This document shows positions 1-64,000 of a stretch of 64,000 nucleotides of DNA, piece after piece. Both the position numbers and the translations under genes were made by a program. This stretch comes from Thermoproteus sp. GTDB taxonomy: Archaea; Thermoproteota; Thermoprotei; Thermoproteales; Thermoproteaceae. Each line of letters starts with the position of its first letter. The first letter of the stretch is position 1. The DNA lies in the NCBI GenBank assembly GCA_038893495.1, contig JAWARJ010000001.1, positions 558,001 through 622,000 of the forward strand, in the 5' to 3' direction. The notes below the pieces were generated by a model. That model saw nothing but the letters and a program-made list of their open reading frames with translations, made no database searches and was not told the DNA's origin.

Positions 1-1
1 C

Positions 2-1036
2 AGGAGCGTAGAGGAGGCGGTGAAGCTGGCGGAGGACTTGGGGTATCCCGTCCTGTTGAGGCCCAGCTACGTCCTGGGGGGCACCTATATGGCGGTGGCC
101 AGAAACGAGGGGGAGCTCCGCCTCTATTTGAGCAGGGCGGCCAAGGTGAGCGGCGAGTACCCGGTGGTGGTCTCTAAGTTCATGCCGTGGGGCATAGAGG
201 CGGAGGTAGACGCCGTGTCTGACGGCAAGAGGACCGTCGCGACGCCCATAGAGCACATAGAGCCTCCCGGCGTCCATTCGGGCGACTCGACTATGGTCAT
301 GCCGCCCCGCAAGGCGCCCGAATCCGCCGTATGGAAGATGGTGGAGGTGGTCCACACCATAGCGAGGGAGCTAGACGTAAGGGGGCCCCTCAACGTCCAG
401 TTCATAGTGGCGGACGACGTGTACGTCATAGAGGCGAACTTGAGGGCAAGCCGCTCCATGCCCTTTGTGAGCAAGGCCACTGGCGTCAACTACATGTCGC
501 TTGTGGCCGACGTACTGACTAGGGAGAGGCTTCCCTACGAGGGGGAGGTCACCGTGTTGAGGCCGGACAGATGGTGGGTCAAGACGGCGCAGTTCTCCTG
601 GAGCAGAGTAAGAGGCGCCTACCCCAAGCTGGGCCCCGTCATGTACAGCACCGGCGAGGTGGCGTCCTTCGGGAAGACCTTCGAGGAGGCCCTCCTCAAG
701 AGCTGGCTCTCGGCCGCTCCCAACAGGATACCGACGAGAAACGCCCTGGTCTACACCTTCGACGAGACTTACAGCAAAGACGTGGAGGAGATAAAGAGGA
801 GGCTCTCCTGGCTTGAACTTCTGGAGCCTAGCAAAGACGTAGTCGAGCTCATAAAGTGGAAGAAAGTCGACATAGTGATGACGGCCGGGGTCACGCCGGA
901 GAGGGACTACGACATTAGGCGCGTGGCGGCGGACACCTCCACACCTCTAGTGCTACACCCGGCGCTGGGCTTGGAGCTCGCAAACGCCTTCAATTGGCTC
1001 AGGAGAGGCGGCGCCCTGGAGGTCGAGCCGTGGTGA
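2..1036 (+). CDS. carB: Carbamoyl-phosphate synthase large subunit, C-terminal part (5' end outside window)
   Basis: The open frame runs in from the left edge, so only the last ~345 residues of a subunit usually ~1,050 residues long are present. What is visible is most of the second ATP-grasp unit (RPSYVLGG nucleotide-binding segment, then VIEANLRASRSMPF with the metal-binding Glu and Asn), followed by a shortened allosteric (MGS-like) tail ending in NAFNWLRRGG. CarB makes carbamoyl phosphate from bicarbonate, ATP and glutamine-derived ammonia for arginine and pyrimidine synthesis. The stop codon overlaps the GTG start of the LysX-like gene, so the two are probably one transcript linked to amino-acid synthesis. 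The family assignment is strong; the allosteric properties of the short tail are unknown. Confidence 0.95.
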   Translation, partial: RSVEEAVKLAEDLGYPVLLRPSYVLGGTYMAVARNEGELRLYLSRAAKVSGEYPVVVSKFMPWGIEAEVDAVSDGKRTVATPIEHIEPPGVHSGDSTMVMPPRKAPESAVWKMVEVVHTIARELDVRGPLNVQFIVADDVYVIEANLRASRSMPFVSKATGVNYMSLVADVLTRERLPYEGEVTVLRPDRWWVKTAQFSWSRVRGAYPKLGPVMYSTGEVASFGKTFEEALLKSWLSAAPNRIPTRNALVYTFDETYSKDVEEIKRRLSWLELLEPSKDVVELIKWKKVDIVMTAGVTPERDYDIRRVAADTSTPLVLHPALGLELANAFNWLRRGGALEVEPW

Positions 1037-1821
1037 GGCTCGTCGTGGACGTATTGAAGGAGGAGGAGAAGGCTCTGATCAAGGCGGCTGAGAGGCTCGG
1101 GGTCAAGTTGGAGCTGGTCAGAGTGGAGGGGCTGGACCTCTCGAGGGATTTGGACTACGGCGTATATCTCATCAGGACTCTCAGCCACAACCGCGCCGTA
1201 GTCGCCGCGGCCCATGTAGAGGCGTCAGGCGCCGTGGCCATAAACGGCTGGAGGGCCTTGGCCGCCGGGTGGAACAAGGCGGTCGCCCTGTCCCTCCTCC
1301 GCGCATCGGGCCTGCCCGTGCCTAAGACCCGCCTGGCCCCTGCGGTCCCCGATGCCTCCGAGCTTATAGTTAAGCCGGCCTTCGGCAGTTGGGGGAGGAA
1401 GGTGGCTTTGGCGAAATCGGCGGAGGACGTGGAGGCCCTACTGAAGGGGGTGGACCCCGACGAGGTCTATTTGGTCCAGGAGCGCGTGGGGGACGGGACC
1501 GACATAAGGGCCTTCGTGGTGGGCGTGAGGGTGGTGGCGGCCATGGTGAGGAGGCCCCCGCCCGGTGATTGGCGCAGTAACGCGGCGAGGGGAGGGGCGG
1601 CGGAGGGGATAAGGCCTCCGCCCGAGGTCGAGGACCTCGCCGTGAAGGCCGCCAAGGCGCTCAACGCCGAATACGCTGGGGTTGATATACTCATAGGCAG
1701 GGATAAGTACTATGTGGGCGAGGTCAACGTGATACCTGAGTTCAAGACGGTCTCCAGGGCCAGTGGCGTGGACGTGGCCGCCGAGTTGATAAAATATGTG
1801 GCCTGGATGGAAAAAAGTTAG
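1033..1821 (+). CDS. lysX: LysX/ArgX-type ATP-grasp ligase (LysW-aminoadipate or LysW-glutamate ligase)
   Basis: A RimK-like ATP-grasp protein of about 262 residues. The segment KPAFGSWGR is typical of LysX and its ArgX relatives, and EVNVIPEFK near the C-terminus carries the metal-binding Glu and Asn. Family members attach alpha-aminoadipate or glutamate to the carrier protein LysW, protecting the amino group in lysine or arginine synthesis. I chose GTG 1033 because it forms a GTGA overlap with the carB stop; GTG 1030 is equally possible, and an upstream ATG at 994 would extend far into carB. Coupling to carB favours an arginine/lysine role, but substrate choice (LysX, ArgX or bifunctional) cannot be read with confidence from sequence alone. 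The gene converges with the PfpI gene, overlapping it by 4 bp. Confidence 0.85.
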   Translation: MRLVVDVLKEEEKALIKAAERLGVKLELVRVEGLDLSRDLDYGVYLIRTLSHNRAVVAAAHVEASGAVAINGWRALAAGWNKAVALSLLRASGLPVPKTRLAPAVPDASELIVKPAFGSWGRKVALAKSAEDVEALLKGVDPDEVYLVQERVGDGTDIRAFVVGVRVVAAMVRRPPPGDWRSNAARGGAAEGIRPPPEVEDLAVKAAKALNAEYAGVDILIGRDKYYVGEVNVIPEFKTVSRASGVDVAAELIKYVAWMEKS

Positions 1822-2390
1822 GTTACTCTCGCCTTTACGAGCTTAATGAATTCCCTCATCCAAGCCGGATTGTCGGGCCAGGCTCTCGACGTGACTAAAT
1901 TCCCATCTACCACCACCTCTTGGTCCACCCATATGCCTCCGTTGTTCTCCACCTCGGGCCTCACGGCTATATAGCTCGTCATTCTTCGCCCCTTAACGAC
2001 TCCGGCCGCGGCGAGTATCTGCGGCGCATGGCATATGGCGGCCACCGGCTTATTGGCCTCGAAGAAGTGCCTTACTATCCTCTTGACGTCCTCCGAGGCT
2101 ACTACCCTCACGTATTCGGGCATCCTGCCGCCGGGTATGACCAGCCCGTCGTATTCCTCTGGCTTTACCTCGGACAGGGTCTTCGTGACCCATTTGAAGA
2201 GATAGCCGGGCTTCTCGCTGTATGTCTCCCAGCCCGGCTCGAAGTCGTGGACGACCGTCCTCAAGTCCTTCTTGCTGGGCGCCGCGACGTCAACGTCGAA
2301 GCCCTCCTCCTTAAGCCTATAGTATGGGTAGAACAGCTCGAGGGCCTCGACGGCGTCGCCAGCGATTATCAATATTTTTGCCTTCCGCAT
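1818..2390 (-). CDS. DJ-1/PfpI family protein (putative protease/deglycase)
   Basis: A 190-residue single-domain protein of the PfpI/DJ-1 class I glutamine-amidotransferase-like fold. The nucleophile elbow AAICHAPQ holds the expected Cys followed by His, and the family segment VIPGGRMPEY precedes it. Members have been described as intracellular proteases and as glyoxalase/deglycase enzymes; the biological substrate is unsettled, so only the family is claimed. The ATG at 2390 has a TATA-like element (CTTAAAAG on the minus strand) about 25-28 nt upstream, fitting a leaderless single-gene transcript. Its 3' end overlaps the convergent LysX-like gene by 4 bp. Confidence 0.88.
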   Translation of the reverse strand: MRKAKILIIAGDAVEALELFYPYYRLKEEGFDVDVAAPSKKDLRTVVHDFEPGWETYSEKPGYLFKWVTKTLSEVKPEEYDGLVIPGGRMPEYVRVVASEDVKRIVRHFFEANKPVAAICHAPQILAAAGVVKGRRMTSYIAVRPEVENNGGIWVDQEVVVDGNLVTSRAWPDNPAWMREFIKLVKARVT

Positions 2391-2420
2391 ATGTGGCCGT
2401 GGTGCGGCTCCTTTTAAGTT

Positions 2421-3545
2421 TTACGCAATTATAAGCGGGATATAGAGCTCGTCTTCAGTGAGACCTCCGTGGTGGCCTTTAAACTTAAGGGGCTCTTCAT
2501 TCTTGGGCTTGAACATATATAGAGCCGCCACGCCGCGGGGAGGCAGAGCCAGCACGTCGCCCAGTCTCTCCTCGAACCTCCCATCGCAGGGCCCGAAGAG
2601 GCCGGCCTTCACGGCCTCTTCCCTAGAGAGGAATAGGAAGTCTCCGCGTCTCCTCAGAGCCGCCTTGGCCTCCTCGGCGTCTCTAGACGTCTTGAGGTGC
2701 AACGCCCTGGGGTCGCCGTACGGGGGCACTTCGAGTGCCTTCAGCAACTCCGAGTCGCCTGTGAGGTTTTCACTTCTGGCTATCTCCTCGTGGCCGTGGT
2801 CTGCCGTGATCAACACATCGGCGTCCTTCATGTGCCGTGCCGCCAGCTTTAAGGTCTCCTCCAATACCCCTCTAGCTGCGGCGAGCGTCTCCTCCGACTT
2901 CGGGCCGTATCTATGGGCCACGCTGTCTATCGTCGATATGTAGATGTATGCATACGCTACATCGTTTTGTTGCAGGAACCGCCCGGCGTTTATGATTGCG
3001 TCGTATGTGGAGACGTACTCGAAGACCTCGGCGCCCTCGTAGAGGATCCTGCTGATGCCTCCGCCCAGCCCCCTCGGCAGGAACACCCTCGACTTGACGC
3101 CGGCTCTCAACAAGTCGGTAAATATCGTGGGGGTGTAGAAGAGAGCCTTCAAGTCGTACCCCGCCTCGTTCAAGCCGTCCCTCCCGCCCAACATCGGGCT
3201 CATCTGCAACGAGTCGATTATGGAGCCCACTTCCTTCAAGTAGAAGCTCCAAGCCACCACGCCGTGTTGGCAGGGGGCGAGCCCCGTGGAGAGAGTCGTC
3301 AGGACTGTCGCGGTAGTGGTGGGGAAGACGGACGTCAGCCTATACACCCCCCGCACCGCGACGTCCCCCGCGGCCTTTACGAATAGGTCGAAGCCCAAGC
3401 CGTCTAGGAGCACCAAGGCGACCTTCTTGCTCGAAAGGCCCAGTTGGAATTTAGGTGTGGGGCCCCTCTGGGGCAGGCCGAAATGGGCCAACAGCGCATT
3501 GGGTAGAGAGTTTATCCCTCCGCCTTCGTAGTCTGGTCTCTCCAT
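2421..3545 (-). CDS. Type I phosphodiesterase / nucleotide pyrophosphatase (alkaline phosphatase superfamily)
   Basis: About 374 residues with the metal-binding signature of the nucleotide pyrophosphatase/phosphodiesterase branch: LVLLDGLGFD near the N-terminus, the Thr nucleophile region FPTTTATVLTTLSTG, then DSVAHRYGP, TADHGHEE and a C-terminal HHGG. These residues bind two metal ions and hydrolyse phosphodiester or pyrophosphate bonds; the substrate cannot be read from the sequence. No signal peptide is seen, so it is probably cytoplasmic. The frame is open to an ATG at 3614, but I chose ATG 3545: a TATA element (TTAAAAG on the minus strand) is centred near 3569, 24 nt upstream, whereas the longer start would translate through that promoter. 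Divergent from the XdhC-like gene. Confidence 0.87.
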   Translation of the reverse strand: MERPDYEGGGINSLPNALLAHFGLPQRGPTPKFQLGLSSKKVALVLLDGLGFDLFVKAAGDVAVRGVYRLTSVFPTTTATVLTTLSTGLAPCQHGVVAWSFYLKEVGSIIDSLQMSPMLGGRDGLNEAGYDLKALFYTPTIFTDLLRAGVKSRVFLPRGLGGGISRILYEGAEVFEYVSTYDAIINAGRFLQQNDVAYAYIYISTIDSVAHRYGPKSEETLAAARGVLEETLKLAARHMKDADVLITADHGHEEIARSENLTGDSELLKALEVPPYGDPRALHLKTSRDAEEAKAALRRRGDFLFLSREEAVKAGLFGPCDGRFEERLGDVLALPPRGVAALYMFKPKNEEPLKFKGHHGGLTEDELYIPLIIA

Positions 3546-3565
3546 ACCTCGCGCGGCTCTCCACC

Positions 3566-3596
3566 TTAAAAGCGTAATGGGGAAAGGTTTTTCTAT
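3566..3596. promoter_or_regulatory. Back-to-back TATA boxes of the phosphodiesterase and XdhC-like genes
   Basis: On the minus strand CTTTTAAG (centre ~3569) lies 24 nt from ATG 3545. On the plus strand TTTTTCTATA (centre ~3591) lies 24 nt from ATG 3615. The TATA boxes and starts are arranged so that the two transcripts begin face-outward with their upstream regions overlapping. This arrangement also decides the phosphodiesterase start codon. Confidence 0.6.
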
Positions 3597-3614
3597 AGGT
3601 AGGGAGACCTCCAT

Positions 3615-4394
3615 ATGTCGATCTGTGACACCTTCCGGGCGTTAGATCTGGCGTCTCGGAGGGGGTCCGCGGCGGTGCTCGTGAAGGTCTACGACGGGTC
3701 GCGGTCCTATGTGGACGTGGTGGTGGAGGGGAGGCCGCTGATGGGCCTCCTGTCGGACTCCGTCCTTTCGGCCGTGGGCGGGCTTAAGGCCGTCGGCGAG
3801 AAGTTCGAGGGGAAGGTTGGGCAGTTATACGTATCGGCTGAAGTGGTCCTGGTGAGGCCCACTGTGATTGTGGTGGGCTTCGGCGAGGTGGCGCGGCGGA
3901 TCTCGGCGGTGGCGGCGGCCATGGGCTACTACGTGGCCTCCATAGGCCATAAGGCAGAGGGCGCCTTCTACTCCGGGGAGCTCGACGACTTGGAGAGGCT
4001 GGTCTCCGAGGGCTCTATAGTGGTGATAGCCAACGAGGGGGGCCATCCGGCCGATGTAGACGCCGCGGAGCTGGCCATTAGGCGCAAGGCCGGCTACGTG
4101 GCGGTGTTGGCCAGCAGGAAGAGGGCGGCGTTGATAATTAGAGAGCTCATGAGGAGGGGGCTACCCGAGGCGGAGATAAAGGCCAGGCTGAGGTCGCCCG
4201 CCGGCCTGGACGTGGGAGCGAAGACTGCGGGCGAGATAGCGGTGAGCATAATGGCGGAGGTCGTAATGCACATAAGGGGAGGGACCGGCAGGCCCATGTT
4301 GGAAGTTAAAAATCCCTACGAGGCGCTGGGCGAGGTGGAGGGGGAGGACCTATCTAGGTATAGATGCGAATGGAAACCGGCAAAAGAGCTCTAG
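3615..4394 (+). CDS. XdhC/CoxI-family molybdoenzyme maturation protein
   Basis: A 259-residue protein with an N-terminal XdhC/CoxI segment (about residues 10-80, including VEGRPLMGLLSDS) and a Rossmann domain (IVVGFGEVARRI, about residues 95-200). XdhC proteins bind molybdenum cofactor and help sulfurate and insert it into xanthine-dehydrogenase/CO-dehydrogenase-type enzymes in the cytoplasm. No molybdenum hydroxylase subunit is encoded in the window, so its client is elsewhere; the MoeA-like gene at about 35 kb belongs to the same cofactor pathway. A TATA element is centred 24 nt before the ATG, fitting a leaderless monocistronic gene. Family call good, precise role inferred. Confidence 0.8.
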   Translation: MSICDTFRALDLASRRGSAAVLVKVYDGSRSYVDVVVEGRPLMGLLSDSVLSAVGGLKAVGEKFEGKVGQLYVSAEVVLVRPTVIVVGFGEVARRISAVAAAMGYYVASIGHKAEGAFYSGELDDLERLVSEGSIVVIANEGGHPADVDAAELAIRRKAGYVAVLASRKRAALIIRELMRRGLPEAEIKARLRSPAGLDVGAKTAGEIAVSIMAEVVMHIRGGTGRPMLEVKNPYEALGEVEGEDLSRYRCEWKPAKEL

Positions 4395-4730
4395 GCGTGT
4401 TGAGGCGTCTCGCCGCGGCGTCCCTTTCGTTGTTCGCCTCACCGCCAAACTGCGGTCTAGTTGTCGTAAGTCTCAACCACAGCGCCGTCGGCCTCCACGC
4501 GAACTGTTCATAACCTCCCTCTACGCTCGTCGCGCCGACGCCCCTCGGCCCGTTGCCGTTATTTAGAGCAACTCCAAGCGCCTATATGCGATCAAGCCCT
4601 AGCTTGCCAACGCGCCCGGGCTCATAATAATAAGGCGCCATAAAATGGCTACATCCAGTCTGTGGTTCTCGACTGTAGGGAAAAATCCCTTTGCCGCAAT
4701 GACGTCCGTTAGTAGGGGCCGTACCGCCCG
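4395..4730. other. Intergenic, no gene seen
   Basis: About 335 bp between the ends of the XdhC-like gene and gapN. No frame looks coding. A short inverted repeat (AGGGA, four A, TCCCT, at about 4677-4690) lies some 40 bp beyond the gapN stop and could assist transcript ending; otherwise I see nothing. Confidence 0.4.
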
Positions 4731-6239
4731 CTATAGGTACTCCCAGATCCCCCTGCCCTTATAGCTGTACACTATCGTCTTGTAGGCGGTCACGTACTCG
4801 ATCGAGTACCCTATGCCCTCTCTGCCTATGCCCGAGTCCTTACGGCCTCCGAAGGGGAAGTACCCTATCCCGTGCCTCGGGTAGTCGTTGATGTAGATGT
4901 TGCCCACCTCCAAGTAGCGTATGGCCTTACGTATCTTCACTATGTCTCTGCCGAATATGGCGGCATCTAGGCCGTACCTCCTGCCGTTGGCCAGCGATAT
5001 GGCCTCGTCGACGTCTTTGACCTCGACGATTAGGGCAATGGCGGCGAAGACCTCCTGCCTGTACAAATAGTAGTCTCTCACCCTGTCGGCCGGAGCCTCT
5101 ATGAGCGTAGGCCATATGTAGTTCCTGTCTCTCTTGCCGCCGGCGAGCACCTTCCCGCCGCGCTCCAACGCGTCCTTCACCGCCTTTTCGAACTCGTCGG
5201 CGGTCGAGAGGTCTATCAACGGGCCCATTTGGACCTCGGGGTCCCTCGGGTCGCCGACCTTGACCGACCTTAGCTCCGCGGCGAGCTTGTCCCTCAGCTC
5301 TCCGTACACGGGCCTCTCGGCCAGCACCAGCTTTATGGAGTCGCAACGCTGGCCGGAGTAGCTGGTTATGCCGAGGGCTATCCTCTTGGCCGCGTAGTCC
5401 ACATCGGCGTCCTCCAGGACTATGGCCGGATCGCCCCCGCCGAGCTCCATCACGTAGCTCTTTATGCCGGCCGCCTTGATTACCCTCTCGCCGGTCTCCG
5501 TGCTGCCCGTCAGCGAGATCACCGATATCCTCCTGTCCTTAGCCAGCTCCTCCGCCTCCTTGCCCGATAAGGGGAGCACCGAGAACGCCTTCATGGGGAA
5601 GCCCGCCTCTTCGGCCACCTTGGCGAACAACAGCGCGGGGAGTGGCGTCGAGGAGGCGGGCTTTAAGATCACGGCGTTGCCCGCCACTGCCGAGTAGACG
5701 AACTTGTTCACCACGTCAAATAGGGGATAGTTGAAAGGAGTGATGGCGAAGACCACGCCGAGAGGCTCCCGCCTGACCACCGCCTCGGATTCGAGGCTCT
5801 CGCTGGACCAATCGCCGGGGACGTAGTCGCCGTAGAGCCGCCTGACGTCGAGGTCGGCCCTCCTCAACCTCTCCACCGAGGCCGACACCTCGCCGTTTGC
5901 GGCGGCCTTCGTCTTGCCGTTACCCAACACCAACACCTCGACGAAGTCCTCCCGATATCGCTCAAGCAAGTCGGCCATCTTGTGGAAGATGGCGAGCCTC
6001 TTCTCGCCTGGGAGGTCCCGCACCTCCCATCTGCCCTTCTCGTAGGCGGCCGCGAGGGCCTCCTCTACATGCTCTCTGTCCGGCTTGACTACCTCGGCGA
6101 TAACCGACAGATCTATAGGGCTCCTCACTGGCAGTCGGGAGCCCACCTCTACCCACCTCCCCGCTATAGGGGCCTTGAAGATGGGCCTCTCGGCCTCCAT
6201 GTAGATGTCTTTAATCGAGTTCAACTTTAGGTCTACCAT
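4731..6239 (-). CDS. gapN: Non-phosphorylating NAD(P)-dependent glyceraldehyde-3-phosphate dehydrogenase
   Basis: About 502 residues, the length of T. tenax GAPN, and recognisably similar to it along the whole chain from memory. Aldehyde-dehydrogenase landmarks are present: TPFNYPLF, the nucleotide-binding [10 protein letters not shown], the catalytic Glu in [10 protein letters not shown], the catalytic Cys in SGQRCDSIK, and the C-terminal [12 protein letters not shown]. It oxidises glyceraldehyde 3-phosphate directly to 3-phosphoglycerate without making ATP, a key catabolic step in Thermoproteus glycolysis and the semi-phosphorylative Entner-Doudoroff branch (see kdgA/kdgK at 43-45 kb). I prefer ATG 6239 (MVDLK) over the longer ATG 6260, because TTTTTATAT on the minus strand is centred near 6263, 24 nt upstream, and the longer start would lie inside this promoter. 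Confidence 0.92.
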
Positions 6240-6258
6240 AGGAATTATGATATAACTC

Positions 6259-6268
6259 ATATAAAAAT
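6259..6268 (-). promoter_or_regulatory. gapN TATA box
   Basis: Minus-strand TTTTTATAT centred near 6263, 24 nt before the chosen ATG. It decides the gapN start codon and implies a leaderless mRNA. Confidence 0.55.
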
Positions 6269-6311
6269 CTTTCCGTTGAGAGCAGAACAGACTTTAATGT
6301 AGCATAATATA

Positions 6312-6386
6312 TCAAAGACGGCTGAGGAAGCTCTTCGCGATCCAGCTCATTCTGGTCTTCGCGTAGTCCCTAACCGCCTCGGTCAT
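6312..6386 (-). CDS. Possible 24-residue small protein or gene remnant
   Basis: An ATG-started frame reading MTEAVRDYAKTRMSW then IAKSFLSRL, preceded by an A-rich TATA-like element (AAAAGTTA) about 22-28 nt upstream. A TTG at 6401 would add five residues. The amphipathic, Lys/Arg-rich composition looks protein-like and codon use resembles the neighbours, but I recognise no family and it may be the tail of a decayed gene. The rest of the 6261-6637 interval holds no frame I believe. Confidence 0.25.
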   Translation of the reverse strand: MTEAVRDYAKTRMSWIAKSFLSRL

Positions 6387-6637
6387 AAGTTCTTTCAACA
6401 ATCCTTAACTTTTCTTGTACCAGGCCCCTCAAGGTCGTGAGCGGCTTTGAAGTGCTACAGAGGGGCTCCCAGGGCTGGCTATCTGCGCGGCGAGGGCGCT
6501 GTGACGCTGGACATCACCTACACGTCTACCCGAGGCTCTCTTTTCGTAATCATTTCGAGCAGAGGAGAGCCGTGCGTGGGCAAAAGCGCAGAACGCCGTT
6601 TTCGCCGCTGGGCCCAGCTGGGCGCGCTTTCTTAAAG

Positions 6638-7060
6638 TCAGCGGAGTAGCTCCTCTTCTGTAATCACCGCGTCGAGGTCTTCCCCCACTTTTCTCAGAAA
6701 ATCCAATAGATCCAGGTCCCTCGTGAGGAGCCTCAGACCTCTGTCTCTAGCCGTGGCGTAGAGCAAGAGGTCTATCAAGTCTCCATGTCCCTTCTGTCTC
6801 AGCTCTGCCGCCTTGAGGTAGCCGCTGGGCGAGGGGGTCGCCTCGTTGAACCTCGCCGCTATCGACATCAAGCCAGCCCCGAGCCTCTTGGGGTCGTGCT
6901 TCTCCTTGGCTATTTTGCCCAGGGCCTCCAGCAGAGAAAATGGGCTGTAGTAGAGCTCCAAGTCGTCCCGGCCTCTGAGCGCCCTCAAGGCCGGCATTAC
7001 CTCCGGCACCTTTACCCCGAGTATGGGGAGGAGGTAGGTAGTGTCAGGCAAAATTTTCAT
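6638..7060 (-). CDS. vapC: PIN-domain ribonuclease, VapC-like toxin
   Basis: A 140-residue PIN domain. Conserved acidic residues are visible at the N-terminus (LPDTTYLL), in the middle (FSLLEALGK), in GHGDLIDLLLYATA and in LLTRDLDLLDF, matching the metal-binding carboxylates of PIN nucleases. VapC toxins cleave tRNA or rRNA and are neutralised by a cognate antitoxin. Its start overlaps the end of the AbrB-type gene by 17 bp, the usual translationally coupled antitoxin-toxin order. The target RNA cannot be predicted from this sequence. Confidence 0.85.
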   Translation of the reverse strand: MKILPDTTYLLPILGVKVPEVMPALRALRGRDDLELYYSPFSLLEALGKIAKEKHDPKRLGAGLMSIAARFNEATPSPSGYLKAAELRQKGHGDLIDLLLYATARDRGLRLLTRDLDLLDFLRKVGEDLDAVITEEELLR

Positions 7061-7274
7061 CTTGCCACTCCTCGCTTTCCCTCTCGAACTCCTCCACCGT
7101 CGTCTCTCCGAAGTAGGGCCCCTCCAGCGCCAAGTCGAAGGGGTCCGGAACCGGGACGAGCACTATCTTTCCCTCCTCTACTCTCAGCCTAACCTCCTGC
7201 CCCTCCCTGAGCCCTACCGCGTCTGCGATAGACTTGGGGATGTAGATGGTGAACTTCTTCGACACTCGCGTCAC
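7044..7274 (-). CDS. vapB: AbrB/SpoVT-type antitoxin, VapB-like
   Basis: A 76-residue protein: residues 1-48 form a swapped-hairpin AbrB DNA-binding domain (FTIYIPKSIADAVGLREGQEV), and the acidic C-terminus (VEEFERESEEWQDENF) fits a toxin-binding tail. It probably neutralises the overlapping VapC and represses the operon. GTG 7274 is used; GTG 7265 (VSKKF) is an alternative that would suit a TATA-like ATTTATAG better. Length and layout are standard for crenarchaeal VapBC pairs. Confidence 0.85.
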   Translation of the reverse strand: MTRVSKKFTIYIPKSIADAVGLREGQEVRLRVEEGKIVLVPVPDPFDLALEGPYFGETTVEEFERESEEWQDENFA

Positions 7275-7915
7275 TTCTATAAATCTTAGATCTCTGAGAA
7301 AAGATAAATTTTCTGATACATGGCACTAGTAGACGCGGCACATGTGCGCCGAGTAGCTTCGGGGACGGACTGCTAAGTGGCGTATGCCCCGGCGCAGATC
7401 GCGGCGTCTCGCGTCAACTTCCGTGGTCAAGAAGCTACACAGGGGGAGTTTCAGGAAAAGGCGGTGTTGCTACGGTCGCCGAGGCCGACGTGGTATTCGC
7501 TGGGTGACATGGCCGCAAAGAGGCAGGGGGAGCTGGACTTTATAATCATCGGCGCTAAGTACAAGGGCCTTCCTCTGCGGAGTGAGCTTAGACGATGTGG
7601 GGGGAGTTCGCGACGCTCGCCGACGCCGCCGTCGGCAAGCACGACGAATAGACGGCGGAGTGCTGAGGCGAGCCGTTTTGATGCCCGCACTGACGCGAAA
7701 TGTGGAGAGTTACAGGACCACGGGGCGCCGCATCGCGCCGTTATGGCTACGTCGGCTAAACGCGCCACCCTCGGAAGGTCAGGCATCCAACACATCGCAT
7801 CCCGCATGGCACTGGAGGGTAAGACGGGCCCGCCGGGTCTCTGCTACGGTCGTTATGCAAGCGCAACTCACGAGGCGAGGCCGTCCCATATCTGTCAACC
7901 GCAAGCGTTGGGCGG
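7275..7915. other. Interval between vapB and cbiG: decayed DNA with a nucleotidyltransferase remnant
   Basis: About 640 bp. A long plus-strand frame across it and the 3' part of cbiG is not credible as one protein (low-complexity Arg/Ser/Pro composition, and it reads antisense to cbiG). The only recognisable piece is a degraded nucleotidyltransferase segment near 7461-7590, listed separately. The rest shows no gene. Confidence 0.4.
7461..7590 (+). pseudogene. Remnant of a minimal nucleotidyltransferase (MNT/KNTase)
   Basis: The plus-strand frame from about 7461 reads AVLLRSPRPTWYSLGD and then GELDFIIIGAKYKGLPLRSE. This aligns by eye with the nucleotidyltransferase core, glycine-serine-arginine motif followed by the DxD-type strand, as in VLFGSRARGTWHALSDWD of the intact gene at 34.7 kb. 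The GSRARG motif is destroyed (LRSPRP), extra residues separate it from the LDF strand, and the frame dissolves after 7590. I infer a dead antitoxin gene; no HEPN partner remains. Evidence is short, so confidence is modest. Confidence 0.4.
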
Positions 7916-8857
7916 TTATGCCTTCGCCGCCACGGCCACTGTCACCTTGCCCCCGAAGGCCCTCTTCCTATACACGAGTTTGGCCCCGGGCCCCGCCGCC
8001 GCTAACGCAGACGCCTCAGCCACATTGGCCACGCCCTTGGCCTCAAGCGCCTTTTTGCTGGGCGGCGAGAGGCATATATCCTCGGCCAGCTGTTCTGGGC
8101 TCAGTTTTACTGGTTTCGCGCCTAAGATGCGCGCCACTGCGTACACCTCATCTCTTATGGACGCTACGGCTTCGACGCCCTTTGCGCCTATCTGCCTCAA
8201 AGTAGCGGCTATAGCCTCGGCTATCTCCTCAGGCGTGGCTCTCGAAGTGGCGCCGAAGCCGGCATAGAGTCTCAACGGCCTACAACACATAGGCCCCTCG
8301 CAACCCACTCTGATCGTGACCTCGCAACCGCTCCCGATCCTATAGCCCGTAAAGTTGAAGGGCAAATCGGCGTCTATACACACCTCCCCGCCCGAGAGCA
8401 ACCTCCTATAGACCTCAAGTCTGTCCTCCTCAGACAGCTCGCACAGGAGAGCTCTCTCCACGTCCTCAACTGGGGCGAACCCAGCGGCCTCCGCCGCCGT
8501 AGTCTCCACGACGACTCCACCTACGAGCTCTGCGAGTTCACGCGCCAGCTCGTTGGCGCCTCTGTGCATGCCGACCAGCGGTATAAAGTAGCGCAGATCG
8601 TGGCTGGCCGCCACTACGGGCGGGTCCAGCTCCTTGTCCTTAAGTCTTCTGCACAACGCCCTGACGGTGCCGCCGATGGCCATGATAAATACATAGGCGT
8701 CGTAACAACCCCACGCTGAGTCCAACTCCTTGTAGCCGAAAAGCACAGACGGGACGGCGCCCTTTAAGCTCGACGAGAGCCTCTCGGCAGCCTTCCTGCC
8801 GGCCTCCGAGGCGTATACAACCGCCAGGCCCCTCCACAAGAGCTCAAGGCGCCTCAC
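7916..8857 (-). CDS. cbiG: Cobalt-precorrin-5A hydrolase
   Basis: A 313-residue CbiG. The N-terminal domain carries VFIMAIGGTVRAL, VAASHDLRYFIPLVGMHRGANELA (with the CbiG-typical LVGxHRGANxLA) and a central linker. The C-terminal domain has LRLYAGFGATSRATPEEI and ends in a Gly-rich tail. CbiG opens the ring-A delta-lactone of cobalt-precorrin-5A and releases acetaldehyde, contracting the macrocycle in the anaerobic corrinoid pathway. It is the second gene of a minus-strand pair, overlapping cbiE by 14 bp. Confidence 0.93.
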   Translation of the reverse strand: MRRLELLWRGLAVVYASEAGRKAAERLSSSLKGAVPSVLFGYKELDSAWGCYDAYVFIMAIGGTVRALCRRLKDKELDPPVVAASHDLRYFIPLVGMHRGANELARELAELVGGVVVETTAAEAAGFAPVEDVERALLCELSEEDRLEVYRRLLSGGEVCIDADLPFNFTGYRIGSGCEVTIRVGCEGPMCCRPLRLYAGFGATSRATPEEIAEAIAATLRQIGAKGVEAVASIRDEVYAVARILGAKPVKLSPEQLAEDICLSPPSKKALEAKGVANVAEASALAAAGPGAKLVYRKRAFGGKVTVAVAAKA

Positions 8858-9503
8858 GGCAGTCCGCGACGACTATAGAGAGCTGGCTGAAGTCGCGTTT
8901 CTCCCTGGCCAAGTCTCCGACGGTTCCAGACCAAATCTCCTCGCGGTCGGTCGTCAAGTCCTGTAGGACCCAGGCTTTACATCTGGCGAGTCCCATGGAG
9001 GTCAGGGCGCGCGCGACCTCCGTCGGCCCGTCGCGCGTCGGTCGCGGGAACACGACAAGCGCTCTGTCGCGTAGGCATGGAGCCGCCGCGAAGATGTCTT
9101 GGGGGTTTGAGGCGTGTTGGGACAAGAAGACCACGTGGGCCAGATCCAGCCCCAATCTAACCAGCGCCACGTTGAGGGAGGAAACTCCGTTTATCACCTC
9201 GACCTTACGCGCGTTACGCTTGATACGCTCCACGAACTCCCAATCGGAAACCGCGGGATCGCCGTGTGCCACGACGCAGACGTCCTCCTTCGCGGAGAGC
9301 TCTCCTATTTCGGCCAGGATGCCCTCCTGGTTTTGGTAGGTGAGGTAGAGTATCCTCTTGGCGGTGAGCTGGGGATAGGCCTTTATCAACCTCTCGACTA
9401 CGCCCCTCCAGCCCGCCAGCGTGTTGCACCTCTCGAGGGCCCTTAGCGCCTTCACTGAAATCAGCTCGGGGTCGCCCGGTCCCGCCCCTATTAGGTATAG
9501 CAT
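8844..9503 (-). CDS. cbiE: Cobalt-precorrin-7 C5-methyltransferase
   Basis: A 219-residue tetrapyrrole methylase. It starts with LYLIGAGPGDPELISVKAL, the SAM-binding signature, and has VVAHGDPAVSDWEFVERI and INGVSSLNVALVRLGLD, which point to the CbiE branch rather than CbiL/F/H. CbiE methylates C5 while CbiT (encoded on the other strand at 13.1 kb) methylates C15 and decarboxylates. ATG 9503 has the minus-strand TATA element GATATAAG 20-27 nt upstream, with an inverted repeat between the TATA box and the start. Divergent from cbtB. Confidence 0.9.
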   Translation of the reverse strand: MLYLIGAGPGDPELISVKALRALERCNTLAGWRGVVERLIKAYPQLTAKRILYLTYQNQEGILAEIGELSAKEDVCVVAHGDPAVSDWEFVERIKRNARKVEVINGVSSLNVALVRLGLDLAHVVFLSQHASNPQDIFAAAPCLRDRALVVFPRPTRDGPTEVARALTSMGLARCKAWVLQDLTTDREEIWSGTVGDLAREKRDFSQLSIVVADCREAP

Positions 9504-9571
9504 ATAATAGGGCTATTAGTCCCTTATATCAATTTTCCGAAAAATTTATAAATATGGGATATTTGTCCCAC
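9504..9571. promoter_or_regulatory. cbiE/cbtB divergent promoter with paired GGG-N8-CCC palindromes
   Basis: Each direction has a TATA box followed, before the start codon, by an inverted repeat of the same geometry. For cbiE: minus-strand GATATAAG, then AGGG-N8-CCCT at 9509-9524. For cbtB: TTTATAAATA at 9545-9554, then TGGGA-N6-TCCCA at 9555-9570, ending 1 nt before the ATG. Both reduce to GGG-N8-CCC. Placed over the transcription starts, they look like operators for a common repressor, perhaps cobalt- or corrinoid-sensing. This is inference; no regulator gene is adjacent and no riboswitch fits in the space. Confidence 0.55.
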
Positions 9572-9796
9572 ATGAACTCAACACAAAGGCTTATGATAAA
9601 GGTCGTGGCGAAACTTAAAAGCGCCCAAATTCCGGCCGCGCTTACGTTGGCACTCGCCGGAATAGGGCTGTCGTTGATACTATACCCAGCCCTTTGGGAC
9701 TTGGCGCTGGGCGGGCTCTTGGAGAAGGCCGTGCCAGCCCCCATCTACAACGCCATACACGAGCTGAGACATCTATGGGGAATTCCGTGCCATTAA
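9572..9796 (+). CDS. cbtB: CbtB-like cobalt transporter subunit
   Basis: A 74-residue protein with one transmembrane helix (about residues 17-40) and a His-rich C-terminal end NAIHELRHLWGIPCH that matches the CbtB metal-binding signature (His...His-x-x-x-His...PCH). CbtB pairs with CbtA in a predicted cobalt uptake system found beside B12 genes. ATG 9572 is preferred over ATG 9554 because TTTATAAATA is centred 23 nt upstream of it. The end overlaps cbtA by 22 bp. Confidence 0.85.
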   Translation: MNSTQRLMIKVVAKLKSAQIPAALTLALAGIGLSLILYPALWDLALGGLLEKAVPAPIYNAIHELRHLWGIPCH

Positions 9797-10389
9797 GGAT
9801 CGCAGTCGCCGCCGGCGTTGCGGCGAGCCTGGCGCAATTTCTATTCCTCGAGTACTTCGCGGCGCCGCTCGCCGAATCGCTACACGCCGCGCTGGCCGCC
9901 GAGGGGGAGGAGGAATACGCGATCTGGGCGGCTTTTCTGGCCGCGGCGATAGCGGGCGGGCTTTGGGGGGCGGTGTTCCACTACTTCGCGGTCAGGTGGG
10001 GCGTAGCTACAGGCGCCCTTATGGCCTTCGCGGCATTTTCGTTGCTTCCAGGCCTCAAATGGCTACCGACGCCCCATGGGGTGTCCTACGCGGAGCCGAT
10101 ATGGTGGCGGGAGACTGTCCATGGGCTCTATATGCTTTATAATGCGGCGGCGCTCTGGCTTGCGTCTAAATGGAGGAGCCCAATTGCGTACGTGTTGGGC
10201 GCCGTGGCGTTGGTGGCTGGCTTCTACGCGTTCCCAAGCTTCACGCTCCCAGATAGATATCTACCCTACGTCCCCGAGCTCAGAGCCCTACAGGGGCTCG
10301 CCTTGTCCTCATGGGCGCTCTTCTGGGCTCTTGCCGCGAGTCTCACGTGGACCCTCTCGCCCATAAGGAGGCCGTGGAGGTCATATTAG
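9775..10389 (+). CDS. cbtA: CbtA-like cobalt transporter membrane subunit
   Basis: About 204 residues with five or so hydrophobic helices (first near residues 8-30, then about 50-72, 78-95, 122-165 and 178-198). The loop LLPGLKWLPTPHGV and the EPIWWRETVHGLY segment match CbtA proteins, which are predicted cobalt permeases encoded with CbtB. ATG 9775 lies inside the 3' end of cbtB; GTG 9787 is an alternative. It precedes the corrinoid enzymes in the same direction, so metal uptake and cofactor synthesis are probably one transcript. Confidence 0.82.
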   Translation: MGNSVPLRIAVAAGVAASLAQFLFLEYFAAPLAESLHAALAAEGEEEYAIWAAFLAAAIAGGLWGAVFHYFAVRWGVATGALMAFAAFSLLPGLKWLPTPHGVSYAEPIWWRETVHGLYMLYNAAALWLASKWRSPIAYVLGAVALVAGFYAFPSFTLPDRYLPYVPELRALQGLALSSWALFWALAASLTWTLSPIRRPWRSY

Positions 10390-11324
10390 TAAACCACGGG
10401 TCGCGGAGGGCGCAGTTCAACGCGCTTATGGAGGGCTGGGCCGCCGAATTGTCGAAGAGACTCGGCGTAAAGGTCACGCCGGGGTATAACGAATACGCCG
10501 AGCCCAACTGGCGGGACTTAGTGAAAAGCGCAGAGGGGCCAGTGGTCGTCGCCTTGGCCTTCTTGGGCGAGGGGAACCACGTGGCGCGGGACGTGTTGGG
10601 CGACCTAGGGGTGGACGGATACGAGAAGTGGCAGATGTCCAAATTCGGCAAGTTGGTCTACGTGACGAGACCTCTGGGGGACTCCCCCTTGGTATTCGCC
10701 GCGTTGTACGCCAGAGTGAGGAGGGCGCTTGAGGTCTCCGAGCCTCAAGCGGCATGGGATCCCGAGGAGATCGAAGAAAGTTCGATGAGATACGTCGCCG
10801 ACGTCCTGGGCTTGGACCTAAGCCGTTGCGACCACAGACTGACGGCTAGGGCGGTGTACGCCACAGGGAATCTAGACTTGGCAAAGTTCGTCTACATTAC
10901 GCCAGATTTGTGCAAGGCGGCGGAAGAGGCACTGGGATCGGGGCTCTGGGCGGTGGCAGACGTGAAGATGGTGGCAACAGGAATTAGGTACCCAAGGGTC
11001 AGAGTGGCCGTGGAGGAGACTTGGGACTGCGGCTCCACCAAGGCGGCGTGCGGCACGGCGAAGATCCTCAGAGAGCTGAGGGTTGCGGCGCTTGTGGTGG
11101 GCAACGCCCCCACGGCACTCAAGGCCGGGCTGGACCTGTGGCGAGGCGGCGAAGTCGAGATAGCATTCCTTGTGGCCGCTCCCGTGGGCTTCACCAACGC
11201 GGCGGCCGTTAAGGAGGAGGCGGCCTCCTCGGGCCTGCCGGCCTTCATCTTAAGGGGCACGTACGGCGGCTCCGGCGTGGCCGCGGCGGTGTTTAACGAG
11301 CTGACCAAGCTGGGCCATGGGTAA
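10374..11324 (+). CDS. cbiX/cbiC: Fused sirohydrochlorin cobaltochelatase (CbiX) and cobalt-precorrin-8 methylmutase (CbiC)
   Basis: About 316 residues. Residues 1-115 are a small CbiX: the strand VILVNHGSRR with a metal-site His, then VVALAFLGEGNHVARD with the second His. Residues ~125-316 are CbiC/CobH: GIRYPRVRV, VVGNAPTAL and AAPVGFTNAA are conserved mutase segments. CbiX inserts cobalt into sirohydrochlorin at the start of the pathway; CbiC moves the C11 methyl to C12 near its end. Where CbiC proteins usually have a catalytic His in VIHATG, this sequence has VYATG (codon TAC at 10857-10859). GTG 10374 overlaps cbtA by 16 bp; the longer ATG at 10311 would add an antisense-like extension inside cbtA. 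Confidence 0.88.
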   Translation: MEVILVNHGSRRAQFNALMEGWAAELSKRLGVKVTPGYNEYAEPNWRDLVKSAEGPVVVALAFLGEGNHVARDVLGDLGVDGYEKWQMSKFGKLVYVTRPLGDSPLVFAALYARVRRALEVSEPQAAWDPEEIEESSMRYVADVLGLDLSRCDHRLTARAVYATGNLDLAKFVYITPDLCKAAEEALGSGLWAVADVKMVATGIRYPRVRVAVEETWDCGSTKAACGTAKILRELRVAALVVGNAPTALKAGLDLWRGGEVEIAFLVAAPVGFTNAAAVKEEAASSGLPAFILRGTYGGSGVAAAVFNELTKLGHG

Positions 11325-12051
11325 GATCTACGTGGTGGGCGTGGGCCCGGGGTCTCCCGCGTTGAGGACCTACGCGGCCGTGGAGGCCATAAGGGCGAGC
11401 GACGTGGTTGTGGGCTACGAGACGTACATAGGCCTGATCCAAGACCTGCTGGAGGGCAAGGAGGTTGTATCGGCCAAAATGAGACAAGAAATATATAGGG
11501 TGGAGACCGCCATCGCCAAGGCGCTGGAGGGGAGGGCCGTGGCCTTGGTCTCAGACGGCGACCCACAAGTATACGGCATGGCCCCCCTCCTGTTCGAGAT
11601 GATTGCAAAGAGGGGACTCTCGGTGGACGTGGAGATTGTGCCCGGCATCACGGCGGCTCTCGCCGCGGCGGCTAAGCTCGGCTCCCCCCTCGGCCACGAC
11701 TTCGCCGTGTTGAACCTAAGCGACTTGCTCACCCCCCGCGAGGTGATCCTTAAGAGGGCGGCCCTTGCCGCTGAGGCCGACTACGTGATTGCCCTTTACA
11801 ACCCCATCAGTCCGCAACTTACGGAAGAAGTGTTGAGGGCCATCGAGGGGGTTAGAGGGCCTGGCGTCCCCGTGGGGATCGTGAAAAACGCCTACAGGCC
11901 GGGCGAGGAGGTGCGTGTCCTCCCTCTGGGCGAGGTCAAGGGGGCGTATTTGGACATGAGGAGCATCGCGGTGGTGGGCAACTCGGAGACCTTCACGTGG
12001 AGGGGCTACATGATTACTCCGAGGGGGTATTCGAAGAGGTACAGGATATGA
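11317..12051 (+). CDS. cbiH: Cobalt-precorrin-3 C17-methyltransferase (ring-contracting)
   Basis: A 244-residue SAM-dependent tetrapyrrole methylase with VVGVGPGSPALRT at the N-terminus, LVSDGDPQVYGMA and IVPGITAALAAAAKLGSPLGHDF, all characteristic of CbiH/CobJ. It methylates C17 and drives ring contraction with delta-lactone formation, giving the substrate of CbiF and then CbiG. It overlaps cbiX/cbiC by 8 bp and cbiD by 4 bp (ATGA). Confidence 0.92.
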   Translation: MGKIYVVGVGPGSPALRTYAAVEAIRASDVVVGYETYIGLIQDLLEGKEVVSAKMRQEIYRVETAIAKALEGRAVALVSDGDPQVYGMAPLLFEMIAKRGLSVDVEIVPGITAALAAAAKLGSPLGHDFAVLNLSDLLTPREVILKRAALAAEADYVIALYNPISPQLTEEVLRAIEGVRGPGVPVGIVKNAYRPGEEVRVLPLGEVKGAYLDMRSIAVVGNSETFTWRGYMITPRGYSKRYRI

Positions 12052-13076
12052 TCCCGCTGTTGCGCTTCGGCATTACGACCGGCCTCGCCGCGGCGGCAGC
12101 CGCCAAGGCCGCGGCTCTGCGCGCCTTGGGGAAAGAGGCAAAGGCCGTGGTTGTCCCCACGCCCATCGGGCTCAGGATAGAGGTGCCCGTGGAGCGGACC
12201 TACGAAGAGGGGGAGATGAGTTGCGCCGAGGTGAGGAAGTTCTCAGGCGACAACCCCGACGTCCTCGACGGAGCTGTCATAAAGGTGTGCGTCAAGCTAG
12301 GCGGGGCGGAGGTGGTGATCAAGGCTGGGAGGGGCGTCGGCGTGGTCACCAAGCCGGGCCTGCCCGTCCCCCCGGGGGAGCCCGCCATAAACCCAATCCC
12401 CAAGAGGATGATTATGGAGGCCTTCCGCGAGGTGGCGGAGGGAGGAGTCGTAGTGGTGGAGGTCCCCGGTGGGGAGGAGCTGGCGTTGAAGACCATGAAC
12501 CCCGAGCTGGGAATCGTCGGCGGGATTTCAATACTGGGCACCACCGGGATCGAGTACCCCATAAGCGACGAGGAGTACTTAGGACACATAGAGGCGGAGC
12601 TGAAGGCGTTAAGGCGGAGCTCCGAGACTGTCGTCTTGGCCCAGGGCAATCAAAGCGCCGCGGCGGCCCGCAAGCTGTTCGGCGACGTGGTGGTGAAGAT
12701 CGGAGACCATGTGAGCGACTCCGTGAAAATCGCGTGGGCGTTGGGATTTAGGGTGATATATATAGCCACGATGCCGGGGAAGCTGGCGAAGCTCGCCTGC
12801 GGCGCGTTGAACACACACCATAAGTACTGCGACTGCAGAGCCGCCTCGGTGGTTTACTCCGCCCTTCGGGTCGGGGCTCCGTTCGATGTTGTAATGGCCG
12901 CGTTATCGGCATCCACGGTAGAGGAGGCCCTGCTCTTGCTGGGCGACTACGCGCAGCCGACGCTGAGAGACATGGCGGCTAGGGCCAAGGAGGCCATGTA
13001 CAAATCGCTGGAGGTGAAGGCGGGAGTTGTGGTGTTTAGGAGAGACGGCGCGCCCGCCGTGGCGTTGGAGCCATGA
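12048..13076 (+). CDS. cbiD: Cobalt-precorrin-5B C1-methyltransferase
   Basis: A 342-residue CbiD. The N-terminus FGITTGLAAAAAAKAAA is the family signature, followed by VTKPGLPVPPGEPAINPIP and LGTTGIEYPISDEEY. CbiD methylates C1 and is unrelated in fold to the other methylases of the pathway. ATG 12048 gives a 4-bp ATGA overlap with cbiH; the upstream ATG at 11997 would lie deep in cbiH and is rejected. The downstream overlap with cbiT is also 4 bp. Confidence 0.93.
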   Translation: MIPLLRFGITTGLAAAAAAKAAALRALGKEAKAVVVPTPIGLRIEVPVERTYEEGEMSCAEVRKFSGDNPDVLDGAVIKVCVKLGGAEVVIKAGRGVGVVTKPGLPVPPGEPAINPIPKRMIMEAFREVAEGGVVVVEVPGGEELALKTMNPELGIVGGISILGTTGIEYPISDEEYLGHIEAELKALRRSSETVVLAQGNQSAAAARKLFGDVVVKIGDHVSDSVKIAWALGFRVIYIATMPGKLAKLACGALNTHHKYCDCRAASVVYSALRVGAPFDVVMAALSASTVEEALLLLGDYAQPTLRDMAARAKEAMYKSLEVKAGVVVFRRDGAPAVALEP

Positions 13077-13660
13077 CTTGGCCGTATGCCACCCCGGGGA
13101 TACCGGACGAGCTGTTCGTGAGGGAGGAGGGGGTGCCCATGACCAAAGCCGAGGTGAGGGCCGTGGCCCTGTCTAAGCTCAGGCTACCCCGCGGCGGCGT
13201 TTTGGTGGACGTAGGCTCAGGGACGGGTACTGTGGCGGTGGAGGCTGCGTTGGTCATGGGGGAGGGGTCGAGGGTGTACGCCGTGGATAAGGACCCGGCT
13301 GCGGTGCGGCTCACTAGGACAAACGCCGAGAAGTTCGGCGTAGGCGACAGAGTTGTGGCGGTGGAGGGGGAGGCGCCAGAGGCGTTGTATAAGCTCCCCA
13401 AGTCGAGCCGATATTTCATAGGAGGCGGAGGCAGACGCCTGCCGGAGATAATAAAGGCCGTGTTCGACATCATGAAGGAGGGGGCCGTGGTGGCGGACAT
13501 AGTCACGCTGGAGTCTCTAAGGCTGGCGTTAGGCGCCCTTGAGGAGGTCGGCGCCCAGTACGAGGTGTATATGGTGCAGGTGGCGAGGAGCAAGAAGCTG
13601 GGCGGCTACTCCATCCTCTCGCCCCTCAATCCTGTCTTCGTCGTGGCGGCCTATGCTTAA
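13073..13660 (+). CDS. cbiT: Cobalt-precorrin-6B C15-methyltransferase (decarboxylating)
   Basis: A 195-residue class I methyltransferase: VDVGSGTGTVAVEAA is the SAM-binding loop and VYAVDKDPAA the acidic second strand; GIPDELF and VPMTKAEVRAVAL at the N-terminus are CbiT hallmarks, as is YFIGGGGRRLPE. It methylates C15 and decarboxylates the ring-C acetate, partnering CbiE. It lies in the plus-strand operon although its functional partner cbiE is on the opposite strand. Confidence 0.93.
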   Translation: MTWPYATPGIPDELFVREEGVPMTKAEVRAVALSKLRLPRGGVLVDVGSGTGTVAVEAALVMGEGSRVYAVDKDPAAVRLTRTNAEKFGVGDRVVAVEGEAPEALYKLPKSSRYFIGGGGRRLPEIIKAVFDIMKEGAVVADIVTLESLRLALGALEEVGAQYEVYMVQVARSKKLGGYSILSPLNPVFVVAAYA

Positions 13661-14273
13661 GGTCGTGGGGCTGGGCCCGGGCGACCCGGAGCTGGTCACG
13701 ATCAAGGCCGCGAGAGTCCTGGAGAGGGCCGACGTTGTGTTCATCCCCAAGTCCACAAAGTCTGAAGCCAGTCTGGCCAGGAGGGTCTTAGCTCCCTTCG
13801 TGAGGGGGGAAGTCGTCGAGCTGGAGTTCTCCATGGGGGCCTCAAGCGCCGAGGAGGCTAGGAAAAACGCTGAAATTATTTCAAAGACACCGGGGGAGAG
13901 GGCCTATGCAGTGTTGGGAGACCCCTCGCTTTACAGCACCTTCGCGAGGCTGAGGCCGTACCTTGAGGAGCCGGTGGAGTACGTGCCGGGGGTGTCGGCC
14001 ATTTTGTCCTGCTCGCTGAGGGCTGGGAGGGAGCTGGCTGTAGGGGACCAAGCCATTGCCATCGTCCCCGCCACCAGGGCGGACTTGTTGGCCAGGGCGG
14101 CTGAGCTGTTCAACGTAGTGGTAGTGGTCAAGGCGAACAAAAACGTGGAGTTGATAAACACGTTGATGTCGGGCAGAGGCGTGGCGGTGAGGCGGTGTTA
14201 TCTAGAAGGGGAGGCAGTTGGCGGCGCCGTGGCTTGGGACGACTACTTTACCACTGTGTACATATGGCGGTAG
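13653..14273 (+). CDS. cbiL: Cobalt-precorrin-2 C20-methyltransferase
   Basis: A 206-residue tetrapyrrole methylase beginning VVGLGPGDPELVTIKAARVL, with VFIPKS, AVLGDPSLYSTFARL and YVPGVSAILSCS typical of CbiL. It adds the C20 methyl to cobalt-factor II/precorrin-2. ATG 13653 overlaps the cbiT stop by 8 bp; a further upstream ATG (13539) would run inside cbiT out of frame and is rejected. Slightly short compared with the usual ~220-235 residues. Confidence 0.9.
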   Translation: MLKVVGLGPGDPELVTIKAARVLERADVVFIPKSTKSEASLARRVLAPFVRGEVVELEFSMGASSAEEARKNAEIISKTPGERAYAVLGDPSLYSTFARLRPYLEEPVEYVPGVSAILSCSLRAGRELAVGDQAIAIVPATRADLLARAAELFNVVVVVKANKNVELINTLMSGRGVAVRRCYLEGEAVGGAVAWDDYFTTVYIWR

Positions 14274-15040
14274 GTAAGGTGGTGTTCATAGGGGCGGGGC
14301 CAGGCGACCCCGAGCTCATCACCGTTAAGGGCATGCGCTACCTCCAGGCGGCGGACGTGGTGGTCTACGCGGGGTCACTTGTGAACCCGGAGGTGTTGAA
14401 ATGGGCAAGACCTGAGGCGGAGATCTACGATAGCTCCTCCCTCACCCTGGAGGAGATCGTTCAGATCTTGATAAGGAAGGCCTCAGAGGGGAGACTCGTG
14501 GCGAGGCTGAAGTCCGGCGACCCCTCCATATACGGTGCGCTTTGGGAGGAGATAATTCCCCTCGAGGCCGCTGGCATCCCCTACGAGGTGGTGCCCGGAG
14601 TCACCGCCGCCCTTGCAGCCGCTGCGCAGATGCGCATAGAACTCACAATACCCAAGAGGGCTCAACATGTAGTGATAACGAGGGCGTCGGCGAGGGTGCC
14701 CATGAGGGGGTCGCTGAAGGACGTGGCGGCCTTCATGCTCGCCACAGGGGCGGTGGCCGTGGTCTACACGGGCGTCCACGTGATCGACAAGGTGGTGAGG
14801 GAGCTGTCCGAGGGGGGCCTGCCGCCCGACACCCCGGTGGCCGTGGTTTACAAGGCCACGTGGCCCGACCAGAAGGTCGTGAGGGGGACTCTCGCCGACA
14901 TAGCCGCCAAGGTCAAGAGGGAGAGGATCGTGAAAGACGCTGTGATAATTGTAGGCGAGTCGGCGGGGCCTCAGGAGATACCCAGAAGCTCAGTCTACGA
15001 CCCCGCCCACGCCCACAGCTATAGGCCGAAGAGGACTTGA
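14264..15040 (+). CDS. cbiF: Cobalt-precorrin-4 C11-methyltransferase
   Basis: About 258 residues: FIGAGPGDPELITVKGM, VVYAGSLVNPEVL, ARLKSGDPSIYGAL and VPGVTAALAAAAQM are the CbiF/CobM signature segments. It methylates C11. ATG 14264 overlaps cbiL by 10 bp; the upstream ATG at 14195 is inside cbiL and unlikely. This is the last gene of the eight-gene plus-strand run; no further corrinoid gene (cbiJ, cbiA, cobalamin assembly genes) follows. Confidence 0.92.
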   Translation: MAVGKVVFIGAGPGDPELITVKGMRYLQAADVVVYAGSLVNPEVLKWARPEAEIYDSSSLTLEEIVQILIRKASEGRLVARLKSGDPSIYGALWEEIIPLEAAGIPYEVVPGVTAALAAAAQMRIELTIPKRAQHVVITRASARVPMRGSLKDVAAFMLATGAVAVVYTGVHVIDKVVRELSEGGLPPDTPVAVVYKATWPDQKVVRGTLADIAAKVKRERIVKDAVIIVGESAGPQEIPRSSVYDPAHAHSYRPKRT

Positions 15041-15217
15041 ACGACGTCCCGAGGGGCCGTCATGTCTGTAAGAGAGTGCGTAGTGTTGTTTTAGTGGAGC
15101 TTTGGCTAATGTGCCAGGCGTGGCTGGGGGCCAACCCCTTACGCGAGAGGTAGAATCTTCATTTTCCATCTGTGCCTCACCTTCCTCCCCACGTAGTCGT
15201 TTGCTTCTTAGCATCCT

Positions 15218-15236
15218 CGCCGCCGGGTAGGCGGCG
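15218..15236. terminator. GC-rich hairpin, possible terminator
   Basis: CGCCGCC and GGCGGCG form a perfect 7-bp stem around the 5-nt loop GGGTA, followed within 4 nt by TTT on the plus strand. It lies about 180 bp beyond cbiF. Crenarchaeal terminators usually depend on U-tracts rather than hairpins, so the role is uncertain. Confidence 0.25.
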
Positions 15237-15364
15237 CTTTCACGGCCGCGGGCGTCTCTTCGCATCTGCGCAATGGAGGAAGTCCAGCCCCAGTCGTCTA
15301 GTGTCGGGACGCCTACTACTGAGAGGGGGTCGGGGGGCGATTATGCTTAAGAGCGCTATTATAA

Positions 15365-15430
15365 CTACTTCACCTTCTCCTCGGTCTCTTTGGCGAATTG
15401 GTACACGAAGTCGGAGCCCGTGGGCGCCTA
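15365..15430 (-). pseudogene. C-terminal remnant of an unidentified gene
   Basis: Reads PTGSDFVYQFAKETEEKVK and then a stop; upstream the coding look switches to another frame (HIPYEARAV), so there is at least one frameshift. The amphipathic, charged tail is protein-like. No family is recognised. Confidence 0.25.
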
Positions 15431-15607
15431 CCGCCCTCGCCTCGTAGGGGATGTGAGCTGTTCCAAGACCCCACGGCCTCCTTCATTACCTCAGTAGTTT
15501 ATAGAACCACGACCGCCGCGGCTCGCATGTGTTGCAGGGTGTCCCTATCTTAATTGTTCTCAACGTAGCTGTTAATAACCGATATATATCCGCCGGAGGG
15601 CGTGGAC

Positions 15608-15803
15608 ATGGTCGCAGAGCTGGAGGCGCTTATGGGGGGCCGTGCTTCTAATAGCTTCTTGTAACCAGTTGGCCGAGTCGGATATCAAAAAGGTGATGGG
15701 GGTGATCCTCTACGTGTCGAGAAACAAGGTCGGCGTGAGGAGAGACGACGGGGCGGTGGAGGTGGTGGACAGGGGCTGGATCATAGAGGCGAGGCCTCTC
15801 TAG
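15608..15803 (+). pseudogene. Small gene interrupted by a one-base frameshift in a G run
   Basis: ATG 15608 is preceded by GATATATAT about 25 nt upstream. The frame reads MVAELEALM and then, in a run of six G (15634-15639), shifts. Removing one G restores a continuous 64-residue protein: AVLLIASCNQLAESDI, KKVMGVILYVSRNKVGVRRD, DGAVEVVDRGWIIEARPL, stop at 15803. The restored protein looks real, and its stop overlaps the stop of the opposing coiled-coil gene. I recognise no family. Either a true disabling insertion, a homopolymer sequencing error, or slippage. Confidence 0.5.
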
Positions 15804-16169
15804 TCTCTCTGCGCCTCGTACCGCCCAACCGCCTCGTGGGGCGAACACGTCGTAGAGCTCCGCCAGGGCCTGCCCTCCTTGTACGCGAAGTTATCCGCCT
15901 GCTCCTTCCAATGCATCTGGTAGTCCTAGGAATTTCTGCCATGTCTGGTACCATGTCTGCCACCTCTTCTCTTCTTCTCTCCACCTCCTTTCGTTTTGGC
16001 GCCACTACCTCTCCGTCTTCTTCATCCACTTGTCGAAGTCCTCTCTCAGCCGGCGGAGTTCTTGTATAGCCTCGCCGAGGCCTAGAAGGCCGGCTACTGC
16101 CAGCCTAAACCCCTCGTCTTCCTCCAACGCCTTGAGGAGGCGCCTCTTCTCATCAGCGGAGAGGCCCAC
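15800..16169 (-). pseudogene. Broken crenarchaeal coiled-coil gene (DUF3782-like N-terminus)
   Basis: From GTG 16169 (TATA-like TTATTTAAA about 20-25 nt upstream) the frame reads VGLSADEKRRLLKALEED, EGFRLAVAGLLGLGEAIQEL and RRLREDFDKWMKKTE. This is the start typical of archaeal DUF3782-type proteins that continue as a long coiled coil and often end in a nuclease-like domain. An in-frame TAG (16005-16007) interrupts it; the same frame then continues WRQNERRWREEEKRWQTW, and a frameshift near 15945 leads to QMHWKEQADNFAYKEGR with a stop at 15800. The coiled-coil repeat is preserved across both lesions, so the damage is probably recent. Confidence 0.55.
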
Positions 16170-16413
16170 GTTATTACTCAGGTTCTTTAAATAACTACTG
16201 TTAGTCCTTAGGCGGATCGTAGTAGGCTGAGCCCCCTGCCGCGAACGCCGTGGCCTCTGTCGCTCCCCGAAAGCGTTCTGCCTCGCGGCTCTCTTAACCT
16301 CCTCGACGTCCCGCAGACGCCTAGCCGCTCCGTAGCGGTCAAGACAAGCGGCGGCGAGGGGCCAAGACGGGCTTGACGCATCCAAGTTTAAATGTCCGTG
16401 GAGGCGGAAAGAT

Positions 16414-16905
16414 GTGGAGGCGGTCCCAAAGCCTTGGATCGATTTGGCCCGGTATAGGGAGGTTAGGCTTAGGGAGGCCCTCTACGAGGCTGAGCTGGCG
16501 GAGCGGTTTTTAGAGGAGGGGCTGGTCCGCAACGCCGCCGGGAAGGCCTTCCAGGCCTGGAAGGCCCTCGTCGCCGCATATGCCGTCGACAAGATAGAGG
16601 ATCTGAGGAAGGCGTATCCCGGCGTGAAGAGGCTGAGAGGCGGGAGGCGCGCGGTGGAGAAGGCGGTCTGGGTGGTGGCGGTCATGCCCACGACGCAGTT
16701 AAAGAGGGTGGCGCAGATAGTTGGGGGAGAGGTGGACGCGTATACCGACAAGGCGCTTCACGTACACGAGTACCAGTACAACGGCCCGGACCCCCAAGGC
16801 GTGTTGAGCATATATCCGGACGACGAGTCCGCGGCCAAGGACATAAAGGCCCTGGCCCAGAAGGCCCGGGAGCTGGCCGCCAGGGCGGGAGGCCGACCCC
16901 CCTAG
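16414..16905 (+). CDS. PaREP1 family protein, copy 1
   Basis: A 163-residue PaREP1 protein: PKPWIDLARYREVRLREALY, then AELAERFLEEGLVRNAAGKA, FQAWKALVAA, VMPTTQL and HEYQYNGPDP. The family was first noticed as repeats in Pyrobaculum and belongs to the HEPN superfamily of helical, often RNase-related domains; function is not established. GTG 16414 has TTTAAAT centred 24 nt upstream. A second copy follows 284 bp downstream. It lacks an adjacent nucleotidyltransferase, unlike the classical HEPN/MNT pairs in this window. Confidence 0.85.
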   Translation: MEAVPKPWIDLARYREVRLREALYEAELAERFLEEGLVRNAAGKAFQAWKALVAAYAVDKIEDLRKAYPGVKRLRGGRRAVEKAVWVVAVMPTTQLKRVAQIVGGEVDAYTDKALHVHEYQYNGPDPQGVLSIYPDDESAAKDIKALAQKARELAARAGGRPP

Positions 16906-17138
16906 GCCGACTCAGGGGCGGCGTCTATTTGCCGCAAACGCCAAGGCGATGGGACTCATGGGCGGTTCGTAGCCTTACCCGCCAAGCGTCGGACGGGCGC
17001 GGCGGTCTTAAGGGCCGCGGCCTCGTGGCGGTGGGGTCTCAACGAGGCCTCTACAGCAACGTGGCAAAGCGCGACGATTAGGGCGCCGTAAGCTGCCATT
17101 AAGAACAAAGGCCTAAACAAAGACCTGCGGACTGCGGC

Positions 17139-17162
17139 GTTTAGGCGGAAAATCCGCTAAAC
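17139..17162. promoter_or_regulatory. Palindrome directly upstream of the second PaREP1 TATA box
   Basis: GTTTAGGCGGA, loop AAA, TCCGCTAAAC: a 10-bp inverted repeat with one bulged G, ending 2 nt before the CTTTTTAG TATA element (centre ~17166), which is 24 nt before GTG 17190. The position fits a regulator site at the upstream edge of the promoter. A terminator for upstream transcription is the alternative, since T5 follows. Confidence 0.4.
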
Positions 17163-17189
17163 ACTTTTTAGATACACATATACATTGGC

Positions 17190-17675
17190 GTGGAGCTGGC
17201 CAAGCCCTGGATCGACTCGGAAAAGTACAAGAGGGATAGGCTTAAGGAGGCCCTCTACGAGGCCGAGCTGGCTGAGGAGTTTCTAAAAAACGGCCTGTTG
17301 AGGAACGCCGCCGGGAAGGCCTTCCAAGCGGTCAAGGCCCTTCTGGCCGCGGCGGCCGTCGACCATAGAGATAAAATCGCGGCTTCCTTTAGGGGTAAGA
17401 GGAGACTTAGGGAGGGCAAGGTGGTGGAGCGGGGTGACTGGATCATCGCCGTAATGCCTACCTCCAAGATGCGGGAAATAGCGGCGTTGGTGGGAGATAG
17501 AGATATGCGCCTCGCCGTCGAGCTGGCGTTGAACCTACACGAGTTTCAGTACAACGGGCTCGACAAAGACGCCGAGGTCTCCCGCTACTCCACAGAGGAG
17601 CTGGTTAGAAAAGATATACTAGATGTGGTCAACTACGTCAAACATGTCGCGGGCCAACTTCTGGAAAAACAATAG
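17190..17675 (+). CDS. PaREP1 family protein, copy 2
   Basis: A 161-residue paralogue of the gene at 16414, sharing KPWID...YK, EALYEAELAEEFLKNGLLRN, AAGKAFQAVKALLAA, GDWIIAVMPTSKM and LHEFQYNGLD. The Arg/Asn...His-x-x-x-Tyr-Asn pattern is shared by both. GTG 17190 has a TATA element 24 nt upstream and is preceded by a palindrome. The two copies are clearly diverged, so this is an old duplication or separate acquisition. Function unknown; HEPN-type fold inferred from the family. Confidence 0.85.
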   Translation: MELAKPWIDSEKYKRDRLKEALYEAELAEEFLKNGLLRNAAGKAFQAVKALLAAAAVDHRDKIAASFRGKRRLREGKVVERGDWIIAVMPTSKMREIAALVGDRDMRLAVELALNLHEFQYNGLDKDAEVSRYSTEELVRKDILDVVNYVKHVAGQLLEKQ

Positions 17676-17951
17676 GTCGACAAGTGGAACACGCGCCAAC
17701 AGATGTGGTAAGGACGGCGATGGCAGATGCAGAACCTCTAAGAGCTACGAGTATATATCGGAGTGCGCTCCCCTTAGGGATCTGTTATTCGCCCATGCCT
17801 CATTGTGACGTAGCGAACGGAGTACGCACCTTGGCGGAGCTCTACCGTTGTATTAGCTAGGGCGTGCGGTCTTGGTTGTCGTAATGTCGCTTTGATTTTT
17901 ATTTATCATGATATGTGAGTAACTTTTTAAAGGGGATCGATAGTAGGGGCC

Positions 17952-18860
17952 ATGCGGTTGTTGACGTTTAGGAGAGGCGAAGTCCTAAAGGTGGGCCTTT
18001 GGAGGGACGGCAAGATCTTGGACCTACCCGAGGCGTATAAACAAACCTTCGGCGCATACGAGGCCCCGGATTTCCTCTACAGCATGAGGAAGCTGATAGC
18101 CGTTGGGGAGCCGGCGCTAGAGATAGTGAGGAGGCTTGAGGCTAAGGCGAAGGGGCCCTACTACCAGCCCTCGGAGGTGATATGGGAGCCCCCTGTGCCG
18201 GACCCCGAGAAGATATTCGCCGTAGCCGTCAACTATAGGGCGCACGGCCAGGAGACAGGGATGAAGCCGCCGGAGAGGCCCTACTTCTTCCCCAAGTTCC
18301 CCAACGCCCTTGTGGGCCACGAGGGCCGGGTGATAAAGCACAAGGTGGCCCAGAAGGTTGACTGGGAGGTGGAGCTGGTCGTGGTTATGGGGAGGGCCGG
18401 CAAGTACATCTCGCCGGAGGAGGCCCTCGACTACGTCTTCGGCTATGCCGTGGGCAACGACATATCGATTAGGGATTGGCAGTTCCCGCCGGGCTGGCCG
18501 CAACAGCTTAACCCATACGGCCAGAACTGGATTTGGGGCAAGTCCATGGATACAGCCGCGCCGGTGGGCCCGTGGGTCGTCACTAAGGACGAGGTGCCGG
18601 ACCCCAACCGCCTGGCGCTGAGGCTTTGGGTGAACGGCAACTTGGAGCAGGAAGGCAACACGGCGGAGCTCATCTTCAACGTCCAGCAGTTGATACGTTG
18701 GGCCTCGCAGGGCATTACGCTGAAGCCTGGCGACCTCATATTCACGGGGACGCCGCCGGGGGTGGGCTTCCCCAAGGGCAAGTTCCTAAAGGGCGGGGAC
18801 GTGGTCGAGGCGGAGGTGGAGGGCGTGGGCCGCCTTAGAAACTACGTGGTGGAGGAATGA
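17952..18860 (+). CDS. Fumarylacetoacetate hydrolase family protein
   Basis: A 302-residue FAH-fold protein. The N-terminal ~70 residues are a small lead-in domain. The catalytic core has FAVAVNYRAHGQE, the metal ligands in DWEVELVVVMGR, then GYAVGNDISIRDWQ, GKSMDTAAPVGPW and FTGTPPGVGF. Members hydrolyse or decarboxylate/dehydrate 2-keto acids, for example fumarylpyruvate, 2-oxo-hepta-diendioate or 2-keto-3-deoxy sugar acids; substrate is not predictable here. TTTTTAAAG lies about 24 nt upstream of ATG 17952. It overlaps the following reductase gene by 4 bp, so both act in one pathway. Confidence 0.87.
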   Translation: MRLLTFRRGEVLKVGLWRDGKILDLPEAYKQTFGAYEAPDFLYSMRKLIAVGEPALEIVRRLEAKAKGPYYQPSEVIWEPPVPDPEKIFAVAVNYRAHGQETGMKPPERPYFFPKFPNALVGHEGRVIKHKVAQKVDWEVELVVVMGRAGKYISPEEALDYVFGYAVGNDISIRDWQFPPGWPQQLNPYGQNWIWGKSMDTAAPVGPWVVTKDEVPDPNRLALRLWVNGNLEQEGNTAELIFNVQQLIRWASQGITLKPGDLIFTGTPPGVGFPKGKFLKGGDVVEAEVEGVGRLRNYVVEE

Positions 18861-19837
18861 AGGCCGCCTTTTTCGAGAGGCCGGGGGAGCTAAAGGTCGG
18901 CGAGTTTCCGGATCCCGTTAGGCAACACGGCGATGTGTTGATCAAAGTGGCCTACGCCGGAGTGAACCCCATAGACAGGTCCGTCGTCTCTGGTGCCGTT
19001 CCGGCGAGCCCCATGCCCCACGTGCCTGGGGCCGAGTTCGTCGGCGAGGTGCTCGACCCTGGCGTCAGCGATTTCAAGAGGGGGGACAGGGTGGTGGTCT
19101 ACAACAGGCTGTTCTGCGGCCTCTGTAGGCAATGCCTAAGGGGAGAGACTCAGCTCTGCGAGAAAGGCGGCATCATAGGGGTCGCCACCAACGGCGGCTG
19201 GGCAGAACTGGCCGCGGTGCCTGCCCGCAATCTCGTCAAGACCTCCGCGCCCTTGGAGCAAGCCGTCGGCCTCCCGGTGGGCGGCCTCACGGCCTACAAC
19301 ATGTTGAGGAGAGCCGGCGTCTCTGTAGGCGACAGAGTGGCCGTGATGGGGGCGACGGGCAATGTTGGGATTTTCGCGGTCCAGCTGGCGAAGCTCATGG
19401 GCGCATATGTGGTGGCCGTCACTAGGCGCGCCGATAGGTTCGTCACTCAGTTGAAAAGTCTCGGCGCGGACGAGGTGCTCACGCCTGAGGAGGTAAAGAG
19501 GGCAGGGGCCTTCGACGTGGTGGTGGATCCCTTGGGCGCGGGCACTTGGGAGCTCAGCTTCTCCCTATTGGCTAGAGGCGGGAGATACGTGACCGCAGGC
19601 GCCCTCACGGGCGACGAGGTGAGGCTGTCCTTGAGGAGGCTGTACGGAGGCCAGTACTCGGTGATAGGTAGCACGGGGGGCAGGCGGATTGACCTGGAGC
19701 TTTTGGTCTCTTTAGTGGAGCGTGGGATCCTTAAGGCGCCTATATCGCAACGTCTCAGCCTGGCGGAGGCGCCTCAAGCTCTCAAGGCCTTGGAGAGCCC
19801 CGAGAGGCTGGGCAAGGTCATTATCGCTATAGGTTAA
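18857..19837 (+). CDS. Medium-chain dehydrogenase/reductase lacking catalytic zinc ligands
   Basis: A 326-residue MDR protein. The structural-zinc loop is intact (CGLCRQC then LC, four Cys), and the Rossmann motif is GATGNVG in a dinucleotide-binding domain at about residues 140-270. The catalytic-zinc positions are replaced: GVNPIDRS where Cys is expected and VPGAEFVGEV where GHE is expected. This combination points to an enoyl/quinone-type reductase rather than an alcohol dehydrogenase. It is coupled (ATGA) to the FAH gene; together they may process an unsaturated or keto acid. Exact reaction not known. Confidence 0.82.
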   Translation: MKAAFFERPGELKVGEFPDPVRQHGDVLIKVAYAGVNPIDRSVVSGAVPASPMPHVPGAEFVGEVLDPGVSDFKRGDRVVVYNRLFCGLCRQCLRGETQLCEKGGIIGVATNGGWAELAAVPARNLVKTSAPLEQAVGLPVGGLTAYNMLRRAGVSVGDRVAVMGATGNVGIFAVQLAKLMGAYVVAVTRRADRFVTQLKSLGADEVLTPEEVKRAGAFDVVVDPLGAGTWELSFSLLARGGRYVTAGALTGDEVRLSLRRLYGGQYSVIGSTGGRRIDLELLVSLVERGILKAPISQRLSLAEAPQALKALESPERLGKVIIAIG

Positions 19838-20203
19838 GACCCACTTTTATTATGTGCAATACCTAGAGCCTATGTTTACGGCGGAGAAACTCACGCCGCC
19901 ACACACGATTTCGAGGCCGCTAAGAGGAGCACGGAAAGGTCTCGACTATGAGCATCGCGGCGTCTGTGGCGGTTGTGGGCGAGTCAAGAGCTCACGGCGT
20001 TGTATAAGTAGGGAATCTACCCCGATATGGCTCCTCGCAGGGCCGAGACGAGGTCTAGGTCGATGGTCTTATGTCCCAATTCGGCTAGGGCCTTTAACTA
20101 ATGGCGTCGAAAAGGCCTCAGGGGAGACGCCGTGATGGCGCGGCGACGGAAACGGCCGCCCTAAGACGGCGGTATGTTTATATAAAGCTACGGAGGGCGG
20201 TCC
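19838..20203. other. Interval with gene scraps
   Basis: About 365 bp. Minus-strand 20017-20097 reads ALAELGHKTIDLDLVSALRG up to a stop and looks like the end of a lost gene, without a start. Plus strand near 19950 carries a short frame SIAASVAVVGESRAHGVV. No complete gene. The 3' end holds GTTTATATAAAG (20175-20186), the TATA box of the broken HEPN gene, about 24 nt before GTG 20204. Confidence 0.35.
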
Positions 20204-20594
20204 GTGAGGGAGGAGGCGCTCGCGTGGCTTAGGCAGGCCGAGCGGGACTTGCAGAAGGCCAAAAATGATTTGGTAACGCAGGATTGGGACGGGGCCGTGT
20301 TTTAGTCGCAACAGGCCGCGGAGAAGGCGTTGAAGGCCTTGTTGATCCAGCGGGGCAAGGCCGCCAGGACCTACAACCTGTTGGAGCTGGGGAGGCTTCT
20401 GGCGGAGGAGGCGGGCCTGGACGTGGGGGGAGATCCTTGACGATTTGCGCGAGCTCACGGTCCACTACACCATTTCCCGCTACCCAAACGCCGCGAACGC
20501 CGTCCCCTACGAGCTCTACGACGAGGCGAAGGCCAGAGAGCTCGTGGACAGGGCCGAGAGGGTGTTGGCATGGACAAGGCGGTATCTGCATTGA
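20204..20594 (+). pseudogene. HEPN-domain gene broken by an amber codon and a frameshift
   Basis: From GTG 20204 the frame reads REEALAWLRQAERDLQKA and DWDGAVF, then TAG (20303-20305) exactly where the intact relative at 42.2 kb has Trp in [14 protein letters not shown]; it continues SQQAAEKALKALLIQRGKAA. A run of six G (20425-20430) shifts the frame; dropping one G gives EILDDLRELTVHYTISRYPN and NAVPYELYDEAKARELVDRA, then a stop at 20594. So one nonsense and one insertion disable a normal HEPN toxin-like protein of about 129 residues. The TATA box is intact, suggesting recent decay. Confidence 0.7.
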
Positions 20595-20923
20595 TCAGCT
20601 AGGAGAGGGCTTGTTCCTTCTTGGCCAAGGCCCGCGCCCTTGCGGAGAGGGCCGGGGTGGAGATTTTGGGGGCGTACCTAGTGGGGTCGCGGGCCAGAGG
20701 CGACTACCTCGAGGATAGCGATGTGGACGTGGTCCTGGTGGTGAGGGGCGTGGAGGGCCTCGACGCCCTCAGGCGGGTGGAGCTATTCGTGGAGGCGCTT
20801 GAGCCCGGCGTGGAGTATCTGGTGTTCACGCCGGAGGAGTGGCAAAGCCCCCGCGTCTGGATCTCCCAAATGAGAGATGAGGCCAAGCCCCTCCCATGCA
20901 CCGGGCGGCCAAGCGGGCCCTAA
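20570..20923 (+). pseudogene. Nucleotidyltransferase (MNT) gene with an in-frame amber codon
   Basis: Partner of the broken HEPN gene, overlapping its end. ATG 20570 reads MDKAVSALIS, then TAG (20600-20602) where the intact paralogue at 42.6 kb has Gln, then ERACSFLAKARALAERAGVE. The catalytic motif GSRARGDYLEDSDVDVVLVV is intact, as is GVEYLVFTPEEW. A shortened protein could restart at a later ATG (in TTGGCCAAGG no ATG; TTG 20621). The last ~12 residues (KPLPCTGRPSGP) differ from relatives, suggesting another small lesion. Confidence 0.65.
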
Positions 20924-21290
20924 CTGCGATCCCCCTCGTTCGTCCCTTCTCCAGCTACGGTCTCGTCTAGATGGAACCAGCTGGGCGAGCGAACCGGCTC
21001 CTCCCCGGCCCTCAATCCGCCGCTCTCGCAACGGGATGCACGCCGCTTTCCGGTCGAATCCCGACGTGCAACAGTGGATAGGGAGACGCAGTTGATGGTG
21101 GTGTGGACGACCTGTTAAAAACAGCCCATTAAGCGGAGGTACAGACGCCTATCCGAGGAGTTTGCCGCTCCTCAGACTTGGCGCCTAAGACGGCTCCGCA
21201 ATCCGCATTGAGGTTCGCCGCGTTTGCCCGGCCTACTTCTCGCTTTACCCTTATAGCCCAATCGTTAAAAATCTTAATTATCTATAACCT
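20924..21290. other. Intergenic before the GH57 gene
   Basis: About 367 bp with no credible gene. The distal end is A+T-rich with TTAAAAATCTTAAT around 21265-21278, the likely promoter of the glycosidase. A stretch near 21045 resembles a tRNA T-arm but lacks a foldable tRNA around it. Confidence 0.35.
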
Positions 21291-23696
21291 ATGAATAAAA
21301 AGTTGGCCGTAGCGATAATAGCTCTAGTTCTATTGGCTATATATGTCGCGGCCTCAGGCGGCCAGAAGCCCGCAGGGCGGGTGGAGCTCTACGTCGTGTT
21401 TCTCTGGCATATGCACCAGCCCCCCTACGTTTTGCCCAACGGCACTATCCTAGCGCCGTGGCCCCGCCTGTGGACCACAAAGGCCTACTACCCCATGGTG
21501 GCCCTCGCGTTGAGCCTACACGCCCACGTCACCTTCGACTTCACGCCGACCCTCCTACAGCAAATAGAGCTGGTGGCCGAAGGGAAGTACGTAGACCCCT
21601 ACCTCAACGCCTCGGAGGCCGACCCCAACTCCTTGACTCAGACCCAGAAGGAGTTCATATTGGAGAGGTTCTTCGACGCGCCCCTCGTACAGATAGAGAG
21701 ATATCCACGATACTACTGCCTGTACCAAGAGGTGAAGAACAACGGCGTCCAGTGGGCGCTGCAGAACTTCACGCCGCAGGACTACCTAGACCTACAGGTG
21801 CTCTTCAATCTGGCTTGGTACAGCCGATACGTCTTGGAGAGGGACCCCTCGCTGAGGCCCATCTACTTGGCGGCCCTCGCCAGCAATTGCTCTACCCACT
21901 TCACGATAGGGGAGAGAGACCTCCTGCTTAGAGGCTTCCAGATATACGCCGAGAGGCTCCTCCAGCTGATAGGCGAGAGGGGAGGGGGCGCCGGCTCTAT
22001 AGAGTTCGTGACCACGCCGATGTACTACCCCATAATGTCTCTAGTCGCCAACCTCTCGTCGGCCCTCGAGAGCAATAGGTACCTCATAGTCCCGCCCACC
22101 GGCTACAACTATCCGCAAGATGTATACAACCAGCTGGTCGAGGCGAGGCAGTTCTACTATTCTAACTTCGGCTTCGTCCCGCGCGGCTTGTGGCCGCCCG
22201 AAATGGCCGTGTCGCAAGAGGCGTTGGACCTCGTGGCGGAGGCCGGCTACAACTACACCTACATCTCGGGCGACACGTTGGCCTTGACGTTGGGGTCCCA
22301 GCCCGGCGTGTTGAACTACGCCTTGTGGTATCTGCCCATCAACGGCAGTAGGCTCTACATCCTCGTTAGGGACGACTCCATATCCAATTATATTGGCTTC
22401 GGCGCGAGCGGCGATGTCAACGCCTACGGGCCCTACTACGCCGCCAACAAGACCTACTGGATGATCAAGTCGGTACAGGAGGAGCTGGCCTCCGCTGGGG
22501 TCAAGAGGGGCGTGGTCCTCATAGCGCTAGACGGCGAGAACCCGTTCCAGTACTTCAACGACGACGGCGTGTCCTATTTGACCTACCTCTACGGACTCAT
22601 AAAGGACGACAAGACCTTGAAGATGGCCACTACCTTCGAGGCGGTACAGGCCCTTAAGCCTTCGGCGAGTCCCCTGACGGCGCGAGTCGTGGCGTCCACT
22701 TGGGCCGGCGACTTCTCCACATGGGTCGGCAATTGGGAGCAAAATCTGGCTTGGACCATTCTGTACAACGTGAGGCAGGCCGTAGCCAATTGGACCTGCC
22801 TATATGAGGCCGAGGCGGGCGATTGGTTCTTCTGGTACAGCGGCTACTACCAGACCGCCACGCCGCAGATATTCGACAAGCTCTTTAGGGCCTTCGCCAA
22901 GTGTGCCGCCGCCCATTACAACTACACGTGGCCTCTAGACGTCCCCATAGTGTTCTCCAGCGACGCCCAGATAGGGTGGGCCGGATCGCCCTACGAGCAG
23001 ATAGTGACCGTCGAGGGGCCCTACACCTTCGGCGTGCAGATATGGTCGCCGAACTACTCGCCCCCCAGCGCGGCGGGGGCGCAGAGCATAAGGGCAATCC
23101 TGCACTTCGGCCCTGTCGAACGTTTCGGAGGGCCTTGGGCCTATCTCTATTTCGTCCCCATGAACTACTCGGGGACGTATGGCAACAACTACGTCTATAC
23201 AGCCACGGTCTACCTGAGGCCGGGCCTCTACGAATTTATCTATATAGCTCAGGGGCAGAATACCTATTACGCGCACGCCCCCTCGACCTTCGATGGCAAC
23301 TATTGGATCACTGTGCTCCCAACGCCCAACGGCACTGTCCAAGACGCCTATATCTACCAGGTTAGGGTCTATGGAAGCAACGGCTACACAGCCTACCAGC
23401 CGACGGCCGCCCCCAGTTGCGTCTACGCGTCTCCCGGATCCACAGTGGGCGTGGTGGTGGCGGTCAAGGCCTCCGGCACGGTGTACCCAGTGCTACATTT
23501 CGGATACGGCACGTGGTGGTGGCCGATCGACGACGTCTTGGCCGAGCCCATAGGCTCCGCGGGCGGCTACACGCTATATGAGGCCAATATAACCCTGCCT
23601 AGCTCCGGCGTCCAGTACGTCTACGAGATATTCCAGTCGGGCGGGACCTATTGGGTAAACGTAGACGGAGGCAACGGCTATATCTGCGCTTCTTGA
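21291..23696 (+). CDS. Exported glycoside hydrolase family 57 (alpha-amylase/amylopullulanase type)
   Basis: An 801-residue protein. Residues 5-22 are a hydrophobic signal peptide or anchor after a KK start. The GH57 barrel begins at VVFLWHMHQPPYV; the nucleophile Glu is in LWPPEMAVS (about E304) and the acid/base Asp in LIALDGENPF (about D414). After about residue 560 follow two beta-rich domains (570-680 and 690-801) with many Trp/Tyr (FGYGTWWWP), probably carbohydrate-binding. It most likely degrades alpha-glucans outside the cell, feeding the sugar ABC importer at 25 kb and the internal GH15 at 45 kb. Cys are few and lie mostly in the outer regions. Exact specificity (alpha-1,4, alpha-1,6 or branching) is not claimed. 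Confidence 0.9.
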   Translation: MNKKLAVAIIALVLLAIYVAASGGQKPAGRVELYVVFLWHMHQPPYVLPNGTILAPWPRLWTTKAYYPMVALALSLHAHVTFDFTPTLLQQIELVAEGKYVDPYLNASEADPNSLTQTQKEFILERFFDAPLVQIERYPRYYCLYQEVKNNGVQWALQNFTPQDYLDLQVLFNLAWYSRYVLERDPSLRPIYLAALASNCSTHFTIGERDLLLRGFQIYAERLLQLIGERGGGAGSIEFVTTPMYYPIMSLVANLSSALESNRYLIVPPTGYNYPQDVYNQLVEARQFYYSNFGFVPRGLWPPEMAVSQEALDLVAEAGYNYTYISGDTLALTLGSQPGVLNYALWYLPINGSRLYILVRDDSISNYIGFGASGDVNAYGPYYAANKTYWMIKSVQEELASAGVKRGVVLIALDGENPFQYFNDDGVSYLTYLYGLIKDDKTLKMATTFEAVQALKPSASPLTARVVASTWAGDFSTWVGNWEQNLAWTILYNVRQAVANWTCLYEAEAGDWFFWYSGYYQTATPQIFDKLFRAFAKCAAAHYNYTWPLDVPIVFSSDAQIGWAGSPYEQIVTVEGPYTFGVQIWSPNYSPPSAAGAQSIRAILHFGPVERFGGPWAYLYFVPMNYSGTYGNNYVYTATVYLRPGLYEFIYIAQGQNTYYAHAPSTFDGNYWITVLPTPNGTVQDAYIYQVRVYGSNGYTAYQPTAAPSCVYASPGSTVGVVVAVKASGTVYPVLHFGYGTWWWPIDDVLAEPIGSAGGYTLYEANITLPSSGVQYVYEIFQSGGTYWVNVDGGNGYICAS

Positions 23697-23759
23697 ACAG
23701 ACCTCTTTTTTGCGGCAACCCGCGCGCACAAGGATCATAGGGACAATATAATCGACGGC

Positions 23760-23986
23760 TCAGTTGTGACCTAATTCGTCAATAAAACGACAATATTTTA
23801 TATAGGATACCAACTTGTCCACCAAATCGGGACACAGCTCTCGGGCGTCTAGGAGCGTCTTCAGTTCGTGGTCTAGACAGTCTAGCAGAGAGGCGACCGC
23901 GCCTTGTCGCCGCGCCTCACTGCCTCGCTCAACTCAAAGCACCACTCGCCTACCGTAAGCGGCTCATGTCTTAACGCCTTTCCCAC
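23760..23986 (-). pseudogene. Small gene broken by a frameshift, family unknown
   Basis: From GTG 23986 (TAAAATA about 21 nt upstream) the frame reads GKALRHEPLTVGEWCFELSE and AVRRGDKA; then a one-base loss near 23903 moves the coding to another frame: VASLLDCLDHELKTLLDARE, LCPDLVDKLVSYIKYCRFID, ELGHN, stop. The joined product would be about 75 residues, helical and charged. Both halves look like genuine protein, but I do not recognise the family. Confidence 0.45.
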
Positions 23987-24051
23987 AAGGTATTTGGTCG
24001 TATTTTACCTTTTTTACCTTTATGCTACGCCGACCTCCCGGGATGCCTTCA

Positions 24052-24068
24052 GCCCCAGCGTCTGGGGC
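24052..24068. terminator. Perfect 7-bp hairpin downstream of the carbonic anhydrase gene
   Basis: GCCCCAG, loop CGT, CTGGGGC. It lies about 80 bp beyond the carbonic anhydrase stop (minus strand), and the minus-strand sequence beyond it contains A-rich rather than T-rich tracts, so a terminator role is only a suggestion. Confidence 0.2.
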
Positions 24069-24145
24069 CGCTCCGCTTAGATGAAGATGCCGTAGTCAAG
24101 ACCCAGCGGCCGCCGCGCCGACGGCGATCTGCGTGTGCACAGGGA

Positions 24146-24643
24146 TCAGTAGACTCTATACAGCGTGGGGCCGTCCATGTCGTAGTAGTAGCCCTCTACC
24201 TCGGCGCCGAGGTCCTTCAGCTTTTCGCATGAGAGCTTGATGTTCTCCACTGCGGCCTTCTCCACGTCCCCGCCGGCCCTCTTCACGGCCTCTGAGAGCT
24301 GGGCCGCAAGCGACGGCGGCGCTCTGCCTTGAGCCGCAAGCGCCACAGCACCGCACCTCTTATGGCCCACGACGTATATCCTTCGGACTCCCAGTTGCTC
24401 CACTGCGAATTTCAGAGAGTCATAGACGACGTCAGTCACCACGTTGCCCGCAACCCTCACAACGAACATATCGCCGATATTAGACAGAGTGAGTAGTTCC
24501 GGCGAGACGCGCGAATCGGCACAAGTCAAAACGGCGCACTTGGGCGACTGCGCCGCGGCAGTCCTCCTAATCGCCTCAAGTACCTCACGCCCAGAAAGGC
24601 CGCCAGAGCCGGAGACAACCCGGCTAAACCCCTCCAGGCACAC
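24146..24643 (-). CDS. Beta-class carbonic anhydrase
   Basis: About 165 residues. Zinc-ligand motifs CADSRVSPE (Cys and the Asp-Arg pair) and VGHKRCGAV (His and Cys) define the beta class; VRVAGNVV follows. It interconverts CO2 and bicarbonate in the cytoplasm and could supply bicarbonate to carboxylases such as the carbamoyl-phosphate synthase. I use GTG 24643: AATTAAATAC (24661-24670) is centred about 23 nt upstream of it, whereas TTG 24652 would be only ~13 nt away. A monocistronic gene. Confidence 0.88.
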   Translation of the reverse strand: MCLEGFSRVVSGSGGLSGREVLEAIRRTAAAQSPKCAVLTCADSRVSPELLTLSNIGDMFVVRVAGNVVTDVVYDSLKFAVEQLGVRRIYVVGHKRCGAVALAAQGRAPPSLAAQLSEAVKRAGGDVEKAAVENIKLSCEKLKDLGAEVEGYYYDMDGPTLYRVY

Positions 24644-24770
24644 GAAGTACAAACTACCTCGTATTTAATTCTTGCCGCCTCGGGCCCGCGTTCCCTCCCC
24701 TTCCCGGGGGGACATCCGCGCCCATCATCACTAAACGTGAGGTACTAATCTTAAAAGGATTTCTCCGTAT

Positions 24771-25213
24771 ATGATCGTCTTTGTAGACGAGAGCGGCGCC
24801 AAGAGCGTCTGCAACTGCGTGGCCTTGGGCGCAGTGTACTTCCCGCCGCGGAGGGGACCAGCTGGCTGGAGATGGGGGCCCACCTGTTGGAGGTCTTGAA
24901 GAGGCTCGTCAAGGTGTCTGGCGAGGTCAAGTGGAGAGACGTAAAGAGGAGGAACCCAGACGCGGCGAGGCTTGTGTTCGAGGTCGTCGAGGCCAGATGG
25001 GCCGTGTTTCACTACCGCTCGCCCGACGACGTGGTGAGGGCTGTCTCGGAGCTCGCGAAGGGGGTGCGCCTAGTGGTAGTGGACAACCAATTGCTCCCAA
25101 GGGGGAGCCGGCTGGGGGTTAGACATGTGGAGAAGGACTCTAGGCGGGTGCCGGGGCTCCAGCTGGCCGACGTGGTGGCTGGATGGGCGCGCGACACCTA
25201 CTGCCGCGGCTAG
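24771..25213 (+). pseudogene. DUF3800 gene with a frameshift
   Basis: ATG 24771 begins MIVFVDESGAKSVCN, the DUF3800 signature (Asp-Glu pair at the start of an RNase H-like fold), and runs to about PPRRG. After a run of four G near 24856 the coding passes to another frame: TSWLEMGAHLLEVLKRLVKV, then EVKWRDVKRR, VVVDNQLLPRGS and GLQLADVVAGWARD, with stop at 25213. The C-terminal QLADVVAG segment is also family-typical. One missing base would restore a protein of about 147 residues, which is short for the family. The downstream half alone is open from ATG 24872. Confidence 0.6.
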
Positions 25214-25239
25214 TCGGCGCCCACGCATTCGAGGCGGGC

Positions 25240-26058
25240 TTACCCCTTCATGAACCCTCCCAATATGCCAGTGACGTAGTACCTCTGTAGCGCTAAGAAT
25301 ATTATTATGGGGGGCACAATCGCAACTACGGCCGCGGCGGCCATAAGCGCTACGTTGACGAAGAAGGCCGAAACCGAATTGGCGACGAAGACGGTGACGG
25401 GGAACAGGTTCCTATTCCTTATGAAGACCAGCCCGAAGTAGAGGTCGTTATAGACGAAGACGAACTGTATGGCGGCCACGCTTATTATGGCTGTGGTCAT
25501 CACGGGAAGCACCACGTTGTAGAACAGCCGGAAGTCCGATGCGCCGTCTATCTCCGCAGATTCTATTAGCTCCTTGGGCAACGACGCGAGGAAGTTGTAG
25601 AAGAAGAAGGTTATCCACGGCAGGGCGAAGGCCGTGTGGACCAACACCACGCCTAGATAGCTCTGCATGATCCATTGGGCTCTGTTGTAAAGGCTCAACA
25701 CGGGCACTGTCACCGACTGTTGTGGGAGTACCTGCAGTATGTAGAGCACGGGCGCCCATATCTCTCCCCCAGGTATGTGCCTCCTCCTTATCGAGAAGGC
25801 TAGGGCCATCCCAACGACTATCGGCAACGCGGTCGAGGCACCCGCTATGGCGAGGCTGTTCAGGACGTATACGTATATATGTTCCCTAATCAAATCGGCA
25901 TAGTTGGCGCCCGTCAGCGACTTGAAGCTCCACCAGCCGTAGAGCACCGTGGTCTCGTAGGGCGTGATGGAGCCCATCGCGGTCGCGATTAGGGGGAAGA
26001 GCCACCCGACCCCAACAACGGCGGCCAGTAACGTGTATATGACGGCCCGCGCCCTCAT
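25240..26058 (-). CDS. ABC sugar transporter permease, MalG type
   Basis: A 272-residue membrane protein with six helices; the first follows MRARAVIYTLLAAVVGVGW. The inner-membrane ATPase-docking loop reads ELIESAEIDGASDFRLFYNV and PVMTT (the EAA-like motif of type I importers). With the partner permease and binding protein upstream it forms an oligosaccharide/sugar importer of the CUT1 type. ATG 26058 overlaps the partner permease by 4 bp; the open frame extends to 26421 but that extension is antisense-like. No ATPase gene is nearby, so a shared ATPase elsewhere must energise it. Confidence 0.88.
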   Translation of the reverse strand: MRARAVIYTLLAAVVGVGWLFPLIATAMGSITPYETTVLYGWWSFKSLTGANYADLIREHIYVYVLNSLAIAGASTALPIVVGMALAFSIRRRHIPGGEIWAPVLYILQVLPQQSVTVPVLSLYNRAQWIMQSYLGVVLVHTAFALPWITFFFYNFLASLPKELIESAEIDGASDFRLFYNVVLPVMTTAIISVAAIQFVFVYNDLYFGLVFIRNRNLFPVTVFVANSVSAFFVNVALMAAAAVVAIVPPIIIFLALQRYYVTGILGGFMKG

Positions 26059-26888
26059 GTCCTCCTGAACATCACGATGGTTAGGGGCACCGCGATGGCC
26101 ACGACGATCGCCGAAAGGATCACCACGACCGCGTTGGCGTACCCCCACATGCCGTAGGAGAGGTTTTGGTACATGTAGTAGAGCATGACCGAGGCCCCGC
26201 CGGGCGCCCTCAGGGTGTAGACCACGTCGAATACCTTCAGTGTCAATATGGACAGCATGACGAAGGCCACCACGTGGGCGGGCCTCAACAGGGGTAGATA
26301 TATCCTGAGGAACCTGGTGAGGAGCGGGGCGCCGTCGATGGCGGCAGCCTCTATCACGCTCCGAGGTATTATGGAGATGCCGGCCATGTAGATGATTGTG
26401 GCCAGCGGGGTGGAGCTCCATATGGTTATCAAGACCATCATGAGGAGGCCGGGCCAGTACAGGCCGAAGACATTGAGCTTGTTGTTGAAAAGCAGGGCGT
26501 TCACTATGCCGGTGCTACTGGCGAACATCATGTATCCGAACATGAAGGCCGCCACCGTCGGCGGGACCGCCATGGCGGCGAAGACCATGGTCCGGAAGGC
26601 GCGCGAGGCCTTAGTCTCCTCGTTGGTGAAGAGCATAGCGAACAACATCCCCAGGAACATGGAGACCGGCACGTTTATGGCCAGCCAGATCAAGTTCGTG
26701 GTGAACGACTGGACGAATAGAGGGTCCGTCAACAAATAGCCGTAGTTGGCCAGCCCGACGAAGTTAAACGAGGTGGGGGACCAGTTGGTGAAGCTGGACG
26801 CAACGTCGAGGGCCAGGGGATAAAGTATGTAGATGGCTATGAAGAGGAGGCCGGGGAGGGAAAAAACGAGGAAGTAGATCGCCTTCAT
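26055..26888 (-). CDS. ABC sugar transporter permease, MalF type
   Basis: A 277-residue membrane protein with six predicted helices, starting MKAIYFLVFSLPGLLFIAIY. The EAA loop is SVIEAAAIDGAPLLTRFLRI then LPLLRP. It pairs with the MalG-type protein (4-bp overlap) and lies 10 bp after the binding-protein gene. CUT1-type sugar importer is the best call; the sugar is unknown, though the neighbouring exported GH57 and TreT suggest maltooligosaccharides, trehalose or similar. Confidence 0.88.
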   Translation of the reverse strand: MKAIYFLVFSLPGLLFIAIYILYPLALDVASSFTNWSPTSFNFVGLANYGYLLTDPLFVQSFTTNLIWLAINVPVSMFLGMLFAMLFTNEETKASRAFRTMVFAAMAVPPTVAAFMFGYMMFASSTGIVNALLFNNKLNVFGLYWPGLLMMVLITIWSSTPLATIIYMAGISIIPRSVIEAAAIDGAPLLTRFLRIYLPLLRPAHVVAFVMLSILTLKVFDVVYTLRAPGGASVMLYYMYQNLSYGMWGYANAVVVILSAIVVAIAVPLTIVMFRRT

Positions 26889-26898
26889 TTAGCCTCGG

Positions 26899-28461
26899 CT
26901 ATTTCTGCCAGCTCGGTAGCGGTATCCCGGCGGCCGTCAACACGGCGGTCACGTTGTACATGGGGCCTGTGTAGACGGTAGGCCCGGTGTAGGTCACGCC
27001 TTGGCACAACGGATACGTGTTGTCCCAATTGGTCTGGTTGTATATCCTATTGGCCAGGTCCTCCATCTGGCTCAGATAGGTGAGCCAGTTGGCCGGGTCC
27101 GAGATCATTTTGGCTAGTGTGGGCCAGAAGACCTGCTGTTCGAACTGCGGCGGCATGTTGTCGGCTATGTCAGGCACTAGGTTGTTGCTGAACTGCACAA
27201 GCCAGGACTCCACGACCTTGCTGGCCGGCGGGACTTGTATCTGCCCCGAAAGGGCGGCCTGCATCGCGGCTTTGTTCGGCGAGGCGGCCCGCCAGCCTGA
27301 CTTCAACACGGCCTCCTGGAAGCCGGTGGAGGCCAGCCACAGCGCGAACTGTATGGCCAAGGTCTTGTTGTCCGGGACGTTCTTGGGCACTAGAGCCCAG
27401 TCGCCGCCGGTCACCACATAGTATTGGCTCGCCAAGTCGGGATTTATGGAGGGGGCCATCACGGGCATGAAGGCAGTGTAGTTCTTATTGAAGAAGGGCG
27501 TCCAGTCGCCCATGAAGTACATGGCCACAGTTCCGTTCTTCATGAGGGCGTATACGTCTACGAAGTGCTGGCTGGCCGCGAAGGCTGAGGGGCCAAATGC
27601 GCCCGAGGCCACTAGGGACAGATAGAACTCAAAGGCCTGCTCGACTATGGGCGAGGTGTAGCTTATCTTGTGGCACATTATGGCGTAGTAGAGGTCCTTA
27701 CCGCCTATCGAGTAGACGATGGGCTCGAACACTATCACGAGAGGCCACTGGTCGGCGGCGCCAGCGCCGACTGGGACCACCCCGTTGGACTTAAGCTCCT
27801 GCACGTAGGACATAAACTGGCCCCAGTTCCACCGCTGGTCGACGGTCTGGGGCATGGGTATTCCGTATTTCTGCATGGTGGGCACATAGACGTATATGCC
27901 CGGCTTGCTCCACGCGTCTACGGGAACTCCATATATATGGCCGCTGACGTTCACGGGCTCTAGGTAGTAAGGTATGAGCTGGCCCAAGACGCCGCTCTGC
28001 TGTAGATAGGGCGTTAGGTCCGTCAGGTAGCCCCCTTCGGCCAGTTGCCTCGCCAGACTAACAGGCGCGAATATCACCACGTCAAACGGCGGCGTGCCGC
28101 TCGTGATCTGTTGGGCCTCTGTGCCGTAGTCGGTGGTCCCTACGTACTCTATCTTCACATGGTACATCTGCTCGAAGGGCTTAATGAGGCTGAGGAATAT
28201 CTGGCCCTCGGGAGTGTTGGTGCCCCACGGGCCGTATACGACCAGCACTTGCTGCGGCGCCGTCGTGGTTGGAGCCGCCGTCGAGGTGGACGTAGTAGTG
28301 CTCGTCGAGGTTGAGGTCGCAGTCGGGATGCTTGTTGAGGTGGACGTGGTCGGAGGGGCCGTCGGCGGCCTATATGTGGCCAGAACGGCCGCGATTATCA
28401 CGATAATCACCACGATGACTATTACCGCTACGGTTGTTGCACGCGATAACCCGCGCGTCAT
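26899..28461 (-). CDS. Membrane-anchored sugar-binding protein of an ABC importer
   Basis: A 520-residue extracellular solute-binding protein (family 1). Residues 10-29 form a hydrophobic anchor, followed by a Thr/Ser/Pro-rich linker to about residue 69 that is typically glycosylated in crenarchaea, then the mature lobe from VLVVYGPWG. Near the C-terminus ALWLASTGFQEAVL is typical of CUT1 binding proteins. It captures sugar at the cell surface for the two permeases that follow. The promoter lies in the very AT-rich stretch after 28480. Confidence 0.88.
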   Translation of the reverse strand: MTRGLSRATTVAVIVIVVIIVIIAAVLATYRPPTAPPTTSTSTSIPTATSTSTSTTTSTSTAAPTTTAPQQVLVVYGPWGTNTPEGQIFLSLIKPFEQMYHVKIEYVGTTDYGTEAQQITSGTPPFDVVIFAPVSLARQLAEGGYLTDLTPYLQQSGVLGQLIPYYLEPVNVSGHIYGVPVDAWSKPGIYVYVPTMQKYGIPMPQTVDQRWNWGQFMSYVQELKSNGVVPVGAGAADQWPLVIVFEPIVYSIGGKDLYYAIMCHKISYTSPIVEQAFEFYLSLVASGAFGPSAFAASQHFVDVYALMKNGTVAMYFMGDWTPFFNKNYTAFMPVMAPSINPDLASQYYVVTGGDWALVPKNVPDNKTLAIQFALWLASTGFQEAVLKSGWRAASPNKAAMQAALSGQIQVPPASKVVESWLVQFSNNLVPDIADNMPPQFEQQVFWPTLAKMISDPANWLTYLSQMEDLANRIYNQTNWDNTYPLCQGVTYTGPTVYTGPMYNVTAVLTAAGIPLPSWQK

Positions 28462-28479
28462 GGATATCTTAATCTTATC

Positions 28480-28614
28480 TGTTATTTATTCGTTAATATT
28501 CTTTATATTTAAAAAGAAATTTGTCTATTAACATATATTGTTAACATATAAAAATATAACTTAAAGTACTTTAATTTAGGAGTTTAAAAGAAATATTTTT
28601 TACAGCATCTCTTA
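28480..28614. promoter_or_regulatory. AT-rich promoter region with a 10-bp direct repeat
   Basis: About 135 bp of strikingly A+T-rich DNA upstream of the sugar-binding protein gene. It contains TTAACATATA twice (28528-28537 and 28541-28550, period 13), each overlapping GTTAAC-like palindromic sequence. The spacing and position suggest a regulator-binding site for the transporter operon. It also contains the 3' flank of the DUF996 gene. Confidence 0.4.
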
Positions 28615-29142
28615 TTAAGTTTTTGTGGGGGTTTTCATTATTAGGAAGGCAACGCCGGCCAGTATATCGGCTATGAGCATCAAGATGAGACCCACGAGGA
28701 TTATGGTCAACACGGCCCCCCAGTAATAGAGCGTGCCGGCGGTCTCGAATAGGCTCTCGCCGCTCCTTTTGGCCATCGCCGACATGACGTTCCTATACCT
28801 TCTGGCCGACATCAAGTAGAGGATCCACCCTAACACCACCGCGACTATGAAGACTATTAAGCTGAATCCCCCGGTGAACAGCCTCCCGGACATCAACGCC
28901 CCAATGGAGAAGACGCCCAGCGAGAAGGCGACCGCCAGCACTATTATGGCGATTACGACGAATATGAACCAATAGACCGCGTCGTTCCTCATGGCCTGAT
29001 CGCCGTAGAAATCAGCCAGCGATATCAAGCCCACCAGCAACAAGACGGCGCCTATCAGGCCGACCACGCCGCGCCCGAGGGGGCCCAAGGCGGCCAGTAT
29101 GGCGCCTACGCCCGCCAATATCTTGGCCATTTCTGCTTCCAT
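28615..29142 (-). CDS. DUF996 family membrane protein
   Basis: A 175-residue protein with about five hydrophobic helices (near residues 8-22, 26-45, 58-80, 88-112 and 138-168). The first, AKILAGVGAILAALGPLG, and the LLLVGLISLADFYGDQAMRN segment match archaeal DUF996 proteins, whose role is unknown. ATG 29142 is used because TTAATTAAG lies about 25 nt upstream; ATG 29130 (MAKIL) is also possible. The 3' end reaches the AT-rich spacer, so it is probably transcribed alone. Divergent from the MFS gene. Confidence 0.75.
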   Translation of the reverse strand: MEAEMAKILAGVGAILAALGPLGRGVVGLIGAVLLLVGLISLADFYGDQAMRNDAVYWFIFVVIAIIVLAVAFSLGVFSIGALMSGRLFTGGFSLIVFIVAVVLGWILYLMSARRYRNVMSAMAKRSGESLFETAGTLYYWGAVLTIILVGLILMLIADILAGVAFLIMKTPTKT

Positions 29143-29215
29143 GGGGGTCCCTACGCGCCCTTAATTAAGCTTTCGCCGGGGCGAAACGGTTATTAAGCCC
29201 CTCGTGGTAGCGGCC

Positions 29216-30700
29216 ATGTCTTTCGATATATCGAATGAGAAATTCGACGTGAGGTACGCCTGGAGGGCCGCGCCCATATTGGGCTCGGTGGCCCTCGTGG
29301 TGATGTATACAGAGGCTATGTTGATGCCGTCTCTGCCTAAAATACAGGAGGAGTTCAATGTAACGCCTGCGGAGGCCTCTTGGATCCTCACCATATACCT
29401 CATCGTGGGCACCATAAGCGCGGCCCTCTTCGGTAGCCTCGGCGATATCTACGGCAAGAAGAAGATGTTGACGTTGGTCCTCTCGATATATTCGGTGGCT
29501 GTGACCTTCACGGGATACGCGCCGAGCTTCCCCATATTGTTGTTGGCCAGAGCCCTACAGGGGCTGGGCATGGCCATGTTCCCCCTGGCCTTCTCCCTAA
29601 TTAGGGAGGAATTCCCGCCGCAGATGGTCCCCACGGCTCAGGGAATCGTCAGCGCCATGTTCGGGGCCGGCATAATTGTGGCGTTGCCCTTGGGGGCCTA
29701 TATAAGCCAGAACTTCGGCTGGCGGGCGACATACCATACAGTGACTCCCTTCGCCGTCCTCATGACAGTCCTGATAGGGATATACATAAGGGAGAGTAGA
29801 TACAGGACGCCACGGCGTATAGACTACGCCGGAATCGGACTCTTCGCCCTCACCGCCTCCTCCTTCTTGGTGGCGGTCTCGGAGGCGCCCAATTGGGGCT
29901 GGACGGCGCCCCAGACCCTCGCCTTCTTCGCGCTCTCGGCCGCCTCTGCCTCAGCCTTCGTCGTCCAGGAGCTCTACGCCGAAGAGCCCTTCATCCCCAG
30001 AGACATACTGAACAGGAACGTAATCGCGGCGACTGTGGCTATACTCATGGTGGCATACGCCTTCCAGATGAGTAGCCAGAACCTCTCCTATCTGTTCGAG
30101 ATGCCTCCCCCCTACGGCTACGGCTTGAGTATACTCGACACGGGCCTCTACATAACTCCCATGGCCATAGTCCAAATAGTGGGCGCGCCCATAGCGGGGA
30201 GGCTCCTCTGGAGGGTTGGCGCCAAGAGGATGTCGGCCTTGGGGGTCGTCGTGGCCGTAGTCGGCTTCCAGCTGGCCTCGGCCTTCGCATATTCGGGCGT
30301 CTGGCACCTCATAGGCTATATGTCCATAGGCTTCCTGGGCCTCGCGCTCCTCAACGTCTCGCTCATAAACCTCCTGACGTTCTCGGTGCCGAGGAACCGC
30401 TTGGGGGCCGCCACCGGCCTCAATACGGTCTTTAGGAACTTCGGCTCGGCCATAGCTCCGGCCGTCGCGGGGACCGTCCTGACGACCTTCACCACCATCG
30501 CGTATTACTCTCTAGGCGGCTACACGGCCTTCTTCTCGGTGCCCGCCAGAATCGCCTACTCCATAAATTTCGACATCGCCACTGCCATGTTCATACTGGC
30601 GCTCATACCAATAGCCCTCGCCAGGGAGGTCTTCACCAAAGAGGTTAGGGAGTCCTTCAATAGGGCTAACGGAGCTCTGCGGGGCCCCATCGGCGAATAA
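29216..30700 (+). CDS. MFS transporter, 14-TM drug:H+ antiporter type
   Basis: A 494-residue major-facilitator protein. GDIYGKKKMLTLVL is the MFS loop 2-3 motif, and RALQGLGMAMFPLAFSL plus VSAMFGAGIIVALPLG the drug-antiporter motifs B and C. Length and helix count fit the DHA2 branch. Substrates are not predictable; export of toxic organic compounds is usual for the group. ATG 29216 is chosen over 29204 because TTATTAAG is centred about 24 nt upstream. It is followed, 6 bp after its stop, by the ABC exporter genes, so a joint detoxification role is possible. Confidence 0.88.
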   Translation: MSFDISNEKFDVRYAWRAAPILGSVALVVMYTEAMLMPSLPKIQEEFNVTPAEASWILTIYLIVGTISAALFGSLGDIYGKKKMLTLVLSIYSVAVTFTGYAPSFPILLLARALQGLGMAMFPLAFSLIREEFPPQMVPTAQGIVSAMFGAGIIVALPLGAYISQNFGWRATYHTVTPFAVLMTVLIGIYIRESRYRTPRRIDYAGIGLFALTASSFLVAVSEAPNWGWTAPQTLAFFALSAASASAFVVQELYAEEPFIPRDILNRNVIAATVAILMVAYAFQMSSQNLSYLFEMPPPYGYGLSILDTGLYITPMAIVQIVGAPIAGRLLWRVGAKRMSALGVVVAVVGFQLASAFAYSGVWHLIGYMSIGFLGLALLNVSLINLLTFSVPRNRLGAATGLNTVFRNFGSAIAPAVAGTVLTTFTTIAYYSLGGYTAFFSVPARIAYSINFDIATAMFILALIPIALAREVFTKEVRESFNRANGALRGPIGE

Positions 30701-30706
30701 AAAACA

Positions 30707-31681
30707 ATGGATGCCGTCGTAACTAGGGACTTAACAAAAATATATTCTAATGGAGTCAAGGCTCTCGACCGCGTTGATCTAAACGTGAAGGAGGGGCTTA
30801 TTTTCGCCGTATTGGGGCCGAACGGCGCGGGCAAGACTACCTTAATAAGGATTTTGACTACTCAGATAAGGCCGAGCTCAGGATCTGCATATGTGTTAGG
30901 CCACGACGTAGTCGAAGAGGGGTCTAGAGTCAGAGAGGTAATAGGATATGTGCCTCAAGAATTTAGCGTATGGAACGACCTAACGGGCTACGAGAACTTA
31001 GTGATATACTCGAAATTATACGGCGTAGAAAGGAGGGAGAGGGGTAGAGTTATCAGAGAGGTGCTTGACCTTATGGGGTTGTCGGATGCCGCTAATAGGC
31101 TCGTTAGGACGTACTCTGGGGGCATGATTAGGAGGCTTGAGATAGGTTGCGCCTTATTGAAAAGACCCAGGGTGTTATTCTTAGACGAACCGACAGTGGG
31201 GCTCGATCCGGCAACTCGACATCTGATTTGGGCTAAACTTTCAGAGTTGAAGAGACAAGGCACAACTATATTTTTCAGTACCCACTATATGGATGAAGCA
31301 GAGCAATATGCCGACGAAGTTGCGTTGATAAATAGGGGAAGGATAGTCGTCAAGGGGACTGTAGAGGCGCTCAAAAGAGATGTCGGTAGTAATTCAATAG
31401 TTCTCGAAGTCGATAATGCGGACAAGGCGGCTGAGGCGCTGAGGGGTATAGGCGGCGAGGTTTTACTCGACAAAAATAGAGTAGTGGTCTTGACCGATAT
31501 GGCCGAGGAGATGTTGCCAGAACTTGTAATAAGGGTCTATCGGAGCGGCCTACACATAAAGAAGATATATGTCAAGAATGTTACTCTCGACGACGTCTTC
31601 ATGAAGTATGTGGGCGAAGTCGCCGAGAGCGGGGATTTAATTTCGGCGAGGGTTGTCAGGAGGGCAATAAAAAAGGCATGA
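30707..31681 (+). CDS. ABC exporter ATPase, DrrA-like
   Basis: A 324-residue ATPase: Walker A GPNGAGKTTL, signature YSGGMIRRLEIG, Walker B VLFLDEPTVGLDP, H-loop STHYMDEAEQ, then a ~100-residue C-terminal domain ending in VTLDDVFMKYVGE, typical of DrrA/daunorubicin-resistance type ATPases. It energises the overlapping permease (4-bp overlap). Codon use is distinctly AT-richer than in the neighbouring MFS and treT genes (many ATA, TTA, GAT), hinting at transfer. Starts 6 bp after the MFS stop. Confidence 0.92.
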   Translation: MDAVVTRDLTKIYSNGVKALDRVDLNVKEGLIFAVLGPNGAGKTTLIRILTTQIRPSSGSAYVLGHDVVEEGSRVREVIGYVPQEFSVWNDLTGYENLVIYSKLYGVERRERGRVIREVLDLMGLSDAANRLVRTYSGGMIRRLEIGCALLKRPRVLFLDEPTVGLDPATRHLIWAKLSELKRQGTTIFFSTHYMDEAEQYADEVALINRGRIVVKGTVEALKRDVGSNSIVLEVDNADKAAEALRGIGGEVLLDKNRVVVLTDMAEEMLPELVIRVYRSGLHIKKIYVKNVTLDDVFMKYVGEVAESGDLISARVVRRAIKKA

Positions 31682-32445
31682 AGATAGGTAGGGCTATAGA
31701 AGTGACGCTGGCAATGATGGAGTTAGAGACTAGAAGGCTACGGCACGACTACACCGAGGTGATCACCCGATCGGTCCAGCCGCTCCTCTGGCTTTTAGTG
31801 TTCGGGCCGATAATGGCTAGGACTAGGGCGATACCGACTGGAGGAATTCCATATATGGCCTACTTGGCGCCAGGCGTTATGGTCCAGTCGATAACTTTCA
31901 TCTCAATTTTCTACGGGCTCAACATAATATGGGAGGGAGAATCTGGGATTCTTAAGCGTCTGCTCACAACGCCTATACCGCGTCTTTCAATTGTGGTGGG
32001 TAGGGCCTCAGCGGCCTTCATAAGGGCGTTGGCGCAAATGGCCGTAGTGATGTTAATTTCGGAATTAGTGGGAGTCGCATTGTCTATTAATATGATCACT
32101 ATAATATTATCTATGTTTATAGTATATATACTTTCATTAGGTCTTGCATCGTTATCTATATTCATAGCTACATTCATGAAGACAAGAGAGAGATTTATGG
32201 GCATAGGTCAAGCCATCACTATGCCTCTATGGTTCGCCAGCAACGCCATATATCCCACTGCCATAATGCCGACGCCGCTTAGGCTAATCGCAATGGGCAA
32301 CCCCTTGACATATGGCGTAGACGCGTTAAGGAGACTGCTCGTATTCAACGAGCTCGACATAGAGGCCGATGTGGTGGCCTTGGTGTTTTTTGCGGTTGTA
32401 GTTATGGTCCTGGCTAGTCTCAACTTCAGGAGGGTTATCCAATAG
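31678..32445 (+). CDS. ABC-2 type exporter permease
   Basis: A 255-residue membrane protein with six predicted helices and the ABC-2 segments LAPGVMVQSITF and IWEGESGILKRLLTTPIPR; MPLWFASNAIYP and AMGNPLTYGVDALRRLL are conserved in the DrrB/NodJ group. With the upstream ATPase it forms an exporter of drugs, lipids or polysaccharide. AT-rich codon use, strongest around 32090-32170, matches its partner and contrasts with the surrounding genes. Confidence 0.9.
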   Translation: MKIGRAIEVTLAMMELETRRLRHDYTEVITRSVQPLLWLLVFGPIMARTRAIPTGGIPYMAYLAPGVMVQSITFISIFYGLNIIWEGESGILKRLLTTPIPRLSIVVGRASAAFIRALAQMAVVMLISELVGVALSINMITIILSMFIVYILSLGLASLSIFIATFMKTRERFMGIGQAITMPLWFASNAIYPTAIMPTPLRLIAMGNPLTYGVDALRRLLVFNELDIEADVVALVFFAVVVMVLASLNFRRVIQ

Positions 32446-32453
32446 GAGCTTAG

Positions 32454-33659
32454 TTAGGCGGCATGGCGCTTGGTGAGGTATAGAATCGCCATGAGGTAGC
32501 GCCTCAACTGTTGCGTAATGAGGAAGTTGCGCCTCACGTGGTCGCGCCCCGCCTCGCCCATCTCCTCCCTGACCTTTTTGTTCTTTAGGAGGTAGACGAG
32601 GTAGTGGGCTGCGGCCTTCGGCGTGTCGACAAGGAAGCCCGTGACGCCATTTATCACCTGTATCCTTATCCCGCCCGTGTTGCCCCCTATGACGGGCTTC
32701 TTCTTCCACAAGGCCTCGCTGACGGTCAGGCCGAAGCCCTCCCTTATGGACTTCTGCATGACTACAGTGGCGGCCCTCTGGAACGCATTGACCTCTATGT
32801 GGCTGTTGGGCGGCAACATGAGGAGATGTATATCCTTCTCGCCGCCGGCGGCCCTTACAGTCTCCTGATAGACAACCTCGCCCTCCGGGTCGTCTGTGGC
32901 GGGGCTACCCAAATATACCAGCTGGGCGTCCGGCACGTGGCGCTTCGCCAGCCGGAACGCCTCTATCACGCCTATAGGGTCCTTGGCCCTGTCGAATCTA
33001 GACACTTGGAGGACCAGCGGCCTGTCCCTATCAACGCCGAACTTCTCGACTATCCTATCTATTGTGGTCTGGGGCAGAGGTATGTTCTTGGGGCTCAGCG
33101 GATCTATGGAGGGCGGTATGGCTATTTGCGGTATGTCGAGGTCGTCTCTGGCGAATTCAGGTATGGAGACTATCATGCCGTTGTATTGAGAGATATAACG
33201 CCTCAAGAAGCCCCAGACCTTGGGGTGGGGATTGCTTATGTCTATATGGCAACGCCAAATCCATGTCCCCTTCTTTCTGTACTTTATCAAGCCGGCCGGC
33301 TGAGGGTCGTGTATGAACACTACGTCGTAGTCCAGCGGTATCTCGCTGGCGTTTATCTCCTGCCACTTCTCGTATGTCTTGAAGTACTCGTCTGGTATCT
33401 CGCCGACGCCCGTCTGAAGCGCGTTGTGGAAGGACTTCGTGACGGTGAAGAACTCGGGCTCCCCCCTTATGACCTTCCAGTCCGCGTTCAAGCCGAGCTC
33501 CCTCATCAGAGGCACCATCCTGTGGAGTATTTCCGCAACGCCGCCGCCAGCCGCCGTGGAGTTTACGTGGAGGATAGAGAGGTCTTTAAGCCTCTCCGCG
33601 TATTTAAATATGGCGTTCAGCTCGTGTTCCCCTATGAACTCCACGTAGCGTTCGATCAT
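32454..33659 (-). CDS. treT: Trehalose glycosyltransferring synthase
   Basis: A 401-residue GT4 glycosyltransferase. HVNSTAAGGGVAEILHR at the start, WRCHIDISNP in the middle, QVSRFDRAKDPIGVI in the nucleotide-binding lobe and the E-x7-E motif EGFGLTVSEALW are all as in archaeal TreT. TreT makes trehalose from a nucleotide-activated glucose and glucose in the cytoplasm; the T. tenax enzyme has been characterised. Its start overlaps the DUF5752 gene by 4 bp, so the two are co-translated. The antisense long frame in this region is not a gene. Confidence 0.92.
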   Translation of the reverse strand: MIERYVEFIGEHELNAIFKYAERLKDLSILHVNSTAAGGGVAEILHRMVPLMRELGLNADWKVIRGEPEFFTVTKSFHNALQTGVGEIPDEYFKTYEKWQEINASEIPLDYDVVFIHDPQPAGLIKYRKKGTWIWRCHIDISNPHPKVWGFLRRYISQYNGMIVSIPEFARDDLDIPQIAIPPSIDPLSPKNIPLPQTTIDRIVEKFGVDRDRPLVLQVSRFDRAKDPIGVIEAFRLAKRHVPDAQLVYLGSPATDDPEGEVVYQETVRAAGGEKDIHLLMLPPNSHIEVNAFQRAATVVMQKSIREGFGLTVSEALWKKKPVIGGNTGGIRIQVINGVTGFLVDTPKAAAHYLVYLLKNKKVREEMGEAGRDHVRRNFLITQQLRRYLMAILYLTKRHAA

Positions 33660-34300
33660 AGGAGCTCTCTCTCGAGGGTCCTCACGACCTCCGACTTCAA
33701 CTCCTCCTCGTTATTGAATATCAGAGGGTCTATCCTCGATAGGGCCTCGGCGGCCTCTATCAGGCCGAACTCCTCCTCAAGCCACTTGGAGAAGTCGTTC
33801 CTGCCAGAGCCCAGGACTCTAGCGGTGACGAAGTGGTACGCCACGGACTCGGCCGGCGCCGCCCCGATTGCGTCTAGGAATTCGGCGAGGGTCTCAGCCT
33901 TGAGCCCCGTCTCGTAGGTTATGGGAACCATGCTGACGAAGACGAACTCCCTCCTCGCCGGCCTCTCGTCGGCTCTGGGCTCTAGCACCGCCAGTAGCTC
34001 CTTCCTCACGTCCTCCACTGTGGCCGGCTCCGCGCCCGATATGCTGGAGAGCTCTATGGCCAAATTCTCGTCGTTTAGCTCCTCGGCGACCCATATGGCG
34101 AAGTCGTTGTTGTAGTAGGGCCTAAGTAGGTGCTTCGCGAAGACCGTATGGAATACGTGGTGGAAAATAGTGCCCGCGTCGGCCTCTCTGATGCCTGCGG
34201 CGAGCTCCTTTAGGTTCTTGGCCCTCCTCTTGGTGTACAACGAGAGGTAGTAGGCGGACTTAAAGACAAACGGCTTCCTGGCCTTTTTATCTAGGTCCAT
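33656..34300 (-). CDS. DUF5752-type protein co-transcribed with treT
   Basis: A 214-residue protein starting MDLDKKARKPFVFKSAYYLS. Two similar halves share the pattern of a short helix, then HHVFHTVFAKHLLRPYYNND and YHFVTARVLGSGRNDFSKWL, each followed by EEL/EEFGL and an acidic helix: an internal duplication of about 95 residues. DUF5752 proteins are known next to glycosyltransferase/trehalose genes but have no assigned function. ATG 34300 has an A-rich TATA-like element 24 nt upstream; the frame's extension to 34525 covers the divergent HEPN promoter and is rejected. Confidence 0.72.
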   Translation of the reverse strand: MDLDKKARKPFVFKSAYYLSLYTKRRAKNLKELAAGIREADAGTIFHHVFHTVFAKHLLRPYYNNDFAIWVAEELNDENLAIELSSISGAEPATVEDVRKELLAVLEPRADERPARREFVFVSMVPITYETGLKAETLAEFLDAIGAAPAESVAYHFVTARVLGSGRNDFSKWLEEEFGLIEAAEALSRIDPLIFNNEEELKSEVVRTLERELL

Positions 34301-34366
34301 GAGCCTTTTTGTACTCCTATTTTTGTTTTTGCCGCCAAGTTCATAAGCGCGGCGCCTCGCACCTCT

Positions 34367-34726
34367 GTGGAGTGGATAGAAAAAGTGGCGCGTTTTAGGA
34401 ACAGCGCAAATAGGGCATTTCTGGAGGGCGACTACGACCTCGCCTGCTTCTTGGCGCAACAAGCCGTTGAGCTGGTCTTGAGGGGCGTTCTGCTGAGGGA
34501 GATAGGCGCACGCCCCCTCACCCACAGCCTATACGAGCTGGCTAAGAGGCTCGCCCAGCTACGCGGCGGAGATCTCGACGAGAGGCTCGCCAAATGCGCC
34601 AAGTCGCTGGAGGAGCATTACATCCAGGCGAGGTATCCGGACGCCAGACTGGGCCCGTATGAGAGGTGGGAGGCGGAGGGCTGTCTGTCTTGTATGGAGG
34701 AGCTATGGCGCTGGATAGGTGGATAG
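34367..34726 (+). CDS. HEPN-domain protein (toxin-like partner of an MNT)
   Basis: A 119-residue HEPN protein: EGDYDLACFLAQQAVELVLR is the core helix pair and YIQARYPDAR near the end holds the family Arg/Tyr positions; the strict R-x4-6-H RNase motif is not obvious. HEPN proteins in this arrangement are RNase toxins or toxin-like and are neutralised by the adjacent nucleotidyltransferase. GTG 34367 has a TATA-like TTCATAAG centred 24 nt upstream. It overlaps the next gene by 22 bp. Confidence 0.85.
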   Translation: MEWIEKVARFRNSANRAFLEGDYDLACFLAQQAVELVLRGVLLREIGARPLTHSLYELAKRLAQLRGGDLDERLAKCAKSLEEHYIQARYPDARLGPYERWEAEGCLSCMEELWRWIGG

Positions 34727-35109
34727 AGATATCGAGGGCGAGGAGCCGCGAGATCTCGCGGCTGGCGGCCAGCTTCGTCGAGGAGGCTTGCCGAAAAGGC
34801 GACGTGGTGCTCTTCGGCTCTAGGGCCAGGGGGACTTGGCACGCCCTTAGCGATTGGGACCTAGCCCTGTTGGTTAGAGGCGGGGAGTACCGAGTGGAGA
34901 GTAGGGAGTTCGGACAGGTCTTCTACATCCCCCTCGAGGGGCTCGGAGAGGTGTTAAGGTTCAGCATGGTGGTACTGGACATAGCCCACGACGGGGTCCT
35001 GCTGTGCGGCCGCGGCGATTTGTGGCAGGAATTCCGCGCCTCCGTGTACGTCTACATTAGGGAGAGGGGCCTCGTCAGGACGGAGGCCGGCTGGTTCCCC
35101 AAATTTTAA
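34705..35109 (+). CDS. Minimal nucleotidyltransferase (MNT), antitoxin-like
   Basis: A 134-residue protein with the catalytic motif VVLFGSRARGTWHALSDWDL (Gly-Ser plus D-x-D), the hallmark of the MNT branch of DNA polymerase beta-like nucleotidyltransferases. Many MNTs AMPylate and silence their HEPN partner; this one has a C-terminal extension of about 60 residues (VVLDIAHDGVLLCGRGD) beyond the minimal fold. ATG 34705 is chosen within the 3' end of the HEPN gene. The pair lies between the divergent DUF5752 gene and moeA. Confidence 0.87.
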   Translation: MALDRWIEISRARSREISRLAASFVEEACRKGDVVLFGSRARGTWHALSDWDLALLVRGGEYRVESREFGQVFYIPLEGLGEVLRFSMVVLDIAHDGVLLCGRGDLWQEFRASVYVYIRERGLVRTEAGWFPKF

Positions 35110-35130
35110 TAATACGTTTCGTAGGGGGAC

Positions 35131-37056
35131 GTGGAGAAGCGGGTCATATTCCACGACCTAATCACGCTGGACGAGGCGACCGCGATTCTGTTGAGGGAGG
35201 CGAGGCCGCTAGGCGTGGAGGAAGTCGCGTTGGAGGAGGCCTACGGGAGGTCTCTCGCCGAGGACGTCTACTCGCCTGTGGACGCGCCTCCGTTTGATAG
35301 GAGCACTGTGGACGGATATGCCGTAGTTTCCGCAGACCTAGTGGGGGCCAGCGAGTTGACTCCGGCGACCTTGAGACTGAAGGGGAGGGTCGAGGCCGGC
35401 GACTTCCCGCAGTTCGAGCTCTCTAGAGGCGAGGCGGCCGAGGTGGCCACTGGGGCGCCCATACCCCGGGGGGCCGACGCCGTGGTCATGGTCGAGTACA
35501 CCTCCGAGCGCGACGGCTCCGTGGTGATATACAGGTCGGCATATCCCGGCGAGAACGTAATGACGGCGGGTTCCGACTTCTCTGCGGGGGAGCTGCTGCT
35601 GAGGAGGTGCACGAGGCTCACACAGAGGGAGGTGGGCGTCCTGGCCGCCGCGGGGCTGAGGAGGGTGAAGGTGTTCAGAAGGCCTAGGGTGGCCATAATA
35701 TCTACAGGCAACGAACTGGAGGAGCCCGGGAGGCCTCTTGTGCCCGGCAAGCTATATGACGTAAATACCTACTCGTTGGCGGCGGCCGTGGTGGAGGCGG
35801 GCGGGTCGCCTGTGATAGTGGGCAGGGTGGAGGACGAGCCTCAAGCCTACAGGAGGGCTTTAGAGGGGGCGCTCGCGGTTGGGGACATAGTCCTAATCTC
35901 CGGGGGGACTTCGGCTGGGATGGCCGATCTGACCTATAGGGTGTTGGGCGAAATGGGCGTCCTCTTGTTCCATGGGGTTAAGGTGAGGCCGGGCAAGCCC
36001 ACCGTGGCGGCCAAAGTAGGCGAGAAGCTGGTCGTGGGGCTTCCCGGGTATCCCTCAAGCGCCTTGATGATATTCCACGCCGTGGTGAGGCCGGCCCTTT
36101 TGGCCATGCAGTGCCTCAAGCCGGAGCCGCCCGCCGTATATAAGGCCGTGCTCTCCATGAGGACTGAGGGCGCTAAGGGCAGGAGGTCGTTGTACCCCGT
36201 AGTGCTCATCGACAAGGGCGGGCGCTATGTGGCCTACCCCCTAAACGCTGAGTCCGGCGCCATATCGGTCTTGTCAAGGGCCGACGGATACATATCGATA
36301 CCGGAAGACGTGGAGTTCTTGGAGGAGGGGGAAGTCGTGGACGTCTACCTCTTCGAGAGGTACACGCCGGCGAGACTGTACTTCATCGGTAGCAACGACG
36401 TGTTTCTCGACAAGATTCTGGCTAGATTCGACGTCAAGACGGTCTACGTGGGCTCTATGGGCGGCGTCTTGGCCGTCAAGAGGGGCGAGGCCGACATTGC
36501 GGGGACCCACATGTTGGACCCGGAGACCGGCCAGTACAACGCCCCCATAATCAAAAAGGTAGGTGTGAAGGACGCCGTGTTGATTAGAGGCTTCGCCAGA
36601 GAGCAAGGGCTAGTCGTCGCTAGGGGGAACCCCAAGGGCATAAAGGACTTTGAGGACTTGTTAAGGGGCGACGTGGTGATGGTCAACAGGCCTAGGGGGA
36701 CCGGCACCAGGGCCCTCCTCGACCTAAAGCTGGGCGAGGTGGCCGCTAGGCGTGGAACTACGTTGGAGGAGTTGGCCAGAGGGATTAGGGGCTACACCCA
36801 CGAGGTGAGGACCCACACTGCGGTGGCGGCGGCCGTGGCTCAAGGCAGGGCCGACGTGGGGCTTGCTATAAGATACGCAGCAGAGCTCTACGGCCTAGAC
36901 TTCATCCCGGTGGGCTGGGAGATCTACGACCTACTGGTTAGAAGGGACGCCTTAGATAGGGCGAGGCCCATAATAGAGGCGGTAAGGGAGGCATCTGAAA
37001 TGCCGCCGGGCTATAAGAAGCTGCCCGAGACCGGCGAGGTAGTGGCCGAGTATTAA
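35131..37056 (+). CDS. moeA: MoeA-like molybdopterin molybdenumtransferase fused to a substrate-binding-protein domain
   Basis: A 641-residue two-part protein. Residues 1-405 are MoeA: SPVDAPPFDRSTVDGYAV, ATGAPIPRGADAVVMVEY, ISTGNELEEP, SGGTSAGMADL and GLPGYPSSAL are family motifs for inserting molybdenum or tungsten into molybdopterin. Residues ~415-620 are a periplasmic-binding-protein-like/LysR-type effector domain (YFIGSNDVFLDKIL, AGTHMLDPETGQYN, VNRPRGTGTRAL). Such fusions occur in archaea and bacteria and are thought to sense oxyanion or another ligand, though this is inference. GTG 35131 has TTTAATAA centred 24 nt upstream. Converges with the TusA-like gene by 4 bp. Confidence 0.92.
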   Translation: MEKRVIFHDLITLDEATAILLREARPLGVEEVALEEAYGRSLAEDVYSPVDAPPFDRSTVDGYAVVSADLVGASELTPATLRLKGRVEAGDFPQFELSRGEAAEVATGAPIPRGADAVVMVEYTSERDGSVVIYRSAYPGENVMTAGSDFSAGELLLRRCTRLTQREVGVLAAAGLRRVKVFRRPRVAIISTGNELEEPGRPLVPGKLYDVNTYSLAAAVVEAGGSPVIVGRVEDEPQAYRRALEGALAVGDIVLISGGTSAGMADLTYRVLGEMGVLLFHGVKVRPGKPTVAAKVGEKLVVGLPGYPSSALMIFHAVVRPALLAMQCLKPEPPAVYKAVLSMRTEGAKGRRSLYPVVLIDKGGRYVAYPLNAESGAISVLSRADGYISIPEDVEFLEEGEVVDVYLFERYTPARLYFIGSNDVFLDKILARFDVKTVYVGSMGGVLAVKRGEADIAGTHMLDPETGQYNAPIIKKVGVKDAVLIRGFAREQGLVVARGNPKGIKDFEDLLRGDVVMVNRPRGTGTRALLDLKLGEVAARRGTTLEELARGIRGYTHEVRTHTAVAAAVAQGRADVGLAIRYAAELYGLDFIPVGWEIYDLLVRRDALDRARPIIEAVREASEMPPGYKKLPETGEVVAEY

Positions 37057-37259
37057 GTCCTAACGGCCTCGACGACCCAGCCTCTTTCCGTCTTTGCCGT
37101 CTTGACGGAATAGCCGATATACGGCAGTATGAATTTGAGCGTGGCGACGCAGTCCCCATCGGCCACTAGAAATCTGGCCGATTTGGGTCTCTTCTCCATT
37201 AGGTACGAGGCAACAAAAAGGCTACCGTTGGGACATCCAGGCACCTCTATTGCCTCCAC
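37053..37259 (-). CDS. Small TusA/SirA-like protein
   Basis: A 68-residue protein with a single PGCPNGSLFVASYL segment resembling the CPxP-type sulfur-carrier site, then FLVADGDCVATLKFILPYIG and a C-terminal strand, the layout of a TusA fold. The motif is CPNG rather than CPxP, so this is a weak assignment; sulfur transfer (for example for molybdenum cofactor next door) is inference. Overlaps moeA by 4 bp at the 3' ends. Confidence 0.5.
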   Translation of the reverse strand: MEAIEVPGCPNGSLFVASYLMEKRPKSARFLVADGDCVATLKFILPYIGYSVKTAKTERGWVVEAVRT

Positions 37260-37265
37260 ATATGT

Positions 37266-38138
37266 CTAACTCCGTATGTTTTTCAAATGTGTGGAGTGTG
37301 CAGATTGTGCTCTATTGATCGACCTTATGTATAGCACCAACTCCGATAGGTCCTTGAGGCCTATGCTGGCCGCCAGCGCCGACCTCAAGACCTCTCTGGT
37401 CTCCATCAACAACGGCAATACCTCTACGCCGAGCTCGCTCGCCAGCTCGAAGACCCGTTTCAAAACGGCGTCGGCCTGTCCTGCCGAGAAGCCCACCGCG
37501 AATTGTTCCTTCAACATCGCCGGCATTCTGGAGGCTAATTGAGCGGAGGCTGCTCCCCCCTTGGAGAGCAACGCGACCGCCGCCTCTGGATCGAAGCCGT
37601 ATCTCCTCAAGATCTCGGCCGCCTCGGCCAGCACTACGGCGTTTGCCGTCAATACAGCCGTACTTACAAGTTTCAACACGGTGGCCTGTTCGTGAGTCCC
37701 GACATACAGCGGTTCCCCCAACTCGGCCAGGAGCCCTCTAGCCTCCTCAAAGAGCTCTCTAGGCCCTCCGACGTAGAGGACCAGACGGCCCTCTTCGGCC
37801 TCTCTGGGCCCTCTCTCCACTCTACAGGTCAAATATTTAATGCCGCCAGCGATGGCCAGCACGGCTTTGAGCTCCGAAAGGCTTTGGGTCGTTGTGTCTA
37901 TCACTACAGCCCTAGTGGGGCCGGCCGCCTTTAAGACCTCAAGCACCTCATTCCCCGTGGGCAGGGCCAATATGACGTAGTCGGCGTCGAAACAAGCCTG
38001 CAACTCGCATGGAGTCACGCCAGCCGAGGCGACCGCCTCCTTAGATATGTCGTAGCCCATCACGACATGCCCTCTACGCGTTAAGTTCTTAGCTATGCCG
38101 GCACCCATCCTGCCGAGGCCGATTACGGAGATCCGCAT
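37266..38138 (-). CDS. Beta-hydroxyacid dehydrogenase (3-hydroxyisobutyrate dehydrogenase family)
   Basis: A 290-residue NAD(P)-dependent dehydrogenase. N-terminal Rossmann motif ISVIGLGRMGAGIAKNL and YDIS define cofactor binding, and the C-terminal helical domain carries the catalytic Lys in EQATVLKLVSTAVL. The usual 3-hydroxyisobutyrate substrate motif (DAPVSGG) is altered (TCRVERGPREA), so the substrate is uncertain; candidates are 3-hydroxyisobutyrate, glyoxylate/succinic semialdehyde or tartronate semialdehyde. Lies 6 bp upstream of the TusA-like gene's start on the same strand. Confidence 0.85.
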   Translation of the reverse strand: MRISVIGLGRMGAGIAKNLTRRGHVVMGYDISKEAVASAGVTPCELQACFDADYVILALPTGNEVLEVLKAAGPTRAVVIDTTTQSLSELKAVLAIAGGIKYLTCRVERGPREAEEGRLVLYVGGPRELFEEARGLLAELGEPLYVGTHEQATVLKLVSTAVLTANAVVLAEAAEILRRYGFDPEAAVALLSKGGAASAQLASRMPAMLKEQFAVGFSAGQADAVLKRVFELASELGVEVLPLLMETREVLRSALAASIGLKDLSELVLYIRSINRAQSAHSTHLKNIRS

Positions 38139-38300
38139 GTAGCAGTTCCTCTATATTAATATTCAGCTCGCGGAATCCGGCCATCGAGGCCTCCTCACGC
38201 GCCTCATCACGCCGAGACCAGGCCGAAACTTACTACGTACTTAGAGTTAAACTCCCTCGCATAAATCTCCATCTTATAAAGGAAGTAGACGGACGTATAC

Positions 38301-38528
38301 ATGTTCCGCCTATTGAGGAAAGGCGATAGAGTCCTCATAACCGGCAAAAAGGAGGACTTATCCCTTATGGAACAGGGCTGGGTCCTACTGGGGACCTACA
38401 AGAAGTGGGAAAGGGCCTTTAGGGAGGCTTTGAGGCTGGCAGACCTAGAGGAGCTAGTAGTGGAGTGGTACCTCGACGAGGCGGCCGACTCCAAGGCCTT
38501 AAAGGCGGCCAGGAGGCAACTCGTATAG
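38301..38528 (+). CDS. Hypothetical small protein
   Basis: A 75-residue protein, mixed beta then helical: MFRLLRKGDRVLITGKKEDL and WVLLGTYKKWERAFREAL. A TATA element (TTATAAAGG, about 38274-38282) lies about 23 nt before the ATG, supporting a real leaderless gene. It overlaps the 3' end of the convergent amidotransferase gene by 30 bp. I do not recognise a family. Confidence 0.6.
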   Translation: MFRLLRKGDRVLITGKKEDLSLMEQGWVLLGTYKKWERAFREALRLADLEELVVEWYLDEAADSKALKAARRQLV

Positions 38529-39200
38529 CCTGCCTACTTCGAGCGGCTCGGCTCTGGCCTCGATATGTCTAACCAAGGTGGACGACGTCACGGCCTCCCA
38601 GCCGTCTCCAATCACCCTATAGAGGGCGTAGTATCTGATATATCTATCCCGGTCCCCCTCCGGCAGTCTGTAGTAGGAATAGGCATATGCCCTAGGGCCC
38701 GGTAGCTCCAACACGGCGATGTTTAGAGCCGTCTTGACGTATTGTTGCGCCTCGTCTACGGCCATATGCGGATCGTCCCAACGTGAGGCCAGAAAGAGCG
38801 CTAGAAGCCAACTGTCCGAAAAGCCGCCTGGGCCCACCCCCAGCGCCCTGGCCAGCGCGGCCTTATCCACAGAGCCGTTATGGGCCACGTATAGTATCCT
38901 CCCGTCTCTAGTCTGGACTTGGAAGGGGTGGGCGTATAGCAGGCCTCGCGGCTCGCCTGGAGATGCGGCTCTGGCGTGAGCCAGCCCGGCCAGGCCTAGG
39001 GGAGGCAGATGTGGGTCTCTCCATATGGGGAGGGGAGATCGGTAGTAGGCGACGGACCCGTTCATTAGGTAGACCGCATAGCCCCAGCCGTCGCCGTGTT
39101 GAAAGCCGCCGGGGGCGTAGGGGTCCCTCTCTGCTGAGAGGGCGAGGGCCTTGTGTAAATCCCTATCGGGGACTCCTGAATATATGTAAAATCTACACAT
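38499..39200 (-). CDS. Class II glutamine amidotransferase (Ntn-type) domain protein
   Basis: A 233-residue protein. Translation from ATG 39200 places Cys at position 2 (MCRFYIYSG), which becomes the N-terminal nucleophile of class II amidotransferases; TTG 39203 would hide it. HGDGWGYAVY, LAHARAASPGEP, HPFQ and YVAHNGSVDK match the glutaminase fold. No synthetase partner domain is attached, so it is a stand-alone glutaminase/amidase as in the YafJ-type group. It overlaps a RAM-domain gene by 1 bp or a few bp and is thus coupled to it. Confidence 0.87.
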   Translation of the reverse strand: MCRFYIYSGVPDRDLHKALALSAERDPYAPGGFQHGDGWGYAVYLMNGSVAYYRSPLPIWRDPHLPPLGLAGLAHARAASPGEPRGLLYAHPFQVQTRDGRILYVAHNGSVDKAALARALGVGPGGFSDSWLLALFLASRWDDPHMAVDEAQQYVKTALNIAVLELPGPRAYAYSYYRLPEGDRDRYIRYYALYRVIGDGWEAVTSSTLVRHIEARAEPLEVGRLYELPPGRL

Positions 39201-39454
39201 CAATAGGGGGGACCTGCCCTCTGGAGAGTCTTAGCCACTATTAGGGTTGTGGTGGACCTAACGCCTGGTATCTTCCTTATCTTGTCCCTAATGATGGCCC
39301 TCAGCTTGTCCGCATCGTCGGCCACGAGCTTGACTATCAAGTCGTAGGGGCCGTAGACGAAATATACGGCCGCGACTTCCGGCTCCTTGGACAGTTGTTC
39401 CATGACTGAATCCTCGGAGCCGATGTCTACGTTTATGAACACTAGGGCTTCCAT
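39200..39454 (-). CDS. Stand-alone RAM-domain (Lrp/AsnC ligand-binding) protein
   Basis: An 84-residue protein made only of the amino-acid-binding RAM domain: EALVFINVDIGSEDSVMEQL, VYGPYDLIVKLVADDADKLR and VRSTTTLIVAK are typical, and no DNA-binding helix-turn-helix precedes it. Such proteins form dimers or larger assemblies that bind amino acids, and can modulate full Lrp proteins such as the one at 39.9 kb. Its stop abuts the start of the class II amidotransferase, suggesting linked functions around glutamine. Confidence 0.88.
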   Translation of the reverse strand: MEALVFINVDIGSEDSVMEQLSKEPEVAAVYFVYGPYDLIVKLVADDADKLRAIIRDKIRKIPGVRSTTTLIVAKTLQRAGPPY

Positions 39455-39484
39455 GTCAATATAGTTGTCAATAGTATATATACA

Positions 39485-39784
39485 TTATTTCGAACGGGAT
39501 TCTAAATACCGCCTGATTAATATAGCCGTTGATAGGTCGACTCGGTACTTATCGGTGAGGCCCGTGTCGGTGTCTGTGAACTCCACGACGTACTCGACGC
39601 CCTCGCCCTCCTGCCGGTAGACCTTGATGAGCGTATTTGGCTTGCACATAGCGGTTAGGGCGGTCGGCGATTTCTCCACTATAGAACACTCCACGTACTT
39701 ATATACTCTAGCCTCGGCCGGAGTACGGCCCATCGCGGCCAGAGGAGTCTCCTCGTAGTAGTACATCTTCCTACGCCTCGACAC
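39485..39784 (-). CDS. Hypothetical protein, 99 residues
   Basis: Starts GTG 39784 (MSRRRKMYYYEET), with AAATATAAA about 25-31 nt upstream; ATG 39766 is an alternative. The protein looks mostly beta-stranded: KYVECSIVEKSPTALTAMCK and EYVVEFTDTDTGLTDKYRVD. No membrane segment or known motif is seen. It lies 30 bp ahead of the RAM gene on the same strand, so it may head a three-gene unit with the RAM protein and the amidotransferase. Confidence 0.6.
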   Translation of the reverse strand: MSRRRKMYYYEETPLAAMGRTPAEARVYKYVECSIVEKSPTALTAMCKPNTLIKVYRQEGEGVEYVVEFTDTDTGLTDKYRVDLSTAILIRRYLESRSK

Positions 39785-39859
39785 GAGGTGGGGGTTGGGG
39801 AGGCCATTTATATTTTTCCTCCCAGAGGCCGGCCCCTCCGAGCCCTTCAGGCCGCCGCC

Positions 39860-40363
39860 CTAAGGCCCCGCTATTACGGGCATGTGCCGTCTACGCCAGT
39901 CATCTACTATCTCCAGGACCATAAGGGTCTCCGTCCTCTGTATGTCGGGGATTGAGGCCAGATAGGACACGAGGAAGGAGGAGAGCTGTTTTATGTCGCG
40001 GGCCCAGACCTTCAGGAGGAGGTCGTAGGGCCCCGTGATTATATAGGCCTCCTCGACGAAGGGGAGGTCGCTCTTCCCCGAGCAGTCGGCCAAGATCTTC
40101 TCCGCCAGCTGTTCCTGTAGGGGCTTCTCGCCCTTCACCTCGCCTCTCCTCACGCTCGCCATGACGAAGGCGAGGACTTGATAGCCCAAGAGGAAGGGGT
40201 TCACCAGCGCCTTGTAGCCCATTATGTAGCCCTTCTCCTCCAGCCTCTTTATGCGAGAAGCTATAGTCGTCTTGGGCCTATTTACCGCCTCGGCGAGCTC
40301 CTGTAATGTTTTCTTCCCGTCGATCTGGAGCAACTCCAATAGTTTCTTGTCTATTTCGTCCAT
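39860..40363 (-). CDS. Lrp/AsnC family transcriptional regulator
   Basis: A 167-residue regulator: N-terminal helix-turn-helix (KLLELLQIDGKKTLQELAEA, TTIASRIKRLEEKGYIMGYK) followed by a RAM ligand-binding domain (LAFVMASVRRGE, YIITGPYDLLLKVWA). It is likely an octameric amino-acid-responsive regulator. The nearby RAM-only protein could hetero-associate with it. ATG 40363 is supported by A-rich sequence about 25 nt upstream. Confidence 0.92.
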   Translation of the reverse strand: MDEIDKKLLELLQIDGKKTLQELAEAVNRPKTTIASRIKRLEEKGYIMGYKALVNPFLLGYQVLAFVMASVRRGEVKGEKPLQEQLAEKILADCSGKSDLPFVEEAYIITGPYDLLLKVWARDIKQLSSFLVSYLASIPDIQRTETLMVLEIVDDWRRRHMPVIAGP

Positions 40364-40393
40364 ATTGGATAGATTTTTACGGGTTTATAATAT

Positions 40394-40852
40394 CTAGTCT
40401 TCTATCTTACCGCTAGGAGGTTGTATATATTGCGATATGTCTTCCGCCAAACTGTAGAGGCTGTCGGCCACAAATATGGGGGCGCCGGCCCTCACAGCTA
40501 GAGCCACCGCGTCGCTGGGCCGCGCGTCGTAGCTGTGTATCTTGCCGGAGCTGTCCTTTACGTAGACCGTGGCGGTGTAGGTCCCGTTTATCATGGCGTC
40601 TATGGTCACCCTCTCTATCGTGGCGCCTAGAGATTCGAGTATCTCCATAAAGAGGTCGTGGCTGAGGGGGCGGGGGAAGTCGAGCTCGCCGAGGCCCTTC
40701 TTTATAGAGATCATCTCGGAGCTCCCAATGATGATGGGGAGGGCCTTGTCGCCCCACTCTTCAGTTCCTATCAGCATAACGCCGATCTGCTGTCCCATCC
40801 TGTCGTAGGCCTCGATGACAGAGATAAGCTCGCCCTTTAAATATCTGGCCAT
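40394..40852 (-). CDS. Bifunctional nuclease (BFN/DUF151) domain protein
   Basis: A 152-residue protein with the BFN domain: LPIIIGSSEMISIKKGL and DARPSDAVALAVRAGAPIFV are hallmark segments. Plant and bacterial members show RNase and DNase activity; the crenarchaeal role is unknown. ATG 40852 is preferred over the upstream GTG-like extension to 40900 because minus-strand CTTTTAAT is about 25 nt before it. Monocistronic. Confidence 0.85.
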   Translation of the reverse strand: MARYLKGELISVIEAYDRMGQQIGVMLIGTEEWGDKALPIIIGSSEMISIKKGLGELDFPRPLSHDLFMEILESLGATIERVTIDAMINGTYTATVYVKDSSGKIHSYDARPSDAVALAVRAGAPIFVADSLYSLAEDISQYIQPPSGKIED

Positions 40853-40939
40853 ATGATATACGACGCCTCGATTAAAAGTTTTTCCGGCTGGTGATGACAA
40901 AAGCGGCGACGAGCGGTGACGCGTCCTAAACCAGGCTGA

Positions 40940-42112
40940 CTACCAGGTTCCCCTCACCACCCAGACCGGCTCCTCCGTCGGCTGGATCTCCTTGGGCTCG
41001 GCTCTATACTTCTCGACGACTTTTTCGTTTACGTCGACCCCTATGCCGGGCCTCTTGGGCACCTCCACCGAGCTGTCGACCACCTTGAAGGGATCGCCTA
41101 TTAGGTCCCGTTTCCACTGCGGCCAGAAGTCGTAGAAGGACTCAAGCCTATATAGAGTCGGCGTTACGGCAGACAGCTGGACCTCCACGGCGAACTGGAC
41201 GGGCCCGTAGGCGTTGTGGTACGACACCTCCACGCTGAAGGCCTCGGCCAGCGTCATGACCTTGAGGCTCCCAGTCACCCCGCCTATATTGCAGGCGTCC
41301 GGCTGTATAACGTCGACAAGGCCCTCGGCCAGATACTGGAGGGCCTCCTTGGCGCTTATGAGCCTTTCGCCCATGGCCACCCTGAGGGAAGTCGCGGCTT
41401 TGTACTTCCTATAGGCCTCTAGGTCCTCGTGGTGGACTGGCTCCTCCATGAAGTAGGGGCCGTAGGGCTCGAGCCTCTTGGCGATATCTATAGCCGCGTT
41501 GGCGTCGAAACGGCCGTGGTGTTCGATAAGGATGTCGACCTCCTCGCCCACGGCGTCCCTAACCGCAGACACTATCTCTTCGGCCCTCTTGAGGCCTCTT
41601 GGCGATATGGAGTTGAAGCTGTCGCCGAAGGGGTCGAACTTAAGCGCCGTGTAGCCCCGCGCCAAGACGGCCTTGGCCCTCTCGGCGAAACAAGAGGGCT
41701 CTTTACACCCGCCGTACCACCCATTGGCGTAGACCTTCACCCTATCCCTCAGGGGACCTCCCAACAGCTCGTGGAGGGGGGCGCCCAGCTCCCTCGCCTT
41801 TAGGTCCCAAAGGGCCATGTCTATGGCGCTGAGGGCCGTGGCGCTTTCGAAGGACCTCGAGAGGAAGAAGTCCTGTCTATACCACTCGTAGAAGGCCGCG
41901 GTTATGGCGTGGGGGTCCCTGCCGAGGAAGGCCTTGGCGACTTGCCTCACGGCAGAGACCACCGGCAGTACCCTCAGGGTCGGCACGGCCTCGCCGTATG
42001 CCACCCTGCCATCGGACGTGACGACCCTCACCAATATGGAGTAGGAGGCCCACCTGGCGTCGGCCTCTTGTTCATATAAGACTATGGGCTCGACCTCCGA
42101 GATCTTGGCCAT
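40940..42112 (-). CDS. gad: Gluconate dehydratase (enolase superfamily)
   Basis: A 390-residue enolase-superfamily protein of the mandelate-racemase subgroup. Core motifs: [20 protein letters not shown], the catalytic KFD in [11 protein letters not shown], the metal ligands in [18 protein letters not shown] and AMGERL, and SYHNAYGP near the end. Beside kdgA and kdgK it is best read as gluconate dehydratase, which makes 2-keto-3-deoxygluconate in the branched Entner-Doudoroff pathway; galactonate is probably also used. Divergent from the HEPN/MNT pair that separates it from kdgA. Confidence 0.88.
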
Positions 42113-42224
42113 ACTATACGGCCGCCCAGAGTTTTTAAGCCTGCAACCGCCGGACAGCCACGCCGGAGGGCCGCCCCCAACGGCCGCGCGAAGCCATAAA
42201 AACCGATGCGCGTATATTGGCTGG

Positions 42225-42608
42225 ATGGAGTACAGCCGGTGGTTCCAACAGGCGCTTAGGGACTTGAGGACTGCGGAGAACTCGTTGCGCTCGGGCGACT
42301 ACTACGCGTGTGCCTTCTGGTCGCAACAAGCTGTCGAGAAGGCAATAGAGGCGTTGTTGATGAGCAGAGGCCTTGTGGTGAAGACTCACGACTTGCTTGA
42401 GTTGGGCTATATGGTCAGAGACGAATTGAATATAGACATCTCCGAGGTGATAGACCACTTGAGGGAGTTGACGACGCATTACACTACCGCCAGATATCCG
42501 GACGCCGCGAACGGGCTCCCCTACGAGATCTATACGGAACGCAAGGCGAGAGATTTATTAGATAGGGCCAAGGAAGTTGTGGAATGGATAAGGCGAAGAC
42601 TGCCTTGA
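42225..42608 (+). CDS. HEPN-domain protein
   Basis: A 127-residue HEPN protein: [40 protein letters not shown] and the terminal [20 protein letters not shown]. This is the intact version of the broken gene at 20.2 kb; the two are clear paralogues, allowing its lesions to be located. ATG 42225 has CCATAAAAAC about 25 nt upstream; the longer frame to 42084 runs over the gad promoter. It overlaps the MNT gene by 25 bp. Probably the toxin-like half of a HEPN/MNT system. Confidence 0.88.
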
Positions 42609-42940
42609 AGAGCCAAAGGGAGATGTTGGCGAGGGCGTTGAGGTTCGTCGAGAGGGTAAAGGCCAAGATCAATGTGGCTGAGGTCTACGTGGTGGGCTCT
42701 CGGGCGCGGGGCGACTACACCAACGAGAGCGACATAGACCTAGTCATAATAAGCGACGACGTCAAGGGGCTCGACGCGTTGGAGAGGCGGCTGTTGCTGA
42801 AGGACCTCCTGGAGCCCGGAGTGGAGTACTTCATATACACCAGCGAGGAGTGGAGCCGAGGGGACTCGTTATGGATAGCGCAATTGAGGAGGGAGGCCAA
42901 GGAGCTGGGCCAATTGGCGCGGGAGTATCTAAGCACATAG
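42584..42940 (+). CDS. Minimal nucleotidyltransferase (MNT), antitoxin-like
   Basis: A 118-residue protein: VYVVGSRARGDYTNESDIDL is the nucleotidyltransferase active-site motif (Gly-Ser and D-x-D), and GVEYFIYTSEEWSRGD is shared with the broken copy at 20.6 kb. Predicted to AMPylate or otherwise silence the overlapping HEPN protein. The pair interrupts the spacing between gad and kdgA of the Entner-Doudoroff cluster, an arrangement worth comparing between relatives. Confidence 0.88.
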   Translation: MDKAKTALKSQREMLARALRFVERVKAKINVAEVYVVGSRARGDYTNESDIDLVIISDDVKGLDALERRLLLKDLLEPGVEYFIYTSEEWSRGDSLWIAQLRREAKELGQLAREYLST

Positions 42941-43093
42941 CCATCGACGCGACGGCCCTACCAGGGAGGGCACAAGCCCATCGCGAGCGGCATACCGCCG
43001 TCAGCCCCGGCTCGGGCGTAACGACGAAAAGCCCGCCGGCGCTCCAGGTGGCCGCTTGACGTAATGCTTAAAGCCGGGGCGGGGACTACCTAT

Positions 43094-46696
<3,603 letters not shown>

Positions 46697-46706
<10 letters not shown>

Positions 46707-47533
46707 CCCGCAATCGTGCCGAGGATCCCGCCGACTATGGCGATGGCGCCTAGGGCGAACGCCAAGGATGCTGCCCTCCCGCTTGACGCCAATTTCAACA
46801 AGAAGTCTATAAGGAGGAGACTCACCACCGTGGCCACGACGGCCGCCAGCGCGATTCCTTGAGGCGTGGCTAGAGAGATCGCCGAGGCTATTTTGCTCTT
46901 AGAGACGAGGAGCGGCAAGACAGACGCCCCCAGTGCGGCGGGTATCAAGGCCAGGAAGGACAGCCTAAAGGCCTCCTTCGGCTTCAAGCCCAACAACAAC
47001 ATGGCCGAGACGGTAATTCCCGATCTGCTCACGCCGGGAAACGCCGCGAGCCCTTGGGCGATCCCAATTACGACCAGGTCTCTCATCTTCAAGTTGGCGA
47101 GCCCCCTCTTCGGGACGTACCGCTCTCGGGCCTTCCGTATCAAAAATCCGTCGGAGATTAAAACCAAGCCCAGGACGACCATAGGTATCCCCACTACGGG
47201 ACCCGAGAGGGAGCTGAAATATAGATATATCGGGGCTGCCACCACGCCGGTGATTAGAGTAACTACGACTAGATATTTGAGCAGGAGTCTGTCCTCCTCG
47301 GAGCCCCTCAAGGCGAGGGCCTTGAGGACCCCCCAGACCTCCCTCCTAAAATATATCACGGCCGCCGCTAAGGTGGCGAATTCGAGAAATAGGCCGAAGG
47401 CGTAGGCGGCGCCAAAGGAGAGGCCGAGGAGGTACGTCGACACCAACATTATCTGCGTCTTGCTGCTTATGGGGAGCCACTCGCTTATGCCTTGCACCAT
47501 ACCCAACACTAATCCGTCTAGGATCCAGCTCAT
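46697..47533 (-). CDS. uppP: Undecaprenyl-diphosphatase-like membrane phosphatase
   Basis: A 278-residue, about 8-helix UppP/BacA family protein. VQGISEWLPISSKTQ with Glu and two Ser, and FPGVSRSGITVSAMLL with the catalytic Arg-Ser, are the two re-entrant active-site motifs. In archaea it should recycle polyprenyl (dolichyl) diphosphate released in surface glycosylation, since there is no murein. Overlaps the glucoamylase 3' end. Confidence 0.92.
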
Positions 47534-47606
47534 AGGGCTGGCGACATTCCTAGATATAAACCTTTAGGCGCTCGTAAAATTTTTATTGTATAAACTAAGT
47601 GGCCAC

Positions 47607-47828
47607 ATGAGTCGTGAGGCTAGGCGTGGAGTTGATGTCGTCACCGTCCGCGAAGAGCCATCTGTCCTGGGCGACTGCGAGGTGAGGGACTTCGAGACCT
47701 TCTCGTCAATAATCCCGCCGTCTCTACAGTCCGCCGTGCTCGACGCAATTAGGGGCGGAGTGGTTCCCGACGAATTGAAGCCGTTATTAAGGCGATTAAG
47801 GGAGACAGGAGTAATAGTCTGCACATGA
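47607..47828 (+). CDS. Small protein coupled to a methyltransferase-like gene
   Basis: A 73-residue protein: MSREARRGVDVVTVREEP, then DFETFSSIIPPSLQSAVLDA and VPDELKPLLRRLRETGVIVC. It has one central and one C-terminal Cys, a predicted helical second half and no membrane segment. TTTTTATT lies about 24-27 nt before ATG 47607; the longer frame from 47586 overlaps that promoter. It shares an ATGA junction with the methyltransferase-like gene. Family not recognised; it could be a substrate, partner or regulator of the enzyme. Confidence 0.6.
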   Translation: MSREARRGVDVVTVREEPSVLGDCEVRDFETFSSIIPPSLQSAVLDAIRGGVVPDELKPLLRRLRETGVIVCT

Positions 47829-48796
47829 GCTTCATCGACTCCTTCCTCGACGAAATTAACGCCCTTAGGAGTTACGATAGGTTCATCAAGGCTATGGGAG
47901 GGATCGGCGAGGTGAAGAAGGCGCTTTCGTGGAGCACTTGGTACGCCGTAAAGTGGTGGGATGAACTTAAGCACGAACTGGACCTTGACGCCGACAAGTC
48001 GCTTTTCGGTAAGGCCCTCTTCATGTCCCTAAGGACCCGCGGGATAGTAGACGACGACGGAAATATAGTCAAGAGGGTCGAGAGACCGGAGAGACCCACC
48101 AACGCCTATGCGGCCGAGTTCGTGGAGCTACACGAATCCTTTGATGCACTCGGCGCGGTTTCAGTTGCCAGGGGGGCAGTGAACGCAGAGAGGCTACGCC
48201 TGCTCTACTCCGCCATGTTGGCGCAGGGGTGGTACAACGTTATGAGGGACACCTTCCTGGACGTCGTGGAGGTGGAGAAGTACGCCAAGATCGTAGAACC
48301 GCACTGCAAGGAGGGCCTCATGGCGTATTCCGTGTTGAAGAGACACCAGCCCGACAAGTACTTCGCGTACGACCCCGAGCCCGACGACGTGGAGGCCACG
48401 GCTACCCTCCTGGGGGTCACGCCCAACGCGTGCGAGGACAAGATCTGCGTCTTCCAGACCTCCACAATTTGTGAGGGGGCCTCCCGCGAGGCGGCTGCCC
48501 GTTTCGGCGGCCAATACGACGCGGCGCTTTTATTCCACACCCTCTACTGGATGTCAGATCCCCTCTCGGAGCTCACTTGCCTCAAAAGGATCTTAAAACC
48601 AGGCGCGGCTCTCCTAGTGGGGCAACAAGTGGTGGAATCCACGCCGGGTCTTCTAGCCGTAACGGTCACCTTCGGCGCCAAACGCGTCGTTAAGTGGAAA
48701 GACGTAGAGTCTCTACTAGAGGCCGCCGGGTTCAAGCTGGAAAAAAGGTCCGTCAAATATACCCCCTACTACATCGCGATTTGGCGGTCGTCTTAA
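47825..48796 (+). CDS. Methyltransferase-like protein with a degenerate SAM motif
   Basis: A 323-residue protein. The C-terminal third resembles class I methyltransferases: QYDAALLFHTLYWMSDPLSE then LTCLKRILKPGAALLVGQQV and a terminal EAAGFKLEKRSVKYTPYY. The glycine-rich SAM loop (expected near residue 160-170) is not present; instead EPHCKEGLMAYSVLKRHQPD precedes a FAYDPEPDD strand. Residues 1-150 are helical with several Trp (STWYAVKWWDEL) and lack a known domain. It could be an atypical methyltransferase or a non-catalytic derivative. Translationally coupled to the 73-residue protein upstream; 4-bp overlap with the convergent RadA paralogue. Confidence 0.6.
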   Translation: MSFIDSFLDEINALRSYDRFIKAMGGIGEVKKALSWSTWYAVKWWDELKHELDLDADKSLFGKALFMSLRTRGIVDDDGNIVKRVERPERPTNAYAAEFVELHESFDALGAVSVARGAVNAERLRLLYSAMLAQGWYNVMRDTFLDVVEVEKYAKIVEPHCKEGLMAYSVLKRHQPDKYFAYDPEPDDVEATATLLGVTPNACEDKICVFQTSTICEGASREAAARFGGQYDAALLFHTLYWMSDPLSELTCLKRILKPGAALLVGQQVVESTPGLLAVTVTFGAKRVVKWKDVESLLEAAGFKLEKRSVKYTPYYIAIWRSS

Positions 48797-49734
48797 TACA
48801 AGCCGTCGTCGGCTATCCTGTACTGTATCTTCACTTCAGGCGACATGCCGGGGACGTCTAAAGGCCACATGTGGCCTTCGGGCTTCTGCTTCGAAGGCCT
48901 CGCCATCACGAACCTCGCGTTTACGGCATGGGCCAAGACGTTGCCGCCAGCCGGCCTCTTGAGGCCGGAGAGGAACGCCTCGGGTACGTCCATGACCTGA
49001 TTAGTGAAGACTATCAGCGCGTTGAACACTCTAGCGTGTCTCCTAAACCAATCTATAAGGTAATGAAGCCTTTGTTGCCTCTCGGCGAGGCTCTCACGCC
49101 CCACGAACTCGGCCCTATATAGCGCCGTGATGGTGTCCACCACAACAGTCCTCGCGCCTTCCTTTAGGTGTTTAGGCAACTCATATTTGGCGAAGGCCTC
49201 AAGGGCCGAGACGTTGTCGGGGACATAGACGGAAATTCTGTCCAAGACCTGCCCCGACTCCAGCCCGAACCTCTTTGCCATCTTGTCTAGAAGCCCCGCG
49301 TTGAAGGTCCCCTCGGTATCTATATAGACCACATCGCCGAAGTTCTGCGCTATTGATTGGACCGATATCTGGTGGGCCAACATGGACTTGCCAGCGCCGA
49401 ACTCCCCCGCGAATTCGTATATGAAGGCCTCCCTCAAGCCTCCCCACGGCGCCCTCTCGTCGAACTCGGCGACGCCGGTCTTAACCACTTTGTACTGCGC
49501 CTTCAGGAGCTCCGAGGCCTTAACGGCCTTGGGTTGCCTCCCCAAAAGCTCTCTCGCCTTCGCCAACAGCCTCTCTGCGGTAGAGGGCTCTATCCCCGCA
49601 TCTATGAGCTCATCTACAGTGAATTCCAAGAGGTGTTCAGGCGAGACCACGCCGAGCTCCTCCAGCCTCCTCCTAGTCGAAGGCCCTACTTCAAGCCTCT
49701 CGAGCCAGTCCTCTCCCCCCTTCCTTTTAGACAT
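48793..49734 (-). CDS. RecA-family ATPase, RadA paralogue
   Basis: A 313-residue protein: N-terminal helix-hairpin-helix region (LEELGVVSPEHLLEFTVDEL) and a RecA core with Walker A GEFGAGKSM, YIDTEGTFN and Walker B TVVVDTITAL, then IVFTNQV and GGNVLAHAVNARF. It differs from canonical archaeal RadA at several fixed places: Walker A is GAGKS rather than GSGKT, and the segment before it reads APWGGLREAF instead of a glycine-rich GGVET stretch. I therefore call it a RadA paralogue (possibly the aRadC group), acting in homologous recombination or repair. It could still be the only RadA of this organism. Confidence 0.75.
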   Translation of the reverse strand: MSKRKGGEDWLERLEVGPSTRRRLEELGVVSPEHLLEFTVDELIDAGIEPSTAERLLAKARELLGRQPKAVKASELLKAQYKVVKTGVAEFDERAPWGGLREAFIYEFAGEFGAGKSMLAHQISVQSIAQNFGDVVYIDTEGTFNAGLLDKMAKRFGLESGQVLDRISVYVPDNVSALEAFAKYELPKHLKEGARTVVVDTITALYRAEFVGRESLAERQQRLHYLIDWFRRHARVFNALIVFTNQVMDVPEAFLSGLKRPAGGNVLAHAVNARFVMARPSKQKPEGHMWPLDVPGMSPEVKIQYRIADDGLY

Positions 49735-49763
49735 ACAGCCATCGGTTCTTCGAGATATAAACC

Positions 49764-50909
49764 TTACAGCTTCTCTAAGAACTTATAGATGGTGTTCAGG
49801 ATCACCTCGTTGGCGCCCTCGTAGATCTCAGTGGCCTTGGCGTCTCTATACAGCATCTCGACTTTGGAGTCGGTGGAATAGCCGAAGCCGCCCATGACCT
49901 GCATTGCTGTCCTAGTGGCGTCTACCGCCAGACGCGACGCGAGGACTTTGGCCAGCTGGGCGTACATGGGGAAGCCGGGGTCCTTTACGTCCTTGAAGAA
50001 CGCCGCAGTGTACACTACTTGCCTCACGGCCTCCATCTGAGCGTAGATGTTGGCGAGGTAGTGTTGCACCACTTGGAATTCCGCCAGAGGCCTCCCGAAG
50101 GCTACCCTCTTTTTAGTGTAGGCGTAGGCCTCCGCGAAGGCCGCCTCGGCTATGCCGAGCCCTATGGCGCCGACACAAGTCCTCCCGTTGTTCAGATCGT
50201 CTAGGACCACTTGGAATCCCTCGTTGAGCTTCCCGACCAAAGACTCCTCGCCGACCCTACAGTCGTTGAGCTTGACCTCGGCCGTGCCGGTCCCGTGGAC
50301 CCCCATCACCTTGACCGGCGAGACCTCCACACATTTGCTCCGCTCCACGAGGAAGAGACTTATGGATTTATGCCTCAACTCCGGAGGCCCCGTCCTGGCC
50401 GCCACGAGGTAGGCGTCTGCGTAGAGGCCCGACGTAATCCAAAGCTTAGTCCCGCTTATTGACCACTCGCCGCCTACCCTCTCGGCTCTGGTCTGTATCG
50501 CCGCCGCATCGCTACCACAACAGGGCTCCGACAGGGCGAACGCCACGATCTTCCTGCCTTTGGCAACATCTTCGAGCCACCTCTCCCTGACCGCCTCGGT
50601 CGCGTAGTGATATAGGTTGTAGGCTATCATGGAGCCTTGCACCTCGGCTATTGTGGCGAGGGCGGGGCTGGCCTTGGCCACCTCCTCGACGGCCACCACG
50701 AGGCTCCTGAAGTCGAGCCCGGCGCCGCCGTACTCCTGAGGTATGTGGGGGGCCAGAAGGCCCAGATCGCCCATCTCCCTCAAGAGGTCGCGAGGGTAGT
50801 TGCCCTCGTCTATCCACCTCGCCGCAGGCGCCACCCTCCTCTCCACAAACTCCCTCGCTGTTTTCCTCACTAGGTGGTGTTCCTCTGAGAGCTGTGGATA
50901 GCTAAACAT
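49764..50909 (-). CDS. Acyl-CoA dehydrogenase, first of a pair
   Basis: A 381-residue acyl-CoA dehydrogenase. VAFALSEPCCGSDAA and WITSGLYADAYLV are FAD/substrate motifs; the catalytic Glu region is KATEIYEGANEVILNTIYKF. It introduces a trans-2 double bond into an acyl-CoA using FAD, passing electrons to an electron-transfer flavoprotein that is not encoded here. The start overlaps the second dehydrogenase by 8 bp; the two belong to a minus-strand group with thiolase and DUF35 genes. Confidence 0.92.
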   Translation of the reverse strand: MFSYPQLSEEHHLVRKTAREFVERRVAPAARWIDEGNYPRDLLREMGDLGLLAPHIPQEYGGAGLDFRSLVVAVEEVAKASPALATIAEVQGSMIAYNLYHYATEAVRERWLEDVAKGRKIVAFALSEPCCGSDAAAIQTRAERVGGEWSISGTKLWITSGLYADAYLVAARTGPPELRHKSISLFLVERSKCVEVSPVKVMGVHGTGTAEVKLNDCRVGEESLVGKLNEGFQVVLDDLNNGRTCVGAIGLGIAEAAFAEAYAYTKKRVAFGRPLAEFQVVQHYLANIYAQMEAVRQVVYTAAFFKDVKDPGFPMYAQLAKVLASRLAVDATRTAMQVMGGFGYSTDSKVEMLYRDAKATEIYEGANEVILNTIYKFLEKL

Positions 50910-52119
50910 AGTCCTTGCCGATTATATTCCTCGCTATTATGAGCTTCATGATGTTCTCGGCCCCCTCGGCGCCCACGTAGTAGGACAAGGCGCCTAGAAG
51001 CACGCGGGCCACGTTGGTCTCCTTGAAGTACGAAGCGCCGCCGAACCACTTCATGACCTCCAAGGCGGCCTCCACGGCGAGGCTCACGGCGAGGTACTTG
51101 GCCGTGGCGCCGGCGGTGGCCACTTCCCTCAACGTGAAGGCCGCGTCGCCCCTATAGTAGCGATCGGCGATCCAAGCCGCCCTATATACGGCCAGTCTCG
51201 CCGCCTCCAGCCGGGCGTAGAGCTCGGCGAACTTGAAGGATACCGCTTGGTAGGACGCTATGGGCTTACCGAAGACGTTCCTCTGCCTTATCCACTCGAG
51301 CCCACGATCTAGAAGCCAACGGACCGCGCCCACCGACGCCGCGCCGATTATAGTTCTGGCCAGATCGAAGCCCTCCATGGCTATTTTAAATCCTCCATTC
51401 AGCTCTCCCAGCATGAACGAGTCCTCCACGGGGAGTCCCTCGAGCTTCAAGTAGCCGGTCGGCAGTCCGTGCCTCCCTATCTCCTCCCAGTCCCTATGCT
51501 CGAAGCCGTCGACGCGAGCCCCCTTCCTTTTGAGCAGAGCCAAGAAGGTGGTTATGCCCCTATGTCTGTCCTCAGGCCTGCCGGTTCTAGTTATCGCCAC
51601 GACGCCCCCGCCGTACGGTAGATTCAATATGGTCGTGACGCCTGTGACCATGTTCTTCTCGCCGTAGAGCCTCCAGAGCGTCCCCTCTCTGACGGCCTTA
51701 GTCTGGAACGACGCCACGTCGCTACCGCCTTGAGGCTCCGTGGAGCCTATACCTATAAAGGCCTCGCCCTTGGCCACCCTCGGGAGCACCTCCTCCTTGG
51801 CCTCCTCCCGTCCATACCTCTGGACCACAAAGGGCCACGCGGTCTCCAAGAGGACGTAGACCGGCGTGGCCAGAGAGGGATCGGCGTAGGCCAGCTCCTC
51901 TACGGCTAGAGCCGCCTGTAGAAACGTCCCGTCTTGCCCTCCATATTTAGAGCTGAGGGGAATCCCCAAGAGCCCCGCATCGCCGAGCTTTACGGCGACT
52001 TCCTCGATGGGCCACCTCCTCTCGTCTATCTCGACCCACCTGGGCGCTATGTTCTTCTCGGCGAAGGACCTCACGGCGTCTAGGAACAATTTGTCCTCTT
52101 GAGAGAGGCCGAAGTCCAT
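50902..52119 (-). CDS. Acyl-CoA dehydrogenase, second of a pair
   Basis: A 405-residue acyl-CoA dehydrogenase-fold protein, clearly different from its neighbour. GIGSTEPQGGSDVASFQTKA is the flavin/substrate motif and YGEKNMVTGV follows. The C-terminal catalytic region is divergent (FGGASYFKETNVARVLLGAL), with no EGTxxI-type Glu segment, so it may act as a partner subunit or on an unusual substrate. Pairs of unlike dehydrogenase subunits are known for steroid-type substrates (heteromeric acyl-CoA dehydrogenases), which would fit, but this is inference. Confidence 0.87.
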   Translation of the reverse strand: MDFGLSQEDKLFLDAVRSFAEKNIAPRWVEIDERRWPIEEVAVKLGDAGLLGIPLSSKYGGQDGTFLQAALAVEELAYADPSLATPVYVLLETAWPFVVQRYGREEAKEEVLPRVAKGEAFIGIGSTEPQGGSDVASFQTKAVREGTLWRLYGEKNMVTGVTTILNLPYGGGVVAITRTGRPEDRHRGITTFLALLKRKGARVDGFEHRDWEEIGRHGLPTGYLKLEGLPVEDSFMLGELNGGFKIAMEGFDLARTIIGAASVGAVRWLLDRGLEWIRQRNVFGKPIASYQAVSFKFAELYARLEAARLAVYRAAWIADRYYRGDAAFTLREVATAGATAKYLAVSLAVEAALEVMKWFGGASYFKETNVARVLLGALSYYVGAEGAENIMKLIIARNIIGKDYV

Positions 52120-52145
52120 GTCTACCCGTAAGGAGAGCTATATAA

Positions 52146-52499
52146 TTATTGGTCCTCTATATAGTAGAACCTATACCAACGGCCCGGCGGCCTTTTTATC
52201 TCCACTATCCGCCACTCCACGGAGTCCCCTATCCCCACCCTCGAGGCGGCGGGCCCCGGCACCCTGAAGGGGCCGAATTGAGCCACGGCGACGTAATAGG
52301 GCGGCTCGTAGAGGCCGTTGGAGACGTAGACTTCGCTGTAGGTCAACACCACGCCCCTCTTGGGCACGTCAACTATTTGCGCATCGCCACGACATTTGGG
52401 GCACATAGGAGTCGGAGGGAAGTAGTAGGCGTTGCACTTAGGGCAGTAGGAACCCACGAGCCTCCCCTCGGCCAGCGCCTTGAACAAGAGGCTGGTCAT
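52146..52499 (-). CDS. DUF35 (zinc ribbon plus OB-fold) acyl-CoA-binding partner of thiolase
   Basis: A 117-residue protein with a zinc ribbon YCPKCNAYYFPPTPMCPKC (two CxxC pairs) and an OB-fold (VLTYSEVYVSNG, VAVAQFGPFRVPGP). DUF35 proteins bind thiolases and act as a scaffold for acyl-CoA transfer; in archaea they accompany acetoacetyl-CoA thiolase and HMG-CoA synthase. Here it overlaps the thiolase by 4 bp and lies next to acyl-CoA dehydrogenases, so it serves this group. Confidence 0.92.
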   Translation of the reverse strand: MTSLLFKALAEGRLVGSYCPKCNAYYFPPTPMCPKCRGDAQIVDVPKRGVVLTYSEVYVSNGLYEPPYYVAVAQFGPFRVPGPAASRVGIGDSVEWRIVEIKRPPGRWYRFYYIEDQ

Positions 52500-53635
52500 A
52501 CCGCCAATATGTGCACCACTGCCGCCGAGTTGACGCCCCCCTCGTTAACGGCTATGCCCACCTCGGCGTTTGTGCTCCTACGGCCCGCCCTGCCGGTGAG
52601 CTGTAGGTAGAGCTCGTATATTTGCGCCAGCCCCGTGGCCCCGATGGGGTGGCCTCTAGCTTTTAACCCGCCCGAGGGATTCACCGGTATCTTGCCCCCT
52701 ATATAGGTCTGCCCCTCTCTGGCCAGGAGGTAGCCTTTTCCCCTCTCGGCGAAGCCCAACGCCTCGTACATCAACACTTCATTTATAGTAAAGGCGTCGT
52801 GGACCTCGGCTACCTGTATGGCTCTGGGCTCCACGCCGGCCTGCCTATAGGCCTTCCCCGCCGCCTCCCAAACGGCGAAAGGCCAAGTCATGTCTTCCCT
52901 CTGGGAGACGCTGAGCGTGTCTGTGGCCACAGCAGACGCCAATATTTTAATTGGAGTATCCGTCATCCTCCTGGCGGCTCTCTCCGAGGCCACGACGGCC
53001 ACAGCGGCTCCATCGCTTATAGGGGCCGAGTCGAGGAGCTTTATGGGAGTCGCCACGGGCCTGCTCTTAAGGCACTCCTCTACGGTTATGGCCCGGCGGA
53101 AGTGGGCCTTGGGGTTATCCAGAGCATGTTTATGATTCTTAACAGCCACGGCGCAGAGGTCCTCCTCCTTGGCGCCGTATTGATACATATACCTCCTGGC
53201 CACGAGGGCGTAGTGTGCAGGGATGGTGATTCCGCTGAGCTGGTCCACCAAATCGCTTGCGGCCATCAGGGCGTCTGTCACCTCCTCCGTCGGTTTCGCC
53301 GTCATCTTCTCGACGCCCACCGCGAGGGCCACGTCGACGAGGCCCGACTTGACGGCCATGACCGCCGTGTGGAACGCCAGGGCCCCTGCGGCGGCGCAAG
53401 CCTCCACCCTATAGGCCTCCTTGGGGAGCAACCCCAGCGCCTCGGCCGCCAGGGTGCCGTACATGATCTGGTGCTCGTAGGTCTCAGACTGGACCCCCAC
53501 GTAGATAGCCTCTATGAGGTCGGGGTCGACCACCTCTAAGACCTCCTTAAAGGCCTCTATTATCAACTCCCGCGAGGTCTCCTCCCTCCTGCCTATTTTG
53601 GACATGCCCGCGGCTACTAGGTATGCGAGGACCAC
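52496..53635 (-). CDS. Thiolase (SCP2/acetyl-CoA acetyltransferase type)
   Basis: A 379-residue thiolase of the archaeal SCP2-like type. The acyl-accepting Cys is in YRVEACAAAGALA; VAEVHDAFTINE replaces the NEAFA region as usual in this type; GLKARGHPIGATG holds the catalytic His. The last usual CxG motif is changed to NEGGVN, as in other members that need DUF35. It condenses or cleaves acetyl-CoA/3-ketoacyl-CoA. It is expected to form a complex with the overlapping DUF35 protein. Confidence 0.92.
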   Translation of the reverse strand: MVLAYLVAAGMSKIGRREETSRELIIEAFKEVLEVVDPDLIEAIYVGVQSETYEHQIMYGTLAAEALGLLPKEAYRVEACAAAGALAFHTAVMAVKSGLVDVALAVGVEKMTAKPTEEVTDALMAASDLVDQLSGITIPAHYALVARRYMYQYGAKEEDLCAVAVKNHKHALDNPKAHFRRAITVEECLKSRPVATPIKLLDSAPISDGAAVAVVASERAARRMTDTPIKILASAVATDTLSVSQREDMTWPFAVWEAAGKAYRQAGVEPRAIQVAEVHDAFTINEVLMYEALGFAERGKGYLLAREGQTYIGGKIPVNPSGGLKARGHPIGATGLAQIYELYLQLTGRAGRRSTNAEVGIAVNEGGVNSAAVVHILAV

Positions 53636-53638
53636 GGC

Positions 53639-54610
53639 CTATCCCCCATCAATACATTTAACGACTTCCTCTGCCAATATCGAGAGGGGCTTCTGGAACT
53701 CCGTCGGGTCCACCCTGGCGAGGCCTACCCTTAAGGCGCCGTCCACCCCGAAGTATCTGCCGGGCACAGTCGCGACGCCCCTTTCGGCAAGCCTCTCGGC
53801 AAGAGGCACACCATCACAAGGGATCTCCAAAAAGGCGACGGGCATGTATTCCCTATATTTAATCTCGACGTCCCTCAACGCCCCCCTCAAGGCCTCCCAG
53901 TTTTTAGAGATCCAAGAGATATTCCTAGACTTGACTTCGGCCCTCCTTGAGAGGAAGCCATATCCCACCTGTATCTCTAGGGGCGGAGGCCCCGGGTTAA
54001 ATAAATCCTTGGCCTCCCCCATGGCCCTCACGATCTGCCCCTCGCCGACGCTCCAACCCACCTTCACCGAACTTGTATAGAACTTACTTGTGCTGAAGTT
54101 GAACACTGCCCCCTCTAACGGCAGTCCCTTCACGTCGTCCACAAAGTCTACAAATATGGCGTCGACGACCAGAAAGGCCCCCTTCCGCCTGGCCTCATCT
54201 GCCAGCTCGGCCACGGTCTTTAAGTCCAGATAGCGGCCAGTTGGGTTGTTGGGGTTTGAGAGAAACAAGACCGTCCCAGCCTCGACGAATTGGAAGGGGT
54301 CGCCCCTCGCCACGACTTTCCTATAGCCCAGCTCGTCCGGGAGGGCATATATGGGCTCGTACTCCGGCAGGAAGACCACGGCCCTATCGGCCCTCTTGCG
54401 CAGAGACCAGAGGGCCAGGAAGTTCCCCTCCTGCGCCCCGGAGGTCAAAACCACAGAGCGCCTATCCACGCCGTATGTCTCCGAAACCGCCTCGATGAGA
54501 TCCACGCCGGGTTCTGCTATATATTCTTTATAGTTCAATGGAGATACACCGCTATTGGCTAGATCCCAACGCGCCTGTTTCTCTCTAAGCCACTTAAAAG
54601 TGGCCACCAC
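53639..54610 (-). CDS. PLP-dependent aminotransferase, class I/II
   Basis: A 323-residue fold-type I aminotransferase. LSNPNNPTGRYLD, the Asp/Tyr strand FLVVDAIFVDF and the Schiff-base Lys in NFSTSKFYTSSVKVGW are visible; the C-terminal Arg is in ALRVGLARVD. The family is ~390 residues, so this one is short, lacking part of the N-terminal arm. The amino-acid substrate is unknown. GTG 54610 or 54607; a TATA-like ACTTATAG is centred near 54631. Its stop is 3 bp from the thiolase start, so it heads the minus-strand group. Confidence 0.87.
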   Translation of the reverse strand: MVATFKWLREKQARWDLANSGVSPLNYKEYIAEPGVDLIEAVSETYGVDRRSVVLTSGAQEGNFLALWSLRKRADRAVVFLPEYEPIYALPDELGYRKVVARGDPFQFVEAGTVLFLSNPNNPTGRYLDLKTVAELADEARRKGAFLVVDAIFVDFVDDVKGLPLEGAVFNFSTSKFYTSSVKVGWSVGEGQIVRAMGEAKDLFNPGPPPLEIQVGYGFLSRRAEVKSRNISWISKNWEALRGALRDVEIKYREYMPVAFLEIPCDGVPLAERLAERGVATVPGRYFGVDGALRVGLARVDPTEFQKPLSILAEEVVKCIDGG

Positions 54611-54665
54611 GACTATATCGCGTCTATAAGTAATAAGAAATATAGAACACTATGTAGTTCATAAT

Positions 54666-55076
54666 ATGCCCCGTAGGGCGTTGCCCCTAAGGGTGTCCGA
54701 CGTGATGATTAGAGAAGTAGTAACTGCTGGGAAGAACGCGCTACTTAAAGACGTCGCGAACACCATGTACGAAAAGAGGGTGGGCAGCGTGGTCGTGGTG
54801 GACGAGGCGGGGAGGCCCGTGGGCATAGTGACCGAGAGGGACGTCGTATATGCCTGCGCCAAGGGGCTTTCTGCTGACACGCCGGCCTGGATGATCATGA
54901 CTGAAAATCCTGTCACTATAGGGGAGGAGGCAGAACTCGTAGAGGCGATAGAAAAAATGCGGAACCTAAACGTGAGGCACCTCCCAGTGGTGAATAAAGA
55001 CGGAAAGCTGGTAGGCATTATAAGTGTCAGGGACGTCTTGGACCTAGCCACCTTCCTGTTGAAAATAAGGGAGTGA
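54666..55076 (+). CDS. Tandem CBS-domain protein
   Basis: A 136-residue protein of two CBS domains: VGSVVVVDEAGRPVGIVTER and VRHLPVVNKDGKLVGIISVR. CBS pairs bind adenine nucleotides such as AMP, ATP or SAM and regulate partner proteins; no partner domain is attached. GAAATATAG is centred 24 nt before the ATG. It is divergent from the aminotransferase and converges on livJ. Confidence 0.92.
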   Translation: MPRRALPLRVSDVMIREVVTAGKNALLKDVANTMYEKRVGSVVVVDEAGRPVGIVTERDVVYACAKGLSADTPAWMIMTENPVTIGEEAELVEAIEKMRNLNVRHLPVVNKDGKLVGIISVRDVLDLATFLLKIRE

Positions 55077-55093
55077 AAAAAGAAGTTGGGTTT

Positions 55094-56419
55094 TTAAGAG
55101 GAGCCAAATAGCGGCTGTCCCTGTGGATATACCGTTATCTGTCCAGTGGTGCCGTTGTAGAAGCCAGCCTCGACCCATGTGGGCGTTCCGTTTACAATCT
55201 CAGCGCCCACTATCAAATAGCTGGCGTAGATGCGGTCGTGGTACTGGTCGAAGTACACCGGCCCGGTCACGCCTACAAACGTGCCGTTCTTGCCCCAAGC
55301 CTCGAGGACCGAGTTTATGACGGCGGGGTCCGTAGAGCCGGTAGTAGCTATGGCGTCCATGACTATCATGGCCGTGTCGTAGTAGTAGGGGTCGTAGCCG
55401 GTGGGGGCGTGGCCGCAGGTCTGTTTAAACTCCTGGACGAACTGCAAATAGCGCGGGTCCTGCGGATTGGGAGACGCCACGGCGCCCATGAACTTGGCGT
55501 TGGCCAGAGCCCGCCCGGCCGCCTGCATTATGGCCGTACCGTAGACATTGCTGTCGGTGCCGAACCACCTCACTTTGCTTAACACCGGGTCGTTGGCGGC
55601 GGCCTGGGCGACCGCGGCTCCGTCTTGGTCGAACGTCACCAATATGAAGGCGGCGTCGGGGCCGGGTGTGCCGAGAGCCTTAGAGGCCTGTTGGACAGCC
55701 GCCTGCTCCGCGGCGGGCATGGCTGAAGGCGACGGGTCGTAGCCGAATCTGCCCAGTACCTGTATGCCCAGTTGGGAGGAGTAGTTCGCTATTGCTGAAG
55801 AGAGACCTTGGCCCCAGGCGTCGGAGCGGTAGACTATTACAATCCGCTTGATACCCAACATGTGGAGTAGAGCGGCTACTACTCTGGCTTGTGCGTTGTC
55901 TGTAGGCGGAAGCCTAAATATATACGGCTTGGGTATCGCCAGGAGCGGCGAGGTGGAGATGCTAGTGATGATTATGCCGTTCTGCTCGGCGAAGTTCATC
56001 ACAGCAGATAGCTCGCTACTACAGGTCAGCCCCACTACAAACTTAATGCCTTGGGAGTAGACGGTTTGTATCTTCTGCAACGCCTGTGTGGGGTCGCAGG
56101 CGGTGTCGTAGGGCACAACTTGGAATTGGACGCCCTTTGAGGCGAACATCTTATTGGCGTCCTGTACAGCTAGCTGTATGGCGCACTGGCCGCTAGTGCC
56201 CATGAACTGCAAAGAGCCCGTTAGGGGCAGGAGCGCGGCGATTGTGATGGTTTTTGTCTGTTGTGTGGCGGTAGAGGTCAGTTGCGTTGTGGAGGACGTC
56301 GCGGCGCTACTAGTCGTGGAGGGAGCGGGTTGCGACGGCTTTTGGGTTGCTAGATATAGAGCAACAGCTATTATTACTAAAAGCACTATAACAACCGCTA
56401 TAATTGTTGTTTTGGTCAT
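55094..56419 (-). CDS. livJ: Branched-chain amino-acid type ABC binding protein, copy 1
   Basis: A 441-residue type I periplasmic-binding protein (LivJ/Leu-Ile-Val type). Residues 5-26 are a membrane anchor, followed by a Ser/Thr-rich linker to about residue 56 and the mature domain from ALLPLTGSLQFMG; GLTCSSELSAVMNFAEQNGI and FGTDSNVYGTA are conserved. It captures amino acids or related compounds. It has its own promoter (CCTTAAAAGG, about 24 nt before ATG 56419) downstream of the livM stop, so it can be expressed separately. Paralogous to the gene at 58653. Confidence 0.9.
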   Translation of the reverse strand: MTKTTIIAVVIVLLVIIAVALYLATQKPSQPAPSTTSSAATSSTTQLTSTATQQTKTITIAALLPLTGSLQFMGTSGQCAIQLAVQDANKMFASKGVQFQVVPYDTACDPTQALQKIQTVYSQGIKFVVGLTCSSELSAVMNFAEQNGIIITSISTSPLLAIPKPYIFRLPPTDNAQARVVAALLHMLGIKRIVIVYRSDAWGQGLSSAIANYSSQLGIQVLGRFGYDPSPSAMPAAEQAAVQQASKALGTPGPDAAFILVTFDQDGAAVAQAAANDPVLSKVRWFGTDSNVYGTAIMQAAGRALANAKFMGAVASPNPQDPRYLQFVQEFKQTCGHAPTGYDPYYYDTAMIVMDAIATTGSTDPAVINSVLEAWGKNGTFVGVTGPVYFDQYHDRIYASYLIVGAEIVNGTPTWVEAGFYNGTTGQITVYPQGQPLFGSS

Positions 56420-56441
56420 AAAAAATGGAAAATGACTCCTT

Positions 56442-57611
56442 TTAAGGATTCTTCTCTAAGCGCCTCCTAACCGACTTGAGGTCTATAGTCTTGACGGGCC
56501 TCTCGGGGACTATGCCTTGAGGCCTATACATAAGTATCAAGACTATCACAAGGCCGAATATGAAGTAGCTCAGATAGGTGGGGTCTGCGTGTAGCACGGC
56601 TTGTAGCGCGTTCTTGTAGATGTCTAGCAAGGTGCTCACGCCCTGATAGACCACGACGCCAACCAGAGCCCCTATGTTGTTGCCGGAGCCGCCTATTATC
56701 AACATGGTCCACCCAATAAAGGTGAAGATAGGCAGGAACCCGCCCAATATAGTATAGTCCGAATAGAAGGCCAGGAGGCCCCCCGCCAGGCCGCCGAAGG
56801 CCGAGGATATGGCGAGCACTTTTATCCTAAAGGAGGTTATGTCCTTGCCGAACACCGCCGCCGCGGTCTCGGCGTCGCGTATGGCCCTAAGCGACCTGCC
56901 GAATGGCGAGTTCTCGATGGCGTCGAAGATGAAGAAGGTCGCCACCAAGAGGGCGAGCACTATAGCGAAATATATGACGGTCCTCACCTCGCCTGAAGAG
57001 GTCCAGGAGAACGGGTCTGGTATCACCACGCCGTTGACGCTACAGGCTACCGGAGTGGTGTAGTAGGTCACCACTCTGAGGAACTCACCGCTGACCAGCA
57101 GGAGGATGCCCAGATAGTCCTCGCGTAGCTTTATAGCGGGATATGCGAATAGGACCCCTAGGGCGGCCGAAAGCGCCATGGAGAGAACCAGGCCCAATAC
57201 GAAGAAGCCCAGGCCGACTGCCGGATTTTGAGCGAATTGTGCATTGACGACGCTGGCGACTTGATATTGATATAGGGTACAATAACTATTTATATTAGCC
57301 AGCGGGTTCACGCCCATTGAAGAGATTATGGCTTTTTGGTAGGCCCACAACATCAACTTCGTGACGATGCCCCCCACTGCTATGCCGCCAATTATTAGGA
57401 ACATGACCTTGCCGAACTGGGGGAGGCCCAAATAGCCGACCTCCAAGTTGAGGCTCAGTACGTAGATCCCGTAGATTCCGATAAATATAGCGAGATTCTC
57501 AAAGAGAACCCTGACGTATTTCAATTGTGGGAACGCCGCAAGCGCCGCGGCGAGTACCGCCAGAATTATCGCTAATATTATCAGCCCCAGGGCGGTCTTG
57601 CTGAGTTTCAT
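56442..57611 (-). CDS. livM: Branched-chain amino-acid type ABC permease, LivM type
   Basis: A 389-residue permease with about ten hydrophobic helices. NSPFGRSLRAIRDAETAAAV is the ATPase-contact (EAA-like) loop, and YVLSLNLEVGYLGLPQFGKV the characteristic N-terminal region. It works with LivH (4-bp overlap) as the membrane channel of an amino-acid/amide importer. Confidence 0.92.
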   Translation of the reverse strand: MKLSKTALGLIILAIILAVLAAALAAFPQLKYVRVLFENLAIFIGIYGIYVLSLNLEVGYLGLPQFGKVMFLIIGGIAVGGIVTKLMLWAYQKAIISSMGVNPLANINSYCTLYQYQVASVVNAQFAQNPAVGLGFFVLGLVLSMALSAALGVLFAYPAIKLREDYLGILLLVSGEFLRVVTYYTTPVACSVNGVVIPDPFSWTSSGEVRTVIYFAIVLALLVATFFIFDAIENSPFGRSLRAIRDAETAAAVFGKDITSFRIKVLAISSAFGGLAGGLLAFYSDYTILGGFLPIFTFIGWTMLIIGGSGNNIGALVGVVVYQGVSTLLDIYKNALQAVLHADPTYLSYFIFGLVIVLILMYRPQGIVPERPVKTIDLKSVRRRLEKNP

Positions 57612-58555
57612 CTCCTCCTCCTACTCGCTATTATGCCGGCCACCCCCTGCGGCGCCAAGAGCAGAGTAATTATGACTATTATGAATGGTATAGCTAGTTG
57701 GTACTCCGGCGTGAGGCCCAGCGGCTGGAGGACGTAGTTCCAGCCTAATACTATGCTGAAGCCCACTATATAGCCGCCAATTATCCCGCCGTAGATGCTT
57801 GAGAGGCCTCCTACGACTACCGCAACGAAGATGAGGGGCAGTCTCAACCAGCCCAGCTCCTCCGTGACAGGGAATATGAGGCCCATGAAGACGCCTGCTA
57901 TGCCGGTGATGGCGCCAATTATAAGCCAAGCGATGGCGTATACCCTCTCTACGTTTATCCCCATGGCCCTCGCCAGAGGCGCGTTGTCTATACTGGCCCT
58001 CATGACGACGCCGAATTTGGTCTTGTTGAGAAGGTAATAGAGGGCCGCGCCGACTGCGGCCAGAGCTATAGTGCTGGTTATGGCGGTCACCTCGTCTTGG
58101 GTAAGTCCCGGTATTACTATCTGGCCCGGCGTCATTAAATAGTTGCTGGTGTTCACGCCGAGCGCGGTCTGGGCTATCCCGTCTGCTATCGCCATGGCGC
58201 CAAATATCATATAGTGGAGGCCAAACGACGCGATCATTAATGTGGTTATGCTGGCGTTCCGCCTAATCATGGGCCTGAACACCCCTATATAGGAGAGGTA
58301 GGCGAGTAGTGCCCCTGCAAGGGCGGCGGCCGGCATTGTGATATATATCGAGCCGGGCTTAAACCCGCCGTAGAGGAAGTACGAGAGGTAGAAGCTCGCA
58401 TAGGCCCCTATTGCGGCGAGGTCGCCGTGGGCAAAAGAGGGTATCTTAGTGGTTATATACGTCATTGTGAGCCCTATGGAGGCAAGAGAGAATATATTAG
58501 AGTAGATTATTGCTGGCAACAAGACGTTGTTAATAAATCCGGATAGGTCTGGCAT
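57608..58555 (-). CDS. livH: Branched-chain amino-acid type ABC permease, LivH type
   Basis: A 315-residue permease with about eight helices: IFSLASIGLTMTYITTKIPS near the N-terminus, SFAHGDLAAIGAY, the cytoplasmic loop MRASIDNAPLARAMGINVER, and VVGGLSSIYGGIIGGYIV. ATG 58555 has minus-strand TTTTTAAAT about 27 nt upstream, the promoter shared back-to-back with the second binding-protein gene. Forms the channel with LivM. Confidence 0.92.
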   Translation of the reverse strand: MPDLSGFINNVLLPAIIYSNIFSLASIGLTMTYITTKIPSFAHGDLAAIGAYASFYLSYFLYGGFKPGSIYITMPAAALAGALLAYLSYIGVFRPMIRRNASITTLMIASFGLHYMIFGAMAIADGIAQTALGVNTSNYLMTPGQIVIPGLTQDEVTAITSTIALAAVGAALYYLLNKTKFGVVMRASIDNAPLARAMGINVERVYAIAWLIIGAITGIAGVFMGLIFPVTEELGWLRLPLIFVAVVVGGLSSIYGGIIGGYIVGFSIVLGWNYVLQPLGLTPEYQLAIPFIIVIITLLLAPQGVAGIIASRRRR

Positions 58556-58579
58556 ACGGGCCAGAGTTGCGACATTTAA

Positions 58580-58634
58580 AAATATTGCTATCTTAATTAT
58601 CTATGTAGCCCTATTTAGATCAATGCTTTTATAC
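58580..58634. promoter_or_regulatory. Divergent promoter region of livH and the second livJ
   Basis: On the minus strand ATTTTTAAATG (near 58578-58587) serves livH. On the plus strand CTTTTATA (58626-58633) is centred 24 nt before ATG 58653, which fixes that start. The two TATA boxes allow coordinated expression of the whole transporter cluster. Confidence 0.55.
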
Positions 58635-58652
58635 CGCATATATATGGACCTT

Positions 58653-59990
58653 ATGGCATCCAGAACGGTCTATATAGCAATAGCGGTGGTCGTGATAATA
58701 ATAATAGCCATCGCAGCTGTACTGGCCAGCCAAAGGCAATCCCAACCATCCGCCCCTACGACCTCCTCCGCGCCAACCACGTCGACTCAGACCACAACGA
58801 CCTCCTCCACAACTTCGGCCCCCACAACACTTACAGTCACTCTCGGCGCCCTCTTGCCGCTCTCCGGCGACCTTAAGAGCTACGGCCTCGGCTCTCAATG
58901 CGCAGTACAGCTAGCCGTACAGGACGCTAATAAGATGTTCGCCTCCAAGGGTGTCCAATTCCAGTTAGTAGTACAGGACACTGGCACTAACCCGACGCAG
59001 GCATTGCAGAAAATACAGACGCTTTACTCCCAAGGCATAACCTTCGTGGTCGGGCCTATGGCCAGTAGTGAGGTTTCGGCCATAATGAATTTCGCAGACC
59101 AGAACCACATAGTTGTGGTGAGCCAATCTTCAACCTCCCCGGCGCTAGCTGTGCCTAAGCCCTACATCTTCAGGCTAGTCCCCACAGACTTCTATCAGGG
59201 CAGGGCTATCGCGGCACTGCTCAAATATCTAGGCATCAAGCGGATTGTAATAGTCTACCGCGCGGACACTTGGGGCCAAGGTCTCTCTTCAGCAATAGCG
59301 AACTACTCCTCCCAACTGGGCATACAGGTACTGGGCACTTTTGGCTTTGACCCATCTACCGCTACTACCTCTGCTCCCGCTGCAGTCCAGGAGGCGTCTA
59401 AGGCGTTAGGCACGCCGGGACCCGACGCGGCATTGGTGCTAGTCACTTTTGAGCAAGATGGCTCCGTGGCGGCGCAGGCGGCTGCCAACGACCCGGTGTT
59501 AAGCAAAGTGAGGTGGTTCGGCACCGACGGCGTAGCCGGCTCGTCGATATTGGTTCAAAACGCCGGGCAGGCTCTAGTCAACGCTAAGTTCCTTGCCACC
59601 ATCGCAGCGCCTAATCCCAACGATCCGCGGTATCAGAAATTCGTCCAGGAGTATAAGCAGTTCTGCGGCTCTCCGCCTGTGGCCTACGACCCCTATGCCT
59701 ATGATGCGGCTATGTTCATAATGTCGGCCATTGCATATTTACACTCCGCCGACCCAACCGCGGTGGCGCACCTATTGGAGCAGTGGGGCAAGAACGGCAC
59801 GTTTGTAGGCGTGACCGGGCCTGTTTATCTGGACCAGTACCACGACCGCATCTATGCCAGCTATATAATAATGGGCGTGGCCATGGTCAACGGGACACCG
59901 ACTTGGATAAATGCCGGCTTCTACAACGGCACCAGCGGGCAAATAACGCCGTTCCAGCAAGGCATACAGTACGGCCTCTTCAGCTCGTAA
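58653..59990 (+). CDS. livJ: Branched-chain amino-acid type ABC binding protein, copy 2
   Basis: A 445-residue paralogue of the gene at 55094: long identical stretches include CAVQLAVQDANKMFASKGVQ, ALQKIQT and VFVGVTGPVY-like TGPVYLDQYHDRIYASY. Residues 6-24 are the membrane anchor after a short start MASRTVY, and residues 26-60 a Ser/Thr linker. The lobes differ mainly in the ligand-facing segments, so the two may bind different amino acids. ATG 58653 is fixed by the TATA box at 58626-58633; the frame is open further upstream. Confidence 0.92.
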   Translation: MASRTVYIAIAVVVIIIIAIAAVLASQRQSQPSAPTTSSAPTTSTQTTTTSSTTSAPTTLTVTLGALLPLSGDLKSYGLGSQCAVQLAVQDANKMFASKGVQFQLVVQDTGTNPTQALQKIQTLYSQGITFVVGPMASSEVSAIMNFADQNHIVVVSQSSTSPALAVPKPYIFRLVPTDFYQGRAIAALLKYLGIKRIVIVYRADTWGQGLSSAIANYSSQLGIQVLGTFGFDPSTATTSAPAAVQEASKALGTPGPDAALVLVTFEQDGSVAAQAAANDPVLSKVRWFGTDGVAGSSILVQNAGQALVNAKFLATIAAPNPNDPRYQKFVQEYKQFCGSPPVAYDPYAYDAAMFIMSAIAYLHSADPTAVAHLLEQWGKNGTFVGVTGPVYLDQYHDRIYASYIIMGVAMVNGTPTWINAGFYNGTSGQITPFQQGIQYGLFSS

Positions 59991-60028
59991 AACTCCAAAC
60001 TTTTTAACCATTTTTATTCCTCTCCTTT

Positions 60029-60787
60029 ATGCTTGAGGTAAAGGGTATTGTTAAAGAGTTTGGGGCATTTAGGGCGCTGGACGGCGTGGATATGTCAGTG
60101 GAGAGGGGAAAGGTAACTCTACTCATAGGTCCCAACGGCTCGGGGAAGACCACGTTGATAAATGTAGTCACTGGCGTATACAAGCCGGAGGCGGGCACGG
60201 TCTTATTCGCCCCGGATGACAAGGCCGTGAACATAACGGGGTGGCCTCCCCATAAGATCTTCGCGCTGGGCCTCGTCAGGACTTTTCAAATCCCACAGGT
60301 ATTCCAAAAGCTGACTGTCATCGAGAACCTCCTCGCCGTCGCGAGGGGGCAGGTCGGTGAGGGGGTCCTCTCGTCTATAACTAGAGGCCGTTGGAGGAGG
60401 CAAGAGGAGGAGCTGGCCGAGCGGGCCTTTAAGATATTGGACATGGTGGGCCTCGGCGAGTATTGGGATCACTACGCCTATTCGCTCTCGGCGGGGCAGA
60501 TGAAATTGTTGGAGGTGGCGAGGGCCCTCATGGCGGGCGCCAAAATGATAATCTTGGACGAGCCGATCGCCGGCGTCCCAGTGGACCAGGCACACGAGCT
60601 TTTTAAGACCATTAGGGACATAAACGCCTCGGGTATAACCTTCCTGATCGTAGAGCACCGTATAGACATAGCCTTTAAGTATGTGGACTACGTCTACGCC
60701 ATGGCCAGCGGCCGCGTGATATCCAAGGGGACTCCAGACGTCGTGGCCAAAGACCCCAAGGTAATAGAGAGCTATATAGGCGGGTGA
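60029..60787 (+). CDS. livG: Branched-chain amino-acid type ABC ATPase, LivG type
   Basis: A 252-residue ATPase: Walker A GPNGSGKTTLINV, signature YSLSAGQMKLLEVA (altered from LSGGQ, as in several LivG), Walker B MIILDEPIAGV and LIVEHRIDIA. LivG-specific length and the KTIRDINASGITFLIVEHRI H-loop fit. Overlaps livF by 4 bp. A T-rich tract near 60000-60020 (CTTTTTAACC) precedes ATG 60029 and may be its own promoter. Confidence 0.92.
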   Translation: MLEVKGIVKEFGAFRALDGVDMSVERGKVTLLIGPNGSGKTTLINVVTGVYKPEAGTVLFAPDDKAVNITGWPPHKIFALGLVRTFQIPQVFQKLTVIENLLAVARGQVGEGVLSSITRGRWRRQEEELAERAFKILDMVGLGEYWDHYAYSLSAGQMKLLEVARALMAGAKMIILDEPIAGVPVDQAHELFKTIRDINASGITFLIVEHRIDIAFKYVDYVYAMASGRVISKGTPDVVAKDPKVIESYIGG

Positions 60788-61515
60788 CCATGCCGATCCT
60801 CAAAGTCGATAGGCTCAACGCTGGCTACGGCAAGTTCCACGTCCTCAACGACGTCTCGCTTGAGGTGGAGAAGGGCGAGATAGCCGTCCTGTTGGGCCCC
60901 AACGGCGCGGGGAAGTCGACTCTCCTCAACGCAGTGGCGGGGCTGGCCAACATCTATAGCGGAGTCATAGAGGTAGAAGGTATGGACTTGACGGGCAGGA
61001 GCCCCGACGAGATAAGGAGGGCGGGGGTCGGCTACGTGATGCAGTCGCCCAACAACTTCGGGACGCCCAACATATTCCCGGAACTCACTGTGGCCGAGAA
61101 CCTGCTGGCTGCCTCAGCCGGCATAGACGAGAGGGAGGCGAAGAGGGCCCTGGAGGACGTGCTGGGTCTATTCCCCAAGCTAAAGGAGCTCATGGGGCGT
61201 AAGGGCAAGTTCCTGTCGGGCGGCGAGAGGCAGATGTTAGCCATCTCTATGGGCCTTATGCGGAGGCCTAAACTGCTCATGTTGGACGAGCCCACCGCCG
61301 GCCTCGCGCCTAAGGTGGCGTCGGAGGTGTTCTTGGCCGTCAGGAGGATTAGGGACGAGTTGGGAATAACGGTCCTCCTGGTGGAGCAGAACGTGCGGAA
61401 GGCGTTAGAGATCGGCGATAGGGCCTTCGTGATGGTGACGGGGCGTCTCAAATATTCGGGACCTGCGAGGGAGCTCGACGAGGAGAAGGTGGGCAGGTTG
61501 ATCCTAGGCCAATAA
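60784..61515 (+). CDS. livF: Branched-chain amino-acid type ABC ATPase, LivF type
   Basis: A 243-residue ATPase: Walker A GPNGAGKSTLLNA, signature FLSGGERQMLAIS, Walker B LMLDEPTAGLAPK, H-loop LLVEQNVRKALE. GTG 60784 forms a GTGA junction with livG; ATG 60790 is an alternative. With LivG it powers the LivHM channel. Last gene of the cluster. Confidence 0.93.
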   Translation: MTMPILKVDRLNAGYGKFHVLNDVSLEVEKGEIAVLLGPNGAGKSTLLNAVAGLANIYSGVIEVEGMDLTGRSPDEIRRAGVGYVMQSPNNFGTPNIFPELTVAENLLAASAGIDEREAKRALEDVLGLFPKLKELMGRKGKFLSGGERQMLAISMGLMRRPKLLMLDEPTAGLAPKVASEVFLAVRRIRDELGITVLLVEQNVRKALEIGDRAFVMVTGRLKYSGPARELDEEKVGRLILGQ

Positions 61516-61544
61516 ATCTTTTATATGGAAAAGATAATTGGTTT

Positions 61545-62846
61545 ATGGCCCACCCTCTCGACGAGAGCCCTTGGAGGAGGGGCCATTGGGTCCTCTTCGC
61601 CATAGTTTCTGCTAGCTTCCTCCTCGACGGCGTCCTCTTCAGCCTTGTCCCCACGTTGGCCTATCTGTTGCCGGACGTGGCGCCCTACGCTACGTACATT
61701 TTCGCGGCTAACTCCATAGCCTTCCTCCTAGGCGCTTTGGTTCTAGGTAGGGCTACCGACCTCCTTGGGAGGAGGACTGGCCTCGTCTTATCGCTGTTCA
61801 TATACACAGCCGCCTCTATCGCCTTCGCCCTGGCCTACTGGCTGGGCGTCCTCACGGTCGCCGCCGCGTTCTTCTTGACCTCTCTCATAAATTTCGGCGT
61901 GGGCGGCGAGACGGGCCCGGCCTTTTCGGCCCTCGCCGAGTTCTCCCCGGCAAGACATAGAGGCAAGGCCTTGATGCTGGCAGCAAACTTCTGGAACATA
62001 GGGGCCGCCGCGATAGCCGGGCTCTCTCTAGTATATGCACAACTCTCCAGCGATCCCCGGACTATAGTCCTGTGGACATTTGCCACGGCGATAGCGCTGG
62101 CCCTCGTGGTGTTGCTGGCTAGGCTCCACCTCCCGGAATCCCCCAGGTGGCTCGCCGCGAGGGGGAGGGCCGCGGAGGCCAGGAGGGTCATCGCGTCTTT
62201 CGCTGGAGTCGAGGCGGATCCCCCGCCGCAACAAATAGGCGTCGGGCTCAAGGAGGCCTTGAGGACTAGGGCCCTGGGCTTCTTCGTGTTGCTTGTGGTA
62301 ACTTCGGCGCAACTGGCCACCTACAATATAGCGGCCTACTACGCTCCCTACGCCTTCGGCTTCCCATACGGCTCCGACTTCGCCCCTGTGGTGGTTGCCG
62401 TGGCCAACTTCGGCGCGTCGCTAGGGGCCTTCCTCCTCCTGCCCGTAATAGATAGGTCCAGAAGGGCCTCCCTCACTTCGGCCTTCGTAGGGGGGTTCGC
62501 CACCGCGGTGCCCCTCTGGCTTTTAGTCCTCAAGGCGGCGCCAGCCCCGTTCCTGGCTGTGTTGGCCGTCAACATGATCTTCGCCGAGTGGGCCTGGGGC
62601 TCTCTCGGCGTCTTGGAGAGCGAACTCTTCCCCACAGGCGTCAGGGCGTCAGTAGTCGGCGTGATTACGGCGACGGCTTGGGCCGTAAATACCGCCTTGG
62701 TGGCGGTCGAGAGCTATATAGACGCGCCGACCTTCATGGCGGTCAACGCGGCCGTCTGGGCGGCTGGCGCGGCGGCGGCATTGCTCTGGCACTTAAAGGG
62801 GTTCGAGTCGGCCAGAAAGACTTTAGAGGAGATACAGAAGTCTTAA
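61545..62846 (+). CDS. MFS transporter (sugar/metabolite porter type)
   Basis: A 433-residue, 12-helix major-facilitator protein. LGRATDLLGRRTGLVLSL is the loop 2-3 motif (D-x-x-GRR), LHLPESPRWLAARGR is the sugar-porter PESPR motif after helix 6, and ESELFPTGVRA matches the C-terminal PETK-like position. Substrate unknown; uptake of sugars, aromatic acids or similar is typical. CTTTTATATGG is centred 23 nt before ATG 61545. The following methyltransferase begins 1 nt after its stop. Confidence 0.9.
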   Translation: MAHPLDESPWRRGHWVLFAIVSASFLLDGVLFSLVPTLAYLLPDVAPYATYIFAANSIAFLLGALVLGRATDLLGRRTGLVLSLFIYTAASIAFALAYWLGVLTVAAAFFLTSLINFGVGGETGPAFSALAEFSPARHRGKALMLAANFWNIGAAAIAGLSLVYAQLSSDPRTIVLWTFATAIALALVVLLARLHLPESPRWLAARGRAAEARRVIASFAGVEADPPPQQIGVGLKEALRTRALGFFVLLVVTSAQLATYNIAAYYAPYAFGFPYGSDFAPVVVAVANFGASLGAFLLLPVIDRSRRASLTSAFVGGFATAVPLWLLVLKAAPAPFLAVLAVNMIFAEWAWGSLGVLESELFPTGVRASVVGVITATAWAVNTALVAVESYIDAPTFMAVNAAVWAAGAAAALLWHLKGFESARKTLEEIQKS

Positions 62847-62847
62847 G

Positions 62848-63303
62848 GTGTACCCCAGGGAGGTATCTGGGCGAACTGCGCTCGACGTGGGCTTGGGCTT
62901 CGGCTGGTCCGTCGGCGAGCTCCTAAGGCGCGGTTTCCATGTGGTGACGTCCATCGACCCCGACCTGGACGTGTTGCGGCGCTTCAGAGGCGATTTGAGG
63001 CTGGACCTAGTGGCCGCCGTCGCCGAGAGCCTCCCCTTTAGGGACGGGGCATTTGACGTAGTCGTTTCGGCGTTGGCTCTACACCATTTCGACGACGTGG
63101 AGAGGGCCCTATCGGAAATCGCCAGGACGGCCAGAGGTGTCGCCTACGTCGTTGACTACGATGGGAGCGGCCCCTCGCCCCACCCCCGCCGGTTTTTGGC
63201 TGAGACGGCCCGCAGGGCCCTCGAGGCGGGGGCCAAGCTGGGCTTTAAGGCGTCGAGAAGAGACGGCTACTACGTGTTGTATCTACAGAGGCGTGATTTT
63301 TAA
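62848..63303 (+). CDS. Class I SAM-dependent methyltransferase (type 11)
   Basis: A 151-residue methyltransferase: TALDVGLGFGWSVGELL is the SAM-binding loop, VVTSIDPDLDVL the acidic strand, AESLPFRDGAFDVVVSALAL the motif II region and HHFDDVERALSEIAR the follow-on. It is short, lacking a large substrate domain; target unknown. GTG 62848 directly follows the MFS stop (1 nt), so it is probably co-transcribed. The trpS promoter lies in its last codons. Confidence 0.82.
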   Translation: MYPREVSGRTALDVGLGFGWSVGELLRRGFHVVTSIDPDLDVLRRFRGDLRLDLVAAVAESLPFRDGAFDVVVSALALHHFDDVERALSEIARTARGVAYVVDYDGSGPSPHPRRFLAETARRALEAGAKLGFKASRRDGYYVLYLQRRDF

Positions 63304-63320
63304 ATAGGGAGGCCGTCCGG

Positions 63321-64000
63321 GTGGACTATGGGGTGGACTTCGTCGTAACTCCTTGGGAGGTTAAAGGCAGAGTCGACTACGATAAACTTCTCCAACAGTT
63401 CGGCGCAAAGCCGTTGACCCAAGCCGAGGTCGAGCTGCTGGAGCGATATGCGGGGGAGGTCCACCCGCTGATCAGAAGGGGCTTCTTCTACGCTCATAGG
63501 GACTTTGACGCCATATTGAAATGGCACGCGGCGGGGAGGCCTTGGGCCCTATATACGGGCAGAGGCCCCAGCGGGCCCGTCCACATAGGCCACATGGTGC
63601 CGTGGATACTGCTGAAGTGGTTCTCCGACAAGTTCGGCCTCGAGGTCTACTTCCAGATGACGGACGACGAGAAGTTCTACGACGACCCGGAGCTCTCTCT
63701 GGCAGACACCAGGAGGTGGGCCTACGAGAACGCCCTCGACGTAATTGCGCTGGGCTTTACGCCAGATAGGCTACACCTAATAATAGACACCCTCGACATA
63801 AAGCCCCTCTTCCCCGTGGCCGTAAAGGCGGCTAAAAAGCTGACGTGGAACACAGTGAAGGCCACCTTCGGCTTCACCGACTCCACCAATATAGGCCTCA
63901 TATTCTATCCATCGTTACAAATCGCCGTGGCGTTCCTGCCCACAGAGCTTAGGGGCGTGGAGACACCCGTCTTGATCCCGTGCGCCATAGACCAAGACCC
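63321..64000 (+). CDS. trpS: Tryptophanyl-tRNA synthetase, N-terminal part (3' end outside window)
   Basis: The frame from GTG 63321 stays open to the right edge, covering about 226 residues. FVVTPWEVKGRVDYDKL is the archaeal/eukaryal TrpRS N-terminal patch; GRGPSGPVHIGHMVPW holds the HIGH-type motif of class I synthetases, followed by QMTDDEKFYDDPELSLAD. The enzyme charges tRNA-Trp. A TATA-like TTTTTAAATAG sits at 63297-63307; GTG 63333 (VDFVVTP) is an alternative start. The KMSKS region lies beyond the window. Confidence 0.93.
   Translation, partial: MDYGVDFVVTPWEVKGRVDYDKLLQQFGAKPLTQAEVELLERYAGEVHPLIRRGFFYAHRDFDAILKWHAAGRPWALYTGRGPSGPVHIGHMVPWILLKWFSDKFGLEVYFQMTDDEKFYDDPELSLADTRRWAYENALDVIALGFTPDRLHLIIDTLDIKPLFPVAVKAAKKLTWNTVKATFGFTDSTNIGLIFYPSLQIAVAFLPTELRGVETPVLIPCAIDQD

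Follow-up and report, generated by a model that had tools for sequence, protein, structure and literature searches.

What does a protein of 73 residues do when its gene overlaps that of a 323-residue, methyltransferase-like protein in which the usual SAM loop is hard to recognize? The question arises from the window, our name for the whole stretch of 64,000 nucleotides of Thermoproteus sp. DNA analysed here, in which a sequence-only reading had noticed two such reading frames sharing an ATGA junction and had suggested that they form either a protein-partner or a peptide-modification system. We find that the pair is real and conserved, that its small member has no family name in the libraries searched, and that the arrangement, a methyltransferase with a small partner, is of a kind already known. 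The features that enter into the argument are as follows.

47576..47589, + strand: TATA-like AT-rich stretch, about -31 to -18 relative to the small-gene ATG (from the sequence)
47607..47828, + strand: small-protein gene, 73 aa (ATG at 47607, TGA at 47826-47828)
47676..47678, + strand: codon of Cys24 (DCE motif) of the small protein, conserved in Thermoproteaceae and on a predicted strand
47820..47822, + strand: codon of Cys72 (VCT C-terminus) of the small protein, conserved in Thermoproteaceae and on a predicted strand
47825..47828, + strand: ATGA overlap of methyltransferase start and small-gene stop (from the sequence); the junction is at zero distance in many relatives too
47825..48796, + strand: class I methyltransferase-like gene, 323 aa (ATG at 47825, TAA to 48796)
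47930..47959, + strand: Trp-rich motif WSTWYAVKWW, residues 36-45, in the N-terminal helical domain (from family conservation)
48296..48316, + strand: putatively rewritten motif I (SAM loop) EPHCKEG, residues 158-164, aligned to DAGGGEG of CmoM
48371..48373, + strand: Asp183, end of strand 2, expected from the alignment to be the SAM-ribose-binding acid
48470..48472, + strand: Cys216, which co-occurs with Cys252 (alignment of 45 copies)
48578..48580, + strand: Cys252 (motif ELxC), which co-occurs with Cys216 (alignment of 45 copies)

Layout of the locus and pairing of the genes

Both reading frames and their ATGA junction are confirmed from the sequence, and the TATA box that had been credited to the small gene reappears as a property of its orthologues: in a set of 27 such genes AT content reaches its maximum, 0.77-0.83, between -30 and -18, against a window mean of 0.41. 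A stretch so placed fits a leaderless or short-leader transcript of the small gene. Purifying selection acts on both genes: in six pairs from four Thermoproteus genomes pN/pS is 0.39-0.63 in the small gene against 0.26-0.39 in the methyltransferase gene, with dS high or saturated in several of those pairs. Upstream, at 43064-46706, lie three overlapping genes on the same strand, aldolase-like, sugar-kinase-like and glucoamylase-like by the look of their sequences; downstream, a convergent Rad51-type ATPase gene (48793-49734, - strand) overlaps the methyltransferase stop codon with its own at 48793-48796. An Rfam search of the window gave no match.

A single-sequence search finds the methyltransferase in 19 of 61 relatives and in 16 of 300 genomes from the phylum. 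A profile search at E<=1e-8 over 81 genomes of the class finds it in 22, with no match at that threshold in genus g2 of family f1 or in family f2. The small protein is found by profile A5 (E<=1e-4) in 25 of 398 genomes of the phylum, the tail consisting of ribbon-only matches. We take the two families that carry the pair to be f1, with Thermoproteus and Pyrobaculum, and the Thermofilaceae-like f5. The viral contigs searched held no relative.

Wherever the small protein occurs, a methyltransferase gene is nearly always beside it. The small-protein places counted number 42, being 40 plus two new ones from the phylum-wide A5 search; the count leaves aside the G032:C24 row (E 1.0e-4, internal stops, no second half), rows weaker than 1.8e-4, and the phylum-wide places G231:C103, G059, G052, G330 and G032. 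At 39 of them a same-strand methyltransferase match lies within 400 bases (largest distance 194, many at distance 0). One miss, in G010, is a methyltransferase gene split after its first ~36 profile positions, with the rest ~1.5 kb on and a foreign-looking ORF between; in G263 the methyltransferase begins ~50 bases on and its profile match starts late; at G003:C176 only a C-terminal methyltransferase fragment is nearby. Adding G010 and G263 on inspection to the 39 found by coordinates, a methyltransferase gene adjoins 41 of the 42 places. Far from always occurring alone, the orthologues thus keep this company, which supports the idea of a protein partner. The order of the genes is reversed in G017, methyltransferase first, and the two are still tightly linked. 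The interrupted pair of G010, which is a P. islandicum-like genome, is of the C type (L063:5237-8052), and the inserted ORF is presumably an IS605-type TnpB.

Seen from the other side, 19 of 58 methyltransferase match places in the profile search of the class have no small gene by the same 400-base, same-strand test. These include contig ends, fragments, the split gene of G010 and the late-matching one of G263, together with five Thermoproteus E copies, two Pyrobaculum D-like copies and three Thermofilaceae-like copies. Several methyltransferase copies are decayed, with stops, so those copies are dispensable. Divergence of the small proteins tracks that of the methyltransferase next to each (r 0.84 over 25 pairs, a set made without the Thermofilaceae-like pairs, A_G007, C_G010, C_G012, D_G002, F_G014, F_G015 and others), a value reached by none of 2000 full shuffles and by 1 of 2000 shuffles within genomes.

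The large protein and its altered SAM loop

The likeness to a methyltransferase that had been noticed in the C-terminal part is borne out by a Pfam match to Methyltransf_23 at residues 161-270 (34.2 bits, cut-off 27), and comparison of the family profile with PDB profiles gives matches at 4e-7 to class I enzymes, CmoM among them. The AlphaFold2 (AF2) model is poor (mean pLDDT 47.7, from two sequences). Its residues 153-323, the only part covered by the VIA-align matches, resemble class I folds, with 166 Foldseek matches at E<=0.001 and Z values of up to 9.5 that stand only moderately above background. The rough model has the look of a small-molecule enzyme, and structures of the two-domain O- and N-methyltransferases of the Plu4890, Rv2258c and BchU types are among its best matches. 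These resemble the large protein in size and in the order of a helical N-domain followed by a class I domain; unlike them, the window protein has an N-domain with no sequence family match to theirs, and we know of no enzyme of these types that needs a small ribbon partner.

That N-terminal domain, described in the sequence-only reading as Trp-rich and unassigned, keeps both descriptions: its 150 residues gave no sequence match and no Pfam model, and its motif is near-invariant across the family as WSxWYAxKWW, with W36 in 30/33, W44 in 33/33 and W45 in 31/33 sequences. Matches to TEAD transcription factors, at E 0.068 or worse, were taken as chance.

The same reading held that a glycine-rich SAM loop is lacking. 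Altered it certainly is, since the GxGxG of motif I is not found in the window methyltransferase, but it is not absent: EPHCKEG stands at the expected place, with the last glycine kept and the first two lost. Comparison of the loop across 45 copies (the alignment and tree are without A_G007, C_G010, C_G012 and fragments, and a contig end cuts B_G003) reveals family-specific forms. Only the two Y relatives, deep members of the family that are both paired with a ribbon protein, have the canonical DVGAGIG; six of seven X relatives have a D[VLI]xxRxG loop (e.g., DVxxRIG); the A copies and most C copies have EPxx[KR]EG or close variants, the window family EPxxKEG, the B copies [VAF]PxxKEG-like loops and the E copies xPxxGE, while the D copies vary (EPRMRGG, EAFVKEG). 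Lys or Arg occupies the position of the middle glycine in 32/45 copies; the last loop glycine is kept in 41/45, and an acid, D or E, ends strand 2 in 41/45. In the tree X and Y group together, the window clade has a support of 100/100, and F_G017 is a long branch. It would appear from these alignments that the loop changed from a canonical to a rewritten form. Ribbon partners accompany both of the Y copies and four of the seven X copies, so canonical and rewritten loops alike are found in enzymes that are paired with a ribbon protein.

A loop of this form need not be empty. The adenine-N6 methyltransferase M.TaqI, whose structure has been solved with SAM, has the loop EPACAHG, with the spacing of the window's EPxxKEG, so a loop of the EPxxxxG type can be reconciled with SAM binding. 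Since GxGxG is missing in M.TaqI also, and is therefore not universal, its loss here lowers the case for class I membership without ending it. In other respects M.TaqI differs: that enzyme acts on DNA and has NPPY as motif IV, whereas in the window protein LYWMSDP comes after the corresponding strand.

Two cysteines of the large protein, Cys216 and Cys252, are both present in 35/45 copies and both missing in the other 10/45, the all-or-none pattern expected for a disulfide. Cytosolic disulfides are reported for thermophilic archaea of this kind (PMC3177088).

The small protein and the ribbon of its relatives

By itself the 73-residue protein is nearly silent in searches: no Pfam or NCBIfam family matches it at E<=10, and comparison with solved structures gave nothing credible (best E 0.074). 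Its AF2 model, built from two sequences with a mean pLDDT of 71.7, places three helices between two strands, one at Cys24 and the other at Cys72, and Foldseek found no credible match to this fold (three matches, best E 6.7). In this rough model the two cysteines flank the helical domain and could suit a disulfide.

The relatives are more informative. Small proteins of the Pyrobaculum copies, of the Thermoproteus B copies and of the C, F, X and Y types are ~85-140 aa long and consist of an N-terminal zinc ribbon followed by the helical domain; a decayed-looking F copy in G012 has lost ribbon cysteines. Only the helical domain is present in the window clade, which comprises four Thermoproteus genomes, and in the D copies of Thermoproteus: the ribbon is missing from 4/4 window-clade members and from the three Thermoproteus D members of the A2 alignment, and most other members of A2 and A5 have it. 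The frame upstream of the small-gene ATG in the window extends for only 13 more codons and contains no Cys. Because most relatives have the ribbon and this protein has the helical domain alone, we regard it as a short version of an accessory protein and not as a free-standing peptide, and the notion of a peptide-modification system finds no support, its supposed precursors being for the most part zinc-ribbon proteins. Probably the ancestor of the window protein carried a ribbon that was later lost in this lineage, a direction of change that we infer from the sequences compared.

In Thermoproteaceae the helical domain has DCE at its start and VCT or close variants at its end, with C-terminal residues conserved to the last (VCT/ICT/KCL); the Thermofilaceae-like partners end in LLEVEE-like sequence and have no C-terminal Cys. 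The family ribbon bears a weak likeness to many ribbons in the profile search of solved structures (Rpo12 at E 0.0034, LysW at 0.044), and among the matches listed the ribbon partners fall below the cut-off of every Pfam model. LysW carriers have a C-terminal Glu in an EDWGE tail. Identity with LysW was rejected: the B-type partner scores 13.9 bits against a cut-off of 27, and the window protein has no ribbon and ends in VCT.

A candidate two-subunit methyltransferase

The gene pair looks like an unstudied two-part enzyme with a putative modification activity. We suggest, with a probability of roughly 0.55, that it encodes a two-subunit SAM methyltransferase made of a catalytic and a dedicated accessory subunit, the complex, its SAM binding and its activity all being predictions of the model. 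The large protein would be the catalytic subunit, with its Trp-rich helical N-domain and a class I domain bearing EPxxKEG as its rewritten loop; the small protein would be the accessory subunit, its translation coupled to that of the enzyme on a shared transcript. The helical domain and the C-terminal strand (GVIVCT) are the shared core of the small proteins and so the likely docking part, and the ribbon, as the variable part, is more likely related to the substrate. Docked through that putative surface, the small protein might stabilize the enzyme or complete its substrate or SAM site, by analogy with Trm112. The ancestral accessory subunit would also have had the ribbon, presumably zinc-binding and perhaps used in substrate recognition, before its loss in the window lineage.

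The known precedent is Trm112, a small zinc protein that assists several methyltransferases. As in its holoenzymes (with Trm9, Trm11, Mtq2 and Bud23), a small zinc-binding protein with a helical part would here serve a class I methyltransferase, and the Trm112 C-terminus is described as a strand at the methyltransferase interface (PMC5372719). Trm112, though, serves several enzymes, whereas here each paired enzyme has its own small gene beside it, and the Trm112 zinc knuckle is split over both termini, whereas the ribbon of the pair is contiguous at the N-terminus or absent. Canonical Trm112 is encoded separately in 79 of 81 class genomes, including this one (G000:C1:121778-122044). That the small protein is itself a Trm112 was rejected: hhalign against four Trm112 sequences gave a probability of 5.7% over 7 columns. 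PF03966 matched neither the window small protein (E<=10) nor the B-, A- and X-type partners, and none of the best 25 of 38 C-type rows. If the two-subunit reading is right, the pair is a second arrangement, unrelated to Trm112, with one partner per enzyme; a family with canonical and rewritten loops side by side would allow one to ask directly how a methyltransferase comes to depend on a partner and what part of the SAM loop it can do without. A more far-reaching proposal, which we consider unlikely, is that these are independently evolved archaeal two-subunit methyltransferases in which the ribbon partner allowed the loop to be rewritten, Lys or Arg replacing the middle glycine, with a pocket completed by the partner or adapted to a changed donor such as carboxylated SAM, and that the window lineage then shed the ribbon.

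Other explanations would leave the small protein or the large one a different role. The large protein could have degenerated, ceased to methylate and taken on a binding or regulatory role together with the small protein. Among the 45 copies, all A, B and C members and most D members have other residues in place of the first two glycines of GxGxG, as such decay might predict, and stops occur in several copies of the wider family; but the strand-2 acid and the last glycine are widely retained, motif I holds a strong family-specific pattern instead of drifting, and M.TaqI has its EPACAHG at identical spacing, so we think degeneracy rather unlikely. Less plausible still is a small protein that serves as substrate or carrier, LysW-like or precursor-like, and is modified by the methyltransferase at, for example, the conserved C-terminal Cys. 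The Thermoproteaceae C-termini, conserved to their last residues, and the presence of LysW among the weak ribbon matches would agree with this, but the Thermofilaceae-like ends have no Cys to modify, conservation spans the helical domain and not the tail alone, the window copy has no ribbon, and both cysteines sit on strands at the ends of that domain, where they may instead pair. It seems similarly improbable that the genes are merely co-transcribed, the small ribbon protein being a DNA- or RNA-binding regulator that never joins the enzyme. Its generic ribbon matches (Rpo12, Elf1, S27e, Brz) would be in keeping with such a regulator, but the pairing persists in more than one family, among several paralogues and whichever gene comes first, the window clade retains precisely the domain that is not a ribbon, and the two proteins diverge together.

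The two-subunit enzyme that we favor would have a substrate, and the neighbourhoods give clues to it that point in different directions: translation and tRNA genes for the B locus, a pilin and secretion-ATPase locus for two Thermofilaceae-like pairs, and a model that looks like a small-molecule enzyme. This genome has four methyltransferase paralogues, three of them behind a small-protein gene, and some hyperthermophiles have up to four per genome; neighbours differ from paralogue to paralogue. The Pyrobaculum A and Thermoproteus B copies share an ABCE1-type ATPase gene and a UPF0126-type gene as neighbours (gene lists of G010 and G000, with Pfam for the Thermoproteus side). It is the ribbon-bearing B copy that occupies this shared place, so the window copy probably arose as a duplicate and is the derived one. 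The B locus is near ABCE1, TYW3 and a 2'-5' RNA ligase-like gene.

PADLOC anti-phage defence models matched neither window protein; its mad2 model matched the B (6.7e-4) and Y (4e-10) relatives, in the methyltransferase region only. Literature searches on archaeal methyltransferases with a zinc ribbon or small protein in Pyrobaculum, Thermoproteus and Thermoproteaceae listed no match that by its title concerned the pair.

Several loci of the wider family have features of their own. Downstream of the ribbon-bearing B-type pair of this genome (L051:8809-10154; G000:C1:1123548-1124839) come convergent UbiE-type methyltransferase and TYW3 genes. In 5/5 Thermoproteus E-type copies examined, a thioredoxin-like gene (a weak likeness, with a CRTC motif) lies directly upstream in place of the ribbon protein; at the E-type locus of this genome (L053:7302-7631 and 7661-8509, near G000:C1:388700) the Thioredoxin_3 match is 22.2 bits, below the cut-off of 24.8. 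Two Thermofilaceae-like pairs (L135/L159 and L137/L161; G297:C11 and G060:C2) are found amid pilin-like genes, T2SSE (the type II/IV secretion ATPase) and a ParA-like ATPase, the pilins and ParA being recognized mostly by the look of their sequences, with Pfam matches below cut-off. In G263:C5 (L158:2038-4099) the ribbon-methyltransferase pair is followed by a Ras-type GTPase, a 261-aa protein that starts with CPDCG and an overlapping second methyltransferase, with a roadblock protein farther downstream.
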